Source of the DNA: Epibacterium ulvae
GTDB lineage: Bacteria > Pseudomonadota > Alphaproteobacteria > Rhodobacterales > Rhodobacteraceae
NCBI RefSeq assembly: GCF_018678075.1
Contig: NZ_JAHHIR010000013.1
Location: forward strand, 62,001-126,000
DNA length: 64,000 nucleotides
Reading direction: 5' to 3'
Shown one piece after another: positions 1 to 64,000 of the stretch. Made by a program: the position numbers and the translations under genes. Position 1 is the stretch's first letter. Every line of letters begins with the position of its first letter. The notes below the pieces were generated by a model, which saw nothing but the letters and a program-made list of their open reading frames with translations, ran no database searches and was not told where the DNA came from.

Positions 1-1
1 C

Positions 2-577
2 GATATGGATGCTCTGGCGAAACTGAACCCCGCTTTTCAGATGATGGGCGAACAGATGCCGGGCTTTGACAAGGTCGCGATGCTGAAATACCCGCATCTG
101 GAAAAGATCAACCATATCCACCATGCGGGCAATTCATCCGGCATCGTTGATGGGGCCGCAGCCCTGTTGATCGGCAACAAAGAATTTGGCGAAGCGCACG
201 GGCTGACACCGCGTGCGCGCATCAAGGCAACCGCCAAGATCGGCACCGACCCCACCATCATGCTGACCGGCCCGGTGCCGGTGACCGAGAAGATCCTCGC
301 CGATACCGGCATGGCAATCAGCGACATTGATCTGTTTGAAGTCAACGAGGCCTTTGCCAGCGTTGTGCTGCGGTTCCAGCAGGCGTTTCAGGTGGATCCT
401 GGCGTCGTCAACGTCAACGGTGGCTCCATCGCGATGGGCCATCCATTGGGTGCAACCGGCGCGATCATCATCGGCACATTGTTGGATGAGCTGGAACGGC
501 GGGACAAGGAATGTGGTCTGGCCACCCTCTGCATTGCCTCAGGCATGGGTGCCGCAACGATAATTGAGAGGGTCTGA
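2..577 (+). CDS. fadA: Acetyl-CoA C-acyltransferase (thiolase), 3' part only
   Basis: This is the C-terminal half of a thiolase; the gene begins before the window. Thiolases cleave 3-ketoacyl-CoA with CoA to give acetyl-CoA and a shortened acyl-CoA, the last step of beta-oxidation. Visible motifs are VNEAFA, the GHPLGATGA loop carrying the catalytic His, and CIASGMGAA carrying the second active-site Cys. The first, acylated Cys lies upstream of the window and cannot be checked. The stop codon overlaps the next start codon (TGATG), so the three genes to 3257 look like one translationally coupled operon. A biosynthetic acetoacetyl-CoA thiolase cannot be excluded, but the FadJ-type partner favours degradation. 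Confidence 0.93.
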
Positions 578-1062
578 TGCCAAAACTTGATCTTTCTAAA
601 ATCGACATTCGTGGTGGCTCTGGCTATCCCGGCAAACTCTCAGACCCGGTCAAAGGGCGGACGTCGCAGCGATTGGGTGATGCAGGTGGGCTAACCCAAT
701 TTGGGGCCAACCTTGTCCATCTGGATCCGGGTGCGGCGTCCTCCTTGCGTCATTACCATATGAAGCAGGATGAGTTTGTCATGGTCACATCCGGGGTCTG
801 CACGCTGGTGGATGACGACGGCGCGCATGAAATGTTGCCCGGTGATTGCGCGACCTTTCCGGCGGGCGATGAAAACGGCCACCACTTGGTGAACACGTCC
901 GACGCGCCGGCCAGTTTCCTGGTTATTGGCACCCGAACCGAGACTGAGGTCGCTTGTTACAGCGATGTCGACATGATGGTTACAGTCGAAAACGATGACT
1001 ACTCATTCACCCGGCAAGACGGCAGCCCCCTGACCAAAGAGCAGACAGGAGAAGACACATGA
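577..1062 (+). CDS. Cupin-domain protein inside the beta-oxidation operon
   Basis: A 161-residue single-domain cupin. The first cupin motif region contains the metal-ligand-like residues in [13 protein letters not shown], and the second contains [19 protein letters not shown]. It probably binds a divalent metal in the cytosol, but the substrate is unknown; no signal peptide is visible. The start codon overlaps the thiolase stop and its own stop overlaps the FadJ start (ATGA), so it is firmly part of the operon. Its place between thiolase and hydratase/dehydrogenase suggests a link to acyl-CoA metabolism, perhaps as a small-molecule sensor or an accessory enzyme; that is inference from position only. 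Confidence 0.88.
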
Positions 1063-3257
1063 GCGACTTTACCTATGCTGTCGACGGGGATGGCCTTGCG
1101 ATCATCACATGGGACGCCGCTGATAAATCCATGAACGTGCTGACGCGCGAAGCCTTTGCCCTGGTTGAGGAATTCATTGACCGCGCGCTTGCCGATGATG
1201 CCGTAAAAGGCGTCGTGATCACCTCGGGCAAAAAAGATTTTGCCGGTGGCATGGATCTGAACGTTCTGGCCCGCATCCGCGAGGAAAGCGGCGACAATCC
1301 GGCGCAAGGATTGTTTGATTTCACCATGGAAGGGCATCGGATCCTGCGCAAATTGGAACGCGCCGGGATGGAGCCCAAGACCAACAAGGGCGGCAAACCC
1401 GTGGCCTGTGCGATCAATGGCACCTGTGCCGGCATAGGGACCGAGATCGCGCTGGCCTGCCACCACCGCGTCATGACCACCAACCCCAAGGCCAAAATCG
1501 GCCTGCCCGAAATAATGGTTGGTCTCTTCCCCGGCGGTGGCGGCACCACGCGCTATGTGCGGATGGTCGGCGCGGTGGCCTCGGCCCCGGTGCTGCTGGA
1601 AGGCAAGATGTTGGAGCCCAAGAATGCCAAAGGCGCAAGCCTGGTTGATGCGCTGGCCGAAGATCCTTTGGCTGCGGCCAAAGACTGGGTGCTGAACGCC
1701 GCACACGGCGACATCATCAAACCTTGGGATGTCAAAGGCTACAAAATGCCCGGCGGTGCCCCCTATCACCCGGCCGGTTTCATGAACTTTGTCGGCGCCT
1801 CCGCCATGGTCAATGGCACCACACAGGGCGCTTTTCCTGCGGCCAAGGCTTTGTTGTCGGCGATCTATGAAGGCGCGCTGGTTGATTTCGACACCGCGCT
1901 CAAGATCGAGGCGCGTTGGTTCACCCATGTATTGATGAACCCCTCATCCTCGGCCATGATCCGGTCGCTGTTTTTGAACAAGCAGGCGCTGGAAAAAGGT
2001 GCGGTGCGTCCCGCCGGCATCGACGATCAATCCGTCAAACGCGTCGGCGTTCTGGGCGCAGGCATGATGGGGGCTGGCATCGCGCTGGTCTCCGCCCAAG
2101 CCGGGATCGAGGTTGTGCTGATCGACCGCGACCAAGACGCCGCCGACCGTGGCAAATCCTACGCCGCCGACTACGCCGACAAAGGCGTCAAACGCGGTAA
2201 AACCACCCCCGACCAAAGGGCGGCGATGCTGGCGCAGATCACGGCAACCACCGATCTGGAGGCGCTGCAGGGATGTGATCTGATCATTGAAGCGGTGTTT
2301 GAAGATCCCAAGATCAAGGCCGAGATGACCCAAAAGGTCGAGGCGATCGTACCTGACGACTGCATCTTTGCCTCCAACACCTCGACCTTGCCGATTTCCG
2401 AACTGGCCAAGGCCTCGAGCCGCGCGGATCAGTTTATCGGCATCCACTTCTTCTCTCCAGTTGAGAAAATGATGTTGGTTGAGATCATCAAAGGCGGCGA
2501 GACCGGCGATCGCGCCGTGGCCAAAGCGCTGGACTACGTGCGCCAAATCCGCAAGACGCCGATTGTGGTGAACGACGCGCGGTTCTTCTACGCCAACCGC
2601 TGTATCCTGCCCTATATCAACGAAGGCCTGCGGATGATCACCGAGGGGGTCTCTCCGGTTTTGATCGACAATGCCGCGCGTCAGCTGGGCTTTCCGGTGG
2701 GGCCTGTGCAGTTGACGGATGAGACATCGATCGAGCTTGGCGCGAAAATCGCACGTGCGACCAAGGCTGCGATGGGCGATGCCTATCCCGAAAGCCCGGC
2801 GGATGATCTGATTTTCTGGATGGAAGGTCAGGGCCGATTGGGTCGTAAGGCAGGTCAAGGCTTCTTTGACTATGATGCCAAGGGGAAACGGGTTGCCTAC
2901 TGGACTGGTCTGGCCGCAGAATACCCCCTGGCGGATGAGCAACCCGATCTGATCGAGGTGCAAGAACGGTTGATGTTTGCTCAGGTTCTGGAGGCTGTGC
3001 GTGCCTTGGAAGAAGGTGTTCTGCTCGACATTCGTGAAGGCGACGTGGGTGCGATCCTGGGCTGGGGGTTTGCGCCCTGGTCTGGCGGGCCCTTGTCCTG
3101 GCTCGACATTATCGGCACGCCTTATGCCGCCGAGCGCTGCATGGAGCTGTCCGAAACCTATGGCCCCCGCTTCACCTGCCCTGCCCTGTTGCAGGAAATG
3201 GCAGAAAAGGGGCAGAGCTTTTACGCCCGGTTCGACCCCCAACGCACCGCCGCCTAA
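1059..3257 (+). CDS. fadJ: Bifunctional enoyl-CoA hydratase / 3-hydroxyacyl-CoA dehydrogenase
   Basis: A 732-residue multifunctional beta-oxidation protein. It hydrates 2-enoyl-CoA and then oxidises the 3-hydroxyacyl-CoA with NAD. The N-terminal crotonase domain (about 1-290) shows the oxyanion-hole sequence KDFAGGMDL and the region GTEIALACH with LPEIMVGLFPGGGG. The Rossmann domain begins near residue 328 with GVLGAGMMGAGIA. The dehydrogenase His is in GIHFFSPVEKM, and the C-terminal dehydrogenase repeats follow (GRLGRKAGQGFFDY). The length is typical for FadJ/FadB-type subunits, whose thiolase partner is encoded just upstream. Its start codon overlaps the cupin stop codon. Confidence 0.95.
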   Translation: MSDFTYAVDGDGLAIITWDAADKSMNVLTREAFALVEEFIDRALADDAVKGVVITSGKKDFAGGMDLNVLARIREESGDNPAQGLFDFTMEGHRILRKLERAGMEPKTNKGGKPVACAINGTCAGIGTEIALACHHRVMTTNPKAKIGLPEIMVGLFPGGGGTTRYVRMVGAVASAPVLLEGKMLEPKNAKGASLVDALAEDPLAAAKDWVLNAAHGDIIKPWDVKGYKMPGGAPYHPAGFMNFVGASAMVNGTTQGAFPAAKALLSAIYEGALVDFDTALKIEARWFTHVLMNPSSSAMIRSLFLNKQALEKGAVRPAGIDDQSVKRVGVLGAGMMGAGIALVSAQAGIEVVLIDRDQDAADRGKSYAADYADKGVKRGKTTPDQRAAMLAQITATTDLEALQGCDLIIEAVFEDPKIKAEMTQKVEAIVPDDCIFASNTSTLPISELAKASSRADQFIGIHFFSPVEKMMLVEIIKGGETGDRAVAKALDYVRQIRKTPIVVNDARFFYANRCILPYINEGLRMITEGVSPVLIDNAARQLGFPVGPVQLTDETSIELGAKIARATKAAMGDAYPESPADDLIFWMEGQGRLGRKAGQGFFDYDAKGKRVAYWTGLAAEYPLADEQPDLIEVQERLMFAQVLEAVRALEEGVLLDIREGDVGAILGWGFAPWSGGPLSWLDIIGTPYAAERCMELSETYGPRFTCPALLQEMAEKGQSFYARFDPQRTAA

Positions 3258-3275
3258 ACTACATCGAGACATAAC

Positions 3276-3307
3276 AACGCCGCGCCGTTTTAGGGCGTGG
3301 TGTTTTT
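3276..3307 (+). terminator. Terminator after fadJ
   Basis: A GC-rich hairpin with arms at 3276-3286 and 3294-3304 that uses several G-U pairs. It is followed by a run of T. It lies 19 bases after the fadJ stop and faces the opposite-strand Hint gene. Confidence 0.7.
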
Positions 3308-3449
3308 GTTTGATGAATGCGCGGTTTCAAAATGCAAAGCAGCGGCTTAGCGTTGTTATCCCGCTAAATCCGCTGCGTTGAAGGTCAAAGACTGCTCGGT
3401 CTTGCCTGGACCAGATCCATGTCTGGCTTGAAAAATTCCTTAGCGCTGC

Positions 3450-4136
3450 TTAGCGCAGATCCAGTGGATCATAGAGATCGGGCGCGACGTGAAACGGCAC
3501 GTTCTCTGTTGTCTTTTCATCCGCGTCGATCATGTCGATGACAAGCGCACGCGCGTCGCCCACCGACAGAACATTGTAGATCTCTGTTTGCGGGTTCATC
3601 GCATAGTCGAGCAGATCGCGGCTGCTCGGGCAGTATCCCATTGCGCCGGCTTCGACATAGACGACCTCATCCTGGGCGAAACGCGGCACGATCAGCTCCA
3701 TCCGCGCACCAGGTGGCACGCGCGTGATGCCGCGAAAGCCATTCAACGTGCAAGCCGGGACAACCGCAAACGGGTCGCCAAACTGACGCTCGATTACATC
3801 GCTTTCGACCAGGATCCCCTGGTCCGGCATCACCCACATTGGCGAGCGGTTGAACAGCGCATCGGTGGGGATAAAGACCGGCGCGCGCAGTGCTGAGATC
3901 GCTCCGTCTCCGGTCACCAAAGTCTCACGATGAAGTTCGGTAATGGGCTGCATGCCATGGTCAAACGTCAAGACCTGATCGCCAACGGCCAACGCCTCAA
4001 CCGTGCGCCAACCAAGATTCGACGCAACATGGGTGCCAGCCAACAGCCCGCCGGTTCCGGTGCTCACCATGCGCACCCGCTCCGTAAGGCGGCGCCCCGG
4101 TTTAAAGTCTTTGCGATTTAACAGCCATTCCAGCAT
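3450..4136 (-). CDS. Hint-domain protein
   Basis: About 228 residues with a Hedgehog/intein-type Hint domain, a family frequent in Roseobacter genomes. The block-A-like sequence GLLAGTHVASN leads into ALAVGDQVLTFDHG. The usual SPxHR segment of block B appears here as SPMWVMPDQG, so the His expected for autoprocessing is absent. I therefore would not assume splicing or self-cleavage. I chose the ATG at 4136 because a GGAG lies nine bases upstream; the frame stays open to a TTG at 4229 and an in-frame ATG at 4166 is also possible. No secretion signal is obvious. Function unknown. Confidence 0.8.
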   Translation of the reverse strand: MLEWLLNRKDFKPGRRLTERVRMVSTGTGGLLAGTHVASNLGWRTVEALAVGDQVLTFDHGMQPITELHRETLVTGDGAISALRAPVFIPTDALFNRSPMWVMPDQGILVESDVIERQFGDPFAVVPACTLNGFRGITRVPPGARMELIVPRFAQDEVVYVEAGAMGYCPSSRDLLDYAMNPQTEIYNVLSVGDARALVIDMIDADEKTTENVPFHVAPDLYDPLDLR

Positions 4137-4280
4137 TCTGCCGTACTCCAACCCAAGTGGGGACATGCCCCGCGGCGAAATTGGTGAAAAAACGGACCAC
4201 AACCCACTGAAAATGTGTGATTTAATCAACCTGCACTTCCAAAGATCCGGTTCGGATTTTCTACCCTTTCGACCCAGTTC

Positions 4281-4949
4281 CTAGGACTGTGTTAATGGTA
4301 AATCGTTAAAAGAGTATTCAAATCGCGTGATTTCGACAGCGGATATCTGGCGCACGATCTCCACGGTTTCATCCGTGTAATAGCCGCGCCAATCCCGCAG
4401 TCGCGCGCTTTGATTGCTGTGCGGCAGGGACAGTTCAAACCCCAAATGTTCAAACAAGGGCTGCGCATCCTGGGCAAAATACTCGACCCGAATATAAAGA
4501 TCGCAACGCTCCACCCCGTCCGAACCTGTCATGTATCGCGGTGCCGGATTTTCACGCAGCGCAGTTTGGATCAAAGGGTGCCGCAGAAAAGCGGCAAAAT
4601 CCAACTGCTGTGCCAAGGTGACGGCGGCGTGGACAAATGTCTGGGTTTGCAGCCAATGGTAATAGCTCACCATTCGGTCCCAAGGGTTGCGCACCAAGGT
4701 AAAGGCGAACAGGCTGTTCATCTCATCCTCGGCGATCAAACCTTCCAGATCGCTGCGCATGGAATGCTTCCACAGACGGCCACGGGTTGAGACATCGTTC
4801 AAACGTCGCCGCCGTTTGCGCGCCTTGGGCGTGTCGCCCAACATCATGTCATCGGCCATCGCCCGCCCCTCCAGCGCCAGCGCAAGAGATGTGCCGCCGG
4901 TTTTCGGGATGTGAACAAACAGATATCGACGGCCACGAGACAGGATCAT
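4281..4949 (-). CDS. Sulfotransferase family protein
   Basis: A 222-residue protein with the two nucleotide-binding signatures of PAPS-dependent sulfotransferases. The 5'-phosphosulfate loop is FVHIPKTGGTSL near the N-terminus, and the 3'-phosphate loop is FTLVRNPWDRMVSYY near residue 85. Family members move sulfate from PAPS to hydroxyl or amino groups, often on polysaccharides or lipids. The acceptor cannot be read from the sequence. It lies 145 bases upstream of the Hint gene on the same strand. The size fits the sulfotransferase-2 type, and no membrane segment is seen. Confidence 0.88.
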   Translation of the reverse strand: MILSRGRRYLFVHIPKTGGTSLALALEGRAMADDMMLGDTPKARKRRRRLNDVSTRGRLWKHSMRSDLEGLIAEDEMNSLFAFTLVRNPWDRMVSYYHWLQTQTFVHAAVTLAQQLDFAAFLRHPLIQTALRENPAPRYMTGSDGVERCDLYIRVEYFAQDAQPLFEHLGFELSLPHSNQSARLRDWRGYYTDETVEIVRQISAVEITRFEYSFNDLPLTQS

Positions 4950-5096
4950 GGATCACACGCTAGGCGATCTCAAATGCATGTAAAAGGCGTCTTGGCCAGA
5001 AAACCCGTGCTTTGCAGGGCTTTAAAGGATCAATCGCATTTGCCGCACTGCGCAAGGTTGTGCTATCTTGTGGCAACAATAAAGCAGGCAAACGCC

Positions 5097-6107
5097 ATGA
5101 CGGCACTCAAGGAATTTGAACGGCTCGAAGCAGCCGGGTTGTGGCGCGCCACACCCGAGGCCCAGCGACGCGATGTGATCATCTCCATCGGGGATGCGAC
5201 GTTGACCATCACCGATCTTCAGGACCGGCCGTTGGCCCATTGGTCGCTGGCTGCGATCCACCGTCTTAATCCGGGACAGTTCCCGGCAATCTTCCACCCT
5301 GACGGCGATCCCGCGGAGACGTTGGAAGTTGCCGAGGATGAGGTCACCATGCTGGAGGCCATCCAAAAGGTGCAACACGCCATCGACCGCGCCCGCCCGC
5401 GCCCCGGTCGGCTGCGCCTGCTGGGCACGCTTGGGATCACCGCTGCTGTTCTGTCGGCGGCGACGCTGTGGTTGCCGAGTGCCTTGCAGCACCATGCCAT
5501 ATCCGTTGTGTCCGAGATCAATCGCAAGGCCATTGGACAGGCCTTGTTGGGGCGCATTGAACGACTGTCGGGTCAGGCCTGTGTAACACCAAAAACCGCG
5601 CCTTTGCTAGCGAAACTGGCGGTGCGCACCAATGCCCGCCAGATTGTGGTATTGCGCGAGGGCGTCAGCACTAGTCTGGCGCTGCCGGGTGGAACGTTTC
5701 TGTTGAACAGCAGCTTCTTTGAGGATTTTGAAGACCCCGCAGTTGCGGCAGGGGCTGTCCTGGTTGAACGCGCGCGCAGCCGGGTTGAAGATCCCTTGAT
5801 GGCGCTGCTCGCGGCAGGCGGCCTTCCGGCGACGTTTCAGCTTTTGACCACCGGCCAGCTGCAGCAAGAGACCTTGGATGACTATGCAGAGATTGCGCTG
5901 ACACAGCCGCGCCCCGAAGTGACGGATCAGGCTGTGCTGGCGGAATTTGCCCAGAACGCCATCCCCTCCTCACCCTATGCCTATGCGCTGGATATCACAG
6001 GGGAGACCACCATTGGCCTGATTGAGGCCGACCCTCTGGCCAACCGTGAACTGGAACCCCTGCTGAGCGATCAGGAATGGGTGCAATTGCAAAACGTCTG
6101 CGGGTAA
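5097..6107 (+). CDS. Membrane protein resembling an inactivated M48 peptidase
   Basis: A 336-residue protein with an N-terminal soluble part (1-105), one hydrophobic segment (about 107-130) and a C-terminal domain. In that domain, LALPGGTFLLNSSFFED (about 194-210) followed by a small-residue helix resembles the stretch just before the zinc helix of M48 peptidases. Where an HExxH motif would be expected the sequence reads VLVERAR, so zinc catalysis looks lost. I chose the ATG at 5097; the open frame extends further upstream but without family-like sequence. It is convergent with the SPOR gene. The M48 link is my reading from pattern and is weaker than the gene call itself. Confidence 0.75.
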   Translation: MTALKEFERLEAAGLWRATPEAQRRDVIISIGDATLTITDLQDRPLAHWSLAAIHRLNPGQFPAIFHPDGDPAETLEVAEDEVTMLEAIQKVQHAIDRARPRPGRLRLLGTLGITAAVLSAATLWLPSALQHHAISVVSEINRKAIGQALLGRIERLSGQACVTPKTAPLLAKLAVRTNARQIVVLREGVSTSLALPGGTFLLNSSFFEDFEDPAVAAGAVLVERARSRVEDPLMALLAAGGLPATFQLLTTGQLQQETLDDYAEIALTQPRPEVTDQAVLAEFAQNAIPSSPYAYALDITGETTIGLIEADPLANRELEPLLSDQEWVQLQNVCG

Positions 6108-6115
6108 CGCGCGCC

Positions 6116-6147
6116 AATAAAAAAGGACCCGCTTGGCACGGGCCCTT
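6116..6147 (-). terminator. Terminator of the SPOR-domain gene
   Basis: Read on the minus strand, a seven-pair hairpin (GGGCCCG with CGGGTCC, one G-U pair) is followed by TTTTTTATT. It sits between the convergent genes ending at 6107 and 6168. Confidence 0.75.
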
Positions 6148-6167
6148 CTGAAACGAATTGGCTTTGA

Positions 6168-7460
6168 TTACTTGCTCAAACGCGCGCGTGTGAAACCGGC
6201 GTTTTGCACCGTGGACAAGGCAGCATGGGCTGCACTGTCACCGTGGAACGGTCCGGCAAGCACCACTTTGTAGTTCTGCCCTTGGCGTGTCATCCGCCCC
6301 AAGCGCACCGGCAACCCCTGCGCGGTCAAACGTTGCGCCGCAATATCCGCATCTGCCGCATCGGAAAACACACCTGCACGCACGTATCGCGGAGACGCCG
6401 CCAGTTGCGCGCTTTGATCCGCTGAAAGAAACCCCAGCTGCGCATTGGTCTGCTGCGCACGTTTTTCTACTGTGACGGTTGGCGGTGTTGGAACCGGCAC
6501 CAATTTGCGCGGCAAAGTCTCGGTCCAGATTTGCGCGGTGCGCTGATCCCCGGCCAGGGTCCGTTGCCCCCGGTTCGGGTTCAGGCGCGGTGCGCTGCTG
6601 GGGACGCGTACAAACCCCTCGGGCACCACATGCGATGTCACCGAACGCGGGATCAGATCCTGCTCGCCGCGTTTGGGGTTCAAACGCCCATCCTGCCAGA
6701 CAGTGCGGTATCCGGGCGGGGTTTCAACGCCTTTTGCCAATTGACGGTCAGAATATAGATGCGCGGGCAAGACCCGTGTGTCAGGCGGCAATTGCAGGGA
6801 CGACTGCGGGCCAAAAGTGACCGGAGACTGGTCTTGTGGCCCACAGCGCACGCCTGTGGAGTTGGTATATTGCCGACTGATTTCCGACAGACCTGCGCAG
6901 GTTCCTGCCGCTGTTGTCGGTGACGTCGGCTGCGGGGCAACCACAACTGGTGCAGGTACAGCCCGTTGCACCCGGCGCACCGTTTGCGGTTTGGGTTGCG
7001 GCGCAGGCGCGGCACGGGCTGGGACAGGTGCCGCACGGCGTGGTTTTTGCTGAGCCACGACCTTTGGGGGTTGCACAACCGGAGCTGGGCGCGCCGCTGC
7101 AGGGGGTGTCGCGGCAGCGGTCGCGCCTGGCTGGTCAGCAGCGGGCAATGTGATTAACTCAGGTCCAGACGCAGAGGTCGCGGCCTGACGCGCCGGAGCC
7201 GTCGTGCCTGCGACATTCGTCGGTTGAAACCCACAGAGCTGACGGCGATTGCGCTCAACACGCGGCACCCAGTTTACCTGACCATCGATACCAGCGCGAA
7301 TATAAACGCAGCCTCGGCTGTCGACAAATTGCCGTCCCTGATAGGAGTTCGGCGGCACCTCGGACGGCGGGCTAGCGCTGCGAAATTGCTGCGCACTTGC
7401 GCCGTGACTGCTGATTGTCCCTGCAATTATGGCGAGAGCAATAATTCTTGTTAGTTTCAT
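6168..7460 (-). CDS. SPOR-domain periplasmic protein
   Basis: A 430-residue exported protein. A signal peptide ends near ASAQQ (residue 24). A Cys-containing N-terminal region follows, then a Pro/Ala-rich linker (about 90-185). A SPOR domain lies at the C-terminus (about 350-428), recognisable from YVRAGVFSDAADAD, AQRLTAQGLPVRL and YKVVLAGPFHG. SPOR domains bind denuded glycan strands at the division septum, so a role in cell-wall remodelling or division in the periplasm is likely. The linker is low-complexity and long. It is transcribed alone, with its terminator at 6116-6147. Confidence 0.88.
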   Translation of the reverse strand: MKLTRIIALAIIAGTISSHGASAQQFRSASPPSEVPPNSYQGRQFVDSRGCVYIRAGIDGQVNWVPRVERNRRQLCGFQPTNVAGTTAPARQAATSASGPELITLPAADQPGATAAATPPAAARPAPVVQPPKVVAQQKPRRAAPVPARAAPAPQPKPQTVRRVQRAVPAPVVVAPQPTSPTTAAGTCAGLSEISRQYTNSTGVRCGPQDQSPVTFGPQSSLQLPPDTRVLPAHLYSDRQLAKGVETPPGYRTVWQDGRLNPKRGEQDLIPRSVTSHVVPEGFVRVPSSAPRLNPNRGQRTLAGDQRTAQIWTETLPRKLVPVPTPPTVTVEKRAQQTNAQLGFLSADQSAQLAASPRYVRAGVFSDAADADIAAQRLTAQGLPVRLGRMTRQGQNYKVVLAGPFHGDSAAHAALSTVQNAGFTRARLSK

Positions 7461-7588
7461 GCCAATGCCCCACTAGATATGGGGACAGAATGCCTGAAAA
7501 GCGAATCTGAGTAAAGATCACATTGATGAAATTGTGGCAGGATTGGGGCAACAGCGCCGCCCCGAATACTCGCGGCAGGCCGTTCGGA

Positions 7589-8221
7589 CTATTTGGTGCC
7601 AAACATCCGGTCACCAGCATCACCCAGGCCCGGCATGATGTAACCCTTTTCGTTCAGCTCCCGATCCAAGGAAGCCGTGACGATGGAAACATCTGGATGC
7701 GCCTCTTTCATGCGGGCCACGCCTTCGGGGGCTGCAAGCAGGCAGAGAAAGCGAATATCCGTCGCACCCGCTTCTTTCAACAGATCGATCGCCGCGACCG
7801 AGGAATTGCCCGTGGCCAACATCGGATCCACAGCAATGACCATACGATCATTCAATGACTCGGGCGCTTTGAAATAATACTGCACCGGCTTCAGGGTCTC
7901 TTCATCGCGGTAGAGGCCCACAAAGCCCACCCGCGCAGACGGCACCAGCTCCAGCACCCCATCCAGCATGCCGTTGCCTGCGCGCAGGATCGACACCAGC
8001 GCCAGTTTCTTACCGGCAAGGATTGGGGCTTCCATATCTTCCATCGGGGTCTCAACCGGCGTGGTGGTCAGCGGCAGATCGCGCGTGACCTCATAGGCCA
8101 GCAACTGGGTAATTTCCCGCAGCAGACGTCGAAATTCCGCCGTTGAGGTGCCCTTGTCCCGCATAAGCGTCAGCTTGTGCTGTACCAACGGGTGATCCAC
8201 AACTGTCAGATGCTCGGCCAT
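7589..8221 (-). CDS. upp: Uracil phosphoribosyltransferase
   Basis: A 210-residue enzyme that converts uracil and PRPP to UMP. The type-I PRPP-binding motif is visible as [14 protein letters not shown], and the C-terminal uracil-binding segment reads [18 protein letters not shown], as in Upp. It is the last gene of the salvage cluster cdd-deoA-deoB-upp and sits 77 bases after deoB. Together these genes turn cytidine and thymidine/uridine into bases and pentose phosphate and reuse the uracil. Confidence 0.97.
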
Positions 8222-8298
8222 AGTTTTCAGCTCCCCTCAAATCTTCCAGCTCCATAGCCGGATGCGCCCGTGATGGACAAGTTATTTTTACCGGACGG

Positions 8299-9510
8299 TC
8301 AAATAAAGCTCTGCCCGTCGCAGCGATTTTCCACACCCAGATGATCGGCCAATGAAGCGGCGACATCAACAAACCGGCACTGGCCAATTTCACCGGATCC
8401 GGCACCTGCCACCAAAATGGGCACTTGTTCGCGGGTGTGGTCGGTTCCCGGCCAGGTCGGATCATTGCCGTGATCCGCCGTCAGAATCATCATGTCACCA
8501 GGACGCAAAGCCTTAAGAACTGCGCCAATCTCCTGGTCGAACCATTCAAGCGCGCGGGCATAGCCCGAGACATCGCGACGATGCCCATATAGGCTGTCGA
8601 ACTCGACAAAATTTGCCACCGTCAGGCTGCCATCAGCAGCGGTTTCGACCCGGTGCAACAGATATGTCATCAAGGCCGCATCATCGCCTTTGTCTAGCGT
8701 ATCAATGCCCTGCATGCTGAAGATATCGCCGATCTTGCCAACGCCGTGCACCTGACGCCCGGCTTCATGCACCCAATCCAGAACCGTGGGCTGGGGCGGG
8801 CGCACCGCATAATCGCGCCGATTTCCGGTGCGTTTAAACCCGGATATAGCGTCACCGACAAAGGGGCGCGCGATGACGCGGCCAACACGCATCTGATGCA
8901 ACTGCGGCGCGATCGCCTCGCACAGGGTCAACAGCCGGTCGAGGCCGAAATGCTGTTCATGAGCGGCAATCTGAAAAACGCTGTCGGCGGAGGTATAACA
9001 AATCGGCCAGCCGGTTTTGATATGGGCTGCGCCTTCCTTGGCCAGGATCGCGGTGCCCGAGGCATGACAATTGCCCAGCGTGCCGCCCGCACCTGCAATT
9101 GTTGCGACGTCCGCCATCAGATCTGCGGGAAAACACTCAGGCTGGTCGGGAAACACATGCCAGGCCCAGGGAACCCGCACGCCGGCAAGCTCCCAATGGC
9201 CGGTTGGGGTGTCTTTACCAGGGCTTTCCTCAGCAGCGGTGCCCCAGCGACCTTGGGGCGTCTCAATCAGTCCCGGAAATGGCACGGATGACGCCGCGCG
9301 CAGCGCTTGCCCCAGTCCCAAACGTGTCAGGTTGGGCAACACCAGAGGGCCACTGCGCCCCTCCTCTGCCCGCCCCGCGGCGCAGGCCTGCGCGATATGG
9401 GCCAGGGTATTTGCCCCCAGATCTGGCAGATCCCGGTTGAAAAAAGCGCCCGAATCCGGGGCCCCACCAATCCCCACGGAATCCATAACCACAAGAAAGG
9501 CGCGCGCCAT
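8299..9510 (-). CDS. deoB: Phosphopentomutase
   Basis: A 403-residue alkaline-phosphatase-superfamily mutase that interconverts (deoxy)ribose 1-phosphate and 5-phosphate. The metal-binding N-terminus is VVMDSVGIGGAPDS, and the C-terminal metal site is TADHGNDPTWPGTDHTREQVP. The length is typical. The start codon overlaps the deoA stop (TAATG), which indicates translational coupling. It feeds the pentose from nucleoside phosphorolysis into central metabolism. Confidence 0.97.
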   Translation of the reverse strand: MARAFLVVMDSVGIGGAPDSGAFFNRDLPDLGANTLAHIAQACAAGRAEEGRSGPLVLPNLTRLGLGQALRAASSVPFPGLIETPQGRWGTAAEESPGKDTPTGHWELAGVRVPWAWHVFPDQPECFPADLMADVATIAGAGGTLGNCHASGTAILAKEGAAHIKTGWPICYTSADSVFQIAAHEQHFGLDRLLTLCEAIAPQLHQMRVGRVIARPFVGDAISGFKRTGNRRDYAVRPPQPTVLDWVHEAGRQVHGVGKIGDIFSMQGIDTLDKGDDAALMTYLLHRVETAADGSLTVANFVEFDSLYGHRRDVSGYARALEWFDQEIGAVLKALRPGDMMILTADHGNDPTWPGTDHTREQVPILVAGAGSGEIGQCRFVDVAASLADHLGVENRCDGQSFI

Positions 9511-10811
9511 TATCCGACCCTTTCATAGACCAACGGCGGCACAGGCGGCGCGGTGTCTGCGACGGTGATCGCCGCAAGCACACTTTGCGCCGCGACCGCG
9601 CCCGCAGTTTGCGTGGCCGCGTGAACCACAGCCAATGGTGCACCGCTCTCGACAGGTTGGCCCAAACGCACGAGGTCGGACAGGCCGACAGAGGGATCAA
9701 TATCGTCGCTTTCCACCAATCGCCCGCCGCCCAAACGGACCACCGCATGCCCCAGGGCTTCGCCGTCTATTGCGGCGACAAAACCGCTGCGCGGCGCGGG
9801 CACCGGAATTTCTACGGGAGCCTTGGGCAGATAGCTCTGCCAGCGGGCGCCAAAGTCATCCGGCGCGCCCATCTCAACCAGCATCGCCACAAAACGATCA
9901 AGCGCTTCACCACGATCAATCGCGGCGCGCAGGGTGTCCTGTCCAGCCTCCTCGCTTGGGGCCAGACTACAATCCGCCAACAAACGCCCGCCCAAAATGG
10001 TCGCGATTTCGACCAACGGCCCGCCTGCACCAGACAGGGCGCGCATCGTCTCAGCAATTTCAAGCGCATTGCCCAGGGATCGAGCAAGCGGTTGATTCAT
10101 ATCGGTAATCATTGCCGTACAGGCACATCCCGCAGCTTGCGCAGTCTGGGTCAAGGCTGCTGCCAAGGCGCGCGCCTCACCGGGGGATTTCATAAACGCG
10201 CCGGACCCGACTTTGACATCCAGGATCAAGGCATCGGGGCTGGCGGCAAGCTTTTTGGACAGGATCGACGCGGTGATCAAATCCAGACTTTCCACCGTGC
10301 CGGTGACATCGCGGATCGCATAAAGACGTTTGTCCGCAGGCGCGATCGCTGCCGAGGCCCCGACAATGGCGCATCCGGTCTTGGCCACGATCGCCTTTAA
10401 CCGGGTTTCATTCACTTGGGTTGAAACACCCGGGATAGCCTCCAACTTGTCCAAGGTGCCACCCGTATGGCCCAGCCCGCGCCCGGAAATCATCGGCACA
10501 TAGGCCCCACAGGCGGCCAAGGCCGGGGCCAGGACCAAGGACACGCAATCGCCAACGCCGCCGGTGGAGTGTTTGTCCAGAACCGGCCCATCCAGATCCC
10601 AGTGGAACACATCGCCGGTGTCGCGCATGGCAAGCGTCAACGCAGAGCGGGCCGCCGTGTCCAGCCCTCGCCAACAGACCGCCATAGCAAAAGCACCCGC
10701 TTGCGCGTCGCTTACACTGCTATCGGCGAGGCCCTGCGCAAACCAGTTGAGGCTTTTCTCATCCGGCATTTTGCCCTGGCGAAGATCCGCGATGATCGCG
10801 CGCGCCTCCAT
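9510..10811 (-). CDS. deoA: Thymidine phosphorylase
   Basis: A 433-residue pyrimidine nucleoside phosphorylase. The family signature is present around the phosphate site as KHSTGGVGD, followed by SGRGLGHTGGTLDKLE. It cleaves thymidine (and deoxyuridine) with phosphate to give the base and deoxyribose 1-phosphate, the substrate of DeoB. It starts two bases after the cdd stop codon and its stop overlaps the deoB start, so it is in the middle of a tight operon. Confidence 0.97.
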   Translation of the reverse strand: MEARAIIADLRQGKMPDEKSLNWFAQGLADSSVSDAQAGAFAMAVCWRGLDTAARSALTLAMRDTGDVFHWDLDGPVLDKHSTGGVGDCVSLVLAPALAACGAYVPMISGRGLGHTGGTLDKLEAIPGVSTQVNETRLKAIVAKTGCAIVGASAAIAPADKRLYAIRDVTGTVESLDLITASILSKKLAASPDALILDVKVGSGAFMKSPGEARALAAALTQTAQAAGCACTAMITDMNQPLARSLGNALEIAETMRALSGAGGPLVEIATILGGRLLADCSLAPSEEAGQDTLRAAIDRGEALDRFVAMLVEMGAPDDFGARWQSYLPKAPVEIPVPAPRSGFVAAIDGEALGHAVVRLGGGRLVESDDIDPSVGLSDLVRLGQPVESGAPLAVVHAATQTAGAVAAQSVLAAITVADTAPPVPPLVYERVG

Positions 10812-10813
10812 GG

Positions 10814-11221
10814 TCAGTCCTGATCCAAGAAATCAGCGTCAAAGGATCCGGGTAGCAAATCGCCCACCGTCGTCTCACTTGTCACGCCATCCATTGTGGC
10901 CAGCGTGATCTTTGCATCGCCTTTGGCAAATTCAGCCAACTTTTGACGGCAGCCGCCGCATGGAGGCACCGGCGCGGGGCAGTCAGCGATCACAAAGGCC
11001 TCGACCAATTCGGTCTCACCCGCGGCAACCATCGCCGCGATTGCGCCTGCCTCGGCGCAGGTGCCTTCGGGATAGGCCGCATTTTCCACGTTGCAACCCG
11101 CATAGATCACACCCGAGGCGGATCGCACCGCCGCGCCAACTTTGAACTTTGAATACGGGGCATAGGCATTTTCGCGTACGGCCTGCGCTGCGGCTTTCAA
11201 GGTATCTGCCGATGAACTCAT
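10814..11221 (-). CDS. cdd: Cytidine deaminase
   Basis: A 135-residue zinc-dependent deaminase that turns (deoxy)cytidine into (deoxy)uridine. The catalytic motif is TCAEAGA (zinc Cys plus proton-shuttle Glu), and the second zinc pair is PPCGGC. I chose the ATG at 11221 because a GGAAGGAAG ribosome site lies just upstream; an in-frame non-ATG start at 11260 would add 13 residues not seen in the family. It is the first gene of the salvage operon, so the promoter should lie in 11222-11500. Confidence 0.95.
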   Translation of the reverse strand: MSSSADTLKAAAQAVRENAYAPYSKFKVGAAVRSASGVIYAGCNVENAAYPEGTCAEAGAIAAMVAAGETELVEAFVIADCPAPVPPCGGCRQKLAEFAKGDAKITLATMDGVTSETTVGDLLPGSFDADFLDQD

Positions 11222-11499
11222 GCTGCTTCCTTCCACATCTACCGCAGATCCCCACGGCAAAGGTCTTTTTTGATCAATTGGTCAGTTTTTATATGTGCCT
11301 TCAAAACCCAGTCTGCGCAAGTCGGTCCGAAGCGCAAGGGGCTCGTGGCGTGACCGTATGGACAATTGCGCGCCACGCAGCCCCCGATGCAGTTATCGCT
11401 AACGTCCCAACTGCACCGCTGGACACGTCAATTTCAGCCAACAAAGAAGCGCAAAATTATTCCTATCGGGTCAAAACCGGTTCCCAGACAGGGGCCTAT

Positions 11500-11515
11500 A
11501 GTTTAATGTTAAACT
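11500..11515. promoter_or_regulatory. Perfect inverted repeat upstream of malic enzyme
   Basis: AGTTTAATGTTAAACT is a perfect palindrome with seven-base arms and a two-base centre. It ends six bases before the GGGAGAG ribosome site of the malic enzyme gene. A dimeric regulator of MarR or similar type would be a natural ligand; no regulator gene is adjacent. Confidence 0.45.
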
Positions 11516-11533
11516 AAGTTTGGGAGAGCTGTT

Positions 11534-13804
11534 ATGTCCGATACAAAGACCCTGCGCGAAGACGCGTTGCATTACCATGAATACCCGCGCCCCGGTAAGC
11601 TGGAGATCCGCGCCACCAAACCGATGGAAAACGGCCGCGATCTGGCGCGCGCCTACTCACCTGGTGTTGCAGAGGCCTGCGTTGAAATCGCCAAGGATCC
11701 CACCGCCGCCGCCAAATACACCGCACGCGGCAACCTGGTGGCCGTCGTCACCAATGGCTCGGCCGTTTTGGGCCTCGGCAATATCGGCGCGCTGGCGTCA
11801 AAACCGGTGATGGAAGGCAAGGCCGTCCTGTTCAAGAAATTCGCCAGCATCGACTGTTTCGACATCGAGGTGAACGAAACGGACCCCGAGAAACTGGCCG
11901 ATATCGTCTGCGCGTTGGAGCCGACCTTTGGCGCCATCAACCTGGAAGACATCAAGGCGCCCGATTGTTTTATCGTCGAAAAACTATGTCGCGAGCGGAT
12001 GAATATTCCGGTCTTTCACGACGACCAGCACGGCACGGCCATTGTTGTTGGCGCGGCGGCCACCAATGCGCTCAAGGTTGCGGGCAAGTCGTTTGAGGAC
12101 ATCAAAGTCGTCTCAACCGGTGGCGGCGCTGCCGGGATCGCCTGTCTCAATATGCTGCTGACCCTTGGGGTAAAGCGCGAGAATGTCTGGCTCTGCGATA
12201 TCGAAGGGCTGGTCTATGAGGGTCGCGAAAAAGACATGACCCCGCAAAAGGCGGAGTATGCACAAGGCACAACAGCGGCGTCGCTGGCGGATGTGATTGA
12301 TGGTGCGGATCTGTTCCTCGGCCTCTCTGGTCCGGGCGTTTTGAAGCCAGAAATGGTTGCAAAAATGGCTAACCGGCCGATCATCTTTGCACTGGCCAAT
12401 CCCACGCCCGAGATCATGCCCGAAGAGGCGCGCGCGGTAAAACCAGATGCGATCATCGCCACCGGGCGCAGCGATTTCCCCAATCAGGTCAACAACGTCC
12501 TGTGCTTCCCCTTTATCTTCCGCGGCGCGCTGGATGTGGGCGCCACCGAGATCAACGAAGAGATGAAGGTCGCCTGTGTAGAAGGCATCGCCGAATTGGC
12601 GCGCGCCACCACCAGTGCCGAGGCCGCCGCCGCCTATAAGGGCGAGCAGCTGACCTTTGGCGCGGATTACCTGATCCCCAAACCCTTTGACCCGCGTCTG
12701 TCCGAGGTTGTCGCCAAAGCCGTGGCCAAGGCCGCGATGGAGACCGGCGTTGCAACACGCCCCATGGATCTGGAGAATTACCGCGACCAGCTGAATGCCG
12801 GTGTGTTTAAATCCGCCATGCTGATGCGCCCGGTGTTCCAGGCCGCCGCCACCGCCAGCCGTCGCATTGTTTTTGCCGAAGGCGAAGACGAGCGTGTGCT
12901 GCGCGCAGCCCAAGCGATCCTAGAAGAGACAACTGAACGTCCGATCCTGATTGGCCGTCCCGATGTGATCAACCAACGCTGCGAGCGCCTGGGCCTGTCG
13001 ATCCGCCCGGACCGCGAGTTTGAACTTGTGAACCCGGAAAACGACCCACGCTATCGCGACTATTGGGGCACGTATCACGAGCTGATGGCCCGCAAAGGCG
13101 GCACCCCCGATCTGGCCCGTGCGATCATGCGCACCAACACCACCGCGATCGGCTCTGTCATGGTGCATCGCGGCGATGCCGACAGTCTGATTTGCGGCAC
13201 CTTTGGCGAGTATCGCTGGCACCTGAATTATGTGACCCAGGTTCTGGGCAATGAGACATACCAGCCCGATGGTGCCCTGTCCCTGATGATCCTTGAGGAT
13301 GGGCCCTTGTTCCTGGCCGATACCCACGTCTGGTCCCTGCCCACCCCCGAACAGCTGGCCAGTGTCGCCATTGGTGCGGCCCGTCATGCGCGCCGTTTCG
13401 GGGTCGAGCCCAAGATCGCCTTTTGCTCACAGTCGCAATTCGGCAACCAGGGTATTGGGTCCGGCGCTCGTCTGCGTGAGGCCATCACCCTGCTCGATGG
13501 AATGGACACCGATTTCGAGTATGAGGGCGAGATGAACATCGACGCCGCCCTTGATGCCGATTTGCGGGACCGTCTATTGCCCGGCAACCGGCTGACCGGC
13601 GCTGCAAATGTTCTGATCTTTGGTCATGCAGATGCGGCCTCTGGCGTGCGCAATATCCTCAAGACCAAGGGCAACGGTCTGGCCGTCGGCCCCATCCTGA
13701 TGGGCATGGGTAACCGGGCACATATCGTGACCCCATCCGTCACCGCGCGCGGTCTGTTGAATATGGCTGCCATCGCCGGCACCCCTGTGGCGCACTACGG
13801 CTAA
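11534..13804 (+). CDS. maeB: NADP-dependent malic enzyme with phosphotransacetylase-like C-terminus
   Basis: A 756-residue two-module protein. Residues 1 to about 430 form the malic enzyme, which oxidatively decarboxylates malate to pyruvate and supplies [16 protein letters not shown] and the Rossmann segment [14 protein letters not shown] are visible. Residues from about 440 on form a phosphotransacetylase-like domain ([25 protein letters not shown]-type end) that in this family is thought to be regulatory rather than catalytic. The start is supported by a GGGAGAG ribosome site. The protein fits growth on C4 acids and on acetyl-CoA-yielding substrates. Confidence 0.95.
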
Positions 13805-13811
13805 TACAAAC

Positions 13812-14387
13812 TCACTCTCTGCGGATCCGCGCCAGGATCCGCAGCTTGATCTTGGGCCCGACCAGATTGGCATAACCGCCCGCCCCAAACGCATGGCGGT
13901 CCAGCTCGCCCGTCAACAAGATGCTCAACCGGTCCAGATCCGCAACTGCACTGCCCCTTTGGCGAAACAGCTGCGCATCCATCACGATCTCTTGCGTCAC
14001 GCCTTTGACTGTCAGATCACCGCGCAGCTGCGCCTTGTGCACCGTTCCCGAAATATCACGCGCGACAAAGCGGATGTCGCCGTGACGGGCCACATCCAGA
14101 ACCTGCGCGCTTTTCATCGCTTCGGTGGCAAACAAGAACCCAGCCCGCGCCTGACGGGCATTCAACGTGACCTCAATCTCACTGTTTTCTATGTGATTGA
14201 GGTCGATGTCCAAACTGGCCGACGAAACCGGCATCTGCCCCATCGTGGCGCGTCCATCCAAGTAATAGGTGAACCCCACTTCGCTTGCATCGCGCTCTAG
14301 CAGATAAAGCTGCGGCGCAGCCAGCAGCGCGCTGCTGCCGGACAGAAGGATGGCTGCACACAAGGATAGTCTCTTTATATAGGGCAC
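13812..14387 (-). CDS. YceI-family exported protein
   Basis: About 191 residues with a signal peptide (hydrophobic core LCAAILLSGSSALLAA) and a YceI-type lipocalin-like beta barrel. Typical features are the N-terminal ASEVGFTYYLDG, the central SASLDIDLNHIENS and the DLTVKGVTQEIVMDA strand pair. YceI proteins bind isoprenoid or fatty-acid-like ligands in the periplasm; the ligand here is unknown. I chose the GTG at 14387, which has GGAG seven bases upstream; a TTG at 14432 is the alternative and would put 15 residues ahead of the signal peptide. It is convergent with maeB, seven bases apart. Confidence 0.85.
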   Translation of the reverse strand: MPYIKRLSLCAAILLSGSSALLAAPQLYLLERDASEVGFTYYLDGRATMGQMPVSSASLDIDLNHIENSEIEVTLNARQARAGFLFATEAMKSAQVLDVARHGDIRFVARDISGTVHKAQLRGDLTVKGVTQEIVMDAQLFRQRGSAVADLDRLSILLTGELDRHAFGAGGYANLVGPKIKLRILARIRRE

Positions 14388-14545
14388 TCGAACGCTCCAC
14401 TTGATTTGGCTTCCTCCCAAGACATAGGGCAACGGGGTTCAGCCGCCGCTCATGTCGTATCACGTTCGCTTGAAGCGTGTATCAGACGGACGCGGTTGCT
14501 GCGGTTGCTGCCTCACAACACGCATTGCGAGAATTGCCGCGATGT

Positions 14546-14717
14546 TTTGCAAACTGGGACACGGTTAACCTGAGGATTTGCAGACTTCGCGACTTTGCAA
14601 AATTATTCCGACTGAATTTGTAAACTCTGCACAATAGGCGCGAAATCCCGTTCCAAATGCGTCAATTCGTTTACAAAACTTACGCATATCCCCCGCGTAT
14701 GCTTGCCAGTTTGCAAA
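14546..14717. promoter_or_regulatory. Cluster of TTTGCAAA operator-like octamers upstream of prpE
   Basis: Six octamers of the TTTGCAAA type lie in the prpE upstream region. Three are perfect (14546-14553, 14594-14601, 14710-14717) and three differ at one position (TTTGCAGA 14577-14584, TTTGTAAA 14617-14624, TTTACAAA 14670-14677). From memory, the short-chain fatty acyl-CoA regulator family (ScfR, for example PccR of Rhodobacter sphaeroides) binds TTTGCAAA pairs upstream of propionyl-CoA genes. Regulation of prpE by such a protein is a good inference. Apart from these sites I see no gene in 14388-14754. Confidence 0.7.
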
Positions 14718-14754
14718 CTCGTCGCCTACGCAAGAGTGAGGGAGGACATTTACC

Positions 14755-16647
14755 ATGGGTTATCGCGATATTTATTCCACCTGGCAGGCCGATCCAGAGG
14801 CCTTTTGGATGGACGCCGCTAAGGGGATCGACTGGGTCACCGCGCCAAACACAGCGCTCACGGACACGGGAGACGGGCTCTATGAATGGTTTGCAGATGC
14901 CACAGTAAACACTTGCTGGAACGCCGTCGACCGCCATGTCGAGGCGGGGCGCGGAGAGCAGACCGCCATTATTTATGACAGCCCTATCACCCACACCAAA
15001 CGCGAGATCTCATATGTGGAACTGCGCAACCGGGTGGCCACGCTGGCCGGTGCCTTGCGTGCAAAAGGTGTCGAAAAAGGTGACCGAGTCATTATCTATA
15101 TGCCGATGATCCCCGAAGCGCTTGAGGCTATGTTGGCCTGTGCCCGCCTTGGCGCGGTGCATTCCGTGGTCTTTGGTGGTTTTGCCGCAAATGAGCTGGC
15201 GGTGCGGATTGATGATGCCACCCCCAAGGCGATTATCGCCGCCTCCTGCGGAATGGAGCCGGGGCGCGTTGTCCACTACAAACCACTGCTGGACAGTGCC
15301 ATTGAACTGGCCGCCCACAAACCGGACTTCTGCGTTGTCTTCCAACGTGAACAAGAGGTCGCGCAGCTGATGGAAGGGCGCGACTACAATTGGCACGGCT
15401 TCCAATACGGTGTGGAACCGGCCGAATGTGTCCCGGTTGAGGGCAACCACCCGGCCTATATCCTGTATACCTCTGGCACAACCGGCGCGCCCAAGGGTGT
15501 GATCCGCCACACCGCCGGCCAGTTGGTCGCGCTGAACTGGTCGATGAAGAACATCTATAACGTCGCGCCCGGCGATGTGTTCTGGGCCGCCTCTGATGTG
15601 GGGTGGGTCGTGGGGCATTCCTATATCTGTTACGGCCCGCTGATCCACGGCAACACCACCATCGTGTTCGAAGGCAAGCCGGTCGGCACCCCCGATGCAG
15701 GCACCTTCTGGCGGGTGATCGAAGAACATAACGTCACCAGCTTCTTCACCGCCCCCACCGCCTTTCGCGCGGTCAAGCGTGAGGACCCGACGGGGGACTG
15801 CATCACCAAATACGATCTCTCCTGCCTCAAACAGGTCTATCTGGCCGGGGAACGCGCCGATCCCGATACCATTATCTGGGCGCAGCAGCATTTGAATGTC
15901 CCCGTTGTGGATCACTGGTGGCAGACCGAAACCGGTTGGGCCATCGCTGCCAACCCGCTTGGCATCGAAGAGTTGCCTACCAAGCTCGGCTCCCCTGCCG
16001 TGCCGATGCCAGGCTATCACGTCGAAATCCTGGACAATGCGGGACAGCCGGTGCCCGCAGGCACGCTTGGCGCGATTGCGATCAAACTGCCCCTGCCACC
16101 AGGAACGTTGCCCACGTTGTGGAACGCCGAAGACCGGTTCCGGAAAAGCTACCTGACCACCTTCCCCGGCTATTACGAGACGGGCGATGCCGGCATGATT
16201 GACGAGGACGGCTATATCTCGATCATGGCGCGCACCGATGATGTGATCAATGTTGCGGGCCACCGTCTGTCGACCGGAGGTATGGAAGAGGTTCTGGCAG
16301 GCCATCCAGATGTTGCCGAATGCGCGGTGATTGGCGTGACCGACGCGCTCAAAGGGCAGCTGCCCATCGGGTTTTTGTGCCTGAATGCTGGCTGCGCGCG
16401 CGATCACAGCGACATCACCCAGGAAGTGGTCAAACGGGTGCGTGAAAAGATCGGCCCGGTTGCGGCCTTCAAACGCGCGGTGGTGGTCGAACGCCTGCCC
16501 AAGACACGCTCTGGCAAGATCCTGCGTGGCACCATGGTGAACATCGCCGATGGCATGCCGTTCAAAATGCCCGCAACCATTGATGACCCGGCAATCCTGG
16601 ACGAGATCAAGACGGCGCTGCAAACCTTGGGATATGCGCCAGATTAA
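14755..16647 (+). CDS. prpE: Propionate-CoA ligase
   Basis: A 630-residue AMP-forming acyl-CoA synthetase, cytosolic, that activates propionate (and perhaps acetate) to the CoA ester. The P-loop-like A3 motif reads YTSGTTGAPKG, the ATP-binding WWQTETGW is present, and the catalytic C-terminal Lys lies in KTRSGKILRG. The N-terminus and the sequence DAAKGIDW match PrpE rather than Acs. A GGAGG ribosome site precedes the ATG. The upstream octamer cluster supports control by propionyl-CoA level. Confidence 0.93.
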   Translation: MGYRDIYSTWQADPEAFWMDAAKGIDWVTAPNTALTDTGDGLYEWFADATVNTCWNAVDRHVEAGRGEQTAIIYDSPITHTKREISYVELRNRVATLAGALRAKGVEKGDRVIIYMPMIPEALEAMLACARLGAVHSVVFGGFAANELAVRIDDATPKAIIAASCGMEPGRVVHYKPLLDSAIELAAHKPDFCVVFQREQEVAQLMEGRDYNWHGFQYGVEPAECVPVEGNHPAYILYTSGTTGAPKGVIRHTAGQLVALNWSMKNIYNVAPGDVFWAASDVGWVVGHSYICYGPLIHGNTTIVFEGKPVGTPDAGTFWRVIEEHNVTSFFTAPTAFRAVKREDPTGDCITKYDLSCLKQVYLAGERADPDTIIWAQQHLNVPVVDHWWQTETGWAIAANPLGIEELPTKLGSPAVPMPGYHVEILDNAGQPVPAGTLGAIAIKLPLPPGTLPTLWNAEDRFRKSYLTTFPGYYETGDAGMIDEDGYISIMARTDDVINVAGHRLSTGGMEEVLAGHPDVAECAVIGVTDALKGQLPIGFLCLNAGCARDHSDITQEVVKRVREKIGPVAAFKRAVVVERLPKTRSGKILRGTMVNIADGMPFKMPATIDDPAILDEIKTALQTLGYAPD

Positions 16648-16806
16648 CGGTTTTACTGGCGCTTTTCGCAGGCTGCCAATTGCCTGTTAACCCCTCATTA
16701 ACCCATGCCTCTTTTTAGCGCGTCGCGGATTTCTTCCGCGGCGTCTCTTCGCGTTTTACTTGCAACCTTAAGCATGCGTTCTAGTCTCCGAAGGAGGAGA
16801 GAACAC

Positions 16807-18240
16807 ATGAAAAATCAAGAGACCTGGCGCTTGGACGCCAGCGGGTTAACTGTGTTGACCCGCACAGGAGCAGTGACCGCAGAAAAGATCACATCCGACG
16901 CGTTGGCGCGGTTGGATGCGGTCAACCCGAACCTCAACGCCGTGGTGGAAACCCTACGGGACGAGGCGTTGGAAACCGCCCAGGCGCTGGACAAGACACG
17001 CGCTGACGGCGCGCCCTGTGGCCCGCTGCACGGCGTGCCGGTCACGATCAAGATCAATGTGGACCAAAAGGGATGCGCCACCTCGAACGGGGTTGTCGCG
17101 CTCAAAGACTTGATCGCCCCCGAGGATGCTCCTGTGGTGGCGAACCTGAAAAAAGCGGGCGCCGTCATCATCGGGCGCACCAATACGTCCGAGTTTTCCT
17201 TTCGCGCCGATACCGACAATCCGCTGTTTGGCCGTACACAAAATCCCTGGGGTGCGCATCTCTCCGCCGGCGGCTCTTCCGGTGGGGCTGGCGCGGCCGT
17301 GATGGCAGGGATCGGCACGTTGGCACATGGCAATGACATTGGCGGCTCTTTGCGGTTTCCGGCAGCAGCCACCGGTGCTGTGACGTTGAAACCGGGGCTG
17401 GGACGTGTGCCCGCCTGGAACCCGAGCCAAAGTGGCGAGCGTGGGCTGCTCGCACAAAGCATGTCTGTTCAAGGATTGCTGACACGGTCTGCGCGCGATC
17501 TGGATCTGTCGATGCCATCGTTGATTGCCGCAGATGCGCGCGACCCGCTGCACAGCCCCGCGCCGTGGCAGGGTAAACCGATCGACGGGCCCATCCGGGT
17601 GGCTATGACCCGTGAGACATATGGCTATGACCTGCACCCGGATGTGGATGCCGCCCTAGAAGCCGCCCAAGACGCTTTGGTTGAGGCAGGCTACCGTGTC
17701 GAAGAGGTTGAAACACCCAGCGTGTTCGAAGCCGGGCGCATCGGGTATCGCGCCTTGCTGGGGGAAGTCAAAACGCTGATGGGGCGCGACATCACCGATA
17801 TGGGGTCCGAGACCATCCGCAACGTTTTCGCCAGCTACTATCAGGAGTTCTCCCCCCTGTGCGGCACCGATCTGTTGCGGGTGATGTCGGAACGCAGCCG
17901 CTTTATGCGGGATTGGAACCAATTTCTGGCGCGGTATCCGCTGGTTCTGTCGCCCTTCATGTTCCGCCCCTTCTTTGCGCCGGGCCGCGATACCGAAGGG
18001 CACGACGGGGTGCAGGAGGTTCTGGGCGAAGCGATCTATTCTTATGCGATGAATTTTCTCGGCCTGCCTGCGGTCTGCCTGCCGGCGCGGCTGGCAACGG
18101 GACCTGCAGGGCCCCAGCCGATCAACGTGCAAATCATCGCGCAGCGGTGGCGCGAAGATCTGGCCGTTTCGGCCGCCCAAGCGATCGAGGATCGTTTGGG
18201 GCAGATGTGTCATCCCCTGTGGGAGATAATGGAGGGCTAA
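16807..18240 (+). CDS. Amidase (amidase-signature family)
   Basis: A 477-residue amidase-signature hydrolase. The catalytic triad can be placed: Lys in VTIKINVDQKG, the cis-Ser in SAGGSSGGAG and the nucleophile Ser in the GGSLRFPAA region. Members hydrolyse diverse amides; the substrate is not evident, and the missing gatB/gatC neighbours argue against a tRNA amidotransferase. I chose the ATG at 16807, directly after a strong AGGAGG; the open frame runs 34 codons further upstream. It is monocistronic and convergent with proV. Confidence 0.92.
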   Translation: MKNQETWRLDASGLTVLTRTGAVTAEKITSDALARLDAVNPNLNAVVETLRDEALETAQALDKTRADGAPCGPLHGVPVTIKINVDQKGCATSNGVVALKDLIAPEDAPVVANLKKAGAVIIGRTNTSEFSFRADTDNPLFGRTQNPWGAHLSAGGSSGGAGAAVMAGIGTLAHGNDIGGSLRFPAAATGAVTLKPGLGRVPAWNPSQSGERGLLAQSMSVQGLLTRSARDLDLSMPSLIAADARDPLHSPAPWQGKPIDGPIRVAMTRETYGYDLHPDVDAALEAAQDALVEAGYRVEEVETPSVFEAGRIGYRALLGEVKTLMGRDITDMGSETIRNVFASYYQEFSPLCGTDLLRVMSERSRFMRDWNQFLARYPLVLSPFMFRPFFAPGRDTEGHDGVQEVLGEAIYSYAMNFLGLPAVCLPARLATGPAGPQPINVQIIAQRWREDLAVSAAQAIEDRLGQMCHPLWEIMEG

Positions 18241-18260
18241 GCCGCCCTCCACCGTTTCAA

Positions 18261-19313
18261 TTACAGCGTGCGTTTGCCTTCGGAGGCGCGGGTCGGCACC
18301 AGCGCCTGCATCAGTCGCCCCATATGCAAAACGCCAACCGGCGCGCCGCTTCCATTGGTCACCCGATAAGAGGCATCGGTTTTCCCGCCGCTCAGCGCAA
18401 TGACCTGCTCCAACGTGGTTTCCTGGTCGATCTCATCCGAGATCGCCTCATCTGTGTTGGGCTCCATGATGGAGCGTACCCGCAGAACCCGCGCCCGGTT
18501 GATGTCAGAGATGAAGTCCACGATATAGTCATCTTCGGGCTGCAACAGAATATGCTGTGGCTCCCCCTGCTGGATCACTTTACCGTCCTTCAAGATCACC
18601 AGATGGTCCGCCAGTTTCAGCGCCTCATCCAGGTCATGGCTGATAAAGACGATGGTCTTGGCCAGCTCCTTTTGCAGCTCCAACAACAGGTTCTGCATGT
18701 CGGTCCGGATCAGCGGATCCAGCGCCGAGAACGCCTCGTCCATCAACATGATCGGCGCATTTGACGTCAGCGCGCGGGCGATGCCCACACGTTGCTGCAT
18801 GCCACCGGACAGTTGATGGGGATAGCGGTCCTCGAAGCCGGCCAGACCAACCCGCTCCAGCCATTTGATGGCATCCGCGCGATAGGATTTGGCCTCCTCC
18901 CCGCGCACAATCGGGGCCAGGGCGACATTTTCCAGAACGGTCCGGTGCGGCAACAGAGCGAAGTGCTGAAACACCATCGACATCTGCGTGCGCCGCATCT
19001 CGCGCAGGGCAGTATCATCCAGCTCCAGCACATTGTCGCCCTGAACCAGAACCTCTCCCGCTGTGGGGTCAATCAACCGATTCACGTGACGGATCAGGGT
19101 GGATTTACCAGAGCCCGAAAGCCCCATGATCACCGTGATCTCACCCTGTTTCATATCGACGTTGATGTCCTGCAGGCCCAACACGTGACCGTGTTTTTCC
19201 AACAGCTCATCCTTGCCCATGCCGGCATAGACATGGTCCATCATTGTCTCAGGCTCAGCGCCAAAGATCTTGTACAGCTTGCGGATCGAAATCATCACAT
19301 CGTTGGTCATCAT
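18261..19313 (-). CDS. proV: Glycine betaine/proline ABC transporter, ATPase
   Basis: A 350-residue ATPase of the betaine/proline uptake system. Walker A is MGLSGSGKST, the signature is LSGGMQQR, and Walker B is IMLMDEAFSALDP. The C-terminal part ends in a CBS-like segment (SYRVTNGSGAPVGVLHMGRL), as in ProV/OpuAA, where it senses ionic strength. The gene starts eight bases after proW. Two consecutive ATGs are present; the second, at 19310, has better spacing from AAGGAGG. The system imports compatible solutes or betaine as a nutrient. Confidence 0.95.
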   Translation of the reverse strand: MMTNDVMISIRKLYKIFGAEPETMMDHVYAGMGKDELLEKHGHVLGLQDINVDMKQGEITVIMGLSGSGKSTLIRHVNRLIDPTAGEVLVQGDNVLELDDTALREMRRTQMSMVFQHFALLPHRTVLENVALAPIVRGEEAKSYRADAIKWLERVGLAGFEDRYPHQLSGGMQQRVGIARALTSNAPIMLMDEAFSALDPLIRTDMQNLLLELQKELAKTIVFISHDLDEALKLADHLVILKDGKVIQQGEPQHILLQPEDDYIVDFISDINRARVLRVRSIMEPNTDEAISDEIDQETTLEQVIALSGGKTDASYRVTNGSGAPVGVLHMGRLMQALVPTRASEGKRTL

Positions 19314-19321
19314 CGCCCTCC

Positions 19322-20350
19322 TTAGTGATTCTGCGCCGCATTAGCGCGGGCAACGGCGGTTTTTGTGACACGGTCCAGCATAACGGCCAGCACTACGATA
19401 CCGAGCCCAGCCACAAGGCCAACACCCAATTCCAGGTTACGAATGCCGCGCAGCACCAGAACGCCAAGACCCGGCGCGGAGACCAGCGATGCAATCACAA
19501 CCATTGCAAGGCTCATCATGATGGTCTGGTTAATACCAGCCATGATGTTGGGCAATGCGAGCGGGATCTGCACCTGAAACAGCTTCTGGCGCGGGGTCAT
19601 GCCAAAGGCCTGCGCGGCCTCCATCACCTCTTTGTCGACCAGACGAATGCCAAGATCGGTCAAGCGCACCACCGGCACAATCGCATATAGGATGATCGCA
19701 ATGCCATACAGCTTGCTCTCGGTGACGCTGAACAGGAAAATAAGCGGGATCAGATAGACAAATGTCGGCAGCGTTTGCAGCATGTCCAACACCGGCAACA
19801 TGATCCGTTGCAATCGGTCTGATCGCGACATGGCGATGCCAATTGGGACCCCCAACAGCACACATATCGCCGCACAGACAAAGATGATGGCGAGGGTTTC
19901 AACCGCGTAGGAATAGTGGTCGATAAACGCCAGCGCGCCAAGCGACGCGGCAACAAATCCGACCAGCTTCATCGACTTGGTGACATAGAAGGTCAGCAAG
20001 AACAAAAGCGGCATGATGACGAACCAGGGGGCCGACTGGGCCACATAAAGCGCGCCGTCCAACATCCAGCTGAGCGGTTGCGTGATCGGATCAAGCACAA
20101 AGCGCAGTGCATCCTTGATGGCCAGAAACCCCTCTTCGAGCCCTTTGGTCAGCTCTCGCGATTTCGGAAAGTTCGAGCAGGCCTCGTTCAAAACATCCAT
20201 GGACGGAAACGGAAGATCCCAAACGGATGTCTCCTTGGCTCCGCCGCCCTGGGCCAAAAGATCCGCCATTGAAAGTGGCGCGGCACTGCTGCCAGCTTCA
20301 CACCAATCCCGAAGGCCCAGCGTGTCGAAAAGAAAGTCATAGCTCGCCAT
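19322..20350 (-). CDS. proW: Glycine betaine/proline ABC transporter, permease
   Basis: A 342-residue inner-membrane permease. About 100 residues precede the first membrane helices, followed by a binding-protein-dependent transport domain. The EAA loop reads EAAQAFGMTPRQKLFQVQIPL, which contacts the ATPase. I chose the ATG at 20350 (MASYDF), preceded by AGGACAG; the open frame extends to a TTG at 20383 inside the upstream hairpin. It lies between proX and proV in the same transcription direction. Confidence 0.95.
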   Translation of the reverse strand: MASYDFLFDTLGLRDWCEAGSSAAPLSMADLLAQGGGAKETSVWDLPFPSMDVLNEACSNFPKSRELTKGLEEGFLAIKDALRFVLDPITQPLSWMLDGALYVAQSAPWFVIMPLLFLLTFYVTKSMKLVGFVAASLGALAFIDHYSYAVETLAIIFVCAAICVLLGVPIGIAMSRSDRLQRIMLPVLDMLQTLPTFVYLIPLIFLFSVTESKLYGIAIILYAIVPVVRLTDLGIRLVDKEVMEAAQAFGMTPRQKLFQVQIPLALPNIMAGINQTIMMSLAMVVIASLVSAPGLGVLVLRGIRNLELGVGLVAGLGIVVLAVMLDRVTKTAVARANAAQNH

Positions 20351-20382
20351 AATCTGTCCTTTGCGTATGACCCAAAATAACA

Positions 20383-20408
20383 AACGCCCGCGCGTACTGG
20401 CGGGCGTT
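20383..20408 (-). terminator. Hairpin between proX and proW (attenuator candidate)
   Basis: A perfect nine-pair stem (20383-20391 with 20400-20408, eight-base loop) is followed on the minus strand by TGTTATTTT. It lies just after the proX stop and before proW. This placement is common in binding-protein operons and would give more proX than proW/proV product, by partial termination or by protecting the proX mRNA end. Confidence 0.75.
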
Positions 20409-20424
20409 CGTCGTTTTAGCCGAA

Positions 20425-21390
20425 TTAGTTGAGGATTTGCGACAGGTTGGCTTTTGCGTCGTCGCTCAACCAGCTGGCCCAGACCGACTTGTTGTTGATC
20501 AGGTAATTCACAGCCGCTTCTTCTGCAGAGGCGTTGTTGTCATCCTGCCAAGCCAGAATGCCGGACATCTCTTCTGCGGTGAAGGAGATGTTGGACATCA
20601 AAGTCGCCACTTCGGGTTGCGACTCCTCGAACTCTTGCGTGACAACCGTCCAAACGGGCGACGGCGGGAAATCGGACACTTCAGGTGCATCCCGATCTGC
20701 GGTCTGGTTGCGGTGATGTGCTTCGGGATCGATGGGGCCAATTTCGATCCGGGTCATGTTGTATTTGCCCATGATCTTGGTCGGGGACCAGTAGTAGCCA
20801 AACCAGGGCTCACCCGCCTCATAGGCCGATGCCAACGAGGCCGCCAACGTTTCGCCTGAACCGTGACCAAAGATTTCGATGCCTGCGTCCTCAACACCAA
20901 CCGCGCGGGTTAGGTTGTCATTCAGGATCCGGCAGCCCCAACCGTCGGGGCAGTTGTTGAAGCGACCGCCGACCAAGGCGGGATTGGCCAAAACGCCTTC
21001 GATTGTGGTCAGCTCAGGATGCGCTTCGGCCAGATAGGTCGGGATCCACCAACCTTCAACACCACCGGGGCTCAGAACTTCGGTCAGCTCTTTGACACGA
21101 CCGGCTTCGCGCAGCTTGACGTAAGCCTCACCACCGCCATTGATCCACATCTCGGTCACAATGTCAGGCTCGCCGTTTTCGGACAGCGAGGTCACAGCCG
21201 GAACGGTATCAGACGGCACGCGGGTGACATCACAGCCGTAGCCATGGGTCATCAGAAACGTTGAAATCTCGGTGACGATAGAAGCAGAAGCCCAGTTCAT
21301 CTCGGTGATGGAGACTTCACCACAATCGCTGGCCATGGCAAAACCTGGCAGAACAAGCGCACATGCGGTCGCTGCAATTTTGTATTTCAT
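20425..21390 (-). CDS. proX: Glycine betaine/proline ABC transporter, binding protein
   Basis: A 321-residue periplasmic binding protein with a signal peptide (cleavage near GFAMASDCG). The mature N-terminus DCGEVSITEMNWASASIVTE and the central WWIPTYLAE and YYWSPTKIM are of the OpuAC/ProX type. Trp and Tyr residues in these segments are candidates for the aromatic cage that holds the trimethylammonium group. First gene of proX-proW-proV; the promoter should lie in 21391-21560. Confidence 0.94.
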   Translation of the reverse strand: MKYKIAATACALVLPGFAMASDCGEVSITEMNWASASIVTEISTFLMTHGYGCDVTRVPSDTVPAVTSLSENGEPDIVTEMWINGGGEAYVKLREAGRVKELTEVLSPGGVEGWWIPTYLAEAHPELTTIEGVLANPALVGGRFNNCPDGWGCRILNDNLTRAVGVEDAGIEIFGHGSGETLAASLASAYEAGEPWFGYYWSPTKIMGKYNMTRIEIGPIDPEAHHRNQTADRDAPEVSDFPPSPVWTVVTQEFEESQPEVATLMSNISFTAEEMSGILAWQDDNNASAEEAAVNYLINNKSVWASWLSDDAKANLSQILN

Positions 21391-21562
21391 CTTTATTCCC
21401 TATCTTTTCTATTTATTGACAAACCGACAAATTAATCCCAAATCGAAACTCACATTTTTCCGCGTTTCCCTCAGGTTAACCGATCATCTTTTTGTGGCAC
21501 TAGATGCCAGAACACATATTCACGTTTCGTCAACCTGATACGCAGCGTCGAGAGCATAATCC

Positions 21563-21739
21563 CCAAACGCCGCAAACAGACTATGCTGGTCGCTTTTGTA
21601 CAACATCTATCGCCGAGCACAACTAAGTCACGAATGTTGTCATTGAACAAAAACGACACCGCTATCCAAATGCAGCCCCGTAGAAATGTGAACAATCGAT
21701 TTGTTGGCCGAAACTTGTAGTGGGTTTTGCGGCGTTTGG
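21563..21739. repeat. 14-base inverted repeat in the proX-nadK gap
   Basis: The arms CCAAACGCCGCAAA (21563-21576) and its exact reverse complement (21726-21739) are separated by 149 bases. They sit in the 362-base stretch 21391-21752 between the starts of proX and the end of nadK, which otherwise shows no gene I trust. The part next to proX is AT-rich and probably holds its promoter. Confidence 0.6.
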
Positions 21740-21752
21740 CGTGAGACTTGCG

Positions 21753-22508
21753 TCAGGCGAACTGCTCAGAAATCAGTCGTTCTTCCAAACCATGGCCGTG
21801 ATCGAACAAAATTCGGTGGGTTACCTCTTGCTCGGTTCTGATTTCAACCCAGTCCACATCGACAAATGATTCTGAATCGGCATGCGCCATCACCGGGCGT
21901 TTGTCCGCTTCCTGAACCTCAAATCTGACGCAGGCCTCGCTGGGCAGCAGCGCACCGCGCCACCGGCGGGGGCGAAAGGCTGCAATCGGTGTCAGCGCCA
22001 ATACATCGGCACCAATTGGCAGGATCGGCCCATGGGCCGAGTAATTGTATGCGGTCGATCCAGCCGGTGTGGCAACCAAGGCCCCATCGCAGACCAGTAC
22101 CTCAAGCCGCTGGCGACCATCGACCAGGATCTTCAGCTTGGCCGCTTGCGGTCCGGAGCGCAGCAAAGAGACCTCATTGATGGCCAGCGCGAGATGTTCT
22201 TCCCCGTTGCGGCTCATCGCGCGCATGGACAGTGGGCGGACAATCTCTTCTTCTGCGGCTTCCAAACGATCGATCAATCCGCTTTCATTATATTCATTCA
22301 TCAAGAAGCCGATGGTGCCTCGGTTCATACCGTATACCGGCACCTCAAGGTCGAGCATCTCTTGCAGAGTTTCCAACATGAAACCATCGCCCCCAAGGGA
22401 GACAACCACATCGGCATCTTCGGGGCGGGAATCACCGTAGCGACCGATCAATGCGGCCCGCGCGGTTTGCGCCACCGGGGCGCGACTGGCCAAAAAGGCA
22501 ATTTTCAC
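21753..22508 (-). CDS. nadK: NAD kinase
   Basis: A 251-residue enzyme that phosphorylates NAD to NADP. The catalytic GGDG motif is visible in VVSLGGDGFMLETL, and the second conserved segment is YGMNRGTIGFLMNEY. The diphosphate region NEVSLLRSGPQAAKL and TPAGSTAYNYSAHGPI also match. It starts at a GTG with GAGG eight bases upstream. Length is normal for the alphaproteobacterial enzyme. It stands alone, divergent from glyA. Confidence 0.95.
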   Translation of the reverse strand: MKIAFLASRAPVAQTARAALIGRYGDSRPEDADVVVSLGGDGFMLETLQEMLDLEVPVYGMNRGTIGFLMNEYNESGLIDRLEAAEEEIVRPLSMRAMSRNGEEHLALAINEVSLLRSGPQAAKLKILVDGRQRLEVLVCDGALVATPAGSTAYNYSAHGPILPIGADVLALTPIAAFRPRRWRGALLPSEACVRFEVQEADKRPVMAHADSESFVDVDWVEIRTEQEVTHRILFDHGHGLEERLISEQFA

Positions 22509-22644
22509 AGGATCGACCTCTGTTTCCGGTGTTACGCGTTTGGTTCCAAAACAATCACAGCTTTTCCCGAATGACCAGACATAGACCAGCGAAGTCGCTG
22601 GGAAATCCTAAAATGTCGCTTTACATTCTTCACATCCCGTGATG

Positions 22645-22658
22645 TTTCCTATAGGAAA
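22645..22658. promoter_or_regulatory. Palindrome upstream of glyA
   Basis: TTTCCTATAGGAAA is a perfect 14-base palindrome 37 bases before the glyA start. It could be an operator or part of the promoter; no regulator can be named. Confidence 0.35.
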
Positions 22659-22695
22659 TTTTTCACCTTTCACCCTCCAGCCTGACGGAGCGAGC

Positions 22696-23988
22696 ATGAC
22701 CACGACCCGTGATCCCGGTTTCTTCACCCAATCCCTGTCCGAGCGCGACCCTGAACTCTTTGAATCCATCACAAACGAGCTGGGCCGCCAGCGTGATGAG
22801 ATCGAATTGATCGCATCGGAAAACATCGTCTCTGCCGCTGTTATGGAAGCGCAAGGCTCTGTCTTGACCAACAAATACGCCGAGGGCTATCCTGGCCGTC
22901 GCTATTACGGCGGCTGCCAACATGTCGATGTTGCCGAAAATCTGGCAATCGACCGCGCCAAAGAACTGTTTGGCTGCGAATTCGCCAATGTTCAGCCGAA
23001 TTCCGGTTCGCAAGCCAACCAAGGCGCGTTCCAGGCGATGATCCAACCCGGCGATACCATCCTGGGTATGAACCTGGCCTCCGGCGGTCACCTGACCCAC
23101 GGTGCCGCCCCGAACCAGTCGGGCAAATGGTTCAACGCGGTGCAATACGGCGTGCGCAAGCAAGACAACCTGATCGATTATGATGAGATCCAGGAGCTGG
23201 CGACCGAGCACCAGCCAAAACTAATCATCGCCGGTGGTTCCGCCATCCCGCGTCAGATCGATTTCGCCAAGTTCCGTGAAATCGCAGACAGTGTTGGCGC
23301 GTTCCTGATGGTCGACATGGCGCATTTCGCGGGTCTGGTTGCCGCCGGTGAACACCCCTCGCCTTTCCCTTACGCGGATATTGCGACCACCACGACCCAT
23401 AAAACCCTGCGTGGCCCACGTGGCGGCATGATCCTGACCAACAACCCGGATCTGGCGAAAAAGATCAACTCTGCCATCTTCCCCGGCATCCAAGGTGGCC
23501 CGCTGATGCATGTCATCGCTGGTAAAGCCGTAGCCTTTGGCGAAGCGCTGAAGCCTGAGTTCAAGACCTACCAAAAGCAAGTCCGCGCCAATGCAGTTGC
23601 GCTGGCGGATGAGCTGATGAAAGGTGGCCTGGACATCGTCACCGGCGGTACCGACACCCACGTGATGCTGGTGGATCTGCGCCCCAAGAAAGTCACCGGC
23701 AATATCGTCGACAAAGCCTTGGGCCGCGCGCATATCACCACCAACAAAAACGGCATCCCGTTTGACCCGGAAAAGCCCACCGTAACCTCGGGCATCCGTC
23801 TGGGCACACCGGCAGGCACCACCCGTGGTTTTGGTGAGGAAGAATTCCGCGAGATCGCCCGCTTGATTGTCGAAGTTGTTGATGGTCTGGCCGCAAACGG
23901 CGACGACGGAAACACAGAAGTCGAAGCGGAAGTTCGCGCCAAAGTCGCCGACCTCTGCAGTCGCTTCCCGCTGTACCCGAACCACTAA
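22696..23988 (+). CDS. glyA: Serine hydroxymethyltransferase
   Basis: A 430-residue PLP enzyme that converts serine and tetrahydrofolate to glycine and methylene-tetrahydrofolate. The PLP-lysine lies in the [14 protein letters not shown] motif, and the N-terminal [23 protein letters not shown] and [11 protein letters not shown] segments are diagnostic. I chose the ATG at 22696 (MTTTRDPG), preceded by GGAGCGAGC; the frame is open upstream to 22639. A strong terminator follows. Its product feeds metF, which lies elsewhere in this window. Confidence 0.97.
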
Positions 23989-24011
23989 AGTTCGCAGAAC
24001 CACGAAAATTC

Positions 24012-24044
24012 AACCGCCGCCCTTCTCTTAGGGCGGCGGTTTTC
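24012..24044 (+). terminator. Terminator of glyA
   Basis: A perfect eleven-pair stem (24012-24022 with 24031-24041, eight-base loop) followed by T residues, 24 bases after the glyA stop. Confidence 0.9.
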
Positions 24045-24089
24045 TGTTGGCATGTCTCACTTTGTCTTTTGTAGGATCTGGAGGGCCAG

Positions 24090-24190
24090 AAAACAGGCAC
24101 TCCCGCGCCCTGACCTCGCATCAAAGATGCGATGCCACAGGCCTTGGGCATCGCATCGCGTCCCTACGGGCCACGATGCGGTCCGGGCAC
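24090..24190 (+). repeat. Overlapping-stem repeat, copy A
   Basis: First of three related repeats. After AAAACAGGC and a CTCCCG box come three helices. Helix 1 is 24116-24122 with 24126-24132 (loop AAA). Helix 2 is 24126-24136 with 24147-24157 (eleven perfect pairs, ten-base loop). Helix 3 is 24153-24179 (GCATCG with CGATGC and CCC with GGG). Helix 2 shares its left arm with helix 1 and its right arm with helix 3, so neighbours cannot form together. It follows the glyA terminator and is co-oriented with glyA. Confidence 0.75.
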
Positions 24191-24228
24191 ATGCCAAACT
24201 TATCTTCTAGAAATGCTATGTCAAAGGA

Positions 24229-24316
24229 ACGCCGCCTGCACCGCGCAATAGCGCGGTGCCACGCCCAACGCTTTGGGGGTTTTCTTTGAAAACGTTCAAA
24301 GGGGCGGGAGCGCCTG
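24229..24316 (-). repeat. Overlapping-stem repeat, copy B
   Basis: Second copy, inverted relative to copy A. On the minus strand it begins ACAGGCGCTCCCGCCCCTTTG, then helix 1 (GTTTTC-AAA-GAAAAC, 24279-24293), the conserved AAAGCGTTGG loop and helix 3 (nine pairs, 24238-24259). The right arm for helix 2 no longer matches, so this copy is partly decayed or a variant. The 19-mer TGCCACGCCCAACGCTTTG at 24257-24275 is identical, in inverse orientation, to 61277-61295. It begins ten bases after the stop of the co-oriented gene at 24327. Confidence 0.75.
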
Positions 24317-24326
24317 TGGTCGGCTT

Positions 24327-24692
24327 TCAGACGAACCCGCGCAAACGCAGGACAGTAATCAACAGCACTGCAACGGCCAGAACCGCAAATCCCATGCTGC
24401 CCAGCACATCCAGTACCCGTCCTCGACGTCGGTCTGCGACATTGATGTTTTTCAAATGCCCGCGCACTTCTTTGGCGGCCTTGCGCAAGGGTGCCTGGTC
24501 CACGGTCATCTGCAACTTTGGATGCGCCAGCAACGGCAGCGCCGCAGCAAGTTTCAACCCCTGCCGATAGATCCTGCGCGGCAACTGGCGGCGACGCTTT
24601 TTCAACACGGTTTCAAGATCGCCGCGCCCACCCTCTCGGCTGCGTAACAAGCCATGAAGCTCTTCAATCTCTGCAACCAAATCCTGCGCCAT
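24327..24692 (-). CDS. Small membrane-anchored protein of unknown function
   Basis: A 121-residue protein that I do not recognise. It starts with an acidic helix (MAQDLVAEIEELHGLL), continues with a basic middle part (VLKKRRRQLPRRIYRQ) and ends in a single hydrophobic segment (SMGFAVLAVAVLLITVLRL) that should anchor the C-terminus in the membrane. I chose the ATG at 24692; the frame is open to 24755 with less plausible sequence. It is transcribed on the opposite strand to its neighbours. A tail-anchored topology is inferred from the sequence. Confidence 0.65.
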   Translation of the reverse strand: MAQDLVAEIEELHGLLRSREGGRGDLETVLKKRRRQLPRRIYRQGLKLAAALPLLAHPKLQMTVDQAPLRKAAKEVRGHLKNINVADRRRGRVLDVLGSMGFAVLAVAVLLITVLRLRGFV

Positions 24693-24824
24693 GTGGGAGT
24701 GCCCTGCTTCGCCCAAATCTTGGCGCACCCTATCAGCAGCTCCTGCGCGCTTCAATCGCGGCCACCGGGAAAACGCCGGTGAAAAACACTGGCTCCTGTT
24801 TCAAATCAAAGCTATCACGCCCTT

Positions 24825-25586
24825 ATGCTGAACACGATCTCTCATGGAACCGCCACCGACCTCCCTCCTTTGTTGATTGTGCACGGGCTTTATGGCTCGG
24901 CCCGCAATTGGGGGGTGATTGCCAAACGCCTGTCTGACACCCGGCAAGTCATTGCGGTGGATCAGCGCAACCATGGCTTCAGCCCCTGGACGGACACCCA
25001 CAGCTATCCAGAACTCGCCGATGATCTGGCCGAGGTGGTTGATGCCCACGGTGGCCAGATGGATGTGATCGGCCATTCCATGGGGGGCAAGGCCGCGATG
25101 ACCCTGGCGCTGACACATCCCGGTAAAGTCCGCCGCCTTCTTGTCGCCGATATCGCGCCCGTGGCGTATACCCACAGCCAGATCCAATTTATCAAAGCCA
25201 TGCGCACCGTCGATCTTGCCAATCTGGAACGCCGCTCGCAGGCCGAGGAACAGCTTTCTGCCGCTGGCGTCGACCCAGCGCTGCAAAGCTTTTTCACCCA
25301 GTCGCTGGATGTCGCCAACAAACGCTGGCGGTTGAACCTCGACACGCTGGAAGATCAGATGCCGCTGGTGCTGTCCTTTCCCCAAGAGATCCGCGGCCAG
25401 TGGGACGGGCCTGCCCTGTTTCTTGCGGGCGCAACCTCAGACTATGTGCAGCGTGAACACCGCCCCCGGATCAAATCGCTGTTTCCAGAGGCAAAATTCG
25501 CCAAAATACCCGGCGCTGGCCATTGGCTGCACGCAGAAAAACCGCGCGAGTTTGAGGCGGCGGCGCGCGCGTTTCTCAACGCCTGA
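24825..25586 (+). CDS. Alpha/beta-fold hydrolase (esterase, YbfF-like)
   Basis: A 253-residue serine hydrolase. The oxyanion HGLYGSARNW segment, the nucleophile elbow GHSMGG, an acidic residue in GATSDYV and the catalytic His in GAGHWLHAEKP form a complete triad. The arrangement resembles YbfF/ABHD11-type acyl-CoA or ester hydrolases. No signal peptide, so cytosolic. The substrate is unknown. The next gene, also an alpha/beta hydrolase, lies on the same strand, but separate promoters are possible. Confidence 0.9.
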   Translation: MLNTISHGTATDLPPLLIVHGLYGSARNWGVIAKRLSDTRQVIAVDQRNHGFSPWTDTHSYPELADDLAEVVDAHGGQMDVIGHSMGGKAAMTLALTHPGKVRRLLVADIAPVAYTHSQIQFIKAMRTVDLANLERRSQAEEQLSAAGVDPALQSFFTQSLDVANKRWRLNLDTLEDQMPLVLSFPQEIRGQWDGPALFLAGATSDYVQREHRPRIKSLFPEAKFAKIPGAGHWLHAEKPREFEAAARAFLNA

Positions 25587-25728
25587 CGCGCCCCAGACGC
25601 CAACTGACATATTTTCCCACAGAAAGGTGAATTGACCTGTGACCCCCTCGCGCGGGACAACCCACGTGATCTTCGCCGTGTCGGACATCCAGTCGAGGCC
25701 GGTCGTATTTGAAGGGGAACAGGTTCTT

Positions 25729-26544
25729 TTGGTCACAAAAATTTTCGCATGTGCAGCGTTTGCAACGCTTGCGTTCACCAGTCAATCCATCGCTTGCGGA
25801 GCGCAGACCGACTGCAAAATCGGCGACCGTCATTACCGCATCCACATGCCGGCCGGGCACGATGCCTCTCACCCCCTCGGCGCGATCATTTTCACCCATG
25901 GCTACAAAGGCACGGCCAAAGGCGCGATGAACAATTCCAATCTGACCCAACTGGCGGATGATTTGGGCGTGGCGCTGATTGCCACCAAATCTGCCAAGGA
26001 TGATTGGTCGATCCCCGGCGCGCCCTCCAGCGTCACCGACCCCGATGTGGATGAGCTGGCCTACTATGATACGGTTTTGGCCGATGTCACCGCGAAATTC
26101 CCCGTCGACCCAGACCAACTGATGCTCACCGGTTTTTCGGCAGGCGCCATGATGGTGTGGAACCTCGCCTGTCACCGCAGTGAGAAATTCGCAGGCTTCG
26201 TGCCGATGTCGGGCACATTCTGGCAGCCGGAACCGCTGACTTGCGACACTCCGCCCGCCAACGTCATCCACATTCACGGCACCACTGACAAGATTGTCCC
26301 CTTGGAAGGGCGCAAGGTTTTGGACACCCACCAGGGCAGTGTCTCGGACGTGTTAGAGATGTACGGCCGCTACGGTGCGTTTTCCGACACCGGCAAAGCG
26401 TCTCTGGGCGAACTGGCCTGTGACACGCAGGCGAACGCGGCTGGTGATATCTTGAACTACTGCACCTTTGACGGCGGTCATACTTTCAAGGCGGAGTATC
26501 TGAAATCTGCCTGGGATCTACTGGCCACAACCGGCAAGCTCTGA
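25729..26544 (+). CDS. Secreted PHB-depolymerase-like esterase
   Basis: An exported alpha/beta hydrolase of the LpqC/polyhydroxybutyrate depolymerase-like family. The nucleophile elbow is TGFSAGAMM, the Asp candidate is in HGTTDKIVP, and the His is in CTFDGGHTFKAE. Cys residues near the N-terminus and in CDTQANA/YCTF suggest disulfides. The signal peptide (KIFACAAFATLAFTSQSIA) fits a TTG start at 25729; the frame is open to a GTG at 25639, which would bury the signal peptide 30 residues in. It may attack short polyesters or feruloyl-type esters; substrate not determined. Confidence 0.85.
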   Translation: MVTKIFACAAFATLAFTSQSIACGAQTDCKIGDRHYRIHMPAGHDASHPLGAIIFTHGYKGTAKGAMNNSNLTQLADDLGVALIATKSAKDDWSIPGAPSSVTDPDVDELAYYDTVLADVTAKFPVDPDQLMLTGFSAGAMMVWNLACHRSEKFAGFVPMSGTFWQPEPLTCDTPPANVIHIHGTTDKIVPLEGRKVLDTHQGSVSDVLEMYGRYGAFSDTGKASLGELACDTQANAAGDILNYCTFDGGHTFKAEYLKSAWDLLATTGKL

Positions 26545-26617
26545 CGCGTCAGGTTACATCCAACCCAACGGCGGTCTAGGCTCTGTCGTTGGATATTTGG
26601 CTGGTTCTGAATTCACA

Positions 26618-27260
26618 GTAAGCGGTGTTTCCGCCCCACGCTTACGGCATATCGCCTGATCTGCGTTTCAGAGTCCTCATTGTTTTTGGGGGAATTTCTC
26701 GATGGGAGCTATAAGCGCGTTTCTGGCGAATGTACCTCGGCGTTCGGACGGCAAGCGGAAGTGGCCGACGGATCAGAAGGCGCGGATTGTGGCGGAGACA
26801 TTGCTGAACTGAGGGCGATCATCCGCGCGCAGTGGCATCAGAATGCGCGGCTCGAAGCTCTGGTTGCGTCGTTGAAGAAAGCTCTCTTTGGTGCCAAGTC
26901 CGAGAAGATCGACACTGCCCAATACGAGCTGGAACTCGAAGACATCGAGACCGCCATCGCGCAGGTGGAAGCCGATGAACGCACAGCACCCATGCGGTCT
27001 CCAAAACCTCGCCAAACCAATCGCGGATCATTGCCCAAACATCTGGAGCGGGTGGAAGTGGTCATTGAACCCGAGCCATCCTGCGCCTGCGGAACTGAGC
27101 GTCATGTCATTGGCGAAGATGTCAGCGAACGGCTGGATATCATCCCCGCCCAGTTCCGCGTGATTGTCACCTGTCGCCCCAAATACGCTTGTCGATCCTG
27201 CGAGGCGGGATTGCCCAAGCTCCTGCAGCGCACACATCATTGCGGGCGGCGTGCCACCCG
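26618..27260 (+). mobile_element. IS66-family remnant
   Basis: One end of an IS66-type element followed by internal pieces. The end carries an imperfect palindromic segment, GTAAGCG to CGCTTAC (26618-26645). About 57 bases later come the start of tnpA and then the 5' part of tnpC, so tnpB and most of both flanking genes are missing. The homology stops near 27258, inside the 3' end of the opposite-strand SGNH gene. The element has clearly lost activity. Confidence 0.75.
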
Positions 27261-27279
27261 CACAGCCGGACCATCATAG
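26680..27279 (+). pseudogene. tnpC: IS66 TnpC transposase, 5' fragment
   Basis: From about 26797 the frame encodes the N-terminal part of an IS66 DDE transposase: coiled region, FGAKSEKID, LPKHLERVEVVIEPE, and the zinc-binding region with CACG and CRSC. The catalytic DDE domain is missing. Near 27225-27235 the homology moves to another frame (AHIIAGGVP), so there is also a frameshift before the junction at about 27258. The first part of the open frame (26680-26796) is read out of the tnpA frame and is not family sequence. Confidence 0.75.
26702..26812 (+). pseudogene. tnpA: IS66 TnpA fragment
   Basis: A 36-codon fragment reading ...RRSDGKRKWPTDQKARIVAE..., the N-terminus of the helix-turn-helix protein of IS66 elements. 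It ends at a TGA that lies at the junction with the tnpC fragment, so a deletion has removed the rest of tnpA and all of tnpB. Confidence 0.65.
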
Positions 27280-28391
27280 GTGGACAAGCCGCGATATAGG
27301 CCGACATAACGATCTGGACGATTTGTCAGGCGGTCTATCCAATCCACCCAGGCGTTTGGAGCGGTAGTGCGAGCGTCGGCCACCGCAACAGCAGGCGCCA
27401 TCCTGGCCCCAAGTAGGCGACACCCGCTGTTGCTGTAGTGAATGTCTTCCAGCTCGTGCTGATGCCCCTCGACACCGTCCACAAAAGCGACGTTTGGAAG
27501 TTCCTGTGCCAGTTGTGCGTTGATACCGGTGATCTTCTCGCGATTTGGGATGCCGAAATATGTCCACTGTGGCGGACCACCAAATGACACCCAAGGCGCA
27601 TCCGGATACCCCCACGCCTCGCGAATTCCGGTGACACATCGACGGGTTGCGTCTAGAAGCATCGCATAGTCCGCTTCGTCTGCATCGTTTTCGTTCAGAG
27701 GATGGCCAAGGAATATTGGCGGCAAAACCGTCCGATCAGGGAACGTGTCCGCAATGGCCGCATCTGTCGCGTTCTTCCAGTTTCCCGAAACGTGGGCGTT
27801 GTACAATGCGCCAAATCCTTGGCTGTCCGGCCCATTGCCGCCAATGTCCCACGCGGGGTCTGTTCCGTCCGGATGCCACGGTCCCTGCCCGTCAATGGTT
27901 CCGCCGCGCGAAATGCCTCGACCGCCAACGGCCGTCGGAACAAGGACATAGATCACGTCATTTGTGTCCGCATCCGCCAGTGCTTTTGCAAAGCTGATGG
28001 CGGGGGTGGTTGCTTTAAAGCTCTCGCCACCCGGTCGCGGGATACCCAAGGTATGATCAAGATCACGAAGCTGCCCGTTTGCCGGATCCAGCCAGCGCAG
28101 GCGGGCATCGTCATCTTCAGCAGTCAGAACGGCATTTGGCCCGTCGTCGGGGCCAATATCATTGGACGCACCCAAGATGACAATCGGCCGACTGTAGCCG
28201 TTTGTCGCGGCAGGGGCATCGATCGCCCCAACAGTGACCGTGCCATCATTGTTACGGGCCGTAGGGAGCGCAGCGACAGCCTCAAGGGATTGCAGGGTGA
28301 CCGTGCCGTCCTGGTTGCGCAAAAGGCGGGTGATCGCGGCGAGAGGACGCAAAAGCAGAATATTCGCGATGCTGAGCGCCAAACCTAACAT
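27237..28391 (-). CDS. SGNH-hydrolase-like phage spike or fibre protein
   Basis: A 384-residue protein with a hydrophobic N-terminus and an SGNH/GDSL hydrolase-like domain. VILGASNDIG is the block-I-like Ser segment, and EDIHYSNSGCRLLGARM is the block-V-like His segment. It starts at an ATG overlapping the stop of the spike-base gene (TGATG), so the two are translationally coupled. A role as a carbohydrate-active spike or fibre on a phage-like particle is inferred from that. The last codons (RVARRPQ) are read within the IS66 remnant, so the natural C-terminus has probably been replaced. Confidence 0.7.
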   Translation of the reverse strand: MLGLALSIANILLLRPLAAITRLLRNQDGTVTLQSLEAVAALPTARNNDGTVTVGAIDAPAATNGYSRPIVILGASNDIGPDDGPNAVLTAEDDDARLRWLDPANGQLRDLDHTLGIPRPGGESFKATTPAISFAKALADADTNDVIYVLVPTAVGGRGISRGGTIDGQGPWHPDGTDPAWDIGGNGPDSQGFGALYNAHVSGNWKNATDAAIADTFPDRTVLPPIFLGHPLNENDADEADYAMLLDATRRCVTGIREAWGYPDAPWVSFGGPPQWTYFGIPNREKITGINAQLAQELPNVAFVDGVEGHQHELEDIHYSNSGCRLLGARMAPAVAVADARTTAPNAWVDWIDRLTNRPDRYVGLYRGLSTYDGPAVRVARRPQ

Positions 28392-28651
28392 CAGAGCCAC
28401 CCAACAACGGTCGCTGTCGTGCCCGAGGCCTCGACACTGACCGGCGAGAAAAGAAGCGTTTCGCCAGCGACCACAGTGTAAGAAAGGACGGTCCCTCTTT
28501 CGTCACGAAGCGCCAAGGTGCCCGCGGAGGTCACGCGCAGGACCCGAGGGCGGATGGGGAGAGCAACCCCGTCGGCTGGTGTGATTTCAAAGTGTCTGAA
28601 AGCAGGGCTATCAAGATCGCGTTTTCGATCCGCAAACGGGTCATACACCAT
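28391..28651 (-). CDS. Spike-base protein, RCAP_Rcc01079 (GhsA) type
   Basis: An 86-residue beta-rich protein: DPFADRKRDLDSPAFRHF, then ITPADGVALPIRPRVLRV, and a C-terminal VEASGTTATVVGWL. This pattern matches, as I remember it, the small family named after rcc01079 of Rhodobacter capsulatus, the base of the head spike of its gene transfer agent. AAGGA lies seven bases before the ATG. It sits between a large phage protein and an SGNH fibre-like gene, so it probably belongs to a prophage remnant rather than to the GTA locus. Assignment is from memory of the family. Confidence 0.65.
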   Translation of the reverse strand: MVYDPFADRKRDLDSPAFRHFEITPADGVALPIRPRVLRVTSAGTLALRDERGTVLSYTVVAGETLLFSPVSVEASGTTATVVGWL

Positions 28652-28677
28652 TGGGTTTTCCTTTTTGATGGACGGGC

Positions 28678-31600
28678 TTATTCGGCCTGAGATCCGAGTT
28701 TGTTGATGAACTTTCGATTGAACCTCAGGGCCACTTGGCCTTCTCTGCGTGCCCAATCATCGCGCTGTGCCTTGGTTGCTGAGCCACCGGCTGCACGTTT
28801 TTCCTGCCGGATTTTGCGGAGCTGTTTGTCCGCAAGTTTCAGATCCCCGGACAGGGACGCCATCTCGCGCATATCGTCGCTGACACGATCGCCGGTGTCT
28901 TGCTCGACTTTGATGCCTTCCACAGCCTCAAGAACTTCTGTCCTGAAACGGTAATACCGGTCGCGGTCTATCCAAACACCCGTTCCAGTGTGGACACTGC
29001 GCGCAACCGGTATCCGGTGGCTCTCCGTAATGTCGAATTCGCCGCTCAGCAGCTTTGAGGTAGTGTCCGAAACACGCCCGGCAAAACGGCCGGCGCCGCC
29101 TGTAGCGAACGCCATGATGTGATCGATGTATTCCGGAGATATGTCGATAGCTCCCGACTGGGCACGGTTCCCTCCAGTTGCCCGGTTCAAGCCTTCAGCC
29201 ACAAATTTCCCCAGATCCGTGACCGAAGCGTAATGCTTGTAAGCATCTGGCCCATAATCGTTGAAAGGGTTCTCCGGACGGATAGGGCGCCCCAACCAAT
29301 CGCGGTTCGTCGCGGTTTCAATCAGTGTATCCGTTGCCATCGGAGACAAGAATTTCACTGCGCTGAGGCCCGCATTGTCTGACTGGTCAACAGCAATCGG
29401 AGAGAAAGCAGAGAAAACGGCTGAGAAAACGTCACCGAACGCTTCACCTGGCTCTTTGACGCCCCGCCGCACCTTCCCGATCTGTTTTCCAAGATACGGA
29501 AACACGTTGTAACCATAGGGCATTGGGATCGTCGCCGCGTCACCGCCGCTGGCCATGATCACAAAGTTCATCTCCAGCTTCCAATCCGCGATCTTGTCAT
29601 ACGCAAGCTCGCCGTCATCATCCTCTTCGGAGAGGCCAGCATTGATTGCGTCTTCAAAGACGCCATAAGCCACGAGGCCTGCAGCGTATTTGGCCATGCG
29701 TCGGCTGGTCATCGCCCGGATCAGAACCTGCGAACCCTGCACAGCTGCGTTGAAGAACGGATAGATCGCGTTGAGGTTTGCACCCGCCGTGCCGCGGCGA
29801 TTGAAGTTCACGGTCAGGTTCTTTGATAGGCTCGCAGCCTTCGATTTTGACCAGCCGTTTTTTCTGGCTTCCACGTAGGCCGCCAATCTGATCGCGTTAT
29901 CAACCGACAGGTTCAATCTTTCCACACCAGACAGGAGGCTATTGTCTCGCGTCGAGAACAGCGCCGATGGAGAAGTGGCTACCTTGAGCGCGCGCGCGGC
30001 TTTGTTGCCGCTGGCAAGCCGTACACGACGCGCCAGATCATCTTTCCCGGCTTCGGGTTGGTCAAGCTGCCAGAAGGAGACCTTCCCCCCGGCTTCCTCA
30101 AACTCTTTGTACCATTTGGTCCATTCGGTATCGGTTTTGTTGCCCTGCCCTTGGTAGACCGCAACAAATGCCTTTCGCCAATCGCGCACCATCGCCTTTG
30201 CGATCCGGTTGCGATCTTCCTTCCCGAAATTGCGGATGTTGATCTGCGCGGCTTGAATATCTCGGAACGCATTGCGCACCACGAATTCAGGATCAAGCAT
30301 CGTGTTCACAGCCGAGAAGTAGCGTGAGACCGAAGACATAACGCGCATGATCACGTTCATCTGGTCAGCGCCGATCGTTCCGGCCGCACGCGCCAGTCGC
30401 TCATCACGGAACATGATGCGACGCTCTTTACCGTCGATTTTCACGGCGAGTTCGTTTGGCTCCAGCCGTTGCGCCGCCGGACCTACCGCGCGTTCCTCTA
30501 CCCGACCGGTCGCCTTGTTGAAATACCGCTTCATTTCCACCTGGCGCACGGACCACAGGTTTGCGCTTTCGTGCTGAGACACCAGATCAAAGAGAGATTT
30601 GCCCACACGGTTCTTTTCCGCGCGCACAGACACCTCCTGTGCCTGTGTGATTGCGGCAATCAGAGGATTGAACGCCTCGCTCTTACGGCCCAGAGCTTGG
30701 CGGCTCTCAGGGCCTCGTGTGGAATATCGGCCGCCTACCCCTTCGGTTTCGAGCATTGCGTCATAGTGATCTGTTTCCGCGAAGCCTTTTAAAGGCACAT
30801 AGGCTTTGTATTGGGCACGCCACACAGCTGCATCGCTGGCCTTCATCAGGCCCGCATCAACACGTAGATCAAGCGTTCTCTCGCTCAGCTGGTCGATCAG
30901 ATCGCCAATTTCTTGGTACGTCGCCGCATGAGGTCCGTTTTTCACGTCATCAAGGATCTTTTTTGCATCTGCTGTAGACATGCCAGAACCGCCGTCTGGC
31001 AGCTGATCGTTGATAGATGCGATGTAAGCGTTTCTTTCTTCGGCGTGGCGCGCTGTCAGCAACTGTCCGACAGTATCAACCGTGACCTTTCCCTTGCTGT
31101 CTGCGAGCAAAGAGATGATCGGTTTCGCGAAGTCCTCATCCACTTCGAAGAGATGGCGCCCCACCTTCCCGCTGAAGGTCTCTTCCGCAAGATATGGCTG
31201 CATTCCTTCCGGCAGCGGGCGGCCGGTGGCGCGCTCGATCGCTTCCTGCGCCCTGAGGACAGGCAAGAACCGGTCCTGAAAAATGATCCGTGCCCGGTCA
31301 ATCTTGTCATGGGCAGCAGCCGCGCCGCCGGACAATCTTCCCCAGACGCCATTGCCGCCTTTGGCGAGTTCGTCCCAAACGGAGCGATCGGGGATGTGCA
31401 GGGGCTGTGGTTGCCCGAACAAACCCTGCACCGGTTTCTGGATCCGGATCTGGCGTTGATACTTGGTCTCGCCGGGTCTGCTGCCCTCGTCAGCGCGCGC
31501 GCCCACTTCGCCATTATCCACTGCCGTGAAGATGTCCTCAGGTTTGGTGACGCCTGCTCCGGTCAAGGCCTCCTTCAACGCCCGGAAGAACCGTTTTATC

Positions 31601-33714
31601 TTTGAGAATGATTTTGGCGCATCTGGCACATTCTTACGGTCCGAGGCGAAGTCGGCGAAAGCCTCAGCTATGGCCTCTTCCACCTGTGCATCCCGATCGA
31701 GATCTGGATAGCGCTCTTCGATGTCGTATTTCTTGATCCATTCTTGGTCAGCGCGCTTGGTGAGCGAATTCCACTCGCTATCTTTGAAAAGGCCGCGCGC
31801 GCGCAGCACATGAATGGCCTCGTGATTGACCGTGTGCAAACCATCAAGAGATTTGCCAATGAGAATTGAAATTTCCCCATCTTTTCCGATGGTTGTGGAG
31901 CCTTGCTCGTCAAGATCTTTGTCCAGTGATAGATCCACGTCTCGGATTACCAGCTGATCCAGGCGCGATCGAAGATTGTCCACGACATCTTGGAGCTTTT
32001 CTTGATCCAGTTTTGACGGTCGTGAATTGAATTCTTCAACACTTCTGGCTACATTAAGGATGTCCTCGGCGGAGAGGATGTCCGGCAGTTCCTTACCATC
32101 AGTTTTGAGAGCTGACGCCACCCACGTAGCCGCCGAGGAGCCATCCTCCAAAAACTCAACCGCCTCGATCGTGTAGAGTGGATTCTGCTTTTGATCCGAA
32201 ACCGTCTCTTTCACGGTCAATTTCGCCATTGACGCTCCACCATCAGGCTTGTCTAGGCGCGCGAAGAACCTGTGTATCCCTTTGATTGAGGGTTCACCTT
32301 TGGCGTCGTCTTTTACCCAACCATGAATCGAGTTTTCGAACAAAGCGTCGATATTGGCGACAGCAAGGGAATGGGAAGGGGCGCTCTCAGACTGGTTCAC
32401 AGCTTTCGAACTGAGCATCTTATCCAGAGCATTGCGTGAGACGACAGCTGAAATACCACTGTCTCGGTTGATGATTTCGTTGCCTTGAAATTCGCGGACC
32501 GCTGCCCTGGCCTCAGAAAAGGATGATGCTGGCCTGCGCGCTGGAGCATGACCCCGCGCAACTGCCGACGCCTGTTTGAGCGTCTTCGCAGGTGCCACAT
32601 CCAAATTCAGCTGCGATTGATCATCAAAGAGCGGGCCAGCATCTTCTTGCTCCACCGCTGTGCTAATACGGCTTTGTTGTTGGCGCGCCGAAATGGAACG
32701 CGCCTCATCGGCTGAGCGTGCCTCTGCGCTCCGCTCTACGCTTTGTTCCGCGCCTGGAACAATGGATTGCTGCCCAGCGTCAGTGTCTTCAAATTGGAAA
32801 CCTTGAGAACTTAGTTCTCCTGATGAACTTGGGCTCGCTTCGCCGACATCAGAGAATTGATCTTCTGCATTTGCCGTTTGGCTTCCGCCCTCTGATCCGG
32901 GGAGCTGTTCGGTGACATTTCGATCTGCCGGAACCGCTTGAACAGGTTCACTGCTTCGTGCTGTTTCGGCGTTTCCGGATTGTTCAACCAGTCCAGATTG
33001 CTCGGCGAATTCGGGTTCTGCATTGTTTTCAACACTCCTGTGGATCTGCCACCAGATCGCATCTTCAACACTACCGCCAGCTTCATCCAAACGGCTGATC
33101 AGCTCTTGGCGCTCGGCTTGCGAAAACGTCTCGGCCAGTCCAGTTTCAGACAATGTGCCATTAACGCTGGACACGACAATACCATACCTTTCATCGGGCG
33201 TGGAAATATCTTCTTCCGGGCGTGCGATGAATGCGGTGGCGCCATGCTGTGCGGTTAAGTCGATCGGGTCGGGGTCGGGTTCAGAACTGCGGAAACGCTC
33301 TTCCGCTTCTCGGGCATCTTGCGCAATCTGCAATTCAGCTTGTTGCCCAACGCGCAAGGGGGCTCCTCGCACCTCAGATTCCAGCGCATCAATGATCGCG
33401 TCACGGTTCAGGTAACCGTTTCCATCTTCGCCCAGGGCATACCGGTATTCTCCGAATTCCGCAGCGGGCAGGTTGTCCAAATCTCGAACGCCGCTGGTTG
33501 AGAACAATCCGGGGGCCGACCTGGGCGTGATGCCCCGTGCGCGCAGCTCCTCCCCGATGGGAGACGCGGGTTGTATCTTGATCCCGCGACCTTTCAGCTC
33601 ATTGGCAATCGGGCGGCTCAATAGTTTTGGCCTGGACTGTTGCTTTGGACGCGACTGGACCTCAACTGGTGCTTCAATGCCAAGGCGCGTTTCGATTTCT
33701 GACGCGCTATCCAA
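28678..33714 (-). CDS. Very large phage polyvalent protein (nuclease-like, zincin and LPD38-like parts)
   Basis: A 1678-residue protein, among the largest in the window. Regions: a low-complexity N-terminal third; a segment near 405-545 (LAVANIDALFENSIHGW, IHRFFARLD, KLTVKETVSD) that looks like a phage Barnase/EndoU/ColicinE5-RelE-like nuclease; a zincin motif HEAIH at 631-635 with a downstream EEAIAEAFADF helix; and a C-terminal region (NAIYPFFNAAVQGSQ, GLVAYGVFEDAINAG) resembling the LPD38 polyvalent-associated domain. Such proteins are packaged with phage or conjugative DNA and injected into the host. The open frame has no ATG at its 5' end; 33714 is a TTG. The real start appears to lie in another frame (see 33830-33884). 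Confidence 0.7.
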   Translation of the reverse strand: MDSASEIETRLGIEAPVEVQSRPKQQSRPKLLSRPIANELKGRGIKIQPASPIGEELRARGITPRSAPGLFSTSGVRDLDNLPAAEFGEYRYALGEDGNGYLNRDAIIDALESEVRGAPLRVGQQAELQIAQDAREAEERFRSSEPDPDPIDLTAQHGATAFIARPEEDISTPDERYGIVVSSVNGTLSETGLAETFSQAERQELISRLDEAGGSVEDAIWWQIHRSVENNAEPEFAEQSGLVEQSGNAETARSSEPVQAVPADRNVTEQLPGSEGGSQTANAEDQFSDVGEASPSSSGELSSQGFQFEDTDAGQQSIVPGAEQSVERSAEARSADEARSISARQQQSRISTAVEQEDAGPLFDDQSQLNLDVAPAKTLKQASAVARGHAPARRPASSFSEARAAVREFQGNEIINRDSGISAVVSRNALDKMLSSKAVNQSESAPSHSLAVANIDALFENSIHGWVKDDAKGEPSIKGIHRFFARLDKPDGGASMAKLTVKETVSDQKQNPLYTIEAVEFLEDGSSAATWVASALKTDGKELPDILSAEDILNVARSVEEFNSRPSKLDQEKLQDVVDNLRSRLDQLVIRDVDLSLDKDLDEQGSTTIGKDGEISILIGKSLDGLHTVNHEAIHVLRARGLFKDSEWNSLTKRADQEWIKKYDIEERYPDLDRDAQVEEAIAEAFADFASDRKNVPDAPKSFSKIKRFFRALKEALTGAGVTKPEDIFTAVDNGEVGARADEGSRPGETKYQRQIRIQKPVQGLFGQPQPLHIPDRSVWDELAKGGNGVWGRLSGGAAAAHDKIDRARIIFQDRFLPVLRAQEAIERATGRPLPEGMQPYLAEETFSGKVGRHLFEVDEDFAKPIISLLADSKGKVTVDTVGQLLTARHAEERNAYIASINDQLPDGGSGMSTADAKKILDDVKNGPHAATYQEIGDLIDQLSERTLDLRVDAGLMKASDAAVWRAQYKAYVPLKGFAETDHYDAMLETEGVGGRYSTRGPESRQALGRKSEAFNPLIAAITQAQEVSVRAEKNRVGKSLFDLVSQHESANLWSVRQVEMKRYFNKATGRVEERAVGPAAQRLEPNELAVKIDGKERRIMFRDERLARAAGTIGADQMNVIMRVMSSVSRYFSAVNTMLDPEFVVRNAFRDIQAAQINIRNFGKEDRNRIAKAMVRDWRKAFVAVYQGQGNKTDTEWTKWYKEFEEAGGKVSFWQLDQPEAGKDDLARRVRLASGNKAARALKVATSPSALFSTRDNSLLSGVERLNLSVDNAIRLAAYVEARKNGWSKSKAASLSKNLTVNFNRRGTAGANLNAIYPFFNAAVQGSQVLIRAMTSRRMAKYAAGLVAYGVFEDAINAGLSEEDDDGELAYDKIADWKLEMNFVIMASGGDAATIPMPYGYNVFPYLGKQIGKVRRGVKEPGEAFGDVFSAVFSAFSPIAVDQSDNAGLSAVKFLSPMATDTLIETATNRDWLGRPIRPENPFNDYGPDAYKHYASVTDLGKFVAEGLNRATGGNRAQSGAIDISPEYIDHIMAFATGGAGRFAGRVSDTTSKLLSGEFDITESHRIPVARSVHTGTGVWIDRDRYYRFRTEVLEAVEGIKVEQDTGDRVSDDMREMASLSGDLKLADKQLRKIRQEKRAAGGSATKAQRDDWARREGQVALRFNRKFINKLGSQAE

Positions 33715-33829
33715 AATCGCGGTGCGCGCTTCATCGGACAGCTGAATGGATTGATCTTCGGCGCGCGCGCGCAGGCGACGGGCAGTGGTAATCTCAACTT
33801 CTCGATCGAAGTCCGCCTGAGCCTGCTGA

Positions 33830-33884
33830 GGGTCGGGTAGTCAAAAGCTTGCATCGAAGGCTGGGTCGTATCCATCTCCTTCAT
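33830..33884 (-). pseudogene. Frameshifted 5' end of the polyvalent protein gene
   Basis: In the neighbouring frame, MKEMDTTQPSMQAFDYPT starts at an ATG at 33884. Restoring one base in the GGG run at 33830-33832 (plus strand) joins it smoothly to PQQAQADFDREVEITT in the frame of the large gene. I infer a one-base deletion, or a sequencing error, that cuts the gene from its start codon. The joined protein would be about 55 residues longer than the open frame. Confidence 0.55.
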
Positions 33885-33923
33885 CCCTCACCGTTGCAAC
33901 ATCGATCAAATGGAGAGAGCGGA

Positions 33924-34070
33924 ATGAACGACCTTTCCAACATCCTTTACTTTGTTTTTTTCGGCTTCCTCGCGGCCTTCGCTTACGGCCCTTACCGCGT
34001 GGGCCAGAAATTCGGAAAATTTGCAGCTGGTTTTCATTACGAAGCCCAAATCGAACGGACCAAACAATGA
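33924..34070 (+). CDS. Small single-pass membrane protein
   Basis: A 48-residue protein with one hydrophobic segment (ILYFVFFGFLAAFAYG) near the N-terminus and a polar tail. A GGAGAGAG site precedes the ATG, and its stop overlaps the start of the next gene (ATGA). I do not recognise it. Its location at the divergent side of the phage-like genes suggests it belongs to the same mobile region. Confidence 0.6.
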   Translation: MNDLSNILYFVFFGFLAAFAYGPYRVGQKFGKFAAGFHYEAQIERTKQ

Positions 34071-34630
34071 CCACCATCGACATCAGCACAGCCGCGATCG
34101 AGGTGGAGGCACAGCGCTTGGAGTACATCAACTTCGACAAGGCATGCCCGCAAGCAACGCTTCTGCGCGCACTGGCCCAAGACCGGGACATGGCATTGGT
34201 AGAGGCCCATCAGGCGAAATGCCGTGAGCACGTCCTGAAGGACAACACGGGCGAGTGCCGGCGCCTGAGAAGGGGGCTGAATGCAGCTGGCCTGCGGATC
34301 AAACAGCTGGATGAAAAACTTGCTGATGCCCTGGTGGAAGCCGCTATGGCCCACCGGTGCTCCTTTGCGACCGCCGGACAAGCAATCCGTGAAGCGCTCG
34401 GCACCCTACCCAAATCTCTGGAGATCGAAACCGAACAATCCGTGCTCACGCTTGAGGAGATTGAACAGGTGATCACAGAGGTTTGCGGGGCTGATATCTG
34501 GAATCTTTGGCTGTCCTCATGCGGTTTGAATTCCTGCTGCGCGGTGTTGATGTCTATGGGCAATGGGTGGACGCGGAAGGCTCAGAAGGTGGGATCCGCC
34601 GAGGTGGTCGGATTTGGACCACCGGACTGA
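34067..34630 (+). CDS. Hypothetical protein of the mobile region, 3' end possibly rearranged
   Basis: A 187-residue protein with no motif that I recognise. The first 145 residues are helical and charged (IEVEAQRLEYINFDKA, ECRRLRRGLNAAGLRIKQLDEK). The last 40 are different in character (SSCGLNSCCAVLMSM...) and are read over the start of the integrase fragment in another frame. I infer that a deletion or frameshift has fused this gene to the integrase 3' half, so the true C-terminus may be lost. Confidence 0.5.
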   Translation: MTTIDISTAAIEVEAQRLEYINFDKACPQATLLRALAQDRDMALVEAHQAKCREHVLKDNTGECRRLRRGLNAAGLRIKQLDEKLADALVEAAMAHRCSFATAGQAIREALGTLPKSLEIETEQSVLTLEEIEQVITEVCGADIWNLWLSSCGLNSCCAVLMSMGNGWTRKAQKVGSAEVVGFGPPD

Positions 34631-35109
34631 CCTGGAACATGATCGACCCTGATGTGTCGCGGCTGACCAAGCTTATCAACAAGACCCGCGAAAGCCTTCC
34701 CGAGCCTTACATCTTTGATTTAACCCGAGCGCCCCACATCCGCGATCGGCTTCTTGAATGCCCAGTAGAGCTTAGGCGCGGCCCGATCTTCGTGCCCTTC
34801 AAAGGCAGTCCGGTCATGCAGGGCGGCCAGTTTATTTTCAGGAAACCGCGCAAAGGCCTGATCCCGCACCTGGACGGTTACTATTCGAGGAAGTTCAAAG
34901 AGGTGGTGCGTCATCTGGAGCTTCCAGAAGATTTGCGAATTAGCGACATGCGCTCCGGAGGAATTACCGAGGCACAGTCAATTGCTGATCCCAAGAGCCT
35001 ACAGCACGCTGCCCAGCACACCCGCATGAGCACCACCGACATCTACACACGTGACCGCTCGGCAGCGGCGAACAACGTGATTGAATTGCGAGCCAACAGC
35101 CGTTTCTAA
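34507..35109 (+). pseudogene. Tyrosine recombinase (phage-type integrase), C-terminal part
   Basis: About 200 residues of a tyrosine recombinase. The catalytic C-terminal signature is present: an Arg in SDMRSGGITEA, a His-containing QHAAQHTRMSTTDIYTR, and the nucleophile Tyr in DIYTR. The N-terminal DNA-binding domain and first catalytic Arg region are absent, and the frame starts with a TTG inside an unrelated gene. It lies 88 bases from the 3' end of tRNA-Leu, the normal place for an integrase of a tRNA-borne element. Integration activity is probably lost. Confidence 0.75.
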
Positions 35110-35114
35110 GGTTC

Positions 35115-35146
35115 GTGTACCCTGACGTGTACCCTATGTGTACCCT
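35115..35146. repeat. Three GTGTACCCT direct repeats between integrase and tRNA-Leu
   Basis: GTGTACCCT occurs at 35115-35123, 35127-35135 and 35138-35146, with spacings of 12 and 11 bases. Directly after an integrase gene and next to the tRNA target, such iterons are candidate arm-type binding sites of the recombinase. Confidence 0.65.
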
Positions 35147-35197
35147 AGTGGAAAAAGACGAGATCGAGATTTTGAGGAAAACGCTTTATTTTCAAGT

Positions 35198-35282
35198 TGG
35201 TACCCGCGGCCGGACTCGAACCGGCACGGCACAAGGCCTGGAGATTTTAAGTCTCCTGTGTCTACCATTCCACCACGCGGGC
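35198..35282 (-). tRNA. tRNA-Leu (anticodon TAA)
   Basis: An 85-base class II tRNA on the minus strand. The acceptor stem is GCCCGCG with CGCGGGT (first pair G-U), the D arm begins TGGTGGAATGGTAGACAC, and the anticodon stem-loop is GGAGACTTAAAATCTCC with TAA. There is a variable arm, then GGTTCGAGTCC in the T arm, and CCA is encoded. Its 3' end faces the integrase fragment and is the likely attachment site. I found no second copy of its 3' end at the far side of the mobile region. Confidence 0.95.
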
Positions 35283-35425
35283 GCGCCTGGGAAAGCAAGC
35301 CTTCCTGGCGTCTAAGGCATTGATCTAACGGCAGCAGTGGTTTGGCACAACCGTAAAATTGTAAAACTTCGTTGGAAGCGCTTCTCGTACGGAAACGTGC
35401 GTGGCACCCCGCCAACCCCCTGATT

Positions 35426-35983
35426 TCAAAGGTCGACACCATCCGCAGCCAAAGGGCCACCCGGGGATAACAAGCCGCGTTCTGGCAGCCAGGGATTGAG
35501 CTTGAGCGCCTGTTTCAAAGCCGTGCGGGCGTCATCGCGACGTTGCAACGCTACCAGCGACAAGGCGCGACCGCTCAACGCGGCCACATGGCGCGGTGAA
35601 ATCTCCAGTACCTTTTCCAGATCGACCAAGGCGGATGCGTAGTCTTGCTGCAGGAAATAGACAAAAGCCCGCTGGTTATAGCCTTCGGCATAGTCCGGGC
35701 AATATGCGATCAACCGATCAAAATCCTGCAACGCGCCCAGAAAATCATAGGCCGCCCGTCGCTCCATGCCGCGATCCAGGATCTCTTGCGATTGCTCATC
35801 TGGCGCGTCGGCCCAATACTGCCACATCTCATATGTGAGCATTTGCGCCTCGGTCTCGGATTTGGCGCTTTGAACCGCTTCGATCAAATCTTCCAAGGCA
35901 ACGGTGTGATCCGGAGACGCAGGACACAGCGCCCAGGTCATGGTTGGCAGCAACACGGCCGGTATAAAAAACAGACATCGCAT
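35426..35983 (-). CDS. Exported TPR protein
   Basis: About 185 residues with a signal peptide (LFFIPAVLLPTMTWA) and Cys soon after. Tetratricopeptide repeats follow from about residue 85 (YDFLGALQDFDRLIAYCPDYAEGYNQRAFVYFLQQDYASALVDLEKVLEISPRH region). TPR domains bind other proteins, here in the periplasm. The partner is unknown. I chose the ATG at 35983 so that the signal peptide starts at residue 1; a TTG at 36001 is also in frame. It is a single gene next to the tRNA. Confidence 0.82.
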   Translation of the reverse strand: MRCLFFIPAVLLPTMTWALCPASPDHTVALEDLIEAVQSAKSETEAQMLTYEMWQYWADAPDEQSQEILDRGMERRAAYDFLGALQDFDRLIAYCPDYAEGYNQRAFVYFLQQDYASALVDLEKVLEISPRHVAALSGRALSLVALQRRDDARTALKQALKLNPWLPERGLLSPGGPLAADGVDL

Positions 35984-36037
35984 GCACCAATGCTGACTCA
36001 AAAATCGAGTTTTACAAAATATCTTTTTCGTGTGACC

Positions 36038-36508
36038 TCAGATGGGCTGGGGTCCGGCCTGTTCTTTGACCGCTTGCATCGCCACATAAGTCGAGGTCGA
36101 TGAAACATGTGGCAACGCAGAAATTTTCTCCCCCAGAACCGCGCGGTAATCGGACATCGATCGCGTCCGCACCTTCAGCAGATAGTCGAAATGCGAGGCC
36201 ATCATATGGGCCTGCTCGATCTCAGGCAGTTTTGCGACAGCAGCATTAAACGCCCCCAGCGCGGTTTCGCGGGTATCGCTCAGCTTCACCTCAACAAAGG
36301 CGACGTGATCAAGGCCCAAGCGAATGGGATCCAACATGACCCGATATCCGGTGATGATCCCTTCGGCCTCCAGACGTTTGACGCGTGCCTGGGTCGGGGT
36401 TTTTGTCAGACCAATCCGACGCGCCAAATCTGCAACCGAAATCCGTCCGTCCTCCCCCAAAACGGTGATAATTTGTCGATCATAACGATCCAAAGTTGAT
36501 TGGGCCAT
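36038..36508 (-). CDS. putR: Lrp/AsnC-family regulator of proline use
   Basis: A 156-residue regulator with an N-terminal helix-turn-helix (DRQIITVLGEDGRISVADLARRIGLTK region) and a C-terminal RAM ligand-binding domain. It is divergent from putA, 121 bases apart. In Rhodobacter capsulatus and Agrobacterium the same arrangement holds PutR, an Lrp-type protein that activates putA when proline is present. The shared AT-rich region 36509-36629 should hold its sites. Confidence 0.9.
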   Translation of the reverse strand: MAQSTLDRYDRQIITVLGEDGRISVADLARRIGLTKTPTQARVKRLEAEGIITGYRVMLDPIRLGLDHVAFVEVKLSDTRETALGAFNAAVAKLPEIEQAHMMASHFDYLLKVRTRSMSDYRAVLGEKISALPHVSSTSTYVAMQAVKEQAGPQPI

Positions 36509-36629
36509 TTGAACCTCATCATCATATTAATTTGGTCTATTCATCTGCGTTATACAAAAAATTAGACGAACAGACCAGCCAAAAACCAGCATACTGAATA
36601 AAATACCTATTCAATATTGGAGATCTCTC

Positions 36630-39600
36630 ATGGCCACACAACAGCGACTGCGCGATTTGATTGATCAAGAAACCTATGCGGATCAATCCGCGAAACGCGA
36701 CGCCTTGGTCGCACAAGTCGCGCTGTCCCTTGCGGATCGCGAAAGCATCGTCACCCGCGCCGCAGCATTGGTGCGCGACATCCGCGGCCACTCTACCCCC
36801 GGTCTGATGGAGGTGTTTTTGGCCGAATATGGTCTATCGACGGACGAAGGGATTGCCCTGATGTGTCTGGCCGAGGCTTTGTTGCGGGTTCCCGATGCAG
36901 ACACGATTGATGCGCTGATCGAGGATAAGATCGCGCCTTCAGACTGGGGCAAACATTTGGGGCACTCCACCTCCTCTCTGGTGAATGCCTCCACCTGGGC
37001 CCTGATGTTGACGGGTCGGGTTCTGGATGAAGACGGCGCCCCCATTGGTGCGTTGCGCGGGGCCATCAAACGTCTGGGCGAGCCGGTGATCCGCACCGCT
37101 GTCAGCCGCGCGATGAAAGAAATGGGGCGTCAATTTGTATTGGGCGAAACCATTGAAAGCGCCATGAAACGCGGCAGCGCGATGGAGGCCAAGGGATATA
37201 CCTACTCCTATGACATGCTAGGCGAAGCCGCCCGGACCGAAGCCGACGCCGCGCGGTATCACCTGTCCTATTCCAAAGCGATCTCGGCCATCGCCGCCGC
37301 CTGCACCAGCGCGGATATGCGTGAAAACCCCGGCATCTCGGTCAAACTTTCGGCGCTACATCCCCGCTATGAGCTGGCGCAGGAACAATCCGTCATGGAA
37401 CAGCTGGTGCCGCGTCTGAAATCTCTCGCGCTCCTGGCGAAATCCGCCAACATGGGGCTGAACATCGACGCCGAAGAGGCCGACCGCCTGTCGCTCTCGC
37501 TCGAAGTGGTCGAGGCGGCGATTGCGGATCCCGCATTGGCGGGCTGGGATGGCTTTGGCATGGTGATCCAGGCCTACGGCCCCCGTGCGGGCGCGGCCAT
37601 CGATGCCTTTTATGCCATGGCGCAGAAATACGACCGCAAATTCACCCTGCGTCTGGTCAAAGGCGCTTATTGGGACACCGAGGTCAAACAGGCCCAGGTC
37701 GAAGGGATCGACGGCTTCCCGGTCTTCACCTCCAAGGCGCTGACAGATGTGTCCTATATCGCCAACGCGCGCAAATTGCTGGGCATGACAGATCGGATTT
37801 ATCCGCAGTTCGCCACCCACAACGCCCATACAGTCTCGGCCATTGTGCATATGGCTGCGCCGGATCAACCGTTTGAATTCCAACGCCTGCACGGCATGGG
37901 CGAGACGCTTCACCAGATGGTTCTGGACCAGAACAAAACGCGCTGCCGGATCTATGCGCCGGTGGGCGCTCATCGTGACCTTCTTGCCTATTTGGTCCGG
38001 CGCCTGTTGGAAAACGGTGCGAACTCTTCCTTTGTGAACCAGATCGTCGACGAAGATGTGCCGCCAGAAGTCGTGGTTGCCGACCCGTTTGCAGCCATCG
38101 CGGACGTCACGCCGCCGATGCCAACCGGCCCCAATCTGTTCCAGCCTGAACGCCCGAACTCCATGGGGTTTGACATGGGCCACGCGCCGACACTCGCCCG
38201 GATCGAGGCCGCGCGCGCACCTTTTGCCAACCATCAGTGGACCGTCGTGCCCCTCATGGCGGTTGAGGCCCCAGAAGGCGACACCCAAACAGTCACCAAC
38301 CCGGCCGACCAATCGATCATTGGCCATGTGACAAATGTCACGCCTGAGACGGCCGAAAAAGCCGTCGCCGCCGCCGCACCTTGGACGGCGTCGCCGACTG
38401 AGCGCGCCCAAGTTTTGATGCGCGCCGCTGACCTCTATGAGGAGAACTTTGGCGAGTTCTTCGCCATTCTGGCCCGCGAAGCTGGCAAAAGCCAACAAGA
38501 CGCTGTGGCCGAACTGCGCGAGGCGGTGGATTTCCTGCGCTATTACGCCGCCAACATCCCCGCCGCAGACCCCGCCGGTGTGTTCACCTGTATTTCGCCG
38601 TGGAACTTCCCGCTGGCGATCTTTACCGGCCAGATTTCAGCGGCCCTTGCAACCGGCAACGCCGTGATTGCCAAACCGGCCGATCAAACCCCGATCGTCG
38701 CCGCGCGGGCTGTGGAGCTGCTGCATCAGGCGGGCGTGCCGCGCGCTGTGCTGCAATTTACGCCCGGATCTGGCCGCAAGATCGGCGGGACCCTCACCGG
38801 CGATCCCCGCGTCAGCGGCGTCGCCTTTACCGGATCCACCGCGACCGCCCTGCGGATCCGCTCGGTGATGGCCGACAGCTGCCGCCCCGGCGCGCCGTTG
38901 ATTGCCGAAACCGGAGGTCTGAATGCAATGATCGTGGACTCCACCGCCCTGCCTGAACAAGCGGTGCAATCCATCATCGAAAGCGCTTTTCAGTCGGCAG
39001 GGCAGCGCTGTTCGGCTTTGCGTTGTCTTTATGTCCAGGACGACATCGCGGATACTGTGTTGACGATGTTACAAGGCGCGATGGACTGTCTGACCATTGG
39101 CGATCCCTGGCATCTGTCGACGGACTGCGGCCCGGTGATTGACGCCGGCGCGCAGGCCTCGATCAATGCCCATATCGCGACCGCCCGCGCTGAGGGGCGC
39201 GTTCTAAAGGAACTCACTGCGCCCGATAACGGCACCTATGTCGCACCCACTTTGATTGAAATCTCGGGCATCGCCGACCTCAAAGAAGAGATCTTTGGCC
39301 CGGTTCTGCATGTCGCGCGCTTCAAGTCCCATCAGATCGACGCCGTGATCGACGCCATCAATGCTACCGGCTATGGGCTGACCTTTGGCCTGCACACACG
39401 CATCGATGACCGAGTGCAGCATGTCTGTGACCGGGTCCACGCGGGCAACATCTATGTGAACCGCAACCAGATCGGCGCAATTGTCGGCAGTCAACCCTTT
39501 GGCGGCGAAGGACTGTCTGGCACCGGCCCCAAAGCAGGCGGCCCGCTCTATATGTCGCGCTTCTGTGCGCCCGACCGCCAGGAAGGTGACGGCCACTGGT

Positions 39601-40037
39601 CCAGCGTCATGTCCACATTGCCGCCCTGCCCGGACACAGGCGCGGACGCGCGCACCCTCTCCCTGCCCGGCCCGACCGGTGAGTCAAACCGCCTGACCAC
39701 CGCACCACGCTTGCCGCTGTTGTGTGCAGGCCCCGGACCTGACACAGCCCGCGCTCAGGCCGAGGCGGTGCGCTCGTTGGGTGGGCGCGCGATTGAAGCC
39801 ACCGGAGAGGTCGACACCTCCCTCCTCAACAGCGACACACCGATTTCGGGTGTTCTGTGGTGGGGCGACGAAGGACAGGCCCGCCAGATCGAACAGACCC
39901 TGGCAGCCCGCCCCGGCCCCATCATCCCGCTGATCCCCGGCAAACCTGACCTGGCGCGTGTCATGGCAGAGCGCCATGTCTGTGTTGATACAACAGCCGC
40001 AGGCGGCAATGCCGCGCTCCTTGGCGGCCAAGGCTAA
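36630..40037 (+). CDS. putA: Bifunctional proline dehydrogenase / delta-1-pyrroline-5-carboxylate dehydrogenase
   Basis: An 1135-residue enzyme that oxidises proline to glutamate in two steps. The FAD-dependent proline dehydrogenase barrel covers about 130-470 (KGAYWDTEVKQAQ, YAPVGAHRDLLAYLVRRLLENGANSSF region). The NAD-dependent aldehyde dehydrogenase covers about 510-1000, with catalytic Glu in AETGGLNAMIV and Cys in AGQRCSALRC. No N-terminal ribbon-helix-helix DNA-binding domain is seen, consistent with control by a separate PutR. The C-terminal 120 residues are Pro/Ala-rich with a short conserved end. Confidence 0.96.
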   Translation: MATQQRLRDLIDQETYADQSAKRDALVAQVALSLADRESIVTRAAALVRDIRGHSTPGLMEVFLAEYGLSTDEGIALMCLAEALLRVPDADTIDALIEDKIAPSDWGKHLGHSTSSLVNASTWALMLTGRVLDEDGAPIGALRGAIKRLGEPVIRTAVSRAMKEMGRQFVLGETIESAMKRGSAMEAKGYTYSYDMLGEAARTEADAARYHLSYSKAISAIAAACTSADMRENPGISVKLSALHPRYELAQEQSVMEQLVPRLKSLALLAKSANMGLNIDAEEADRLSLSLEVVEAAIADPALAGWDGFGMVIQAYGPRAGAAIDAFYAMAQKYDRKFTLRLVKGAYWDTEVKQAQVEGIDGFPVFTSKALTDVSYIANARKLLGMTDRIYPQFATHNAHTVSAIVHMAAPDQPFEFQRLHGMGETLHQMVLDQNKTRCRIYAPVGAHRDLLAYLVRRLLENGANSSFVNQIVDEDVPPEVVVADPFAAIADVTPPMPTGPNLFQPERPNSMGFDMGHAPTLARIEAARAPFANHQWTVVPLMAVEAPEGDTQTVTNPADQSIIGHVTNVTPETAEKAVAAAAPWTASPTERAQVLMRAADLYEENFGEFFAILAREAGKSQQDAVAELREAVDFLRYYAANIPAADPAGVFTCISPWNFPLAIFTGQISAALATGNAVIAKPADQTPIVAARAVELLHQAGVPRAVLQFTPGSGRKIGGTLTGDPRVSGVAFTGSTATALRIRSVMADSCRPGAPLIAETGGLNAMIVDSTALPEQAVQSIIESAFQSAGQRCSALRCLYVQDDIADTVLTMLQGAMDCLTIGDPWHLSTDCGPVIDAGAQASINAHIATARAEGRVLKELTAPDNGTYVAPTLIEISGIADLKEEIFGPVLHVARFKSHQIDAVIDAINATGYGLTFGLHTRIDDRVQHVCDRVHAGNIYVNRNQIGAIVGSQPFGGEGLSGTGPKAGGPLYMSRFCAPDRQEGDGHWSSVMSTLPPCPDTGADARTLSLPGPTGESNRLTTAPRLPLLCAGPGPDTARAQAEAVRSLGGRAIEATGEVDTSLLNSDTPISGVLWWGDEGQARQIEQTLAARPGPIIPLIPGKPDLARVMAERHVCVDTTAAGGNAALLGGQG

Positions 40038-40064
40038 GGCGAAGATTAAACCCCTTTCCCCTTG

Positions 40065-40093
40065 ACGCTGGGCCGCAACAGGCCCAGCGTTTT
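40065..40093 (+). terminator. Terminator of putA
   Basis: A perfect ten-pair stem (40065-40074 with 40081-40090, loop GCAACA) followed by TTTT. It ends three bases before the start codon of the rhomboid gene. Confidence 0.85.
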
Positions 40094-40096
40094 CAC

Positions 40097-40876
40097 ATGT
40101 TTCCGCTAAGAGATCACAACCCGTCCGGGCGCACGCCACATGTGACCTACGGTCTGATGGCCGCCAATATCATCGCGTTTTTCTGGTATTCTGCGAACTT
40201 CGCCGAGGGGGCAGCACTGGCGCAGTTTTATGATGCCTTTGCCGTTGTCCCGTTGGAGATCAGCCAGGGCGAGGGCTATGGAACACTTGTGACATCAATG
40301 TTCGCCCATGCTGGACTGATGCATCTGGCGGGCAATATGCTGTTCCTATGGATCTTTGGCGACAACATCGAAGACGAAATGGGGCCTGTGACCTATTTCC
40401 TGTTTTACCTGGCCTGTGGCGTCGCAGCGGCGCTGGCACAGGTGGCGGCGGACCCGCAATCCCGGATCCCCACGGTCGGCGCATCTGGCGCAATTGCCGG
40501 TGTTATGGGGGCCTACCTGCTGCTCTATCCCAAAGCCAAAGTGGACGTATTGCTGATCCTGATCATCTTCTTCCGGATCTTCTCAATCCCGGCGTTTTGG
40601 GTCCTTGGCACATGGTTTGCGCTACAGTTCTTTGGCGGCTTTACCACACGTGCCGATGATGGCGGCGTCGCCTATTGGGCGCATGCGGGCGGCTTTGTCG
40701 CCGGTCTGCTCCTCTGCCTGCCCCTTTGGACAAAACGTGGCGGCCCCCGGTTTTGGACACGCACGGACGGCCACCCGCCGCATCCGGAAACACGTTACAG
40801 CTACAGTCAAAACCGCATGCCCAAAGTCCCCCGTCGCCAGCCACCCCCGCGCAATCCCGGCTCCTGGGGCAAGTAG
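40097..40876 (+). CDS. Rhomboid-family intramembrane serine protease
   Basis: A 259-residue membrane protein with six predicted hydrophobic segments. The catalytic Ser is in VGASGAIAG (residue 130), the catalytic His in YWAHAGGF (residue 196), and the rhomboid HLAGNMLFLWIFGDNIED is present after helix 1. It cleaves membrane proteins within the bilayer; substrates are unknown. The N-terminus MFPLRDHNPSGRTP is typical of this subfamily and fixes the start, although no ribosome site precedes the ATG because the putA terminator abuts it. The C-terminus is a Pro-rich tail. Confidence 0.92.
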   Translation: MFPLRDHNPSGRTPHVTYGLMAANIIAFFWYSANFAEGAALAQFYDAFAVVPLEISQGEGYGTLVTSMFAHAGLMHLAGNMLFLWIFGDNIEDEMGPVTYFLFYLACGVAAALAQVAADPQSRIPTVGASGAIAGVMGAYLLLYPKAKVDVLLILIIFFRIFSIPAFWVLGTWFALQFFGGFTTRADDGGVAYWAHAGGFVAGLLLCLPLWTKRGGPRFWTRTDGHPPHPETRYSYSQNRMPKVPRRQPPPRNPGSWGK

Positions 40877-40885
40877 CCTGCGCCA

Positions 40886-40930
40886 CTTTCATCTTTTCAA
40901 AAATACTTCCGCCGGAGGCTCCCGCCGGCG
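40886..40930. repeat. Repeat-like extragenic motif between rhomboid and suhB genes
   Basis: TTTCATCTTTTCAAAAATAC followed by TTCCGCCGGAGGCTCCCGCCGGCG, whose CGCCGG and CCGGCG arms can pair. I recall this kind of motif as abundant between genes in Rhodobacteraceae genomes. It is the only copy I see in this window. The rest of 40877-41012 shows no gene. Confidence 0.5.
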
Positions 40931-41012
40931 ATCCACACGCACATCCCACGAAAAACGCGCCCACCTTTTGGCAGACGCGTCATGAAACGATAGTATTCGG
41001 TGATCGCGTGGA

Positions 41013-41798
41013 TTAGCCGCGGATCGTCTTGGCAAAGGTGTCAAAGATCTGCTCGTTGCCGCAGATGATTGTGCCGCTGTCCAGGATCTTGTCTTCGGCG
41101 TCCAGAGCTTGGGCAAAACCACCAGCTTCTTTGACGATGATGATACCCGCAGCCAGATCCCATGCGTTCAAGCGACGTTCCCAGTAGCCCTCGTAACGGC
41201 CAGCCGCCACATAGGCCATGTCCAACGCGGCAGAACCCCAGCGGCGCACACCAGCACAGGCAGGTGCAATCTGCGCCAGATCCTGAATGGTTTCAGGCAG
41301 ATCGCTGCGGCCACCAAACGGAATGCCGGTGGCAAAAATCGACTCGATCATACGGTGACGCGCGGACACACGGATCCGGGTGTCATTCATCCAGGCGCCT
41401 TCACCTTTTTCGGCGAAATACATCTCATCCTTGGCGGCGTCATAGATCACACCGGCAACAACCGTGCCCTTGTGTTCCAGCGCGATGGAAATCGACCAAT
41501 GGGGCAGACCGTGCAGGAAGTTGGTGGTGCCATCAAGCGGATCAACAATCCAGCGACGGGTCGGATCCTGGCCTGGTTCTTCGCCACCTTCTTCGGCCAA
41601 CCAGCCATAGGTCGGGCGCGCGCCCATCAACTCTTCTTTGAGGACCGCTTCGGCCGCAATATCGGCGCGGCTGACAAAGTCCCCTGCCCCTTTTGTGGAG
41701 ACTTGCAGGTTTTCCACCTCGCGGAAGTCTTTCACCAGAGAACGGGCAGCCTTGCGGGCGGCCTTGATCATCACATTGAGGTTTGCGCTACCAATCAT
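41013..41798 (-). CDS. suhB: Inositol monophosphatase family protein
   Basis: A 261-residue magnesium-dependent phosphatase. The metal-binding motif WIVDPLDGTTNFLHG and the C-terminal NAWDLAAGIIIVKEAGG are both complete. It hydrolyses inositol 1-phosphate and related sugar phosphates; in bacteria SuhB also influences rRNA transcription. The length is normal. It is transcribed alone, with no obvious partner gene. Confidence 0.94.
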   Translation of the reverse strand: MIGSANLNVMIKAARKAARSLVKDFREVENLQVSTKGAGDFVSRADIAAEAVLKEELMGARPTYGWLAEEGGEEPGQDPTRRWIVDPLDGTTNFLHGLPHWSISIALEHKGTVVAGVIYDAAKDEMYFAEKGEGAWMNDTRIRVSARHRMIESIFATGIPFGGRSDLPETIQDLAQIAPACAGVRRWGSAALDMAYVAAGRYEGYWERRLNAWDLAAGIIIVKEAGGFAQALDAEDKILDSGTIICGNEQIFDTFAKTIRG

Positions 41799-41907
41799 TG
41801 TACGGGCTATCCTTGGACGGGGAGATGTCGGTCAAAGCGTGCCTATACGCGCCCAAGACCCATTTGCCAAGGGGGCAGAACCTGTCAGCCCTTGCATTCC
41901 CTGCAGA

Positions 41908-42810
41908 TCAGACCTGCAATTTGCGCGCTTCGGTTTTGGCCAGCCGGACCAGCTCCTGAACATAGGGTTTGTCTTCATCCTCGGTACGGATTGCTGCGTA
42001 CAAGCGCCGGGTGATCCCGCTGCCCGTCAGCGGCCGCGTGACATAGTCGGAATTGTACTTCACCTCGCGTACAACCCAATCCGGCAGCACCGATATCCCG
42101 CGATTTGATGCCACCAACAACAAGATCACCGCTGTCAGCTCCACCTGCCGCACGGCGCTCGGTTCCACACCGGCCGGGATCAACAGCTGGCTGAACACAT
42201 CAAGGCGGGTCTTATCCACCGGATAGGTGATCAGCGTCTGGCCAACAAAATCCTCCGCCTCGACAAAGGGTTTTTCTGCCAACGGGTGCTGGCTGGAGGC
42301 TACAAACACCGCCTTGTAATCAAACAGCTCAATAAAGGTCACACCGGCGATGTCTTCCGGGTCGGATGAGACGACCAGATCCACCTCTTCCTTTTGCAAG
42401 GCCGGTAGCGCATCAAAGGCAAGACCCGGACGGATGTCCACGTCCACATCGCCCCAGTTTTTGCGAAACCCCTCAAGCACCGGAAACAGCCATTCAAAAC
42501 AGGCGTGGCATTCAATTGCGATATGCATGCGACCGGTATTGCCACTGCGCAGGGCAGAAAACTCGGCCTGGGTGGCCTCTACCTGTGGCAGGATCTGATT
42601 TGCCAACCGCAACAGGCGCAGCCCCGCCGCCGACAGCTTCAACGGTTTGGAACGGCGCAAGAACAGCTCAACCCCGGTTTGGTCTTCCAAGCCTTTGATC
42701 TGATGGCTCAGCGCGCTTTGCGTGATGTTCAGCTGATCCGCCGCGCGCGCCAGCCCGCCTGCTTCGTGAATCGCCTTGATGGTGCGCAAGTGGCGAAATT
42801 CGATATGCAT
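41908..42810 (-). CDS. metR: LysR-family regulator, MetR type
   Basis: A 300-residue LysR regulator with an N-terminal winged helix (FRHLRTIKAIHEAGGLARAA, LNITQSALSHQIKGLE) and a substrate-binding-like effector domain. It is divergent from metF, and IECHACFEWLFPVLEGFR matches MetR, which uses homocysteine as co-inducer to activate met genes. No perfect TGAA-N5-TTCA site is visible in 42811-43084, so the operator is not identified. Confidence 0.88.
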   Translation of the reverse strand: MHIEFRHLRTIKAIHEAGGLARAADQLNITQSALSHQIKGLEDQTGVELFLRRSKPLKLSAAGLRLLRLANQILPQVEATQAEFSALRSGNTGRMHIAIECHACFEWLFPVLEGFRKNWGDVDVDIRPGLAFDALPALQKEEVDLVVSSDPEDIAGVTFIELFDYKAVFVASSQHPLAEKPFVEAEDFVGQTLITYPVDKTRLDVFSQLLIPAGVEPSAVRQVELTAVILLLVASNRGISVLPDWVVREVKYNSDYVTRPLTGSGITRRLYAAIRTEDEDKPYVQELVRLAKTEARKLQV

Positions 42811-43084
42811 GGGTCCTATTTCCAGATGATGTTGAACATTTTATGAGAACTGCGGCTGTTGCGCAGGGTCGACAAAATCCACGACCAGCGTAAAAACCGC
42901 CCTATTCGACGCAAAAACACGCGCGATAACAGCGTCTTGAGTGAAAATTAAACAGTCTCCTAGCGACACTGCGGCACCCATTCGCGACACAAAACTCATA
43001 TCCAGCTCATGTTATTCTTGAGGATAATGAATTTGTCTCACAAAGCGGGCTGTGCAACAAGGGACGAAATCGTCAAAAGGACTT

Positions 43085-43960
43085 ATGAAAATGAGCGCAC
43101 CTGAAATCTCTTTTGAGTTCTTCCCGCCTAAATCGCTGGAAGGCTCTTTCCGTCTTTGGGATACAGTTCAGGTGCTGGCCCCCATGTCGCCGCGCTTTGT
43201 TTCTGTGACCTATGGCGCGGGCGGGACCACCCGTGAATTGACGCGCGATGCGGTGGCGACATTGCATAAATCCTCTGGCCTGAACGTGGCCGCGCATCTG
43301 ACCTGTGTGAATGCATCCCGGGCCGAGACGCTGGAAATCGCCGACCAGTTTGCCGAAGCCGGCGTGAAAGAGATCGTGGCCCTGCGCGGCGATCCGCCAA
43401 AAGGTGCCGGTGCGTTCACGCCCCATGCGGACGGCTTTGCCAACTCGGTCGAATTGATCGAGGCGCTGGCAGAGGCCGGTAAATTCGATATCCGCGTTGG
43501 GGCCTATCCGGACCCGCACCCCGAGGCGCCGAATGCGCAAGCGGATGTGGAGTGGCTGAAGCGCAAGATCGACGCTGGTGCCGACGAAGCGCTGACCCAG
43601 TTCTTCTTTGAGGCTGAGACATTCTTCCGATTCCGCGACGCCTGCCAAAAGGCGGGAATCGACGGTGACAAGCTGACACCGGGTATCTTGCCGATCGAAA
43701 ACTGGAAAGGCGCGCGCAATTTTGCCAAGCGCTGTGGTACCCAAATCCCGGCTTGGGTCGATGATGCTTTTACCAAAGCGGCGCGCGATGATCGCGAGGA
43801 TCTGCTAGCCACCGCGATCTGCACCGAGCTGTGCTCTGAATTGCTGGACGGCGGCGTCAAGCGTCTGCACTTTTACACGCTGAACCGCCCTGAGCTGACC
43901 CGCGATGTCTGCCACGCGCTGGGTGTTCAGCCAAAAGTATCGCTGGAAAACGTCGCCTGA
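43085..43960 (+). CDS. metF: 5,10-methylenetetrahydrofolate reductase
   Basis: A 291-residue flavoprotein that reduces methylene-tetrahydrofolate to methyl-tetrahydrofolate for methionine synthesis. Typical segments are EFFPPKSLEG at the N-terminus, SVTYGAGGTTRE, VALRGDPPKG and GILPIENWKGARNFAKRCG. I chose the ATG at 43085, preceded by AAAGGA; a second ATG follows at 43091. It is divergent from its likely activator gene metR, and it uses the one-carbon units made by GlyA. Confidence 0.95.
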   Translation: MKMSAPEISFEFFPPKSLEGSFRLWDTVQVLAPMSPRFVSVTYGAGGTTRELTRDAVATLHKSSGLNVAAHLTCVNASRAETLEIADQFAEAGVKEIVALRGDPPKGAGAFTPHADGFANSVELIEALAEAGKFDIRVGAYPDPHPEAPNAQADVEWLKRKIDAGADEALTQFFFEAETFFRFRDACQKAGIDGDKLTPGILPIENWKGARNFAKRCGTQIPAWVDDAFTKAARDDREDLLATAICTELCSELLDGGVKRLHFYTLNRPELTRDVCHALGVQPKVSLENVA

Positions 43961-43983
43961 TCCAGGCGGTCAAAAAACAACAC

Positions 43984-44010
43984 AAAAAGCCTGCAGTCGC
44001 GGGCCTTTTT
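43984..44010 (+). terminator. Terminator of metF
   Basis: A hairpin (AAAAAGCCTGC with GCGGGCCTTTTT, one G-U pair and one bulged C) ending in T5. It lies 23 bases after the metF stop and can also serve the convergent gene, because the opposite strand also ends in T5. Confidence 0.8.
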
Positions 44011-44049
44011 GCTTTCGATCTCCACATTGCAGGACCATATGCGCGGCAA

Positions 44050-44880
44050 TTATCGCTGACCTGGGCGCATCAACAGGCGCACATCGGCGTCGGCGACCGC
44101 GTCGCACGCGTAACTGAATGTTCCCTGTTGTAAAACTTCATCCGCCGCGCGCATCAACGCACCCAGGGCGGCCCGTGCAAAAGATCCTCCGACGCTGACA
44201 CGCGCCACGCCGACCTCCGCCAGATCTGCCACATGATGTGCCGGTCCAGACAGGCCCATCACAACATTCACCGGCCGATCCACTTCTGCACAAAGCGTAC
44301 GTATGTCGTTAAGGTCAGTGAGGCCAGGAGCAAACAGGACATCCGCCCCGACTTCAGAAAAACGCTGCAAGCGGGAGATCGTATCTTTCAGATCGGAATT
44401 GCCGCACAGGAAATTTTCTGCACGTGCCGTGAGTAGAAATGAGTGATCACGCGCGGCCTCAACGGCGGCAGCGACCCGGTCGACTGCCTGGTCAATCGCA
44501 TAAAGTGGCGCATCCGTATTTCCAGTTGCATCCTCAATCGATCCCCCCACCAAACCGACCTTGCATGCGGCATGAATGGTTGCAGCACAGGCGTCAGGCG
44601 TCGCACCAAACCCGTCCTCAAGATCCCCGGAGACAGGCAGATCCGTCGCAGCCACAATCTCACCTGCATTGGCCAAGATCTCTTCACGCGAAAGGGCCGC
44701 GCTGGAATCTTGTCTGCCCTTTGAAAAGGCATAACCCGCACTGGTCGTCGCCAACGCAGAAAATCCCGCGTGTGCTAATATGCGCGCAGACCCCGCGTCC
44801 CACGCATTTGCCACAACAAAAGGGTGCCCCGGAACATGGAGGTCTTGAAAGCTCTGAAACTTCTTGAGTTGATCCATCAT
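44050..44880 (-). CDS. Isocitrate lyase/PEP mutase-superfamily protein
   Basis: A 276-residue barrel enzyme of the PEP mutase/isocitrate lyase superfamily. FVVANAWDAGSARILAHAGF is the N-terminal signature, LPVSGDLEDGFG holds the metal ligands, and GSIEDATG follows. The active-site loop with KKCGH of isocitrate lyase is not seen. Members include oxaloacetate decarboxylases and lyases of 2-methylisocitrate-like acids; the substrate here cannot be named. It is convergent with metF and stands alone. Two ATGs (44880 and 44877) are equally possible. Confidence 0.88.
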   Translation of the reverse strand: MMDQLKKFQSFQDLHVPGHPFVVANAWDAGSARILAHAGFSALATTSAGYAFSKGRQDSSAALSREEILANAGEIVAATDLPVSGDLEDGFGATPDACAATIHAACKVGLVGGSIEDATGNTDAPLYAIDQAVDRVAAAVEAARDHSFLLTARAENFLCGNSDLKDTISRLQRFSEVGADVLFAPGLTDLNDIRTLCAEVDRPVNVVMGLSGPAHHVADLAEVGVARVSVGGSFARAALGALMRAADEVLQQGTFSYACDAVADADVRLLMRPGQR

Positions 44881-44940
44881 GCCATCCTGCAGTTGCCACA
44901 GGCTAGCACAGGTACTAACTGGAACAAAACGGAAACTTTC

Positions 44941-46017
44941 TTATCGTGCAGAGCGGCGAAACATAGCGGCCCAATCGGTGCTCTTCTCACCGGCCAGCCC
45001 CCGGACCGAACTGTGCAGGCGTTCCTTGGCACAGGCTCCAACGTGGCGACGTCCCCGCAGAACAAAAATTTTCCCCCAGCCCCGCCACGTCCCAACCGAC
45101 GGCGCGCTGGCATCCGCTGAAAACCGCATGCGCCAATCACGCGGCAGCGGCAGGTCGCAATCCTCGGCCCGTTCCAACATCCAGATCAGCGACAGATTGG
45201 CCAAAGGGCGCGCGGTCTCAAACCCGCCAAGATGCCCGCCGACATCGCCATGTGAGCCCCGGAACCAGACCTGCTCCATGTGACCCTGCCAGCCTTCGGG
45301 GCAGTCCCACAAAACCGGAGAGAACACCTGTCGCGTTTCATCCAGCGCCAGTGCCTGAAAGCCGTTTTTCACGTGATGACCCAACGCGTGGTTGTGAAAG
45401 GAATGCTGGTTCTCGGCCCAACGCCACAAGAGTGGTAGCCGTAGCCCCAGCGCCTTGACCGTGTCCCAGACGCCCACCATCTCAATCTCAACGTTATGAT
45501 GGCAAAAAGCGTCGCGGAAGGATTTCGAAAACTCGGTATCACCGTCCTTGCGATAGTGGCGATAGGCGGTGCGGATATTGCGCACCGTGGCCTGTTCAGC
45601 CTTGAGCAGCCCCACCTGATCAATGACCCCAGCCAGGGAGCGCACCGCATATGCGCCACGGGAATAGCCAAACAGGTAGATCCGATCCCCGGGCCGATAG
45701 CGCGACGCCAGATAGCCATAGGCGCGCCGGATTTGCCGGTTGATCCCGCGTCCCATCATCACGTCGGGTGCGCTTTTCCAACCGTTCCACTGGATGCCGG
45801 ATTCATAGAACACATTGATCCGACCGGCGTTTTCCTGACACAGACGAAACAGACGACCCGCATGAGATTCAAACCCCTCATCCAGGGTCGACATGGTTCC
45901 GTCCAGAATAATCACATGAGCTTGGGGGCCGCGTTGTTTCACTTCGGCTGAATGCTCGGACAACAAAGGCCGTCCTAGCCAGGCTAATACTTTATTCTGC
46001 AGCCGTCTGAAAACCAT
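44941..46017 (-). CDS. DUF2235 alpha/beta hydrolase
   Basis: A 358-residue protein of the DUF2235 family, related in fold to the Tle1 phospholipases of type VI secretion. The nucleophile elbow is FGYSRGAYAVRSLAG, an Asp lies in VGVWDTVKALG, and the FRGSHGDVGG motif holds the His. There is no signal peptide and no type VI gene nearby, so a housekeeping hydrolase is more likely than a secreted effector. A short open frame (46021-46113) ends four bases before the ATG. Substrate unknown. Confidence 0.88.
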   Translation of the reverse strand: MVFRRLQNKVLAWLGRPLLSEHSAEVKQRGPQAHVIILDGTMSTLDEGFESHAGRLFRLCQENAGRINVFYESGIQWNGWKSAPDVMMGRGINRQIRRAYGYLASRYRPGDRIYLFGYSRGAYAVRSLAGVIDQVGLLKAEQATVRNIRTAYRHYRKDGDTEFSKSFRDAFCHHNVEIEMVGVWDTVKALGLRLPLLWRWAENQHSFHNHALGHHVKNGFQALALDETRQVFSPVLWDCPEGWQGHMEQVWFRGSHGDVGGHLGGFETARPLANLSLIWMLERAEDCDLPLPRDWRMRFSADASAPSVGTWRGWGKIFVLRGRRHVGACAKERLHSSVRGLAGEKSTDWAAMFRRSAR

Positions 46018-46020
46018 CCT

Positions 46021-46113
46021 TTACCACTTCCAATCATACCCGAAACGGGTCTGCGGCAGCGGGATCAGGATGTACGTCTCCTCAGGCCAAGCTGCCCCGC
46101 AGCCTGTATTCAT
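46021..46113 (-). CDS. Possible 30-residue small protein ahead of the DUF2235 gene
   Basis: An ATG at 46113 opens a 30-codon frame (MNTGCGAAWPEE... to GYDWKW) whose TAA lies three bases before the DUF2235 start codon. A TATACT hexamer lies just upstream of the ATG, and no ribosome site is visible. Coupled translation with the DUF2235 gene is possible. There is no homology support, so the call is weak. Confidence 0.25.
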   Translation of the reverse strand: MNTGCGAAWPEETYILIPLPQTRFGYDWKW

Positions 46114-46257
46114 AAAGTATAGCGTAAAATTCCCATTCTTCGTATCAGCTTTGCTCACGAATGCGGCAGGAGCGCGGCATTGACCTTAAATCATACGCAT
46201 ATGGCCCGTCTCTTTAGAATTGCGCAGAAGTCTTACGATTGCGTAACGCAGGCGTTC

Positions 46258-47406
46258 TTAGGCCTGCGCGTGCTTCAGAGCGAGGACCGTGATCACCTCA
46301 GACACACCATAGCCGTTAAAGGCGGTGGTCATCGCCAGTGAATAGGCGCCAAGCCCCGGAAACAGCACGAAATCGCCGATTGCGCTGTCGTTTGGCAGCG
46401 GCAGACCATCCGGTAGGCGGTCCAGACTGTCACAGGTGGGACCAAAGACCACGCGCGGCGCGGGATCTGCGGCGCGCCATGTGCCGTCAGCGGCCACAAC
46501 ATGCACACGTTCCGGCAGACCCATGTCGCGGATATCAACCAACCCGCCATAGATCCCGTCGTTCAAGAACACGGTCCCGCCATCCGGGCGCATCCCCTTG
46601 ATCCCCGCCGACAGGGTAAAGGCCTCGGACACCATCGCGCGTCCCGGCTCGCAGATCAAGTGCGGGGCATCGTCGCCAAAGGCGCGGGTGGCGGCAGCTT
46701 CTATGGCGGCAAAGACCGCTTCAAGATCCGGCGCACCGCCCGTCCGGTGGGCTGCAAAACCGCCACCCACATTCAGGCGCCCAACGGAAACCCCGGACCG
46801 TTCAACCAGATCACGTGCCGCGTGGATATATTCCACCCAGGCCGCCGCATCCTCACACTGAGTGCCCGGATGAAAGCTGAGCGCCGGTGTCCAACCTTCG
46901 CGTGCAACGCGTTGCAACAGATCCACGGCCTCATCCGGGGAGGCTCCGAATTTACTGCCAAAATCATAGGCCGCCCCCGCCACAGGCAAGGCAAAGCGCA
47001 CCGCGATCTCACATGATTTGGGCACATCACGCAATTTGTCCAATTCGCTGTGACAATCCACCGACCAGCTGTCGACCGCGTGGGCAATACCAGCCGCCAC
47101 TTCCACCGCAGAACGCACCGGGTTGTTGTAGTGCATTGCAGCCGTGTCACTGGCAGCCCGCACCGCCGCCATCTCAGCCGGAGAGGCCACGTCAAACCCG
47201 CTCACCCCGGCGGCAACCAAATTGGACAGAACCGCAGGATGGGTATTCGCCTTGACCGCATAGGTCACAAGCCCGCCGAACCCTTCCAGAAACCGCTGCG
47301 CCGTCGCGTGCAACACAGAAGGCGCAAAGAACAGCACCGGGTGGTCTGGGGCAATGCGCGCTAAGTACGTCTCGGGATCACGCCAAAGCGCAGGGATATT
47401 TTGCAT
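46258..47406 (-). CDS. PLP-dependent ornithine/diaminopimelate decarboxylase-type enzyme
   Basis: A 382-residue alanine-racemase-fold decarboxylase. The PLP Lys is in TYAVKANTHPAVL, the phosphate-binding glycines are in LNVGGGFAAH, EPGR is in ICEPGRAMV, and the Cys/Asp substrate site is in GPTCDSLDRL. The last motif is of ornithine/arginine-type decarboxylases, so polyamine synthesis (putrescine) is the likely role. I chose the ATG at 47406 because GAGG lies six bases upstream; upstream codons to 47496 lack family sequence. It is divergent from an Lrp-type regulator. Confidence 0.88.
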   Translation of the reverse strand: MQNIPALWRDPETYLARIAPDHPVLFFAPSVLHATAQRFLEGFGGLVTYAVKANTHPAVLSNLVAAGVSGFDVASPAEMAAVRAASDTAAMHYNNPVRSAVEVAAGIAHAVDSWSVDCHSELDKLRDVPKSCEIAVRFALPVAGAAYDFGSKFGASPDEAVDLLQRVAREGWTPALSFHPGTQCEDAAAWVEYIHAARDLVERSGVSVGRLNVGGGFAAHRTGGAPDLEAVFAAIEAAATRAFGDDAPHLICEPGRAMVSEAFTLSAGIKGMRPDGGTVFLNDGIYGGLVDIRDMGLPERVHVVAADGTWRAADPAPRVVFGPTCDSLDRLPDGLPLPNDSAIGDFVLFPGLGAYSLAMTTAFNGYGVSEVITVLALKHAQA

Positions 47407-47511
47407 GGGAGGCCTCATCCTGTTTTCCCTAGGATCGCCAATCCACGCATCGATTTCACGGGCAGCTTCGCGTATAACGACGTAAAGATTCGTCAAACTG
47501 TCAGGTCAAAT

Positions 47512-47949
47512 ATGAAAATCGACGCGATTGATCAAAAACTGCTGGCGCTGCTGCGCGACAATGCCCGCCAATCGGTGACCGACCTTTCCCGCCAGTTGGA
47601 TCTGGCGCGCACCACGGTGCAGGCGCGGATCGAACGGATGGAGGCCTCGGGCGCGATTGCGGGCTATACGCTGCGTGCCTCGGCTTTGATGCGTGCGCCG
47701 CTTCAGGCCACCGTCCTGATTACGGTTGAACCACGCGCCGCACCCGGCGTTCTGTCCCGGCTCAAATCTTTGCCGGGGGTGCAGATCGTTCACACAACAT
47801 CTGGCCGGTTCGACCTTTTGGCGCAAGTTGAGGCGCAGACAACCCAAGAGCTGGACGAAACAATTGACCATATCGCCGGCGCCCGTGGCGTACATGCGTC
47901 CGAAAGCCTGATCCACCTGTCGACAAAACTGGACCGTCTGGGCCACTAA
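47512..47949 (+). CDS. Lrp/AsnC-family regulator
   Basis: A 145-residue regulator with a winged helix (DQKLLALLRDNARQSVTDLS and TTVQARIERMEASGAI) and a RAM domain (VLITVEPRAAPGVLSRLK). It starts 105 bases from the divergent decarboxylase gene, so it probably controls that gene in response to an amino acid such as ornithine or lysine. I chose the ATG at 47512; the open frame continues 37 codons upstream into the decarboxylase promoter. Confidence 0.9.
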   Translation: MKIDAIDQKLLALLRDNARQSVTDLSRQLDLARTTVQARIERMEASGAIAGYTLRASALMRAPLQATVLITVEPRAAPGVLSRLKSLPGVQIVHTTSGRFDLLAQVEAQTTQELDETIDHIAGARGVHASESLIHLSTKLDRLGH

Positions 47950-48045
47950 CCGACGAAATCCGCGCGAAATTGCAATCCGTTACAAGGTTTTCTTAACCAA
48001 GTTTCGCCACCCTATCCGCCACTACCCCACCCCCCACATCAAAGC

Positions 48046-48089
48046 CGCCCGGTCCGGTCCAGAAGCGCTAGGCGCAGCCAGACCGGGCG
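48046..48089 (+). other. Hairpin-forming segment upstream of valS
   Basis: Nine-base arms CGCCCGGTC (48046-48054) and GACCGGGCG (48081-48089) match perfectly around a 26-base loop. A second small hairpin (TCCCAT with ATGGGA) lies closer to the gene. It could be a terminator-like end of the Lrp gene or a structured valS leader; there is no T run. Confidence 0.4.
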
Positions 48090-48188
48090 CACGATCTGCC
48101 ACATCTCCACAATCCCGGCTTTCCCTTTGGGTCCCATTTCGATATGGGACTGAACAACCCGAAAAAGATGTGATGCAGGACAGATTTC

Positions 48189-51100
48189 ATGGCGATGGAA
48201 AAAGCATTTAACGCGGCCGAAGCTGAAGGTCGTTTGTTCGAAGCCTGGGAAAAGGCCGGCTGCTTCAAAGCAGGCGCAAATGCCAAGCCCGAGGCATCAA
48301 CCTACTGCATCATGATCCCACCCCCAAATGTGACAGGCGTTCTGCACATGGGCCATGCGTTCAACAACACGCTGCAGGATATTCTGATCCGCTGGAAACG
48401 CATGCAGGGCTTTGACACGCTTTGGCAGCCCGGCACCGACCACGCAGGCATTGCAACCCAGATGGTTGTTGAGCGTGAGCTTGCCAAGAACCAGGAGCCC
48501 TCGCGCGCCGAACTCGGCCGTGAGAAGTTCCTGGAAAAGGTCTGGGCCTGGAAAGAACACTCTGGCGGCACCATCATCAACCAGCTCAAACGTCTGGGCT
48601 CGTCCTGTGATTTCGACCGCACCGCCTTTACCATGGCAGGGGCTGCAGGCGACACGCGCACCGGCCACGAGAATTCGTCGAACTTCCACGATGCCGTCAT
48701 CAAAGTCTTTGTTGAGATGTACAACAAAGGCCTGATCTATCGCGGCAAACGTCTGGTGAACTGGGACCCGCATTTTGAAACCGCGATTTCCGACCTTGAG
48801 GTCGAGAATATCGAGGTCGCCGGCCACATGTGGCACTTCAAATACCCGCTGGCGGGTGGTGCCACTTATACCTACGTCGAAAAAGACGAAGACGGCAATG
48901 TCACGTTGGAAGAGACGCGCGACTATATCTCCATCGCGACCACCCGTCCCGAGACCATGCTGGGCGACGGCGCCGTTGCGGTGCACCCCTCGGACGAACG
49001 GTACGCGCCCATCGTCGGCAAACTGGTCGAGATCCCGGTCGGCCCCAAGGAACACCGCCGCCTGATCCCGATCATCACCGATGAATACCCGGACAAAGAC
49101 TTTGGCTCTGGCGCGGTGAAAATCACCGGCGCGCATGATTTCAACGACTACCAGGTCGCCAAACGCGGCGGCATCCCGATGTACCGTCTGATGGACACCA
49201 AAGGCGCGATGCGGGCCGATGGCGCGCCCTATGCAGATGAGACCGCCAAAGCGCAGGCCCACGCCAAAGGCGCAGAATTCACCGAAGGCGAGATCGACGC
49301 CATCAACCTCGTCCCTGAAAACTTGCGCGGTCTGGACCGGTTCGAGGCGCGCAAAGCCGTTGTCGACCAGATCACCGCTGAAGGTCTTGCGGTGATGCAG
49401 ACCCGAACCATAACGGTGAAGGACGAAGAAGGTAACGAAGCCGAGGTTTCACAGACCATCCCAATGGTCGAGAACAAACCGATCATGCAGCCCTTTGGCG
49501 ACCGCTCCAAGGTTGTGATCGAACCAATGCTGACCGACCAATGGTTCGTGGACGCCGAGAAAGTTGTTGGCCCGGCGCTGGATGCAGTGAAAGACGGCAC
49601 CGTCAAAATCCTGCCCGAGAGCGGTGAGAAGACCTATTACCACTGGCTGGAAAACATCGAGCCCTGGTGTATCTCCCGTCAGCTCTGGTGGGGCCACCAG
49701 ATCCCGGTTTGGTATGGGCCCAAATTAGATGATGAACACCTCGAAAAAATCGTAGAAGAACAGCGTGCCAGCGAGACATCTGATGAAACCTATTGGTGGC
49801 GTCTAGATAATGCTATGGCATTTTGCGCTCCGAATGAAACCGCAGTCATCAATGCAGCAAAGGCATACTATGGTGACCGTTTCGAAATCAGCACTCATCA
49901 GGATTCTGGTAGTGTTGGTGCCAATCATCCCAGACTCCATACGCAGATCGATCTGAACCAGCCAGGAAGTGATCTAACCAAAGATGACAAACTGTGGGTT
50001 ACACTAGTTCGCGACCCCGATGTGCTCGACACATGGTTCTCCTCCGGCCTCTGGCCCATCGGAACGCTCGGCTGGCCCGAATGGGGTGCGGACACCTCGA
50101 AATACTTCCCGACCTCGACGCTGATCACCGGGCAGGACATCCTGTTCTTCTGGGTGGCTCGCATGATGATGATGCAGCTCGCGGTCGTGGATGAGATCCC
50201 ATTCGACACCGTCTACCTGCATGGCCTGGTGCGTGACGCCAAGGGCAAGAAGATGTCGAAATCTACCGGCAATGTGGTCGACCCGCTGGAGATCATTGAC
50301 GAATACGGCGCCGATGCGCTGCGGTTCACCAATGCGTCGATGGCCTCCCTTGGTGGGGTGCTGAAACTCGACATGAAGCGGATCGAGGGCTATCGGAACT
50401 TTGTCACCAAACTGTGGCAGGCGTCCTCCTATGGTGACAGCCAGATCGATGCCTTTAGCGCGGAACGTGGCGCACAGCCGCCTTCGGCCACGCTGCCCCT
50501 CAACCGCTGGATCATTGGTGAAATCGCAAAGGTCCGCGAAGAGGTCGACTCCGCGTTCGAGGCCTTCCGGTTCAATGACGCGGCCAACGGGCTCTATGCG
50601 TTCTTCTGGAACACTTTCTGCGCGCGCTACCTGGAGTTTACCAAGCCGATCTTTTTTGGCGATGACCAAGCCGCCAAGGATGAGACACAGGCCGTTTACG
50701 CTTGGGCCATCGACCAGGCGCTGATCCTGATGCATCCGATCATGCCCTTTGTCACCGAAGAGATCTGGAACGTGACCGAGGGACGCGGGTTTGAAACTGG
50801 CGAGGCCGCCAAAATGCTCGCCCATGCAGACTGGCCCACCTACACCGCTGCCGATCTGGTGGATACAGAGGCCGAAGCGGAGATGAGCTGGGTGATCGCG
50901 GTCATCGACAATGTGCGCTCAGCGCGGGCCGAAGTGAACGTGCCGGCCGGATCCAAAGTGCCGATGGTAGTGACGCAGATCGACGCCCAGGGTCAGGCCT
51001 ATTGGGATCGCAACGAGGCGCTGATCAAACGCTTTGCCCGCATCGACAGTCTGACGGCCGTGGATGAAACGCCAAAAGGCTGTATCGCGATCGCAGCCCC

Positions 51101-51347
51101 CGGCGCGTCCTTTGGGCTGCCGCTTGCGGACATCATCGACGTGGCCAAAGAAAAAGCCCGGCTTGAGAAAAACCTCGGCAAGCTCGCCAAAGAACTGGGT
51201 GGTCTGCGTGGACGGTTGAAAAACCCGAAATTCGCAGCCTCTGCCCCACCCGAAGTGGTCGCCGAGGCCCGCGAAAACCTGGCCGCCCGCGAAGAGGAAG
51301 AGGCCAAGATTTCCGAAGCACTGGCGCGCATCTCCGAAATCGCCTGA
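48189..51347 (+). CDS. valS: Valine-tRNA ligase
   Basis: A 1052-residue class I synthetase that charges tRNA-Val. The HIGH-type motif is PPNVTGVLHMGHAF, the KMSKS loop is GKKMSKSTGN near residue 688, and the editing domain (DYISIATTRPETMLGDGAV) and the C-terminal coiled coil (EKARLEKNLGKLAKELGGL) are present. Between WYGPKL and RDPDVLDTWF lies an unusually long segment, about residues 512-612. Its DNA is much more AT-rich (about 47% GC counted over 49741-49980) than the rest of the gene. The start has AGGACAG upstream. Confidence 0.96.
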   Translation: MAMEKAFNAAEAEGRLFEAWEKAGCFKAGANAKPEASTYCIMIPPPNVTGVLHMGHAFNNTLQDILIRWKRMQGFDTLWQPGTDHAGIATQMVVERELAKNQEPSRAELGREKFLEKVWAWKEHSGGTIINQLKRLGSSCDFDRTAFTMAGAAGDTRTGHENSSNFHDAVIKVFVEMYNKGLIYRGKRLVNWDPHFETAISDLEVENIEVAGHMWHFKYPLAGGATYTYVEKDEDGNVTLEETRDYISIATTRPETMLGDGAVAVHPSDERYAPIVGKLVEIPVGPKEHRRLIPIITDEYPDKDFGSGAVKITGAHDFNDYQVAKRGGIPMYRLMDTKGAMRADGAPYADETAKAQAHAKGAEFTEGEIDAINLVPENLRGLDRFEARKAVVDQITAEGLAVMQTRTITVKDEEGNEAEVSQTIPMVENKPIMQPFGDRSKVVIEPMLTDQWFVDAEKVVGPALDAVKDGTVKILPESGEKTYYHWLENIEPWCISRQLWWGHQIPVWYGPKLDDEHLEKIVEEQRASETSDETYWWRLDNAMAFCAPNETAVINAAKAYYGDRFEISTHQDSGSVGANHPRLHTQIDLNQPGSDLTKDDKLWVTLVRDPDVLDTWFSSGLWPIGTLGWPEWGADTSKYFPTSTLITGQDILFFWVARMMMMQLAVVDEIPFDTVYLHGLVRDAKGKKMSKSTGNVVDPLEIIDEYGADALRFTNASMASLGGVLKLDMKRIEGYRNFVTKLWQASSYGDSQIDAFSAERGAQPPSATLPLNRWIIGEIAKVREEVDSAFEAFRFNDAANGLYAFFWNTFCARYLEFTKPIFFGDDQAAKDETQAVYAWAIDQALILMHPIMPFVTEEIWNVTEGRGFETGEAAKMLAHADWPTYTAADLVDTEAEAEMSWVIAVIDNVRSARAEVNVPAGSKVPMVVTQIDAQGQAYWDRNEALIKRFARIDSLTAVDETPKGCIAIAAPGASFGLPLADIIDVAKEKARLEKNLGKLAKELGGLRGRLKNPKFAASAPPEVVAEARENLAAREEEEAKISEALARISEIA

Positions 51348-51370
51348 TTTCGCGTGACAACATCATGAAA

Positions 51371-51397
51371 ACGCCTGCCCCATAGGGTGGGTGTTTT
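51371..51397 (+). terminator. Terminator of valS
   Basis: A nine-pair stem with four G-U pairs (ACGCCTGCC with GGTGGGTGT) and a following T5, 23 bases after the valS stop. A run of ten C at 51421-51430 follows before the next gene. Confidence 0.7.
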
Positions 51398-51520
51398 TAC
51401 TCTCATTTTCCGTCGCGCTGCCCCCCCCCCGTAAATCTGCGGGGAAAAAAGCCTACATTCTTATCATTGCCTTTGTCCGCATTCTGGGCCAGCCTGCATT
51501 TCACAAAGGAGAGAGCTCAA

Positions 51521-51814
51521 ATGCCAAAAGGGTACTGGATCGCCCATGTGGACGTCGACGATATGGAGCGCTACAAATCCTATGTCGCCGCAAATGCCGC
51601 CCCTTTTGCTGAGTATGGCGCGCGTTTTCTCGTGCGTGGCGGGCAAAAAGAAGTCCGCGAAGGCCACATGCGCAGCCGCTCGGTTGTGATTGAATTCAAA
51701 GACTACGAGACCGCCAAAGCCTGTTACGACTCGGTGTCTTATCAAGACGCCAAGGCCTTGCGCGATCCGGTTTCGACCGGTGACATGGAAATCATCGAAG
51801 GGTACGACGGCTGA
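51521..51814 (+). CDS. DUF1330 family protein
   Basis: A 97-residue dimeric alpha+beta barrel-like protein of DUF1330. Features are KGYWIAHVDVDDMERYKSYV at the N-terminus, FLVRGG, and the C-terminal SVVIEFKDYETAKACYDS with YQDAKALR. The function of the family is not established. AAGGAGAGAG precedes the ATG at 51521. It may share a transcript with the two TerB-like genes, as only 31 bases separate them. Confidence 0.9.
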   Translation: MPKGYWIAHVDVDDMERYKSYVAANAAPFAEYGARFLVRGGQKEVREGHMRSRSVVIEFKDYETAKACYDSVSYQDAKALRDPVSTGDMEIIEGYDG

Positions 51815-51845
51815 CCGCAGCCGCTGACATGAGGGCGCATAACCC

Positions 51846-52313
51846 ATGCCAATGTTGAAAAAACTGTTCCAGGCCTTCCGACCCGAAGCCCAGACCGACT
51901 TGCCGGACCCAGACGCGGAACTCGCGCTTGGGGCGTTGCTGGTGCGGGTGGCCCAGGGTGATCGCGCCTATCAGGTGGAAGAGATCAGCCTGATCGACCG
52001 TATTCTGGCGCGTCTGTATCAACACAACGCGATCGAGGCCGCCAAGGTCCGCGCGACCTGTGAAAAGCTGCACACCGCTGCGCCAGACACCGACACCTTT
52101 GGCCGCCTGATCCGCGAGACAACCGGATTGGAAGACCGGCTATCGGCGCTGGATGCCCTGTGGGAGGTGGTTCTGGCCGACGGGATTGAGCGCAAAGGCG
52201 AAGTTGAGATTGTAAATGACGCTTGCCAGGCCATGGGCCTATCGATCAAGGACAACACCCGCGCTCGTGCCCGCGCACGGGCAAAACTATTTCCGGAAGA
52301 CGTTTTACAATGA
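51846..52313 (+). CDS. TerB-like protein 1
   Basis: A 155-residue all-helical protein of the tellurite-resistance TerB type. The pattern LALGALLVRVAQGDRAYQVEEISLID and the second half DALWEVVLADGIERKGEVEI, with acidic residues positioned as in TerB metal sites, support this. Its stop codon overlaps the start of a second, similar gene (ATGA). The two proteins are clearly paralogues. TerB-family proteins are linked to metal or stress response at the membrane, but a role outside ter operons is not established. Confidence 0.82.
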   Translation: MPMLKKLFQAFRPEAQTDLPDPDAELALGALLVRVAQGDRAYQVEEISLIDRILARLYQHNAIEAAKVRATCEKLHTAAPDTDTFGRLIRETTGLEDRLSALDALWEVVLADGIERKGEVEIVNDACQAMGLSIKDNTRARARARAKLFPEDVLQ

Positions 52314-52762
52314 TATTTCGCGACCTCTTGAATGTGCTTCTTGACCCTGCGCCGCAACCGCTCAGCGATGGTGACGCACGTATGGCGCTGACCGCGCTGT
52401 TGGTACGGATTGCGCGCGCCGATCACAATTATGCCGAGGTCGAGAAGGACCGGATCGACCGGATCAATATGGCGCGCTACGGCCTCGATATTGGTGGCGC
52501 GATCATCCTGCGCGAACAGGCCGAAGGGTTGGAGGCTGAGGCCCCTGATACCGTGCGTTTCACCCGCGCCATCAAAGAGGCCGTGGCGCTGGACAACAGA
52601 ATCGCTGTGATCGAGTCCATGTGGCAGGTCGCCCTTGCGGATGGCGAACGTGACGCCCAAGAAGACGCATTGATGCGGATGGCGGCGAACCTTTTGGGGA
52701 TCAACGACGTTCAAAGCGCCGCCGCCCGTCAACGGGTCGAAAAAACCACAAACGGCGGTTGA
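52310..52762 (+). CDS. TerB-like protein 2
   Basis: A 150-residue paralogue of the preceding protein, with matching segments MALTALLVRIARADHNYAEVEKDRID and ESMWQVALADGERDAQEDALM. The ATG overlaps the previous stop codon. The tandem pair most likely arose by duplication and may form a heterodimer; that is inference. The start is fixed by the overlap. Confidence 0.82.
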   Translation: MIFRDLLNVLLDPAPQPLSDGDARMALTALLVRIARADHNYAEVEKDRIDRINMARYGLDIGGAIILREQAEGLEAEAPDTVRFTRAIKEAVALDNRIAVIESMWQVALADGERDAQEDALMRMAANLLGINDVQSAAARQRVEKTTNGG

Positions 52763-52915
52763 GTGCGCCGATTTTTTCGCCTCACCTTTTATCGATCAGA
52801 CCAATTATGCCGACAATTTGCATAGAAGGTGGGATCTGCCGCCGGTTTGCCAGTTGCCATTGCCGACATTTTTTGTCCAATTAGTCCGATCAGCATTGAA
52901 ATGGACTGACTGACC

Positions 52916-53692
52916 TTGACCGACACATCTTCTGTTCTTGAAATCCGCGGCCTCCACAAATCTTACGGCGAGTTGGAGGTGATCAAGGGCGTCGATGTCA
53001 GCGCCAAACGCGGCGATGTGATTTCCCTCATTGGCTCCTCCGGGTCTGGCAAATCCACCCTGCTGCGGTGCTGCAATCTGTTGGAAGACAGCCAACAGGG
53101 CGACATCCTATTCAAGGGCGAAGCGATCAAGTGGAACGGCAGCGACCACAACCGCCGCCCCGGTGATGCCAAACAGATCATCCGCATTCGCACCAATCTG
53201 TCGATGGTGTTTCAGCAGTTCAACCTGTGGTCCCATATGACCATTTTGGAAAATGTCATGGAGGCCCCGGTGACCGTGTTGGGCCGCGACCGCGACGAGG
53301 TGGAAACCAAAGCTCGCCAGTATTTGGACAAGGTTGGCATCGGCGACAAATGCGACGTCTACCCGGCGCAGCTGTCCGGTGGCCAACAGCAACGCGCCGC
53401 CATCGCGCGGGCCCTGTGTATGGAGCCCGAGGCGCTGCTGTTTGACGAACCCACATCTGCGCTGGACCCGGAACTGGAACAAGAAGTGATCCAGGTCATC
53501 AAAGATCTCGCCGCAGAAGGCCGCACCATGTTGATCGTGACTCACGACATGGACATGGCGGCAGAGATCTCAACCCATGTGATATTCTTGCATAAAGGTT
53601 TGATCGAGGAGGAAGGCTCCCCGGATCAGGTCTTTGCAAACACCCAATCTGATCGGCTGCGCAGCTTCTTAAAATCGACGCGCCACGGATAA
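52916..53692 (+). CDS. Polar amino acid-type ABC transporter, ATPase
   Basis: A 258-residue ATPase of the HisP/OccP group. Walker A is IGSSGSGKSTLLR, the signature is LSGGQQQRAAIARAL, and Walker B is EALLFDEPTSALDP; VTHDMDMAAE follows. The start appears to be a TTG at 52916. First gene of a cluster with a binding protein and two permeases. Specificity for an amine or basic amino acid is suggested by the ligase genes that follow. Confidence 0.92.
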   Translation: MTDTSSVLEIRGLHKSYGELEVIKGVDVSAKRGDVISLIGSSGSGKSTLLRCCNLLEDSQQGDILFKGEAIKWNGSDHNRRPGDAKQIIRIRTNLSMVFQQFNLWSHMTILENVMEAPVTVLGRDRDEVETKARQYLDKVGIGDKCDVYPAQLSGGQQQRAAIARALCMEPEALLFDEPTSALDPELEQEVIQVIKDLAAEGRTMLIVTHDMDMAAEISTHVIFLHKGLIEEEGSPDQVFANTQSDRLRSFLKSTRHG

Positions 53693-53730
53693 GACCAATA
53701 AACGACAACAAACTATCGGGAGAAACATTC

Positions 53731-54441
53731 ATGAAATCATTGATTTTGGGAACTGCCATTGCCGCATTTACCGGCACATTGGCCTTTGCCGAAACCACCG
53801 TGCGTCTGGGCACCGAAGGGGCCTATGCGCCTTGGAACTTCCTCAACGATGCTGGCGAAGTAGATGGGTTCGAGCGCGAGCTAGGCGATGAGCTGTGCAC
53901 ACGCGCAGAACTCACCTGCGAGTGGGTCACCAACGAATGGGATTCGATCATCCCCAACCTGACCTCCGGCAACTATGACGCCATCATCGCGGGCATGTCG
54001 ATCACCGACGAACGCGATGAGGTCATCGACTTCACCCAGCCTTACACTCCGCCAGATCCCTCGGCCTATGTTGCGCTGTCTACAGATGTTGACCTGGCCA
54101 GCGGTGTGATCGCTGCGCAAGCGACCACCATCCAGGCGGCCTTCATCGCGGACCAGGGCTGGACCGTCATTGAATTCGCAACCCCCGAAGAGACCGTAGC
54201 AGCCGTGCGCAACGGCGAAGCAGATGCGGTTCTAGCCGACAAAAGCTTCCTCGACACCGTTGTGGATGACCAGCTGGTGATGCTGGAACGCTCCGAGGCC
54301 ATCGGTGGCGGCGTTGGTCTGGGCCTGCGCGAATCTGACACGGAACTGCGCGACAAGTTCGACGCTGCCATCCAGTCGATGAAAGACGACGGCACGCTGA
54401 ACACAATGATCGCCAAATGGGAAGTTGCCTCCCAGTGGTAA
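53731..54441 (+). CDS. Amino acid/amine ABC transporter, binding protein
   Basis: A 236-residue periplasmic binding protein of family 3 with a signal peptide (cleavage near GTLAFA-ETTV). TEGAYAPWNFLNDAGEVDGFERELGDEL is the N-terminal lobe signature, and the central loop GMSITDERDEVIDFTQPY is complete. Acidic residues in the binding region fit a cationic ligand such as a basic amino acid or polyamine-like amine, but that cannot be settled by eye. Lies between the ATPase and permease genes. Confidence 0.92.
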   Translation: MKSLILGTAIAAFTGTLAFAETTVRLGTEGAYAPWNFLNDAGEVDGFERELGDELCTRAELTCEWVTNEWDSIIPNLTSGNYDAIIAGMSITDERDEVIDFTQPYTPPDPSAYVALSTDVDLASGVIAAQATTIQAAFIADQGWTVIEFATPEETVAAVRNGEADAVLADKSFLDTVVDDQLVMLERSEAIGGGVGLGLRESDTELRDKFDAAIQSMKDDGTLNTMIAKWEVASQW

Positions 54442-54542
54442 TCTGATCCTTTCCGGATCCCGCAGGCCCGCCAATTGCGCGCGGGCCTGCCTCATTCTCT
54501 CCCGCGCCCCACCTGGGCATGATCAGAGAAGACAGGTTTTAT

Positions 54543-55427
54543 ATGTTTTCCTACTGCACGGACCCATCAACGCTTGAAGGGTTGTCTTGGCTCAGCTGCT
54601 ATCTGAGCACCGGCAAACACATGGCGTTTTACGCCTCCTTCGGCACCGTCCTTTTGCTTTTGGCGATCACCGCCCCGACCGCCTTGTTGTTCGGCCTTGG
54701 TGGCGCTGTGGCAGCACGCGCCTCTTTTGCGCCGCTCAGCTGGTTTGGGCGCGGCTATATCGCCATTGTGCGCGGCGTGCCGGACATCGCATTCTTTTTG
54801 TTCTTTGTGATCGCGCTGGATCAGGGCATCGAATGGCTGCGTCACAAGGTCAAATGCCCCGACTGGTCCGAACCCATCCGCCAGGGCAGCGACTTTCTGG
54901 TCTGCGATATCGCCAAAATGCCGCTCAGCGCCTCACCGCAATGGGTGCATGAGATCTATGGCTTCTGGCTCGCGATTTTGACTTTTGCCATCGTGTTTGG
55001 CGCCTTTGCGGCCAATGTAATTTATGGTGCGATGCAGGCGGTTCCACGCGCGCAGTTGGAAACCGCCGCCGCCTATGGTTTGAACCCACGCCAGACCTTT
55101 CGCCGGATCCTGTTGCCTCAGATGTGGAGTTTTGCGCTGCCGGGCCTGTCGAACCTTTGGATGGTTTTGATCAAAGCCACGCCGCTGCTGTTCCTGCTGG
55201 GCGTCGAAGACATCGTCTATTGGGCTCGTGAATTGGGCGGCACCAAGAACGCGCGTTTCACCGACTACCCCCATGGCGATTGGCGCATGTGGTATTTCCT
55301 GGCGCTTCTGGTCTTCTACCTTGGCTTCACCAAAGTCTCGGAAATGGTTCTGTCGCGGATCACGGTCCGCCTGTCGCGCGGACAGGCCACAGTTGCAGGC
55401 GAAGCCCTGCGCAAAGCGAAGGGGTGA
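54543..55427 (+). CDS. Amino acid/amine ABC transporter, permease 1
   Basis: A 294-residue HisQ/HisM-type permease. Several hydrophobic segments (AFYASFGTVLLLLAITAPTA, GFWLAILTFAIVFGAFAANV) and the EAA-like loop QLETAAAYGLNPRQTFRRILLPQ, which docks the ATPase, are visible. I chose the ATG at 54543; an in-frame ATG at 54519 would add eight residues. Its partner permease starts four bases after its stop. Confidence 0.9.
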   Translation: MFSYCTDPSTLEGLSWLSCYLSTGKHMAFYASFGTVLLLLAITAPTALLFGLGGAVAARASFAPLSWFGRGYIAIVRGVPDIAFFLFFVIALDQGIEWLRHKVKCPDWSEPIRQGSDFLVCDIAKMPLSASPQWVHEIYGFWLAILTFAIVFGAFAANVIYGAMQAVPRAQLETAAAYGLNPRQTFRRILLPQMWSFALPGLSNLWMVLIKATPLLFLLGVEDIVYWARELGGTKNARFTDYPHGDWRMWYFLALLVFYLGFTKVSEMVLSRITVRLSRGQATVAGEALRKAKG

Positions 55428-55431
55428 TCAC

Positions 55432-56238
55432 ATGAACTGTCTTGAGACCATCCAGGCCTATGCCTTCCGCTCCATCGGGTTTGGCGAACGCCTCCTGCCC
55501 CGCAGCGATTTTACCTTGTGCGATCAATTCACGCTGATCGGCTCGGGCATGTTGTGGAACATCTATTTCGGAGCCATCGCCCTCGTGTTTGGCTTTGTCT
55601 TTGCAACCGCATTGGCGCTGGCCAAGAACAGCCCCTTCCGGGGCCTGCGCAAACCAGCCGAGTGGTTCATCTTCCTGTTCCGAGGCTCGCCGCTGTTTAT
55701 CCAGTTCTTCTTTGCATACTTCCTGTTTTTGAACCTCAAAGCACTGTCGCCGCTGTTTGATTCCTTCACCGCAGCCGCCGTAGGTGCGTTGATTGTGCTG
55801 TTCCTCAACACCTCAGCCTATTCGGCAGAGATCTTTTACGGCGCGCTGCGCTCGGTGCCCAAAAACGATATCGAGGCGGCAGACGCCTATGGGCTGACCG
55901 GCATGGCCAAGTTCCGCCGCATCGTCTGGCCGACCATGATGCGACTGGCCTGGCCGTCCTACACGAACGAGGCGATCTTTCTCTTTCACGCCACAACGCT
56001 TGTGTTCTTTTCGGGCTTTCCCTCGTGGAAACAACAGGGCGATGCGCTCTATTATGCGAGCTATTTTGCGGACAAGACCTTTAACCCCTTTGTCCCGTAC
56101 CCGATCCTCGCCTTCTATTTCATCCTGCTGACACTGTGCGTCATCTCTCTGTTTGGCATGGTGAACCGCAGGCTGAACAGACATGTCTCCCAAACCCAAC
56201 GAAAGCGAATGCGCATCAGGATGAACCTGATCCGATGA
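55432..56238 (+). CDS. Amino acid/amine ABC transporter, permease 2
   Basis: A 268-residue permease, partner of the previous one. The docking loop reads DIEAADAYGLTGMAKFRRIVWP, and RGSPLFIQFFFAYFLF is the conserved segment of HisM-type permeases. The ATG at 55432 follows the previous stop by four bases; the open frame extends upstream inside permease 1 but is not used. The two permeases would form the membrane heterodimer. Confidence 0.92.
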   Translation: MNCLETIQAYAFRSIGFGERLLPRSDFTLCDQFTLIGSGMLWNIYFGAIALVFGFVFATALALAKNSPFRGLRKPAEWFIFLFRGSPLFIQFFFAYFLFLNLKALSPLFDSFTAAAVGALIVLFLNTSAYSAEIFYGALRSVPKNDIEAADAYGLTGMAKFRRIVWPTMMRLAWPSYTNEAIFLFHATTLVFFSGFPSWKQQGDALYYASYFADKTFNPFVPYPILAFYFILLTLCVISLFGMVNRRLNRHVSQTQRKRMRIRMNLIR

Positions 56239-56365
56239 CCCAAAACCCAACGGCTCCCCTTGCGGGAGCCGTTTTCACATGCAGATGCGAAATATTTTGA
56301 TCAAATTTCCTTGTCCTTCCCCCGTGACCTCCGCTAGGCTGCGGTCAACGAACAAAGGTTAGCCC

Positions 56366-57685
56366 ATGGATATCAGCAGTTTTTCCACCATTCGCCTTGG
56401 CTGTGTCGATCTGAACGGGATCTGGCGCGGCAAACGTCTGGCCAGCGCCCAGGCCGGAAAGCTGGACGCGGGCGGCGTGCGCATGCCTTTGTCCGCGCTC
56501 AACGTTGATATCTTTGGCTGCGACATCGAAGACAGCCCGCTGGTTTTCGAAAGCGGCGATGCAGACGGCATGTTGCTGCCCACTGACCGCGGCGCTGTGC
56601 CGATGCCCTGGCTGGGCGCGCCGACCGCGTTGGTGCCGATGATGACCTACCGCGACGATGGCACACCGTTCCTGGGCGATCCGCGTCAGGCGCTGGTGCA
56701 TGTCCTGGACCGTTACGCCGCAAAGGGATGGCAGGTCGTGGCCGGCACCGAGATGGAGTTCTGCCTGATCGACGACAGCGGTGACCAGCCCAAGCCACCC
56801 GCAAACCCAATCACCGGTCGCACCCTCGCCCATCAGGAAGTGCTGTCGCTGGCTGAACTTGATGCCTTTGATGCGTTTTTCACTGACCTTTATGACGGAT
56901 GTGATGCGATGGGAATCCCGGCGCAGGCTGCGATTTCGGAATCGGGCCTGGGCCAGTTTGAGGTAAACCTCAATCATCAGAGCGCCTTGCGCGCCGCAGA
57001 TGACGCGGTTCTGTTCAAAACTTTGATCCGTGGCATTGCCCGTAAACACGGGTTTGCCGCCAGTTTCATGGCCAAACCCTATGGGGACGAGGCCGGAAAT
57101 GGCCTGCATGTGCATTTCTCGGTGGTGGATCAGGACGGGCAAAACGTCTTTGACAATGGCGCCGACGACGGCGCCGATCTGCTGCAACAGGCCGTAGCCG
57201 GCTGTCTGGCCGCGATGCCTGCCAGCACCCTGCTGCTCGCGCCGCATGGCAATTCCTATGACCGTCTGGTGCCCGGAGCCCATGCGCCCACGGCCGCGTT
57301 GTGGGGCTATGAAAACCGCACTGCCGCGCTGCGCATTCCCGGCGGCTCGCCCAAGGCACGCCGGATCGAACACCGCACCGCCGGTGGCGACATCAACCCC
57401 TATCTGATGCTGGCAACCGTGTTTGGAGCCGCATTGGTTGGGATCGAAGATCAGATGCAGCCCCCCGCCCCCATCACAGGCGACGCCTATCAGGTCAGCG
57501 ATGCACCGCAGCTGGCCCCCGATTGGGAAACCGCGATAACCTGGCTAGAGCAAGACCCGATGATGGCGCGCATTCTCCCGGCTGAGACCATTCGCAATCT
57601 GGTCATGACAAAACGTCAGGAGCTGCGCAGCTTTGCGGCCCTTGACCCCAAGTCCCATTGGCAGGTGCTTCTGGAAGCCGTATGA
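56366..57685 (+). CDS. Glutamine-synthetase-like ligase 1 (PuuA-type)
   Basis: A 439-residue member of the glutamine synthetase family, probably a gamma-glutamyl-amine ligase. The N-terminal metal-site motif is VVAGTEMEF, ESGLGQFEVNL and GNGLHVHFS carry the Glu and His ligands, and ENRTAALRIPGG holds the ATP/Arg region. Such enzymes join glutamate to an amine or amino compound using ATP. It is the first of three consecutive nitrogen-metabolism genes after the transporter. The substrate is not known. Confidence 0.88.
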   Translation: MDISSFSTIRLGCVDLNGIWRGKRLASAQAGKLDAGGVRMPLSALNVDIFGCDIEDSPLVFESGDADGMLLPTDRGAVPMPWLGAPTALVPMMTYRDDGTPFLGDPRQALVHVLDRYAAKGWQVVAGTEMEFCLIDDSGDQPKPPANPITGRTLAHQEVLSLAELDAFDAFFTDLYDGCDAMGIPAQAAISESGLGQFEVNLNHQSALRAADDAVLFKTLIRGIARKHGFAASFMAKPYGDEAGNGLHVHFSVVDQDGQNVFDNGADDGADLLQQAVAGCLAAMPASTLLLAPHGNSYDRLVPGAHAPTAALWGYENRTAALRIPGGSPKARRIEHRTAGGDINPYLMLATVFGAALVGIEDQMQPPAPITGDAYQVSDAPQLAPDWETAITWLEQDPMMARILPAETIRNLVMTKRQELRSFAALDPKSHWQVLLEAV

Positions 57686-57736
57686 AACGGATCAGAGGCA
57701 CACGCCACCCTGCAATTTGATCATATTTGGTGACCC

Positions 57737-58417
57737 ATGAAGATCGGCATCCTGCAAACCGGCCACTCCCCGGATGAGATGAAGCACAGCCACGGCAATT
57801 ACGACGAGATGTTTTTCCGTCTGCTCGATGGCAATGGTTTCACGTTTGAGACCTTCTCAGTTGTGGATGGTGTCTTCCCCAGCGGCTTGGATGCGGCTGA
57901 GGGCTGGTTGATTACCGGCTCCAAACACGGCGTCTATGAAGATCACGCCTGGATCCCACCACTGGAAGATCTGATCCGCGCGATCCACAACGCGGGCCTG
58001 CCGCTGGTTGGTGTCTGTTTCGGCCATCAGATCATCGCCCAGGCAATGGGTGGCAAGGTCGAGAAATTCGCTGGCGGCTGGGCCGTCGGGCGCACCACGT
58101 ATGAGCTGGACGGCGAACGCGTTGCCCTAAACGCTTGGCATCAGGATCAAGTGGTCGAACCGCCCTCCGGTGCAGAAGTGATCGGCCAAAACGCCTTTTG
58201 TCAAAATGCGATGTTGGCCTATGGCGACAAGATCTGGACGGTTCAACCGCATCCCGAATTCGACGCTTCTTTTATCGACGGTCTCATCCAATATCGCGGC
58301 AGCGGGGTCGTCCCGGATGACCAGCTGGCCCAAGCCCATGAAGATCTGAACGCCCCCGTCAACAACAGTGATATGGCGCAACGCATCGCCGCCTTTTTCA
58401 AACAAGTGAGGTCCTAA
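57737..58417 (+). CDS. Class I glutamine amidotransferase-like hydrolase
   Basis: A 226-residue class I amidotransferase domain protein. The nucleophile Cys is in VGVCFGHQIIAQAMGG, and the His/Glu pair is in TVQPHPEFDASFI. Its place between two GS-like ligases suggests a gamma-glutamyl hydrolase role, as PuuD has in the puu pathway, although the sequence is of the GuaA-N-like type rather than clearly PuuD. Its stop codon overlaps the start of ligase 2 (TAATG). Confidence 0.88.
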   Translation: MKIGILQTGHSPDEMKHSHGNYDEMFFRLLDGNGFTFETFSVVDGVFPSGLDAAEGWLITGSKHGVYEDHAWIPPLEDLIRAIHNAGLPLVGVCFGHQIIAQAMGGKVEKFAGGWAVGRTTYELDGERVALNAWHQDQVVEPPSGAEVIGQNAFCQNAMLAYGDKIWTVQPHPEFDASFIDGLIQYRGSGVVPDDQLAQAHEDLNAPVNNSDMAQRIAAFFKQVRS

Positions 58418-59775
58418 TGGCCGATTGGTACAAAGACGTCCCTCAGGCGGCGATTGATTATCTGGGCGAGCATCGCCTGGATGAGGTGGAGTGTATCATC
58501 TCGGACCTGCCCGGCATCGCGCGCGGCAAGGCGGTGCCCGCCTCCAAATTCGCACGTCAGGAATATTTCCACCTGCCCGACAGCATCTTTTATCAAACGG
58601 TGACCGGCGATTGGGCCGATGCCGCAGATGAGGACGGCTGGATCGAAAAAGACATGACCCTGCGTCCGGATTTCTCCACCGTATCAGCCGCGCCCTGGAC
58701 TGGTGATTGGACGTTGCAGGTCATCCATGACGCCTATGACCGTGACGGCGCGCCGATCCCCTATTCGCCGCGCAACGTGTTGAAACGGGTGGTCGACCTG
58801 TATCGCGCCAAAGGCTGGGAACCCGTCGTGGCGCCTGAGATGGAATTCTATCTGGTCGCCCGCAACACGGATCCCGGTCAGGAAATCAAGCCGATGATGG
58901 GCCGCTCGGGCCGACCCGCCGCCGCTCGCCAGGCCTATTCCATGACAGCCGTGGATGAATTTGGCCCGGTGATCGACGACATCTATGATTTTGCCGAGCA
59001 CCAAGGCTTCGAGATCGACGGCATCACCCAGGAAGGCGGCGCGGGCCAGCTGGAGATCAACCTGCGCCACGGCGATCCGGTCAAACTGGCGGATGAGGTT
59101 TTCTACTTCAAACGCCTGATCCGCGAGGCCGCACTGCGCCACAATTGCTTTGCCACCTTTATGGCGAAACCGATTGCGGACGAACCCGGCTCGGCCATGC
59201 ATATCCACCACTCGATCATTGATCGGGAAACCGGTGAGAATATCTTTTCTGGCCCCCAGGGCGGTGAGACGGATGCGTTTTATCACTTCATCGCCGGGCT
59301 CCAAAACCACCTGCCCGCAGGTCTTGCGGTGATGGCGCCCTATGTGAACTCCTATCGCCGCTATGTGAAAGAACACGCAGCCCCCATCAATCTCGAATGG
59401 GCTCGGGACAATCGCACCACCGGCATTCGTATTCCCCTGTCCGGGCCTGCCGCGCGTCGGGTGGAAAACCGCATTGCCGGCATGGATTGCAATCCCTACC
59501 TAGGCATCGCGCTCTCGCTGGCCTGTGGCTATCTTGGCCTCATCAAAGAAGAGCGCCCGCGCCGCCAGTTCAAAGGCAACGCCTACGAAGGGGATGGCGA
59601 CATTCCCCAGGTCATGGGCCAGGCGCTCGATCTTTTTGATGAGGCGACCGAACTGCACGAGATCCTGGGCGCCGATTTCGCCCGCGTCTATTCGATCGTC
59701 AAACGCACCGAATATGATGAATTCCTACAGGTGATCTCACCCTGGGAACGCGAGCACCTCCTGCTCAACGTGTGA
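58417..59775 (+). CDS. Glutamine-synthetase-like ligase 2
   Basis: A 452-residue second GS-like ligase. Metal and ATP motifs are present (VVAPEMEFYLV, EGGAGQLEINLRHGD, SAMHIHHSI, DNRTTGIRIPLSG, NRIAGMDCNPYLG). The N-terminus carries a shortened beta-grasp region (VECIISDLPGIARGKAVPASKF). It is distinct from ligase 1, so the cluster is not a simple duplication. A TAATG overlap couples it to the amidotransferase gene. One of the two ligases may use another acceptor or may be regulatory. Confidence 0.88.
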   Translation: MADWYKDVPQAAIDYLGEHRLDEVECIISDLPGIARGKAVPASKFARQEYFHLPDSIFYQTVTGDWADAADEDGWIEKDMTLRPDFSTVSAAPWTGDWTLQVIHDAYDRDGAPIPYSPRNVLKRVVDLYRAKGWEPVVAPEMEFYLVARNTDPGQEIKPMMGRSGRPAAARQAYSMTAVDEFGPVIDDIYDFAEHQGFEIDGITQEGGAGQLEINLRHGDPVKLADEVFYFKRLIREAALRHNCFATFMAKPIADEPGSAMHIHHSIIDRETGENIFSGPQGGETDAFYHFIAGLQNHLPAGLAVMAPYVNSYRRYVKEHAAPINLEWARDNRTTGIRIPLSGPAARRVENRIAGMDCNPYLGIALSLACGYLGLIKEERPRRQFKGNAYEGDGDIPQVMGQALDLFDEATELHEILGADFARVYSIVKRTEYDEFLQVISPWEREHLLLNV

Positions 59776-59799
59776 TTCACCCCGATTTGCGCTGAATTC

Positions 59800-59833
59800 A
59801 ATCACCCGTCGCTGCAAAGCGGCGGGTGATTTC
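59800..59833 (+). terminator. Hairpin after GS-like ligase 2
   Basis: A fourteen-pair stem with one G-U pair (59800-59813 with 59818-59831) and a GCAA tetraloop, followed only by TTT. It is a strong hairpin between ligase 2 and the DegT gene and could end or attenuate transcription. Confidence 0.75.
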
Positions 59834-59944
59834 GCAACACAGCCACAAAATATCGCCAATTTCGCACCTGTTCGGCGGCTTTGTCTTGGAATGTTTACCT
59901 GATTGTTTTACGTTTTTGAAAGTCTGAATTCAGGATTTTGAAAT

Positions 59945-61153
59945 ATGCAGCAGATTCCAAACGTTCACGAAGCTGAGCCCATCCCCGAAGCCGCCCGCGC
60001 CGAGATTGACGCGCTGCTGCAGTCGGGTGACCTGTTCCGCTACACCGCGCCGGAAAACGCCCCTGTGACCTTGTTGGAGCAGGAATTTGCCAAGCTTCTG
60101 GGCACCAAATACGCGCTGGCCGTCTCATCCTGCTCGGCCGCACTGTTTCTGTCGCTCAAGGCGCTTGGCCTGCCGCGCGACGCCCGGGTGCTGATCCCGG
60201 GCTTCACCTTTGCCGCCGTGCCCTCAGCCGTGGTCCACGCCGACTGCATTCCGGTTCTGTGCGAAGTGGGTGAAAACTATCGCATCGACATGGCGGATTT
60301 CGAGGCCAAGCTGGCCCAGGGCATCCAAGCCGTGATCATCAGCCACATGCGCGGTCATACATCAGATATGGATGCGATCCTGTCGCTGTGTGAGGCGCGT
60401 GATATTCCAGTGGTTGAGGACGCAGCCCATTCGCTTGGCACCACCTGGCACGGACGCAATATCGGTACCATCGGCCAGGTCGGCTGTTTCTCGTTTCAAA
60501 GCTACAAGATGATCAACGCAGGCGAAGGCGGCATTCTGGTCACCGATGATGCAGACCTTGTGGCGCGGGCGGTGATCATGTCCGGTGCCTATGAGCACAA
60601 TTGGAAGAAACACAAAGGTCCCGAGGGACAAAACGATCCGGAACTGGCCGAGGCCTTTGCCAAATGGCAAAATCAACTGCCCCTGTATAACCTGCGCATG
60701 TCCAACCTGTCGGCGGTAGTGATCCGCCCGCAAATCCCAGAACTGGCACGCCGGGTGACCGATGGGCTGGCCAATCACGATTATGTGGCTGCGCAGCTGA
60801 ACGCCCACCCGCATTTCCACGTGCCCGCGCCGCTGGCGCCAGAACGCCGCGCGCCGGATTCGATCCAGTTCAATCTGGTCGATCTGTCAGATGCCCAGAT
60901 CCAGGCCTTCTCAAACGCCTCCGCCGCACGCGGGGTCAAGGTTCAGATCTTTGGCCGCTCAACCGACAACGCGCGGGCCTTCTGGAATTGGCAGTTTATA
61001 GGAGAGGTGCCCGAACTTCCGCAAACCCGCGCGATGTTGATGAACGCCTGCGACGTCCGCCTGCCCGTGCTCCTGACGCGAGACGAGCTTGACGTGATCC
61101 TCTCGGTCCTGACCGGTGCGATGTCGTACACCCTTGCCAAAGAAGCCGCCTGA
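59945..61153 (+). CDS. DegT/DnrJ/EryC1/StrS-family aminotransferase
   Basis: A 402-residue PLP enzyme. The PLP Lys is in FSFQSYKMINAGEGG, and VVEDAAHSLGTTW holds the Asp and aromatic contacts. Family members aminate keto-sugars or related carbonyl compounds. There are no sugar-biosynthesis neighbours; instead it follows the GS-like ligase cluster and a hairpin. A role in the same amine pathway is plausible but only by position. Length is slightly above the family norm. The start has AGGA upstream. Confidence 0.88.
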   Translation: MQQIPNVHEAEPIPEAARAEIDALLQSGDLFRYTAPENAPVTLLEQEFAKLLGTKYALAVSSCSAALFLSLKALGLPRDARVLIPGFTFAAVPSAVVHADCIPVLCEVGENYRIDMADFEAKLAQGIQAVIISHMRGHTSDMDAILSLCEARDIPVVEDAAHSLGTTWHGRNIGTIGQVGCFSFQSYKMINAGEGGILVTDDADLVARAVIMSGAYEHNWKKHKGPEGQNDPELAEAFAKWQNQLPLYNLRMSNLSAVVIRPQIPELARRVTDGLANHDYVAAQLNAHPHFHVPAPLAPERRAPDSIQFNLVDLSDAQIQAFSNASAARGVKVQIFGRSTDNARAFWNWQFIGEVPELPQTRAMLMNACDVRLPVLLTRDELDVILSVLTGAMSYTLAKEAA

Positions 61154-61227
61154 CAATCTAGACGCAACCGCGCCGCGCGCCAGTGCGGCGCTTGGCCCAA
61201 CTGTGTGGTTGGATCTGTGATTCAAAC

Positions 61228-61322
61228 AAAACAGGCGGGAGCTCCCGCCCCTTTGACATGGCAGTAAACTGCCACGCAAAGCGTTGGGCGTGGCAGCGGG
61301 CTGGCGCCCGCTGCGGTCGCGC
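61228..61322 (+). repeat. Overlapping-stem repeat, copy C
   Basis: Third copy of the repeat at 24090 and 24229. It starts with AAAACAGGC and the palindrome GGCGGGAGCTCCCGCC. Helix 1 is 61259-61264 with 61269-61274 (loop TAAA). Helix 2 is 61269-61277 with 61288-61296 (nine pairs, loop AAAGCGTTGG). Helix 3 is 61293-61301 with 61306-61314 (nine pairs, four-base loop). Helix 2 shares an arm with helix 1 and overlaps helix 3, as in copy A. It lies 74 bases after the DegT stop and is co-oriented with it. Confidence 0.8.
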
Positions 61323-61343
61323 AAAACGAAACCAGGCCAAACC

Positions 61344-61376
61344 AAAAAGGCCGCTCTCCTCCGGAACGGCCTTTTA
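61344..61376. terminator. Bidirectional terminator between DegT gene and phaR
   Basis: The arms AAAAAGGCCG and CGGCCTTTTA pair around a 13-base loop, giving T runs on both strands. It can serve phaR (ending at 61407) and the DegT transcript from the other side. Confidence 0.85.
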
Positions 61377-61406
61377 TTGTCGGAGCAGTCGCAGTGCTTT
61401 AGCCTG

Positions 61407-61967
61407 CTACTTCAGTTTGGACAATTTTTCCTGCAACTCCGCCAGCTGTTGTTTGATGGTGTCCAGGTCATCTTCTTCATCCGTTGCACCACCTTCACGC
61501 TCTGGACTGCCGCCGCCGGTCCATCCGCTGGAAAACCCGCCAGTCATCGCTTTCAAAAACGCTTCCTGCTGCGCCTTCATGGCTTCAAAGCCGGGCATCT
61601 GCGCCATCGGGTTCATAGCCGTCATGTTCTCGACCATCTTCTCCTGGCTCTCGCGCAGCATATCAAACGAAGACTGCAGGAAATGCGGCATCACGCCACC
61701 ACCGGGCACCATATAGCTGCGCACCAGATCGTTCAGCACATTGACAGGCAGCACATTCTCTCCGCGGCTTTCGTGCTCCGCTATAATCTGCAACAGATAT
61801 TGCCGCGTCAGGTCATCTCCTGACTTCAGGTCGACAATCTGGACCTCCCGACCTTCGCGAATAAAGCCCGCTATATCTTCCAAAGTGACGTAGTCACTGG
61901 TCTCCGTATTATAGAGCCTGCGACTGGCATAGCGTTTAATTAGCAAGGGTTTGTCCTGATCCGCCAT
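61407..61967 (-). CDS. phaR: Polyhydroxyalkanoate synthesis repressor
   Basis: A 186-residue PhaR. The N-terminal DNA-binding region (LLIKRYASRRLYNTETSDYVTLEDI) is followed by the PHB-accumulation regulatory domain (LLQIIAEHESRGENVLPVNVL) and a Met/Gln-rich region. PhaR binds phasin and synthase promoters and is released when it binds nascent PHA granules. I chose the ATG at 61967, preceded by GAGAGGG; the open frame continues upstream without family sequence. Its likely targets are the three CTGC-N3-GCAG sites ahead of the phasin gene. Confidence 0.94.
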   Translation of the reverse strand: MADQDKPLLIKRYASRRLYNTETSDYVTLEDIAGFIREGREVQIVDLKSGDDLTRQYLLQIIAEHESRGENVLPVNVLNDLVRSYMVPGGGVMPHFLQSSFDMLRESQEKMVENMTAMNPMAQMPGFEAMKAQQEAFLKAMTGGFSSGWTGGGSPEREGGATDEEDDLDTIKQQLAELQEKLSKLK

Positions 61968-62160
61968 ATTTTCCCTCTCAAGACCATGATGCGATGCAGA
62001 AAATCCTATGCGAGCGCAGCACAAAAAGAAAGCTTTCCTTGCGCTTAGGACAAATGGCTGTCGCCGCACACCCGGCGCAACCAGAAAAATTGCGCTTGAC
62101 CTAAACCAAGGTTCAGGTCCTATCCAAGGATCCGCAGCGTTTCTGAATGAAGGTTTGTTT

Positions 62161-63057
62161 ATGCGGATTGTAATTCTTGGTGGCACCGGCAGCATTGGCA
62201 CTTTGGTGACGCAACGGTTGGTTTCGGACGGGCATCACGTCACCGGCGTGGTGCGCAATGAGACTTCTGAACGACGCCTCAAACATCTCGGTGCTCATCC
62301 CCACCGGGGCGACATCCGTACCGCTTCCAGTTGGTCCCGACTGCTTGATAGGGCGGATGCTGTGGTTCACTTAGCGGCCACCTTTGATGATCGGATGGCC
62401 GAAGCAGATCGCAGTGTCGCCGAGGCAATTTGTGCCCATACCAGCCAGCAGGACCGCAGGTTGCGGGTGCTCTATACCGGTGGCTGTTGGCTTTATGGTG
62501 AGACCGGCGACAGGGTGGCGACGGAACGCACGCCGTTGCGCCCGATTGCGCCCTTTGCCTTTATGGCGCGCCATGCGGCGCAGCTGCAGGCGGCCGCGAA
62601 CCTGTCGGTCGCCACAGTCCACCCTGCGCTTGCCTACCACAAAGCTCCGAACCATGCCCAAGGCGCGTTCCATCGATTTGTCAAAGATGCGCAAACCACC
62701 AACCCGATTGAGGTCTGGGGCAGTGTGAAAACCCGTTGGCCACTGGTCGAAGCCGATGACCTCGCCGCTGCCTACGTCGCATTGGTGACACGACCGGATC
62801 TGACAGGCGCCTTTAACGTGGCGGCCCAACAGGGCGTGCCTGTGCAGAACATCCTACGCCACATCAGTGAGAGCTTTGACCACGACGGCAGTTTTCTGAT
62901 CCGGGATGCGGCCTACGTCCTGCGCAATTTTGGCCCCATGGGCCAAGGTCCGATGCTGGATCAGCAAATGGATGCGCAAAAGATCACAGCCGCCACGGGC
63001 TGGCAGCCAAAGCTGCGTGATTTTCGCGATGCTTTCAATCTGCACCAACTTGCCTAG
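62161..63057 (+). CDS. NAD-dependent epimerase/dehydratase family protein
   Basis: A 298-residue short-chain dehydrogenase-like protein. The nucleotide-binding motif is VILGGTGSIGTLV at the N-terminus, and VLYTGGCWLYGETG follows. The usual YxxxK pair is not obvious (FMARHAAQLQAA occupies that place), so catalysis may differ from classical epimerases or be absent. It is divergent from phaR, 193 bases apart, and convergent with the phasin gene. The substrate is unknown. Confidence 0.85.
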   Translation: MRIVILGGTGSIGTLVTQRLVSDGHHVTGVVRNETSERRLKHLGAHPHRGDIRTASSWSRLLDRADAVVHLAATFDDRMAEADRSVAEAICAHTSQQDRRLRVLYTGGCWLYGETGDRVATERTPLRPIAPFAFMARHAAQLQAAANLSVATVHPALAYHKAPNHAQGAFHRFVKDAQTTNPIEVWGSVKTRWPLVEADDLAAAYVALVTRPDLTGAFNVAAQQGVPVQNILRHISESFDHDGSFLIRDAAYVLRNFGPMGQGPMLDQQMDAQKITAATGWQPKLRDFRDAFNLHQLA

Positions 63058-63084
63058 ACGTCTCAGACCCGCGCGTCACAACAG

Positions 63085-63114
63085 AAAAAGGACAGGCCGG
63101 GCAGCCTGTCCTTT
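63085..63114. terminator. Bidirectional terminator between epimerase and phasin genes
   Basis: An eleven-pair stem AAAGGACAGGC with GCCTGTCCTTT around a short loop, with T runs on both strands. It lies between convergent genes ending at 63057 and 63172. Confidence 0.88.
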
Positions 63115-63171
63115 CTTCACGCACGGGAACGGTTGGGAGGAGAGCTTGTTCCCAGGGCGCGGCCGTTTCGA

Positions 63172-63615
63172 TTAAGCGGCAGTTGCTTTCTTTGCAGCCG
63201 TTGTCACCTCTTCGGTGGCCTTCTTAACAGCTGCGGTTGCTTCTTCGCCCATGTCTTTGCCAGCCGCCATCAGCAGCTCAACTGTGTCCATCTGAACTTT
63301 CTTTGCGATCTCAGCAAAGGCCGCCATGTTTTCGGCAGCAGTTTCAGCAGAAGATGACGCCAGATCAGTTGCCGCTTTTGCGTATTCTGCAGGCTCGGTT
63401 TTTGCTTTGGACATTTCGCCCATTTTAGACAGCGCGTCTTTGGCCCAAACAGTTGACAGCTCGGTAGACTTTTCAGCCGCGTCCAGAGCAACAGATGCCA
63501 GCTTCTCGTTCAGAGCGGCAGCGCTTTTGAATGCGTCTTCCAGAGCAGCGGTGTCTACTGGAAATGCGCCCATCATTTCTTTCATGAAGGCGGTGAAATC
63601 TTGGGTCTTAGCCAT
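63172..63615 (-). CDS. phaP: Phasin
   Basis: A 147-residue amphipathic helical granule protein (phasin_2 type). It has a long Ala/Glu/Lys-rich helix (AALNEKLASVALDAAEKSTEL, AETAAENMAAFAEIAKKVQMD) and an Ala-Lys-rich C-terminus (AAVKKATEEVTTAAKKATAA), as in Rhodobacter and Paracoccus PhaP. It coats PHA granules in the cytoplasm. The ATG at 63615 has AGAGGA upstream. Three PhaR-type boxes in the upstream region support control by PhaR. It lies in the same orientation as phaC. Confidence 0.92.
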   Translation of the reverse strand: MAKTQDFTAFMKEMMGAFPVDTAALEDAFKSAAALNEKLASVALDAAEKSTELSTVWAKDALSKMGEMSKAKTEPAEYAKAATDLASSSAETAAENMAAFAEIAKKVQMDTVELLMAAGKDMGEEATAAVKKATEEVTTAAKKATAA

Positions 63616-63686
63616 TGATCGTAATCCTCTAGATGTGTCGCGGGGCGCTTGCGAACCGCTCTGTGTTACTAAAGACAATATGCATG

Positions 63687-63775
63687 CTGCGACGCAGCAA
63701 TTCAAGGAAAATCATGCTGCGCTGCAGAAAAACACCGTAAAACCACTAAATTTAGAGATTATTTCTGCACTGCAG
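63687..63775 (-). promoter_or_regulatory. Three CTGC-N3-GCAG boxes upstream of phasin
   Basis: Exact CTGC-N3-GCAG sites at 63687-63697 (spacer GAC), 63717-63727 (GCT) and 63765-63775 (ACT). From memory, PhaR of Rhodobacter sphaeroides binds this motif at phasin promoters. The centre distances are 30 and 48 bases. They lie 72 to 160 bases from the phasin start codon, so they probably overlap the promoter or the start of the transcript. Confidence 0.85.
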
Positions 63776-63870
63776 CATTGCGATTTTGGCACGTATTGTG
63801 GCGCCCTTCGTCACGCTGCATCTGGCAGGCTCAGGCGACACACGACTCAAAGATATGTCGTTCGACCCGA

Positions 63871-63904
63871 TAAAAGACCCCGCAACCATGTGCGATGCGG
63901 GGTC
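63871..63904 (-). terminator. Terminator of phaC
   Basis: On the minus strand, GACCCCGC pairs with GCGGGGTC around a 13-base loop, followed by TTTTAT. It lies 29 bases after the phaC stop, so phaC and the phasin gene are separate transcripts. Confidence 0.85.
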
Positions 63905-63932
63905 AGCTTATGTTCTCATTGCGACAGCCACA

Positions 63933-64000
63933 TTAAAGGCTCGCCTTGACTTTGACATTCTGTCCCGGCGCGGCTTCGAGCGCGGGAAAGCTCTCCGATC
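63933..64000 (-). CDS. phaC: Class I polyhydroxyalkanoate synthase, last codons only
   Basis: The final 22 or so codons before a TAA at 63933-63935 read ESFPALEAAPGQNVKVKASL. This end (xPALExAPGxxVxVKA) is typical of PhaC in Rhodobacteraceae, and the gene order phaC-phasin next to phaR is expected. The rest lies outside the window, so the catalytic lipase-like box cannot be seen. Confidence 0.75.
   Translation of the reverse strand, partial: SESFPALEAAPGQNVKVKASL

Follow-up and report, generated by a model that had tools for sequence, protein, structure and literature searches.

A two-hairpin repeat at gene 3' ends in the Roseobacter group, a putative bidirectional transcript-end element without a U-tract

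The window analysed here, a stretch of 64,000 nt from Epibacterium ulvae, holds four copies of a two-hairpin repeat, A and B at one site and C and D at another. The repeat is genuine and is widely distributed at gene ends in the Roseobacter group. We read it as a putative bidirectional, U-tract-less transcript-end element that ends or guards transcripts, is lineage-specific and is maintained by its hosts, and we give this reading a probability slightly below one half (about 0.47). Since the copies keep to gene 3' ends, the best reading is that the family acts where transcripts end, in termination or 3' protection. Just behind the stop codon, a transcript from either strand would form two stable hairpins: H1, closed by fixed boxes, and H2, a nearly perfect GC stem. 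This block would most likely stop or stabilise transcript ends, above all between convergent genes, and one block, or a pair sharing H2, would serve both directions. We infer that transcripts end at the element, be it through a tail-less hairpin, through Rho or because they are trimmed back as far as the hairpins; a protein may also read the fixed boxes. It counts against the best reading that a generic tail-less terminator would need no fixed boxes.

Plan of the unit and its spread among genomes

Side-by-side comparison of copies gave one order of parts: CTCCCGC, a base X, a variable stem-loop, a base Y and TTGGGC, which together make H1, followed by NNNGC and the GC-rich hairpin H2. In the outer stem of H1, CCCG pairs with TGGG, a G-T pair being innermost, and a C-T mismatch and then the X-Y pair follow; the constant G-T (G-U) pair adjoins the mismatch. 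This pair (8/95 in alignment A2) was kept in 84/85 rows and in 52/52 copies of other genera, and the constancy of the pair and of the boxes is partly by construction, since the covariance model R1 was seeded with 27 copies of the own genome chosen by exact boxes. The leading box had been predicted as ACAGGC/CTCCCG. Its CTCCCGC part is common to the family, as is TTGGGC (read CTTGGGC in about a quarter of copies), while ACAGGC is not shared, ACAGGCNCTCCCG occurring exactly twice in the genome, in copies A and B.

Scanning the window with R1 (filters off) returned four copies with E values from 4.3e-13 to 2.5e-9, the next match having E 0.28 (Table 1). The original prediction had counted three; copy C was present as described, and the additional copy D lies head to head with it between a DegT-type aminotransferase gene and phaR, its H2 end toward the aminotransferase gene and its model match 11 nt from the end of that gene. 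The tail-to-tail arrangement of A and B, with glyA on one side and a convergent small gene on the other, was as had been stated, and the model match of B starts 14 nt past the end of the small gene, for which no Pfam match was found. An Rfam cmscan of the window found one tRNA only, and permissive Rfam scans of 23950-24400 (best E 0.49) and 61200-61360 (best E 0.22) stayed far below gathering scores.

Table 1 Repeat copies and neighbouring features in the window (bits and E values of copies are from model R1)
Feature	Position	Strand	Details
Copy A	24098..24179	+	56.1 bits, E 2.5e-9; box CTCCCGC from 24100; TTGGGC ending 24149 closes H1; H2 about 24152-24180; X-Y = G-C; pattern CTCCCGC-N24..54-TTGGGC matched at C29:86100-86149
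Copy B	24312..24233	-	75.4 bits, E 4.3e-13; box from 24310 downwards; TTGGGC ending 24263; H2 24259-24238; X-Y = C-G
Copy C	61240..61319	+	69.7 bits, E 5.4e-12; box from 61242; TTGGGC ending 61289; H2 about 61293-61314
Copy D	61243..61165	-	59.2 bits, E 6.2e-10
glyA, serine hydroxymethyltransferase, upstream of copy A	22696..23988	+	PF00464, E 4.6e-172
Intrinsic terminator of glyA, before copy A	24012..24041		computed terminator scan
Weak terminator-like site in copy A, antisense	24110-24095	-	consensus scan
Weak terminator-like site in copy B, antisense	24264-24277	+	consensus scan
Small gene upstream of copy B	24327..24755	-	relatives in genus
Fragment that we take, by eye, to resemble the start of an IS66-type transposase	26680-27279	+	
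DegT/DnrJ-type aminotransferase gene, 3' end toward D and C	59945..61153	+	PF01041, E 1.1e-58
phaR (PHB/PHA accumulation regulator), convergent partner at the C/D site	61407..61967	-	PF07879 + PF05233; start codon picked by us

Copy A does contain the three helices first described (inverted repeats I6, I4 and I5, of which I6 and I5 are the H1 and H2 arms), and the middle helix, which overlaps H1 and H2, has 8 bp in A and a weaker 7 bp in C. The proposed mutual exclusion of stems therefore stands for these copies but not for the family: a run of at least 7 was found in 2/156 copies, and the mean run was 3.90, compared with the 3.86 obtained by combining H1 of one copy with H2 of another, so a switch between exclusive stems was rejected as a family trait.

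Half of the parsed copies (78/156) are paired, i.e. they lie within 300 nt of another copy, and 21 tail-to-tail pairs share a single H2 (13 C-G/G-C, 4 C-G/C-G and 4 other mixtures by X-Y type). These shared-H2 pairs (e.g. L067, L076, L093) mostly join unlike types; like types would let the H2 palindrome extend into H1. The partner in several pairs (L067-, L093-, L117-, L098+) belongs to a subtype whose long H1 (GCGCCCGCAGGTGCC ... CCTTGGCGGCCTTGGGC) is nearly identical among them, a recurrence that suggests copying or gene conversion.

The pattern CTCCCGC-N24..54-TTGGGC matched the genome 87 times against 12 for the reversed pattern. As the original prediction required of a true family, a search with the covariance model found further copies: with 150 of 2579 candidates scored, the own genome gave at least 84 matches at E<=1 and at least 81 at the stricter E<=0.012, and relatives gave more. 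Up to 150 candidates per genome were scored for the own genome and the genus, 115 for the class sample and 15 for the family sample, stricter filters being used for the larger samples, and because of these limits all copy numbers are lower bounds. Matches occurred in 18/18 genomes examined of the genus (at least 10 to at least 95 each), in one genome of the family from outside the genus that was included in the genus sample (at least 3), and in 0/12 genomes outside the family. The family sample gave matches in at least 48/296 genomes, and the distribution in the family is patchy. Among the 40 genomes of the class sample beside the own one, a single marginal match of 38 nt (E 0.008) was obtained, and the one same-family genome among them had no match. 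Eighty named glyA loci, searched together with flanks of at most 3 kb, yielded one match only (E 0.36), and a literature search over openly licensed papers found no description of the repeat.

Plasmids also carry the element. Among the records searched with the model (5 of 9 from a composite query and one from a single-copy search), the 1.26-Mb plasmid of Tritonibacter mobilis F1926 held 22 matches, and five Parasedimentitalea and Leisingera plasmids held 1-2 each. Single-copy plasmid searches returned nothing, one short match or six records, and a blastn search of phages with one composite returned nothing. Four of the six records, from Streptomyces, were set aside as chance, since they matched at a GC hairpin within coding genes. 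In L224, L335, L336 and L337, which come from two Parasedimentitalea and two Leisingera plasmids, a caspase-family gene stands on one side of the elements and a convergent DUF4384 gene, followed by ExbD genes, on the other.

Compensatory change and strand use

Covariation was assessed on 161 copies: 84 of 87 matches from the own genome (two overlap duplicates and one match at E 0.014 excluded), 25 of 26 from the sister species G002 (one cut by a tile end) and 52 from other genera; 156 of these were parsed for X-Y and stem counts. X and Y pair in 150/156 copies (C-G 112, G-C 36, A-T 2), compared with a mean of 94.8 and at most 114 pairs in 10,000 shuffles of Y. Model-free pattern matches behaved alike, with pairs in 29/30 against a shuffle mean of 16.0 and a maximum of 24. 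The covariation score was 0.349 in own copies (0.108 when shuffled, 0.046-0.110 with the partners slid), 0.372 in other genera (0.105 when shuffled) and 0.333 in 26 copies at the orthologous phaR site (0.110 when shuffled). In none of the three sets did any of 500 shuffles reach the observed score, in alignments that were fitted to the model and so favour the structure, the inner stem of H1 being poorly aligned (48-57% of cells paired). The claim that stem sequences differ between copies while pairing is retained is thus borne out: compensatory change exceeds chance, and the structure is selected.

The same was seen among orthologues. At the phaR site, D was found in 16/30 loci from the own genus and from genera G290, G236 and G096, whose genomes were picked for high copy number, and C was found in 10. 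The H1 arms there are almost wholly replaced with pairing retained, and at X-Y of copy C three species have C-G, at least five have G-C and one has an unpaired G-A. Between the own species and G002, 22 orthologous copies at 15 sites differ by 6 double Watson-Crick changes in H1 and by 5 in H2, the latter effectively 3, because two lie in one shared stem and are counted twice. Single-sided changes led from a pair to G-T 4 times, to A-C 6 times and to another mismatch 9 times, and from a mismatch to a pair 5 times. Identity was 87% in copies against 65% in 25 nt upstream and 72% in 20 nt downstream, a comparison that favours the copies, since they were chosen as model-found in both species.

Covariation by itself does not tell RNA from DNA, nor does it prove an RNA of one strand, and stem pairs were compared with U-tract terminators of the same loci under one strand-symmetric rule. 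H2 held 2 G-T and 5 A-C mismatches in 1476 pairs (2 and 5 of 1072 in single copies, 0 of 404 in shared stems), and the first set of U-tract terminators held 37 and 8 of 1290. When a larger terminator set was split by A-tract, one-way terminators had 41 G-T and 6 A-C of 1116 pairs and two-way terminators, whose hairpins can be counted from both strands, 3 and 3 of 721. H2 differs from the one-way set (p 2e-13) and not detectably from the two-way set (p 0.34); because its wobble counts match those of two-way terminators, H2 behaves like a hairpin needed on both strands. H1 showed 11 A-C against 1 G-T and folds better as antisense (mean z -2.95 vs -2.03, 84 copies), neither of which is predicted for a sense-only RNA; both may reflect its C-rich composition. 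Looser mismatch counts (H1 G-T 5 vs A-C 53; 21 vs 36) were swamped by that composition and were not relied on.

An RNA confined to the sense strand was not supported, given that G-U shows no excess over A-C (H2 2 vs 5; H1 1 vs 11), and the stems fit pairing on both strands, as bidirectional hairpins do. What had been taken for the covariation of a functional RNA is therefore genuine compensatory change, but it leaves a one-strand RNA unproven and comes with no G-U excess on the sense strand. This is a warning that strong covariation together with a position at gene ends does not alone mean a one-strand RNA. Counting wobble pairs against one-way and two-way terminators is an inexpensive way to discriminate and could be applied elsewhere too.

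Gene ends, terminators and inheritance

Relative to crude codon-score gene calls, which are not an annotation, 0/84 own copies lie inside genes. The upstream gene is co-oriented in 68/83 own copies, with the model match starting at a median of 33 nt past the stop and within 60 nt in 51/68; the corresponding values are 19/23 and 37 nt in the sister species and 41/51 and 20 nt in other genera. Each copy had been placed behind the 3' end of a co-oriented gene, and this holds loosely: copy A lies 109 nt behind glyA, past the glyA terminator, and D intervenes between copy C and the gene upstream of it. Of the own copies, 46 lie between convergent genes, 19 in tandem regions with the genes, 12 in tandem regions against them, 3 between divergent genes and 4 where one side is uncalled. 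Over all three sets, orthologues included, tandem regions hold 37 copies with the genes and 26 against (p 0.21), and this weak orientation bias implies that the unit is used both box-first and H2-first.

The element is not a canonical intrinsic terminator (GC hairpin plus U-tract), TTTT following H2 within 26 nt in 14/156 copies and AAAA preceding the box within 20 nt in 27/156. A consensus scan marked four terminator-like sites, compared with 0.7 in shuffles; the glyA terminator, read from either side, accounts for two. At convergent ends of the own genome and G002, an intrinsic terminator was present within 60 nt in 2/61 cases with the element and in 21/44 without (p 4e-8), a figure that is partly trivial because the element fills the space. 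Within 300 nt the counts were 13/61 and 28/44 (p 2e-5), a difference carried by G002 (0/16 vs 17/24) and borderline in the own genome alone (13/45 vs 11/20, p 0.055). Tandem regions showed no exclusion, with 1/17 against 37/172 at 60 nt (p 0.20) and 6/17 against 59/172 at 300 nt (p 1.0), and the numbers from convergent ends of other genera were too small (2/30 vs 1/8 at 60 nt). The element and U-tract terminators thus largely exclude each other at convergent ends and not at tandem ends. At the phaR site, however, phaR has its own intrinsic terminator before D in 12/16 loci, and in 3/16 (L310, L312, L316) the elements lie between two correctly placed terminators, which counts against the element as a pure replacement of terminators.

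Among the rival explanations a site acting at the DNA level survives best, and we regard it as possible though on balance somewhat unlikely. The repeat would be a REP/BIME-like palindrome bound by gyrase, a nucleoid protein or another DNA-binding protein, its hairpins forming as cruciform or single-stranded DNA and not in RNA. Nearly perfect Watson-Crick stems with no G-U excess on either strand suit such a site, as do the weak tandem orientation bias, the retention of elements between two terminators and the lack of exclusion in tandem regions; BIMEs are described as binding IHF and gyrase, and REPs as binding DNA polymerase I (PMC2817692). Yet two-way RNA terminators show the same wobble pattern, the exclusion of terminators at convergent ends is not what a DNA site predicts, and some loops are strand-specific (H1 AAA 15 vs TTT 3; H2 TGAC 12 vs GTCA 1), others not (H2 AAA 11 vs TTT 10). 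We think it unlikely that the repeat marks a dedicated transcript-end system of the Roseobacter group, in which a putative RNA-binding factor would read the CTCCCGC/TTGGGC junction of H1, including its constant G-U pair and C-U mismatch, and would end or cap transcripts of both strands without U-tracts. If this were true, one block or an inverted pair would insulate convergent genes.

If the repeat were a non-autonomous mobile hairpin resembling REP/RAYT, IS200/IS605 or MITE elements, which spread and settled where it did no harm, this would account for dispersal at 10-95 matches or more per genus genome, for the patchy presence in the family, for inverted composites of mostly unlike types (13 C-G/G-C vs 4 C-G/C-G of 21) and for the avoidance of genes and divergent regions. 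We hold it improbable, as the sites are inherited vertically and are not hopping. Twenty-two of 62 own sites were matched within 800 kb of G002, 6 of them by one flank only, and 15/16 sites with both flanks syntenic are occupied there, two with a different copy number. Orthologues at one site also stay structured across genera, which is unexpected of an inert insertion. In a search confined to the Y1_Tnp family (PF01797), no match was found in the own genome (97% complete), 2/18 genomes of the genus matched, and 5/14 control genomes were positive. Present-day mobility driven by a RAYT was therefore rejected for the own genome, and with it the movement by a REP-type transposase that the original prediction had allowed.

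The only unoccupied syntenic site in G002 is the glyA site. In G002 and some other relatives a DUF817 gene (PF05675; e.g. at L208:2889-3758, and in L209 and L210) separates glyA from the small gene; the corresponding window stretch is 23989-24092, and no match to the DUF817 gene was obtained in the own genome. The DUF817 gene is followed directly by an A-like copy in L210 and by none in L209, and L212 carries an A/B-like pair on the gene's opposite side. From these few genomes, copy A looks like the leftover tail of a lost DUF817 gene, which would explain its place behind the glyA terminator. Behind the small gene, copy B has a counterpart in L209, L210 and L222, and the model matched nothing there in L208, L211, L218 and L223.

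We consider it very unlikely that the elements give rise to small RNAs, 3'-UTR-derived or antisense, that would act in trans by means of the C-rich box. The constant CTCCCGC segment and the strand-specific loops would fit it, but a scan for sigma-70-like promoters found none in 23980-24400 (other promoter types were outside the scan), the boxes pair within H1, and there is no Rfam match. The least probable account, stems kept perfect by template switching in palindromes with no selected function, would explain nearly perfect stems and double changes but would not keep the boxes (constant partly by construction), the G-T at pair 8/95 (84/85 rows) or an identity above that of the flanks.

Comparison with known systems

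Two known classes of repeat were compared and rejected. CIR repeats of Caulobacter with CcrM sites are intergenic inverted repeats in Alphaproteobacteria, and GANTC, the CcrM site, occurs only 3 times in the 12,948 bases of the 156 copies. GTTGGGC fits the attC-like GTTRRRY, but about a quarter of copies read CTTGGGC and the motif order is wrong for an attC-like site.

Hairpin ends without a U-tract, including two-hairpin clusters near the stop codon, are a known form of terminator (PMC8355165, PMC12403871, PMC8269248), and U-tract-less ends are given as 78% of structured ends in Methylosinus sporium (PMC12403871). In a GC-rich bacterium most structured ends can thus lack a U-tract, and there is no settled account of their formation. 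The family offers some 80 natural copies per genome with shared boxes, free stems, both orientations and natural pairs; its about 160 natural variants could be used to ask whether U-tract-less ends need a factor, and the relatives are cultured. I-shaped terminators and hairpin clusters resemble the repeat in having GC hairpins without a U-tract near the stop, two per cluster (PMC8269248, PMC12403871, PMC8355165). They are defined by shape, whereas the repeat is a single sequence family in which the boxes and the mismatch pattern are fixed. Between convergent genes, bidirectional terminators share its position at gene ends, its putative use in both directions and its stems almost without G-U; unlike them, the repeat usually has no A/T tracts, and its H2 can be shared by two opposed copies. 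DNA uptake sequences likewise form paired inverted repeats able to make terminators (PMC2267715), while the repeat is a structured 80-nt unit with variable stems.

REP/BIME repeats with their RAYTs are, according to the sections of one study that bear on them, dispersed extragenic palindromes that form inverted composites and have suggested roles in termination and chromosome organisation, as here (PMC2817692). The same sections define a REP by a GT(A/G)G head directly before a GC-rich palindrome, and report RAYTs meeting that study's criteria only from gammaproteobacteria (PMC2817692). Our repeat has no such head, the position logos of the 156 copies showing CTCCCGC and TTGGGC and no GT(A/G)G; it has two hairpins and stems that are free between fixed boxes, and this genome has no Y1/RAYT match. 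REP/BIME-like behaviour is nevertheless seen, the copies being extragenic at gene ends (0/84 in genes) and often close to another (78/156 within 300 nt). Without the tested REP/RAYT marks, head and transposase, the family stands by its behaviour near REP/BIME repeats and near tail-less two-way terminators.
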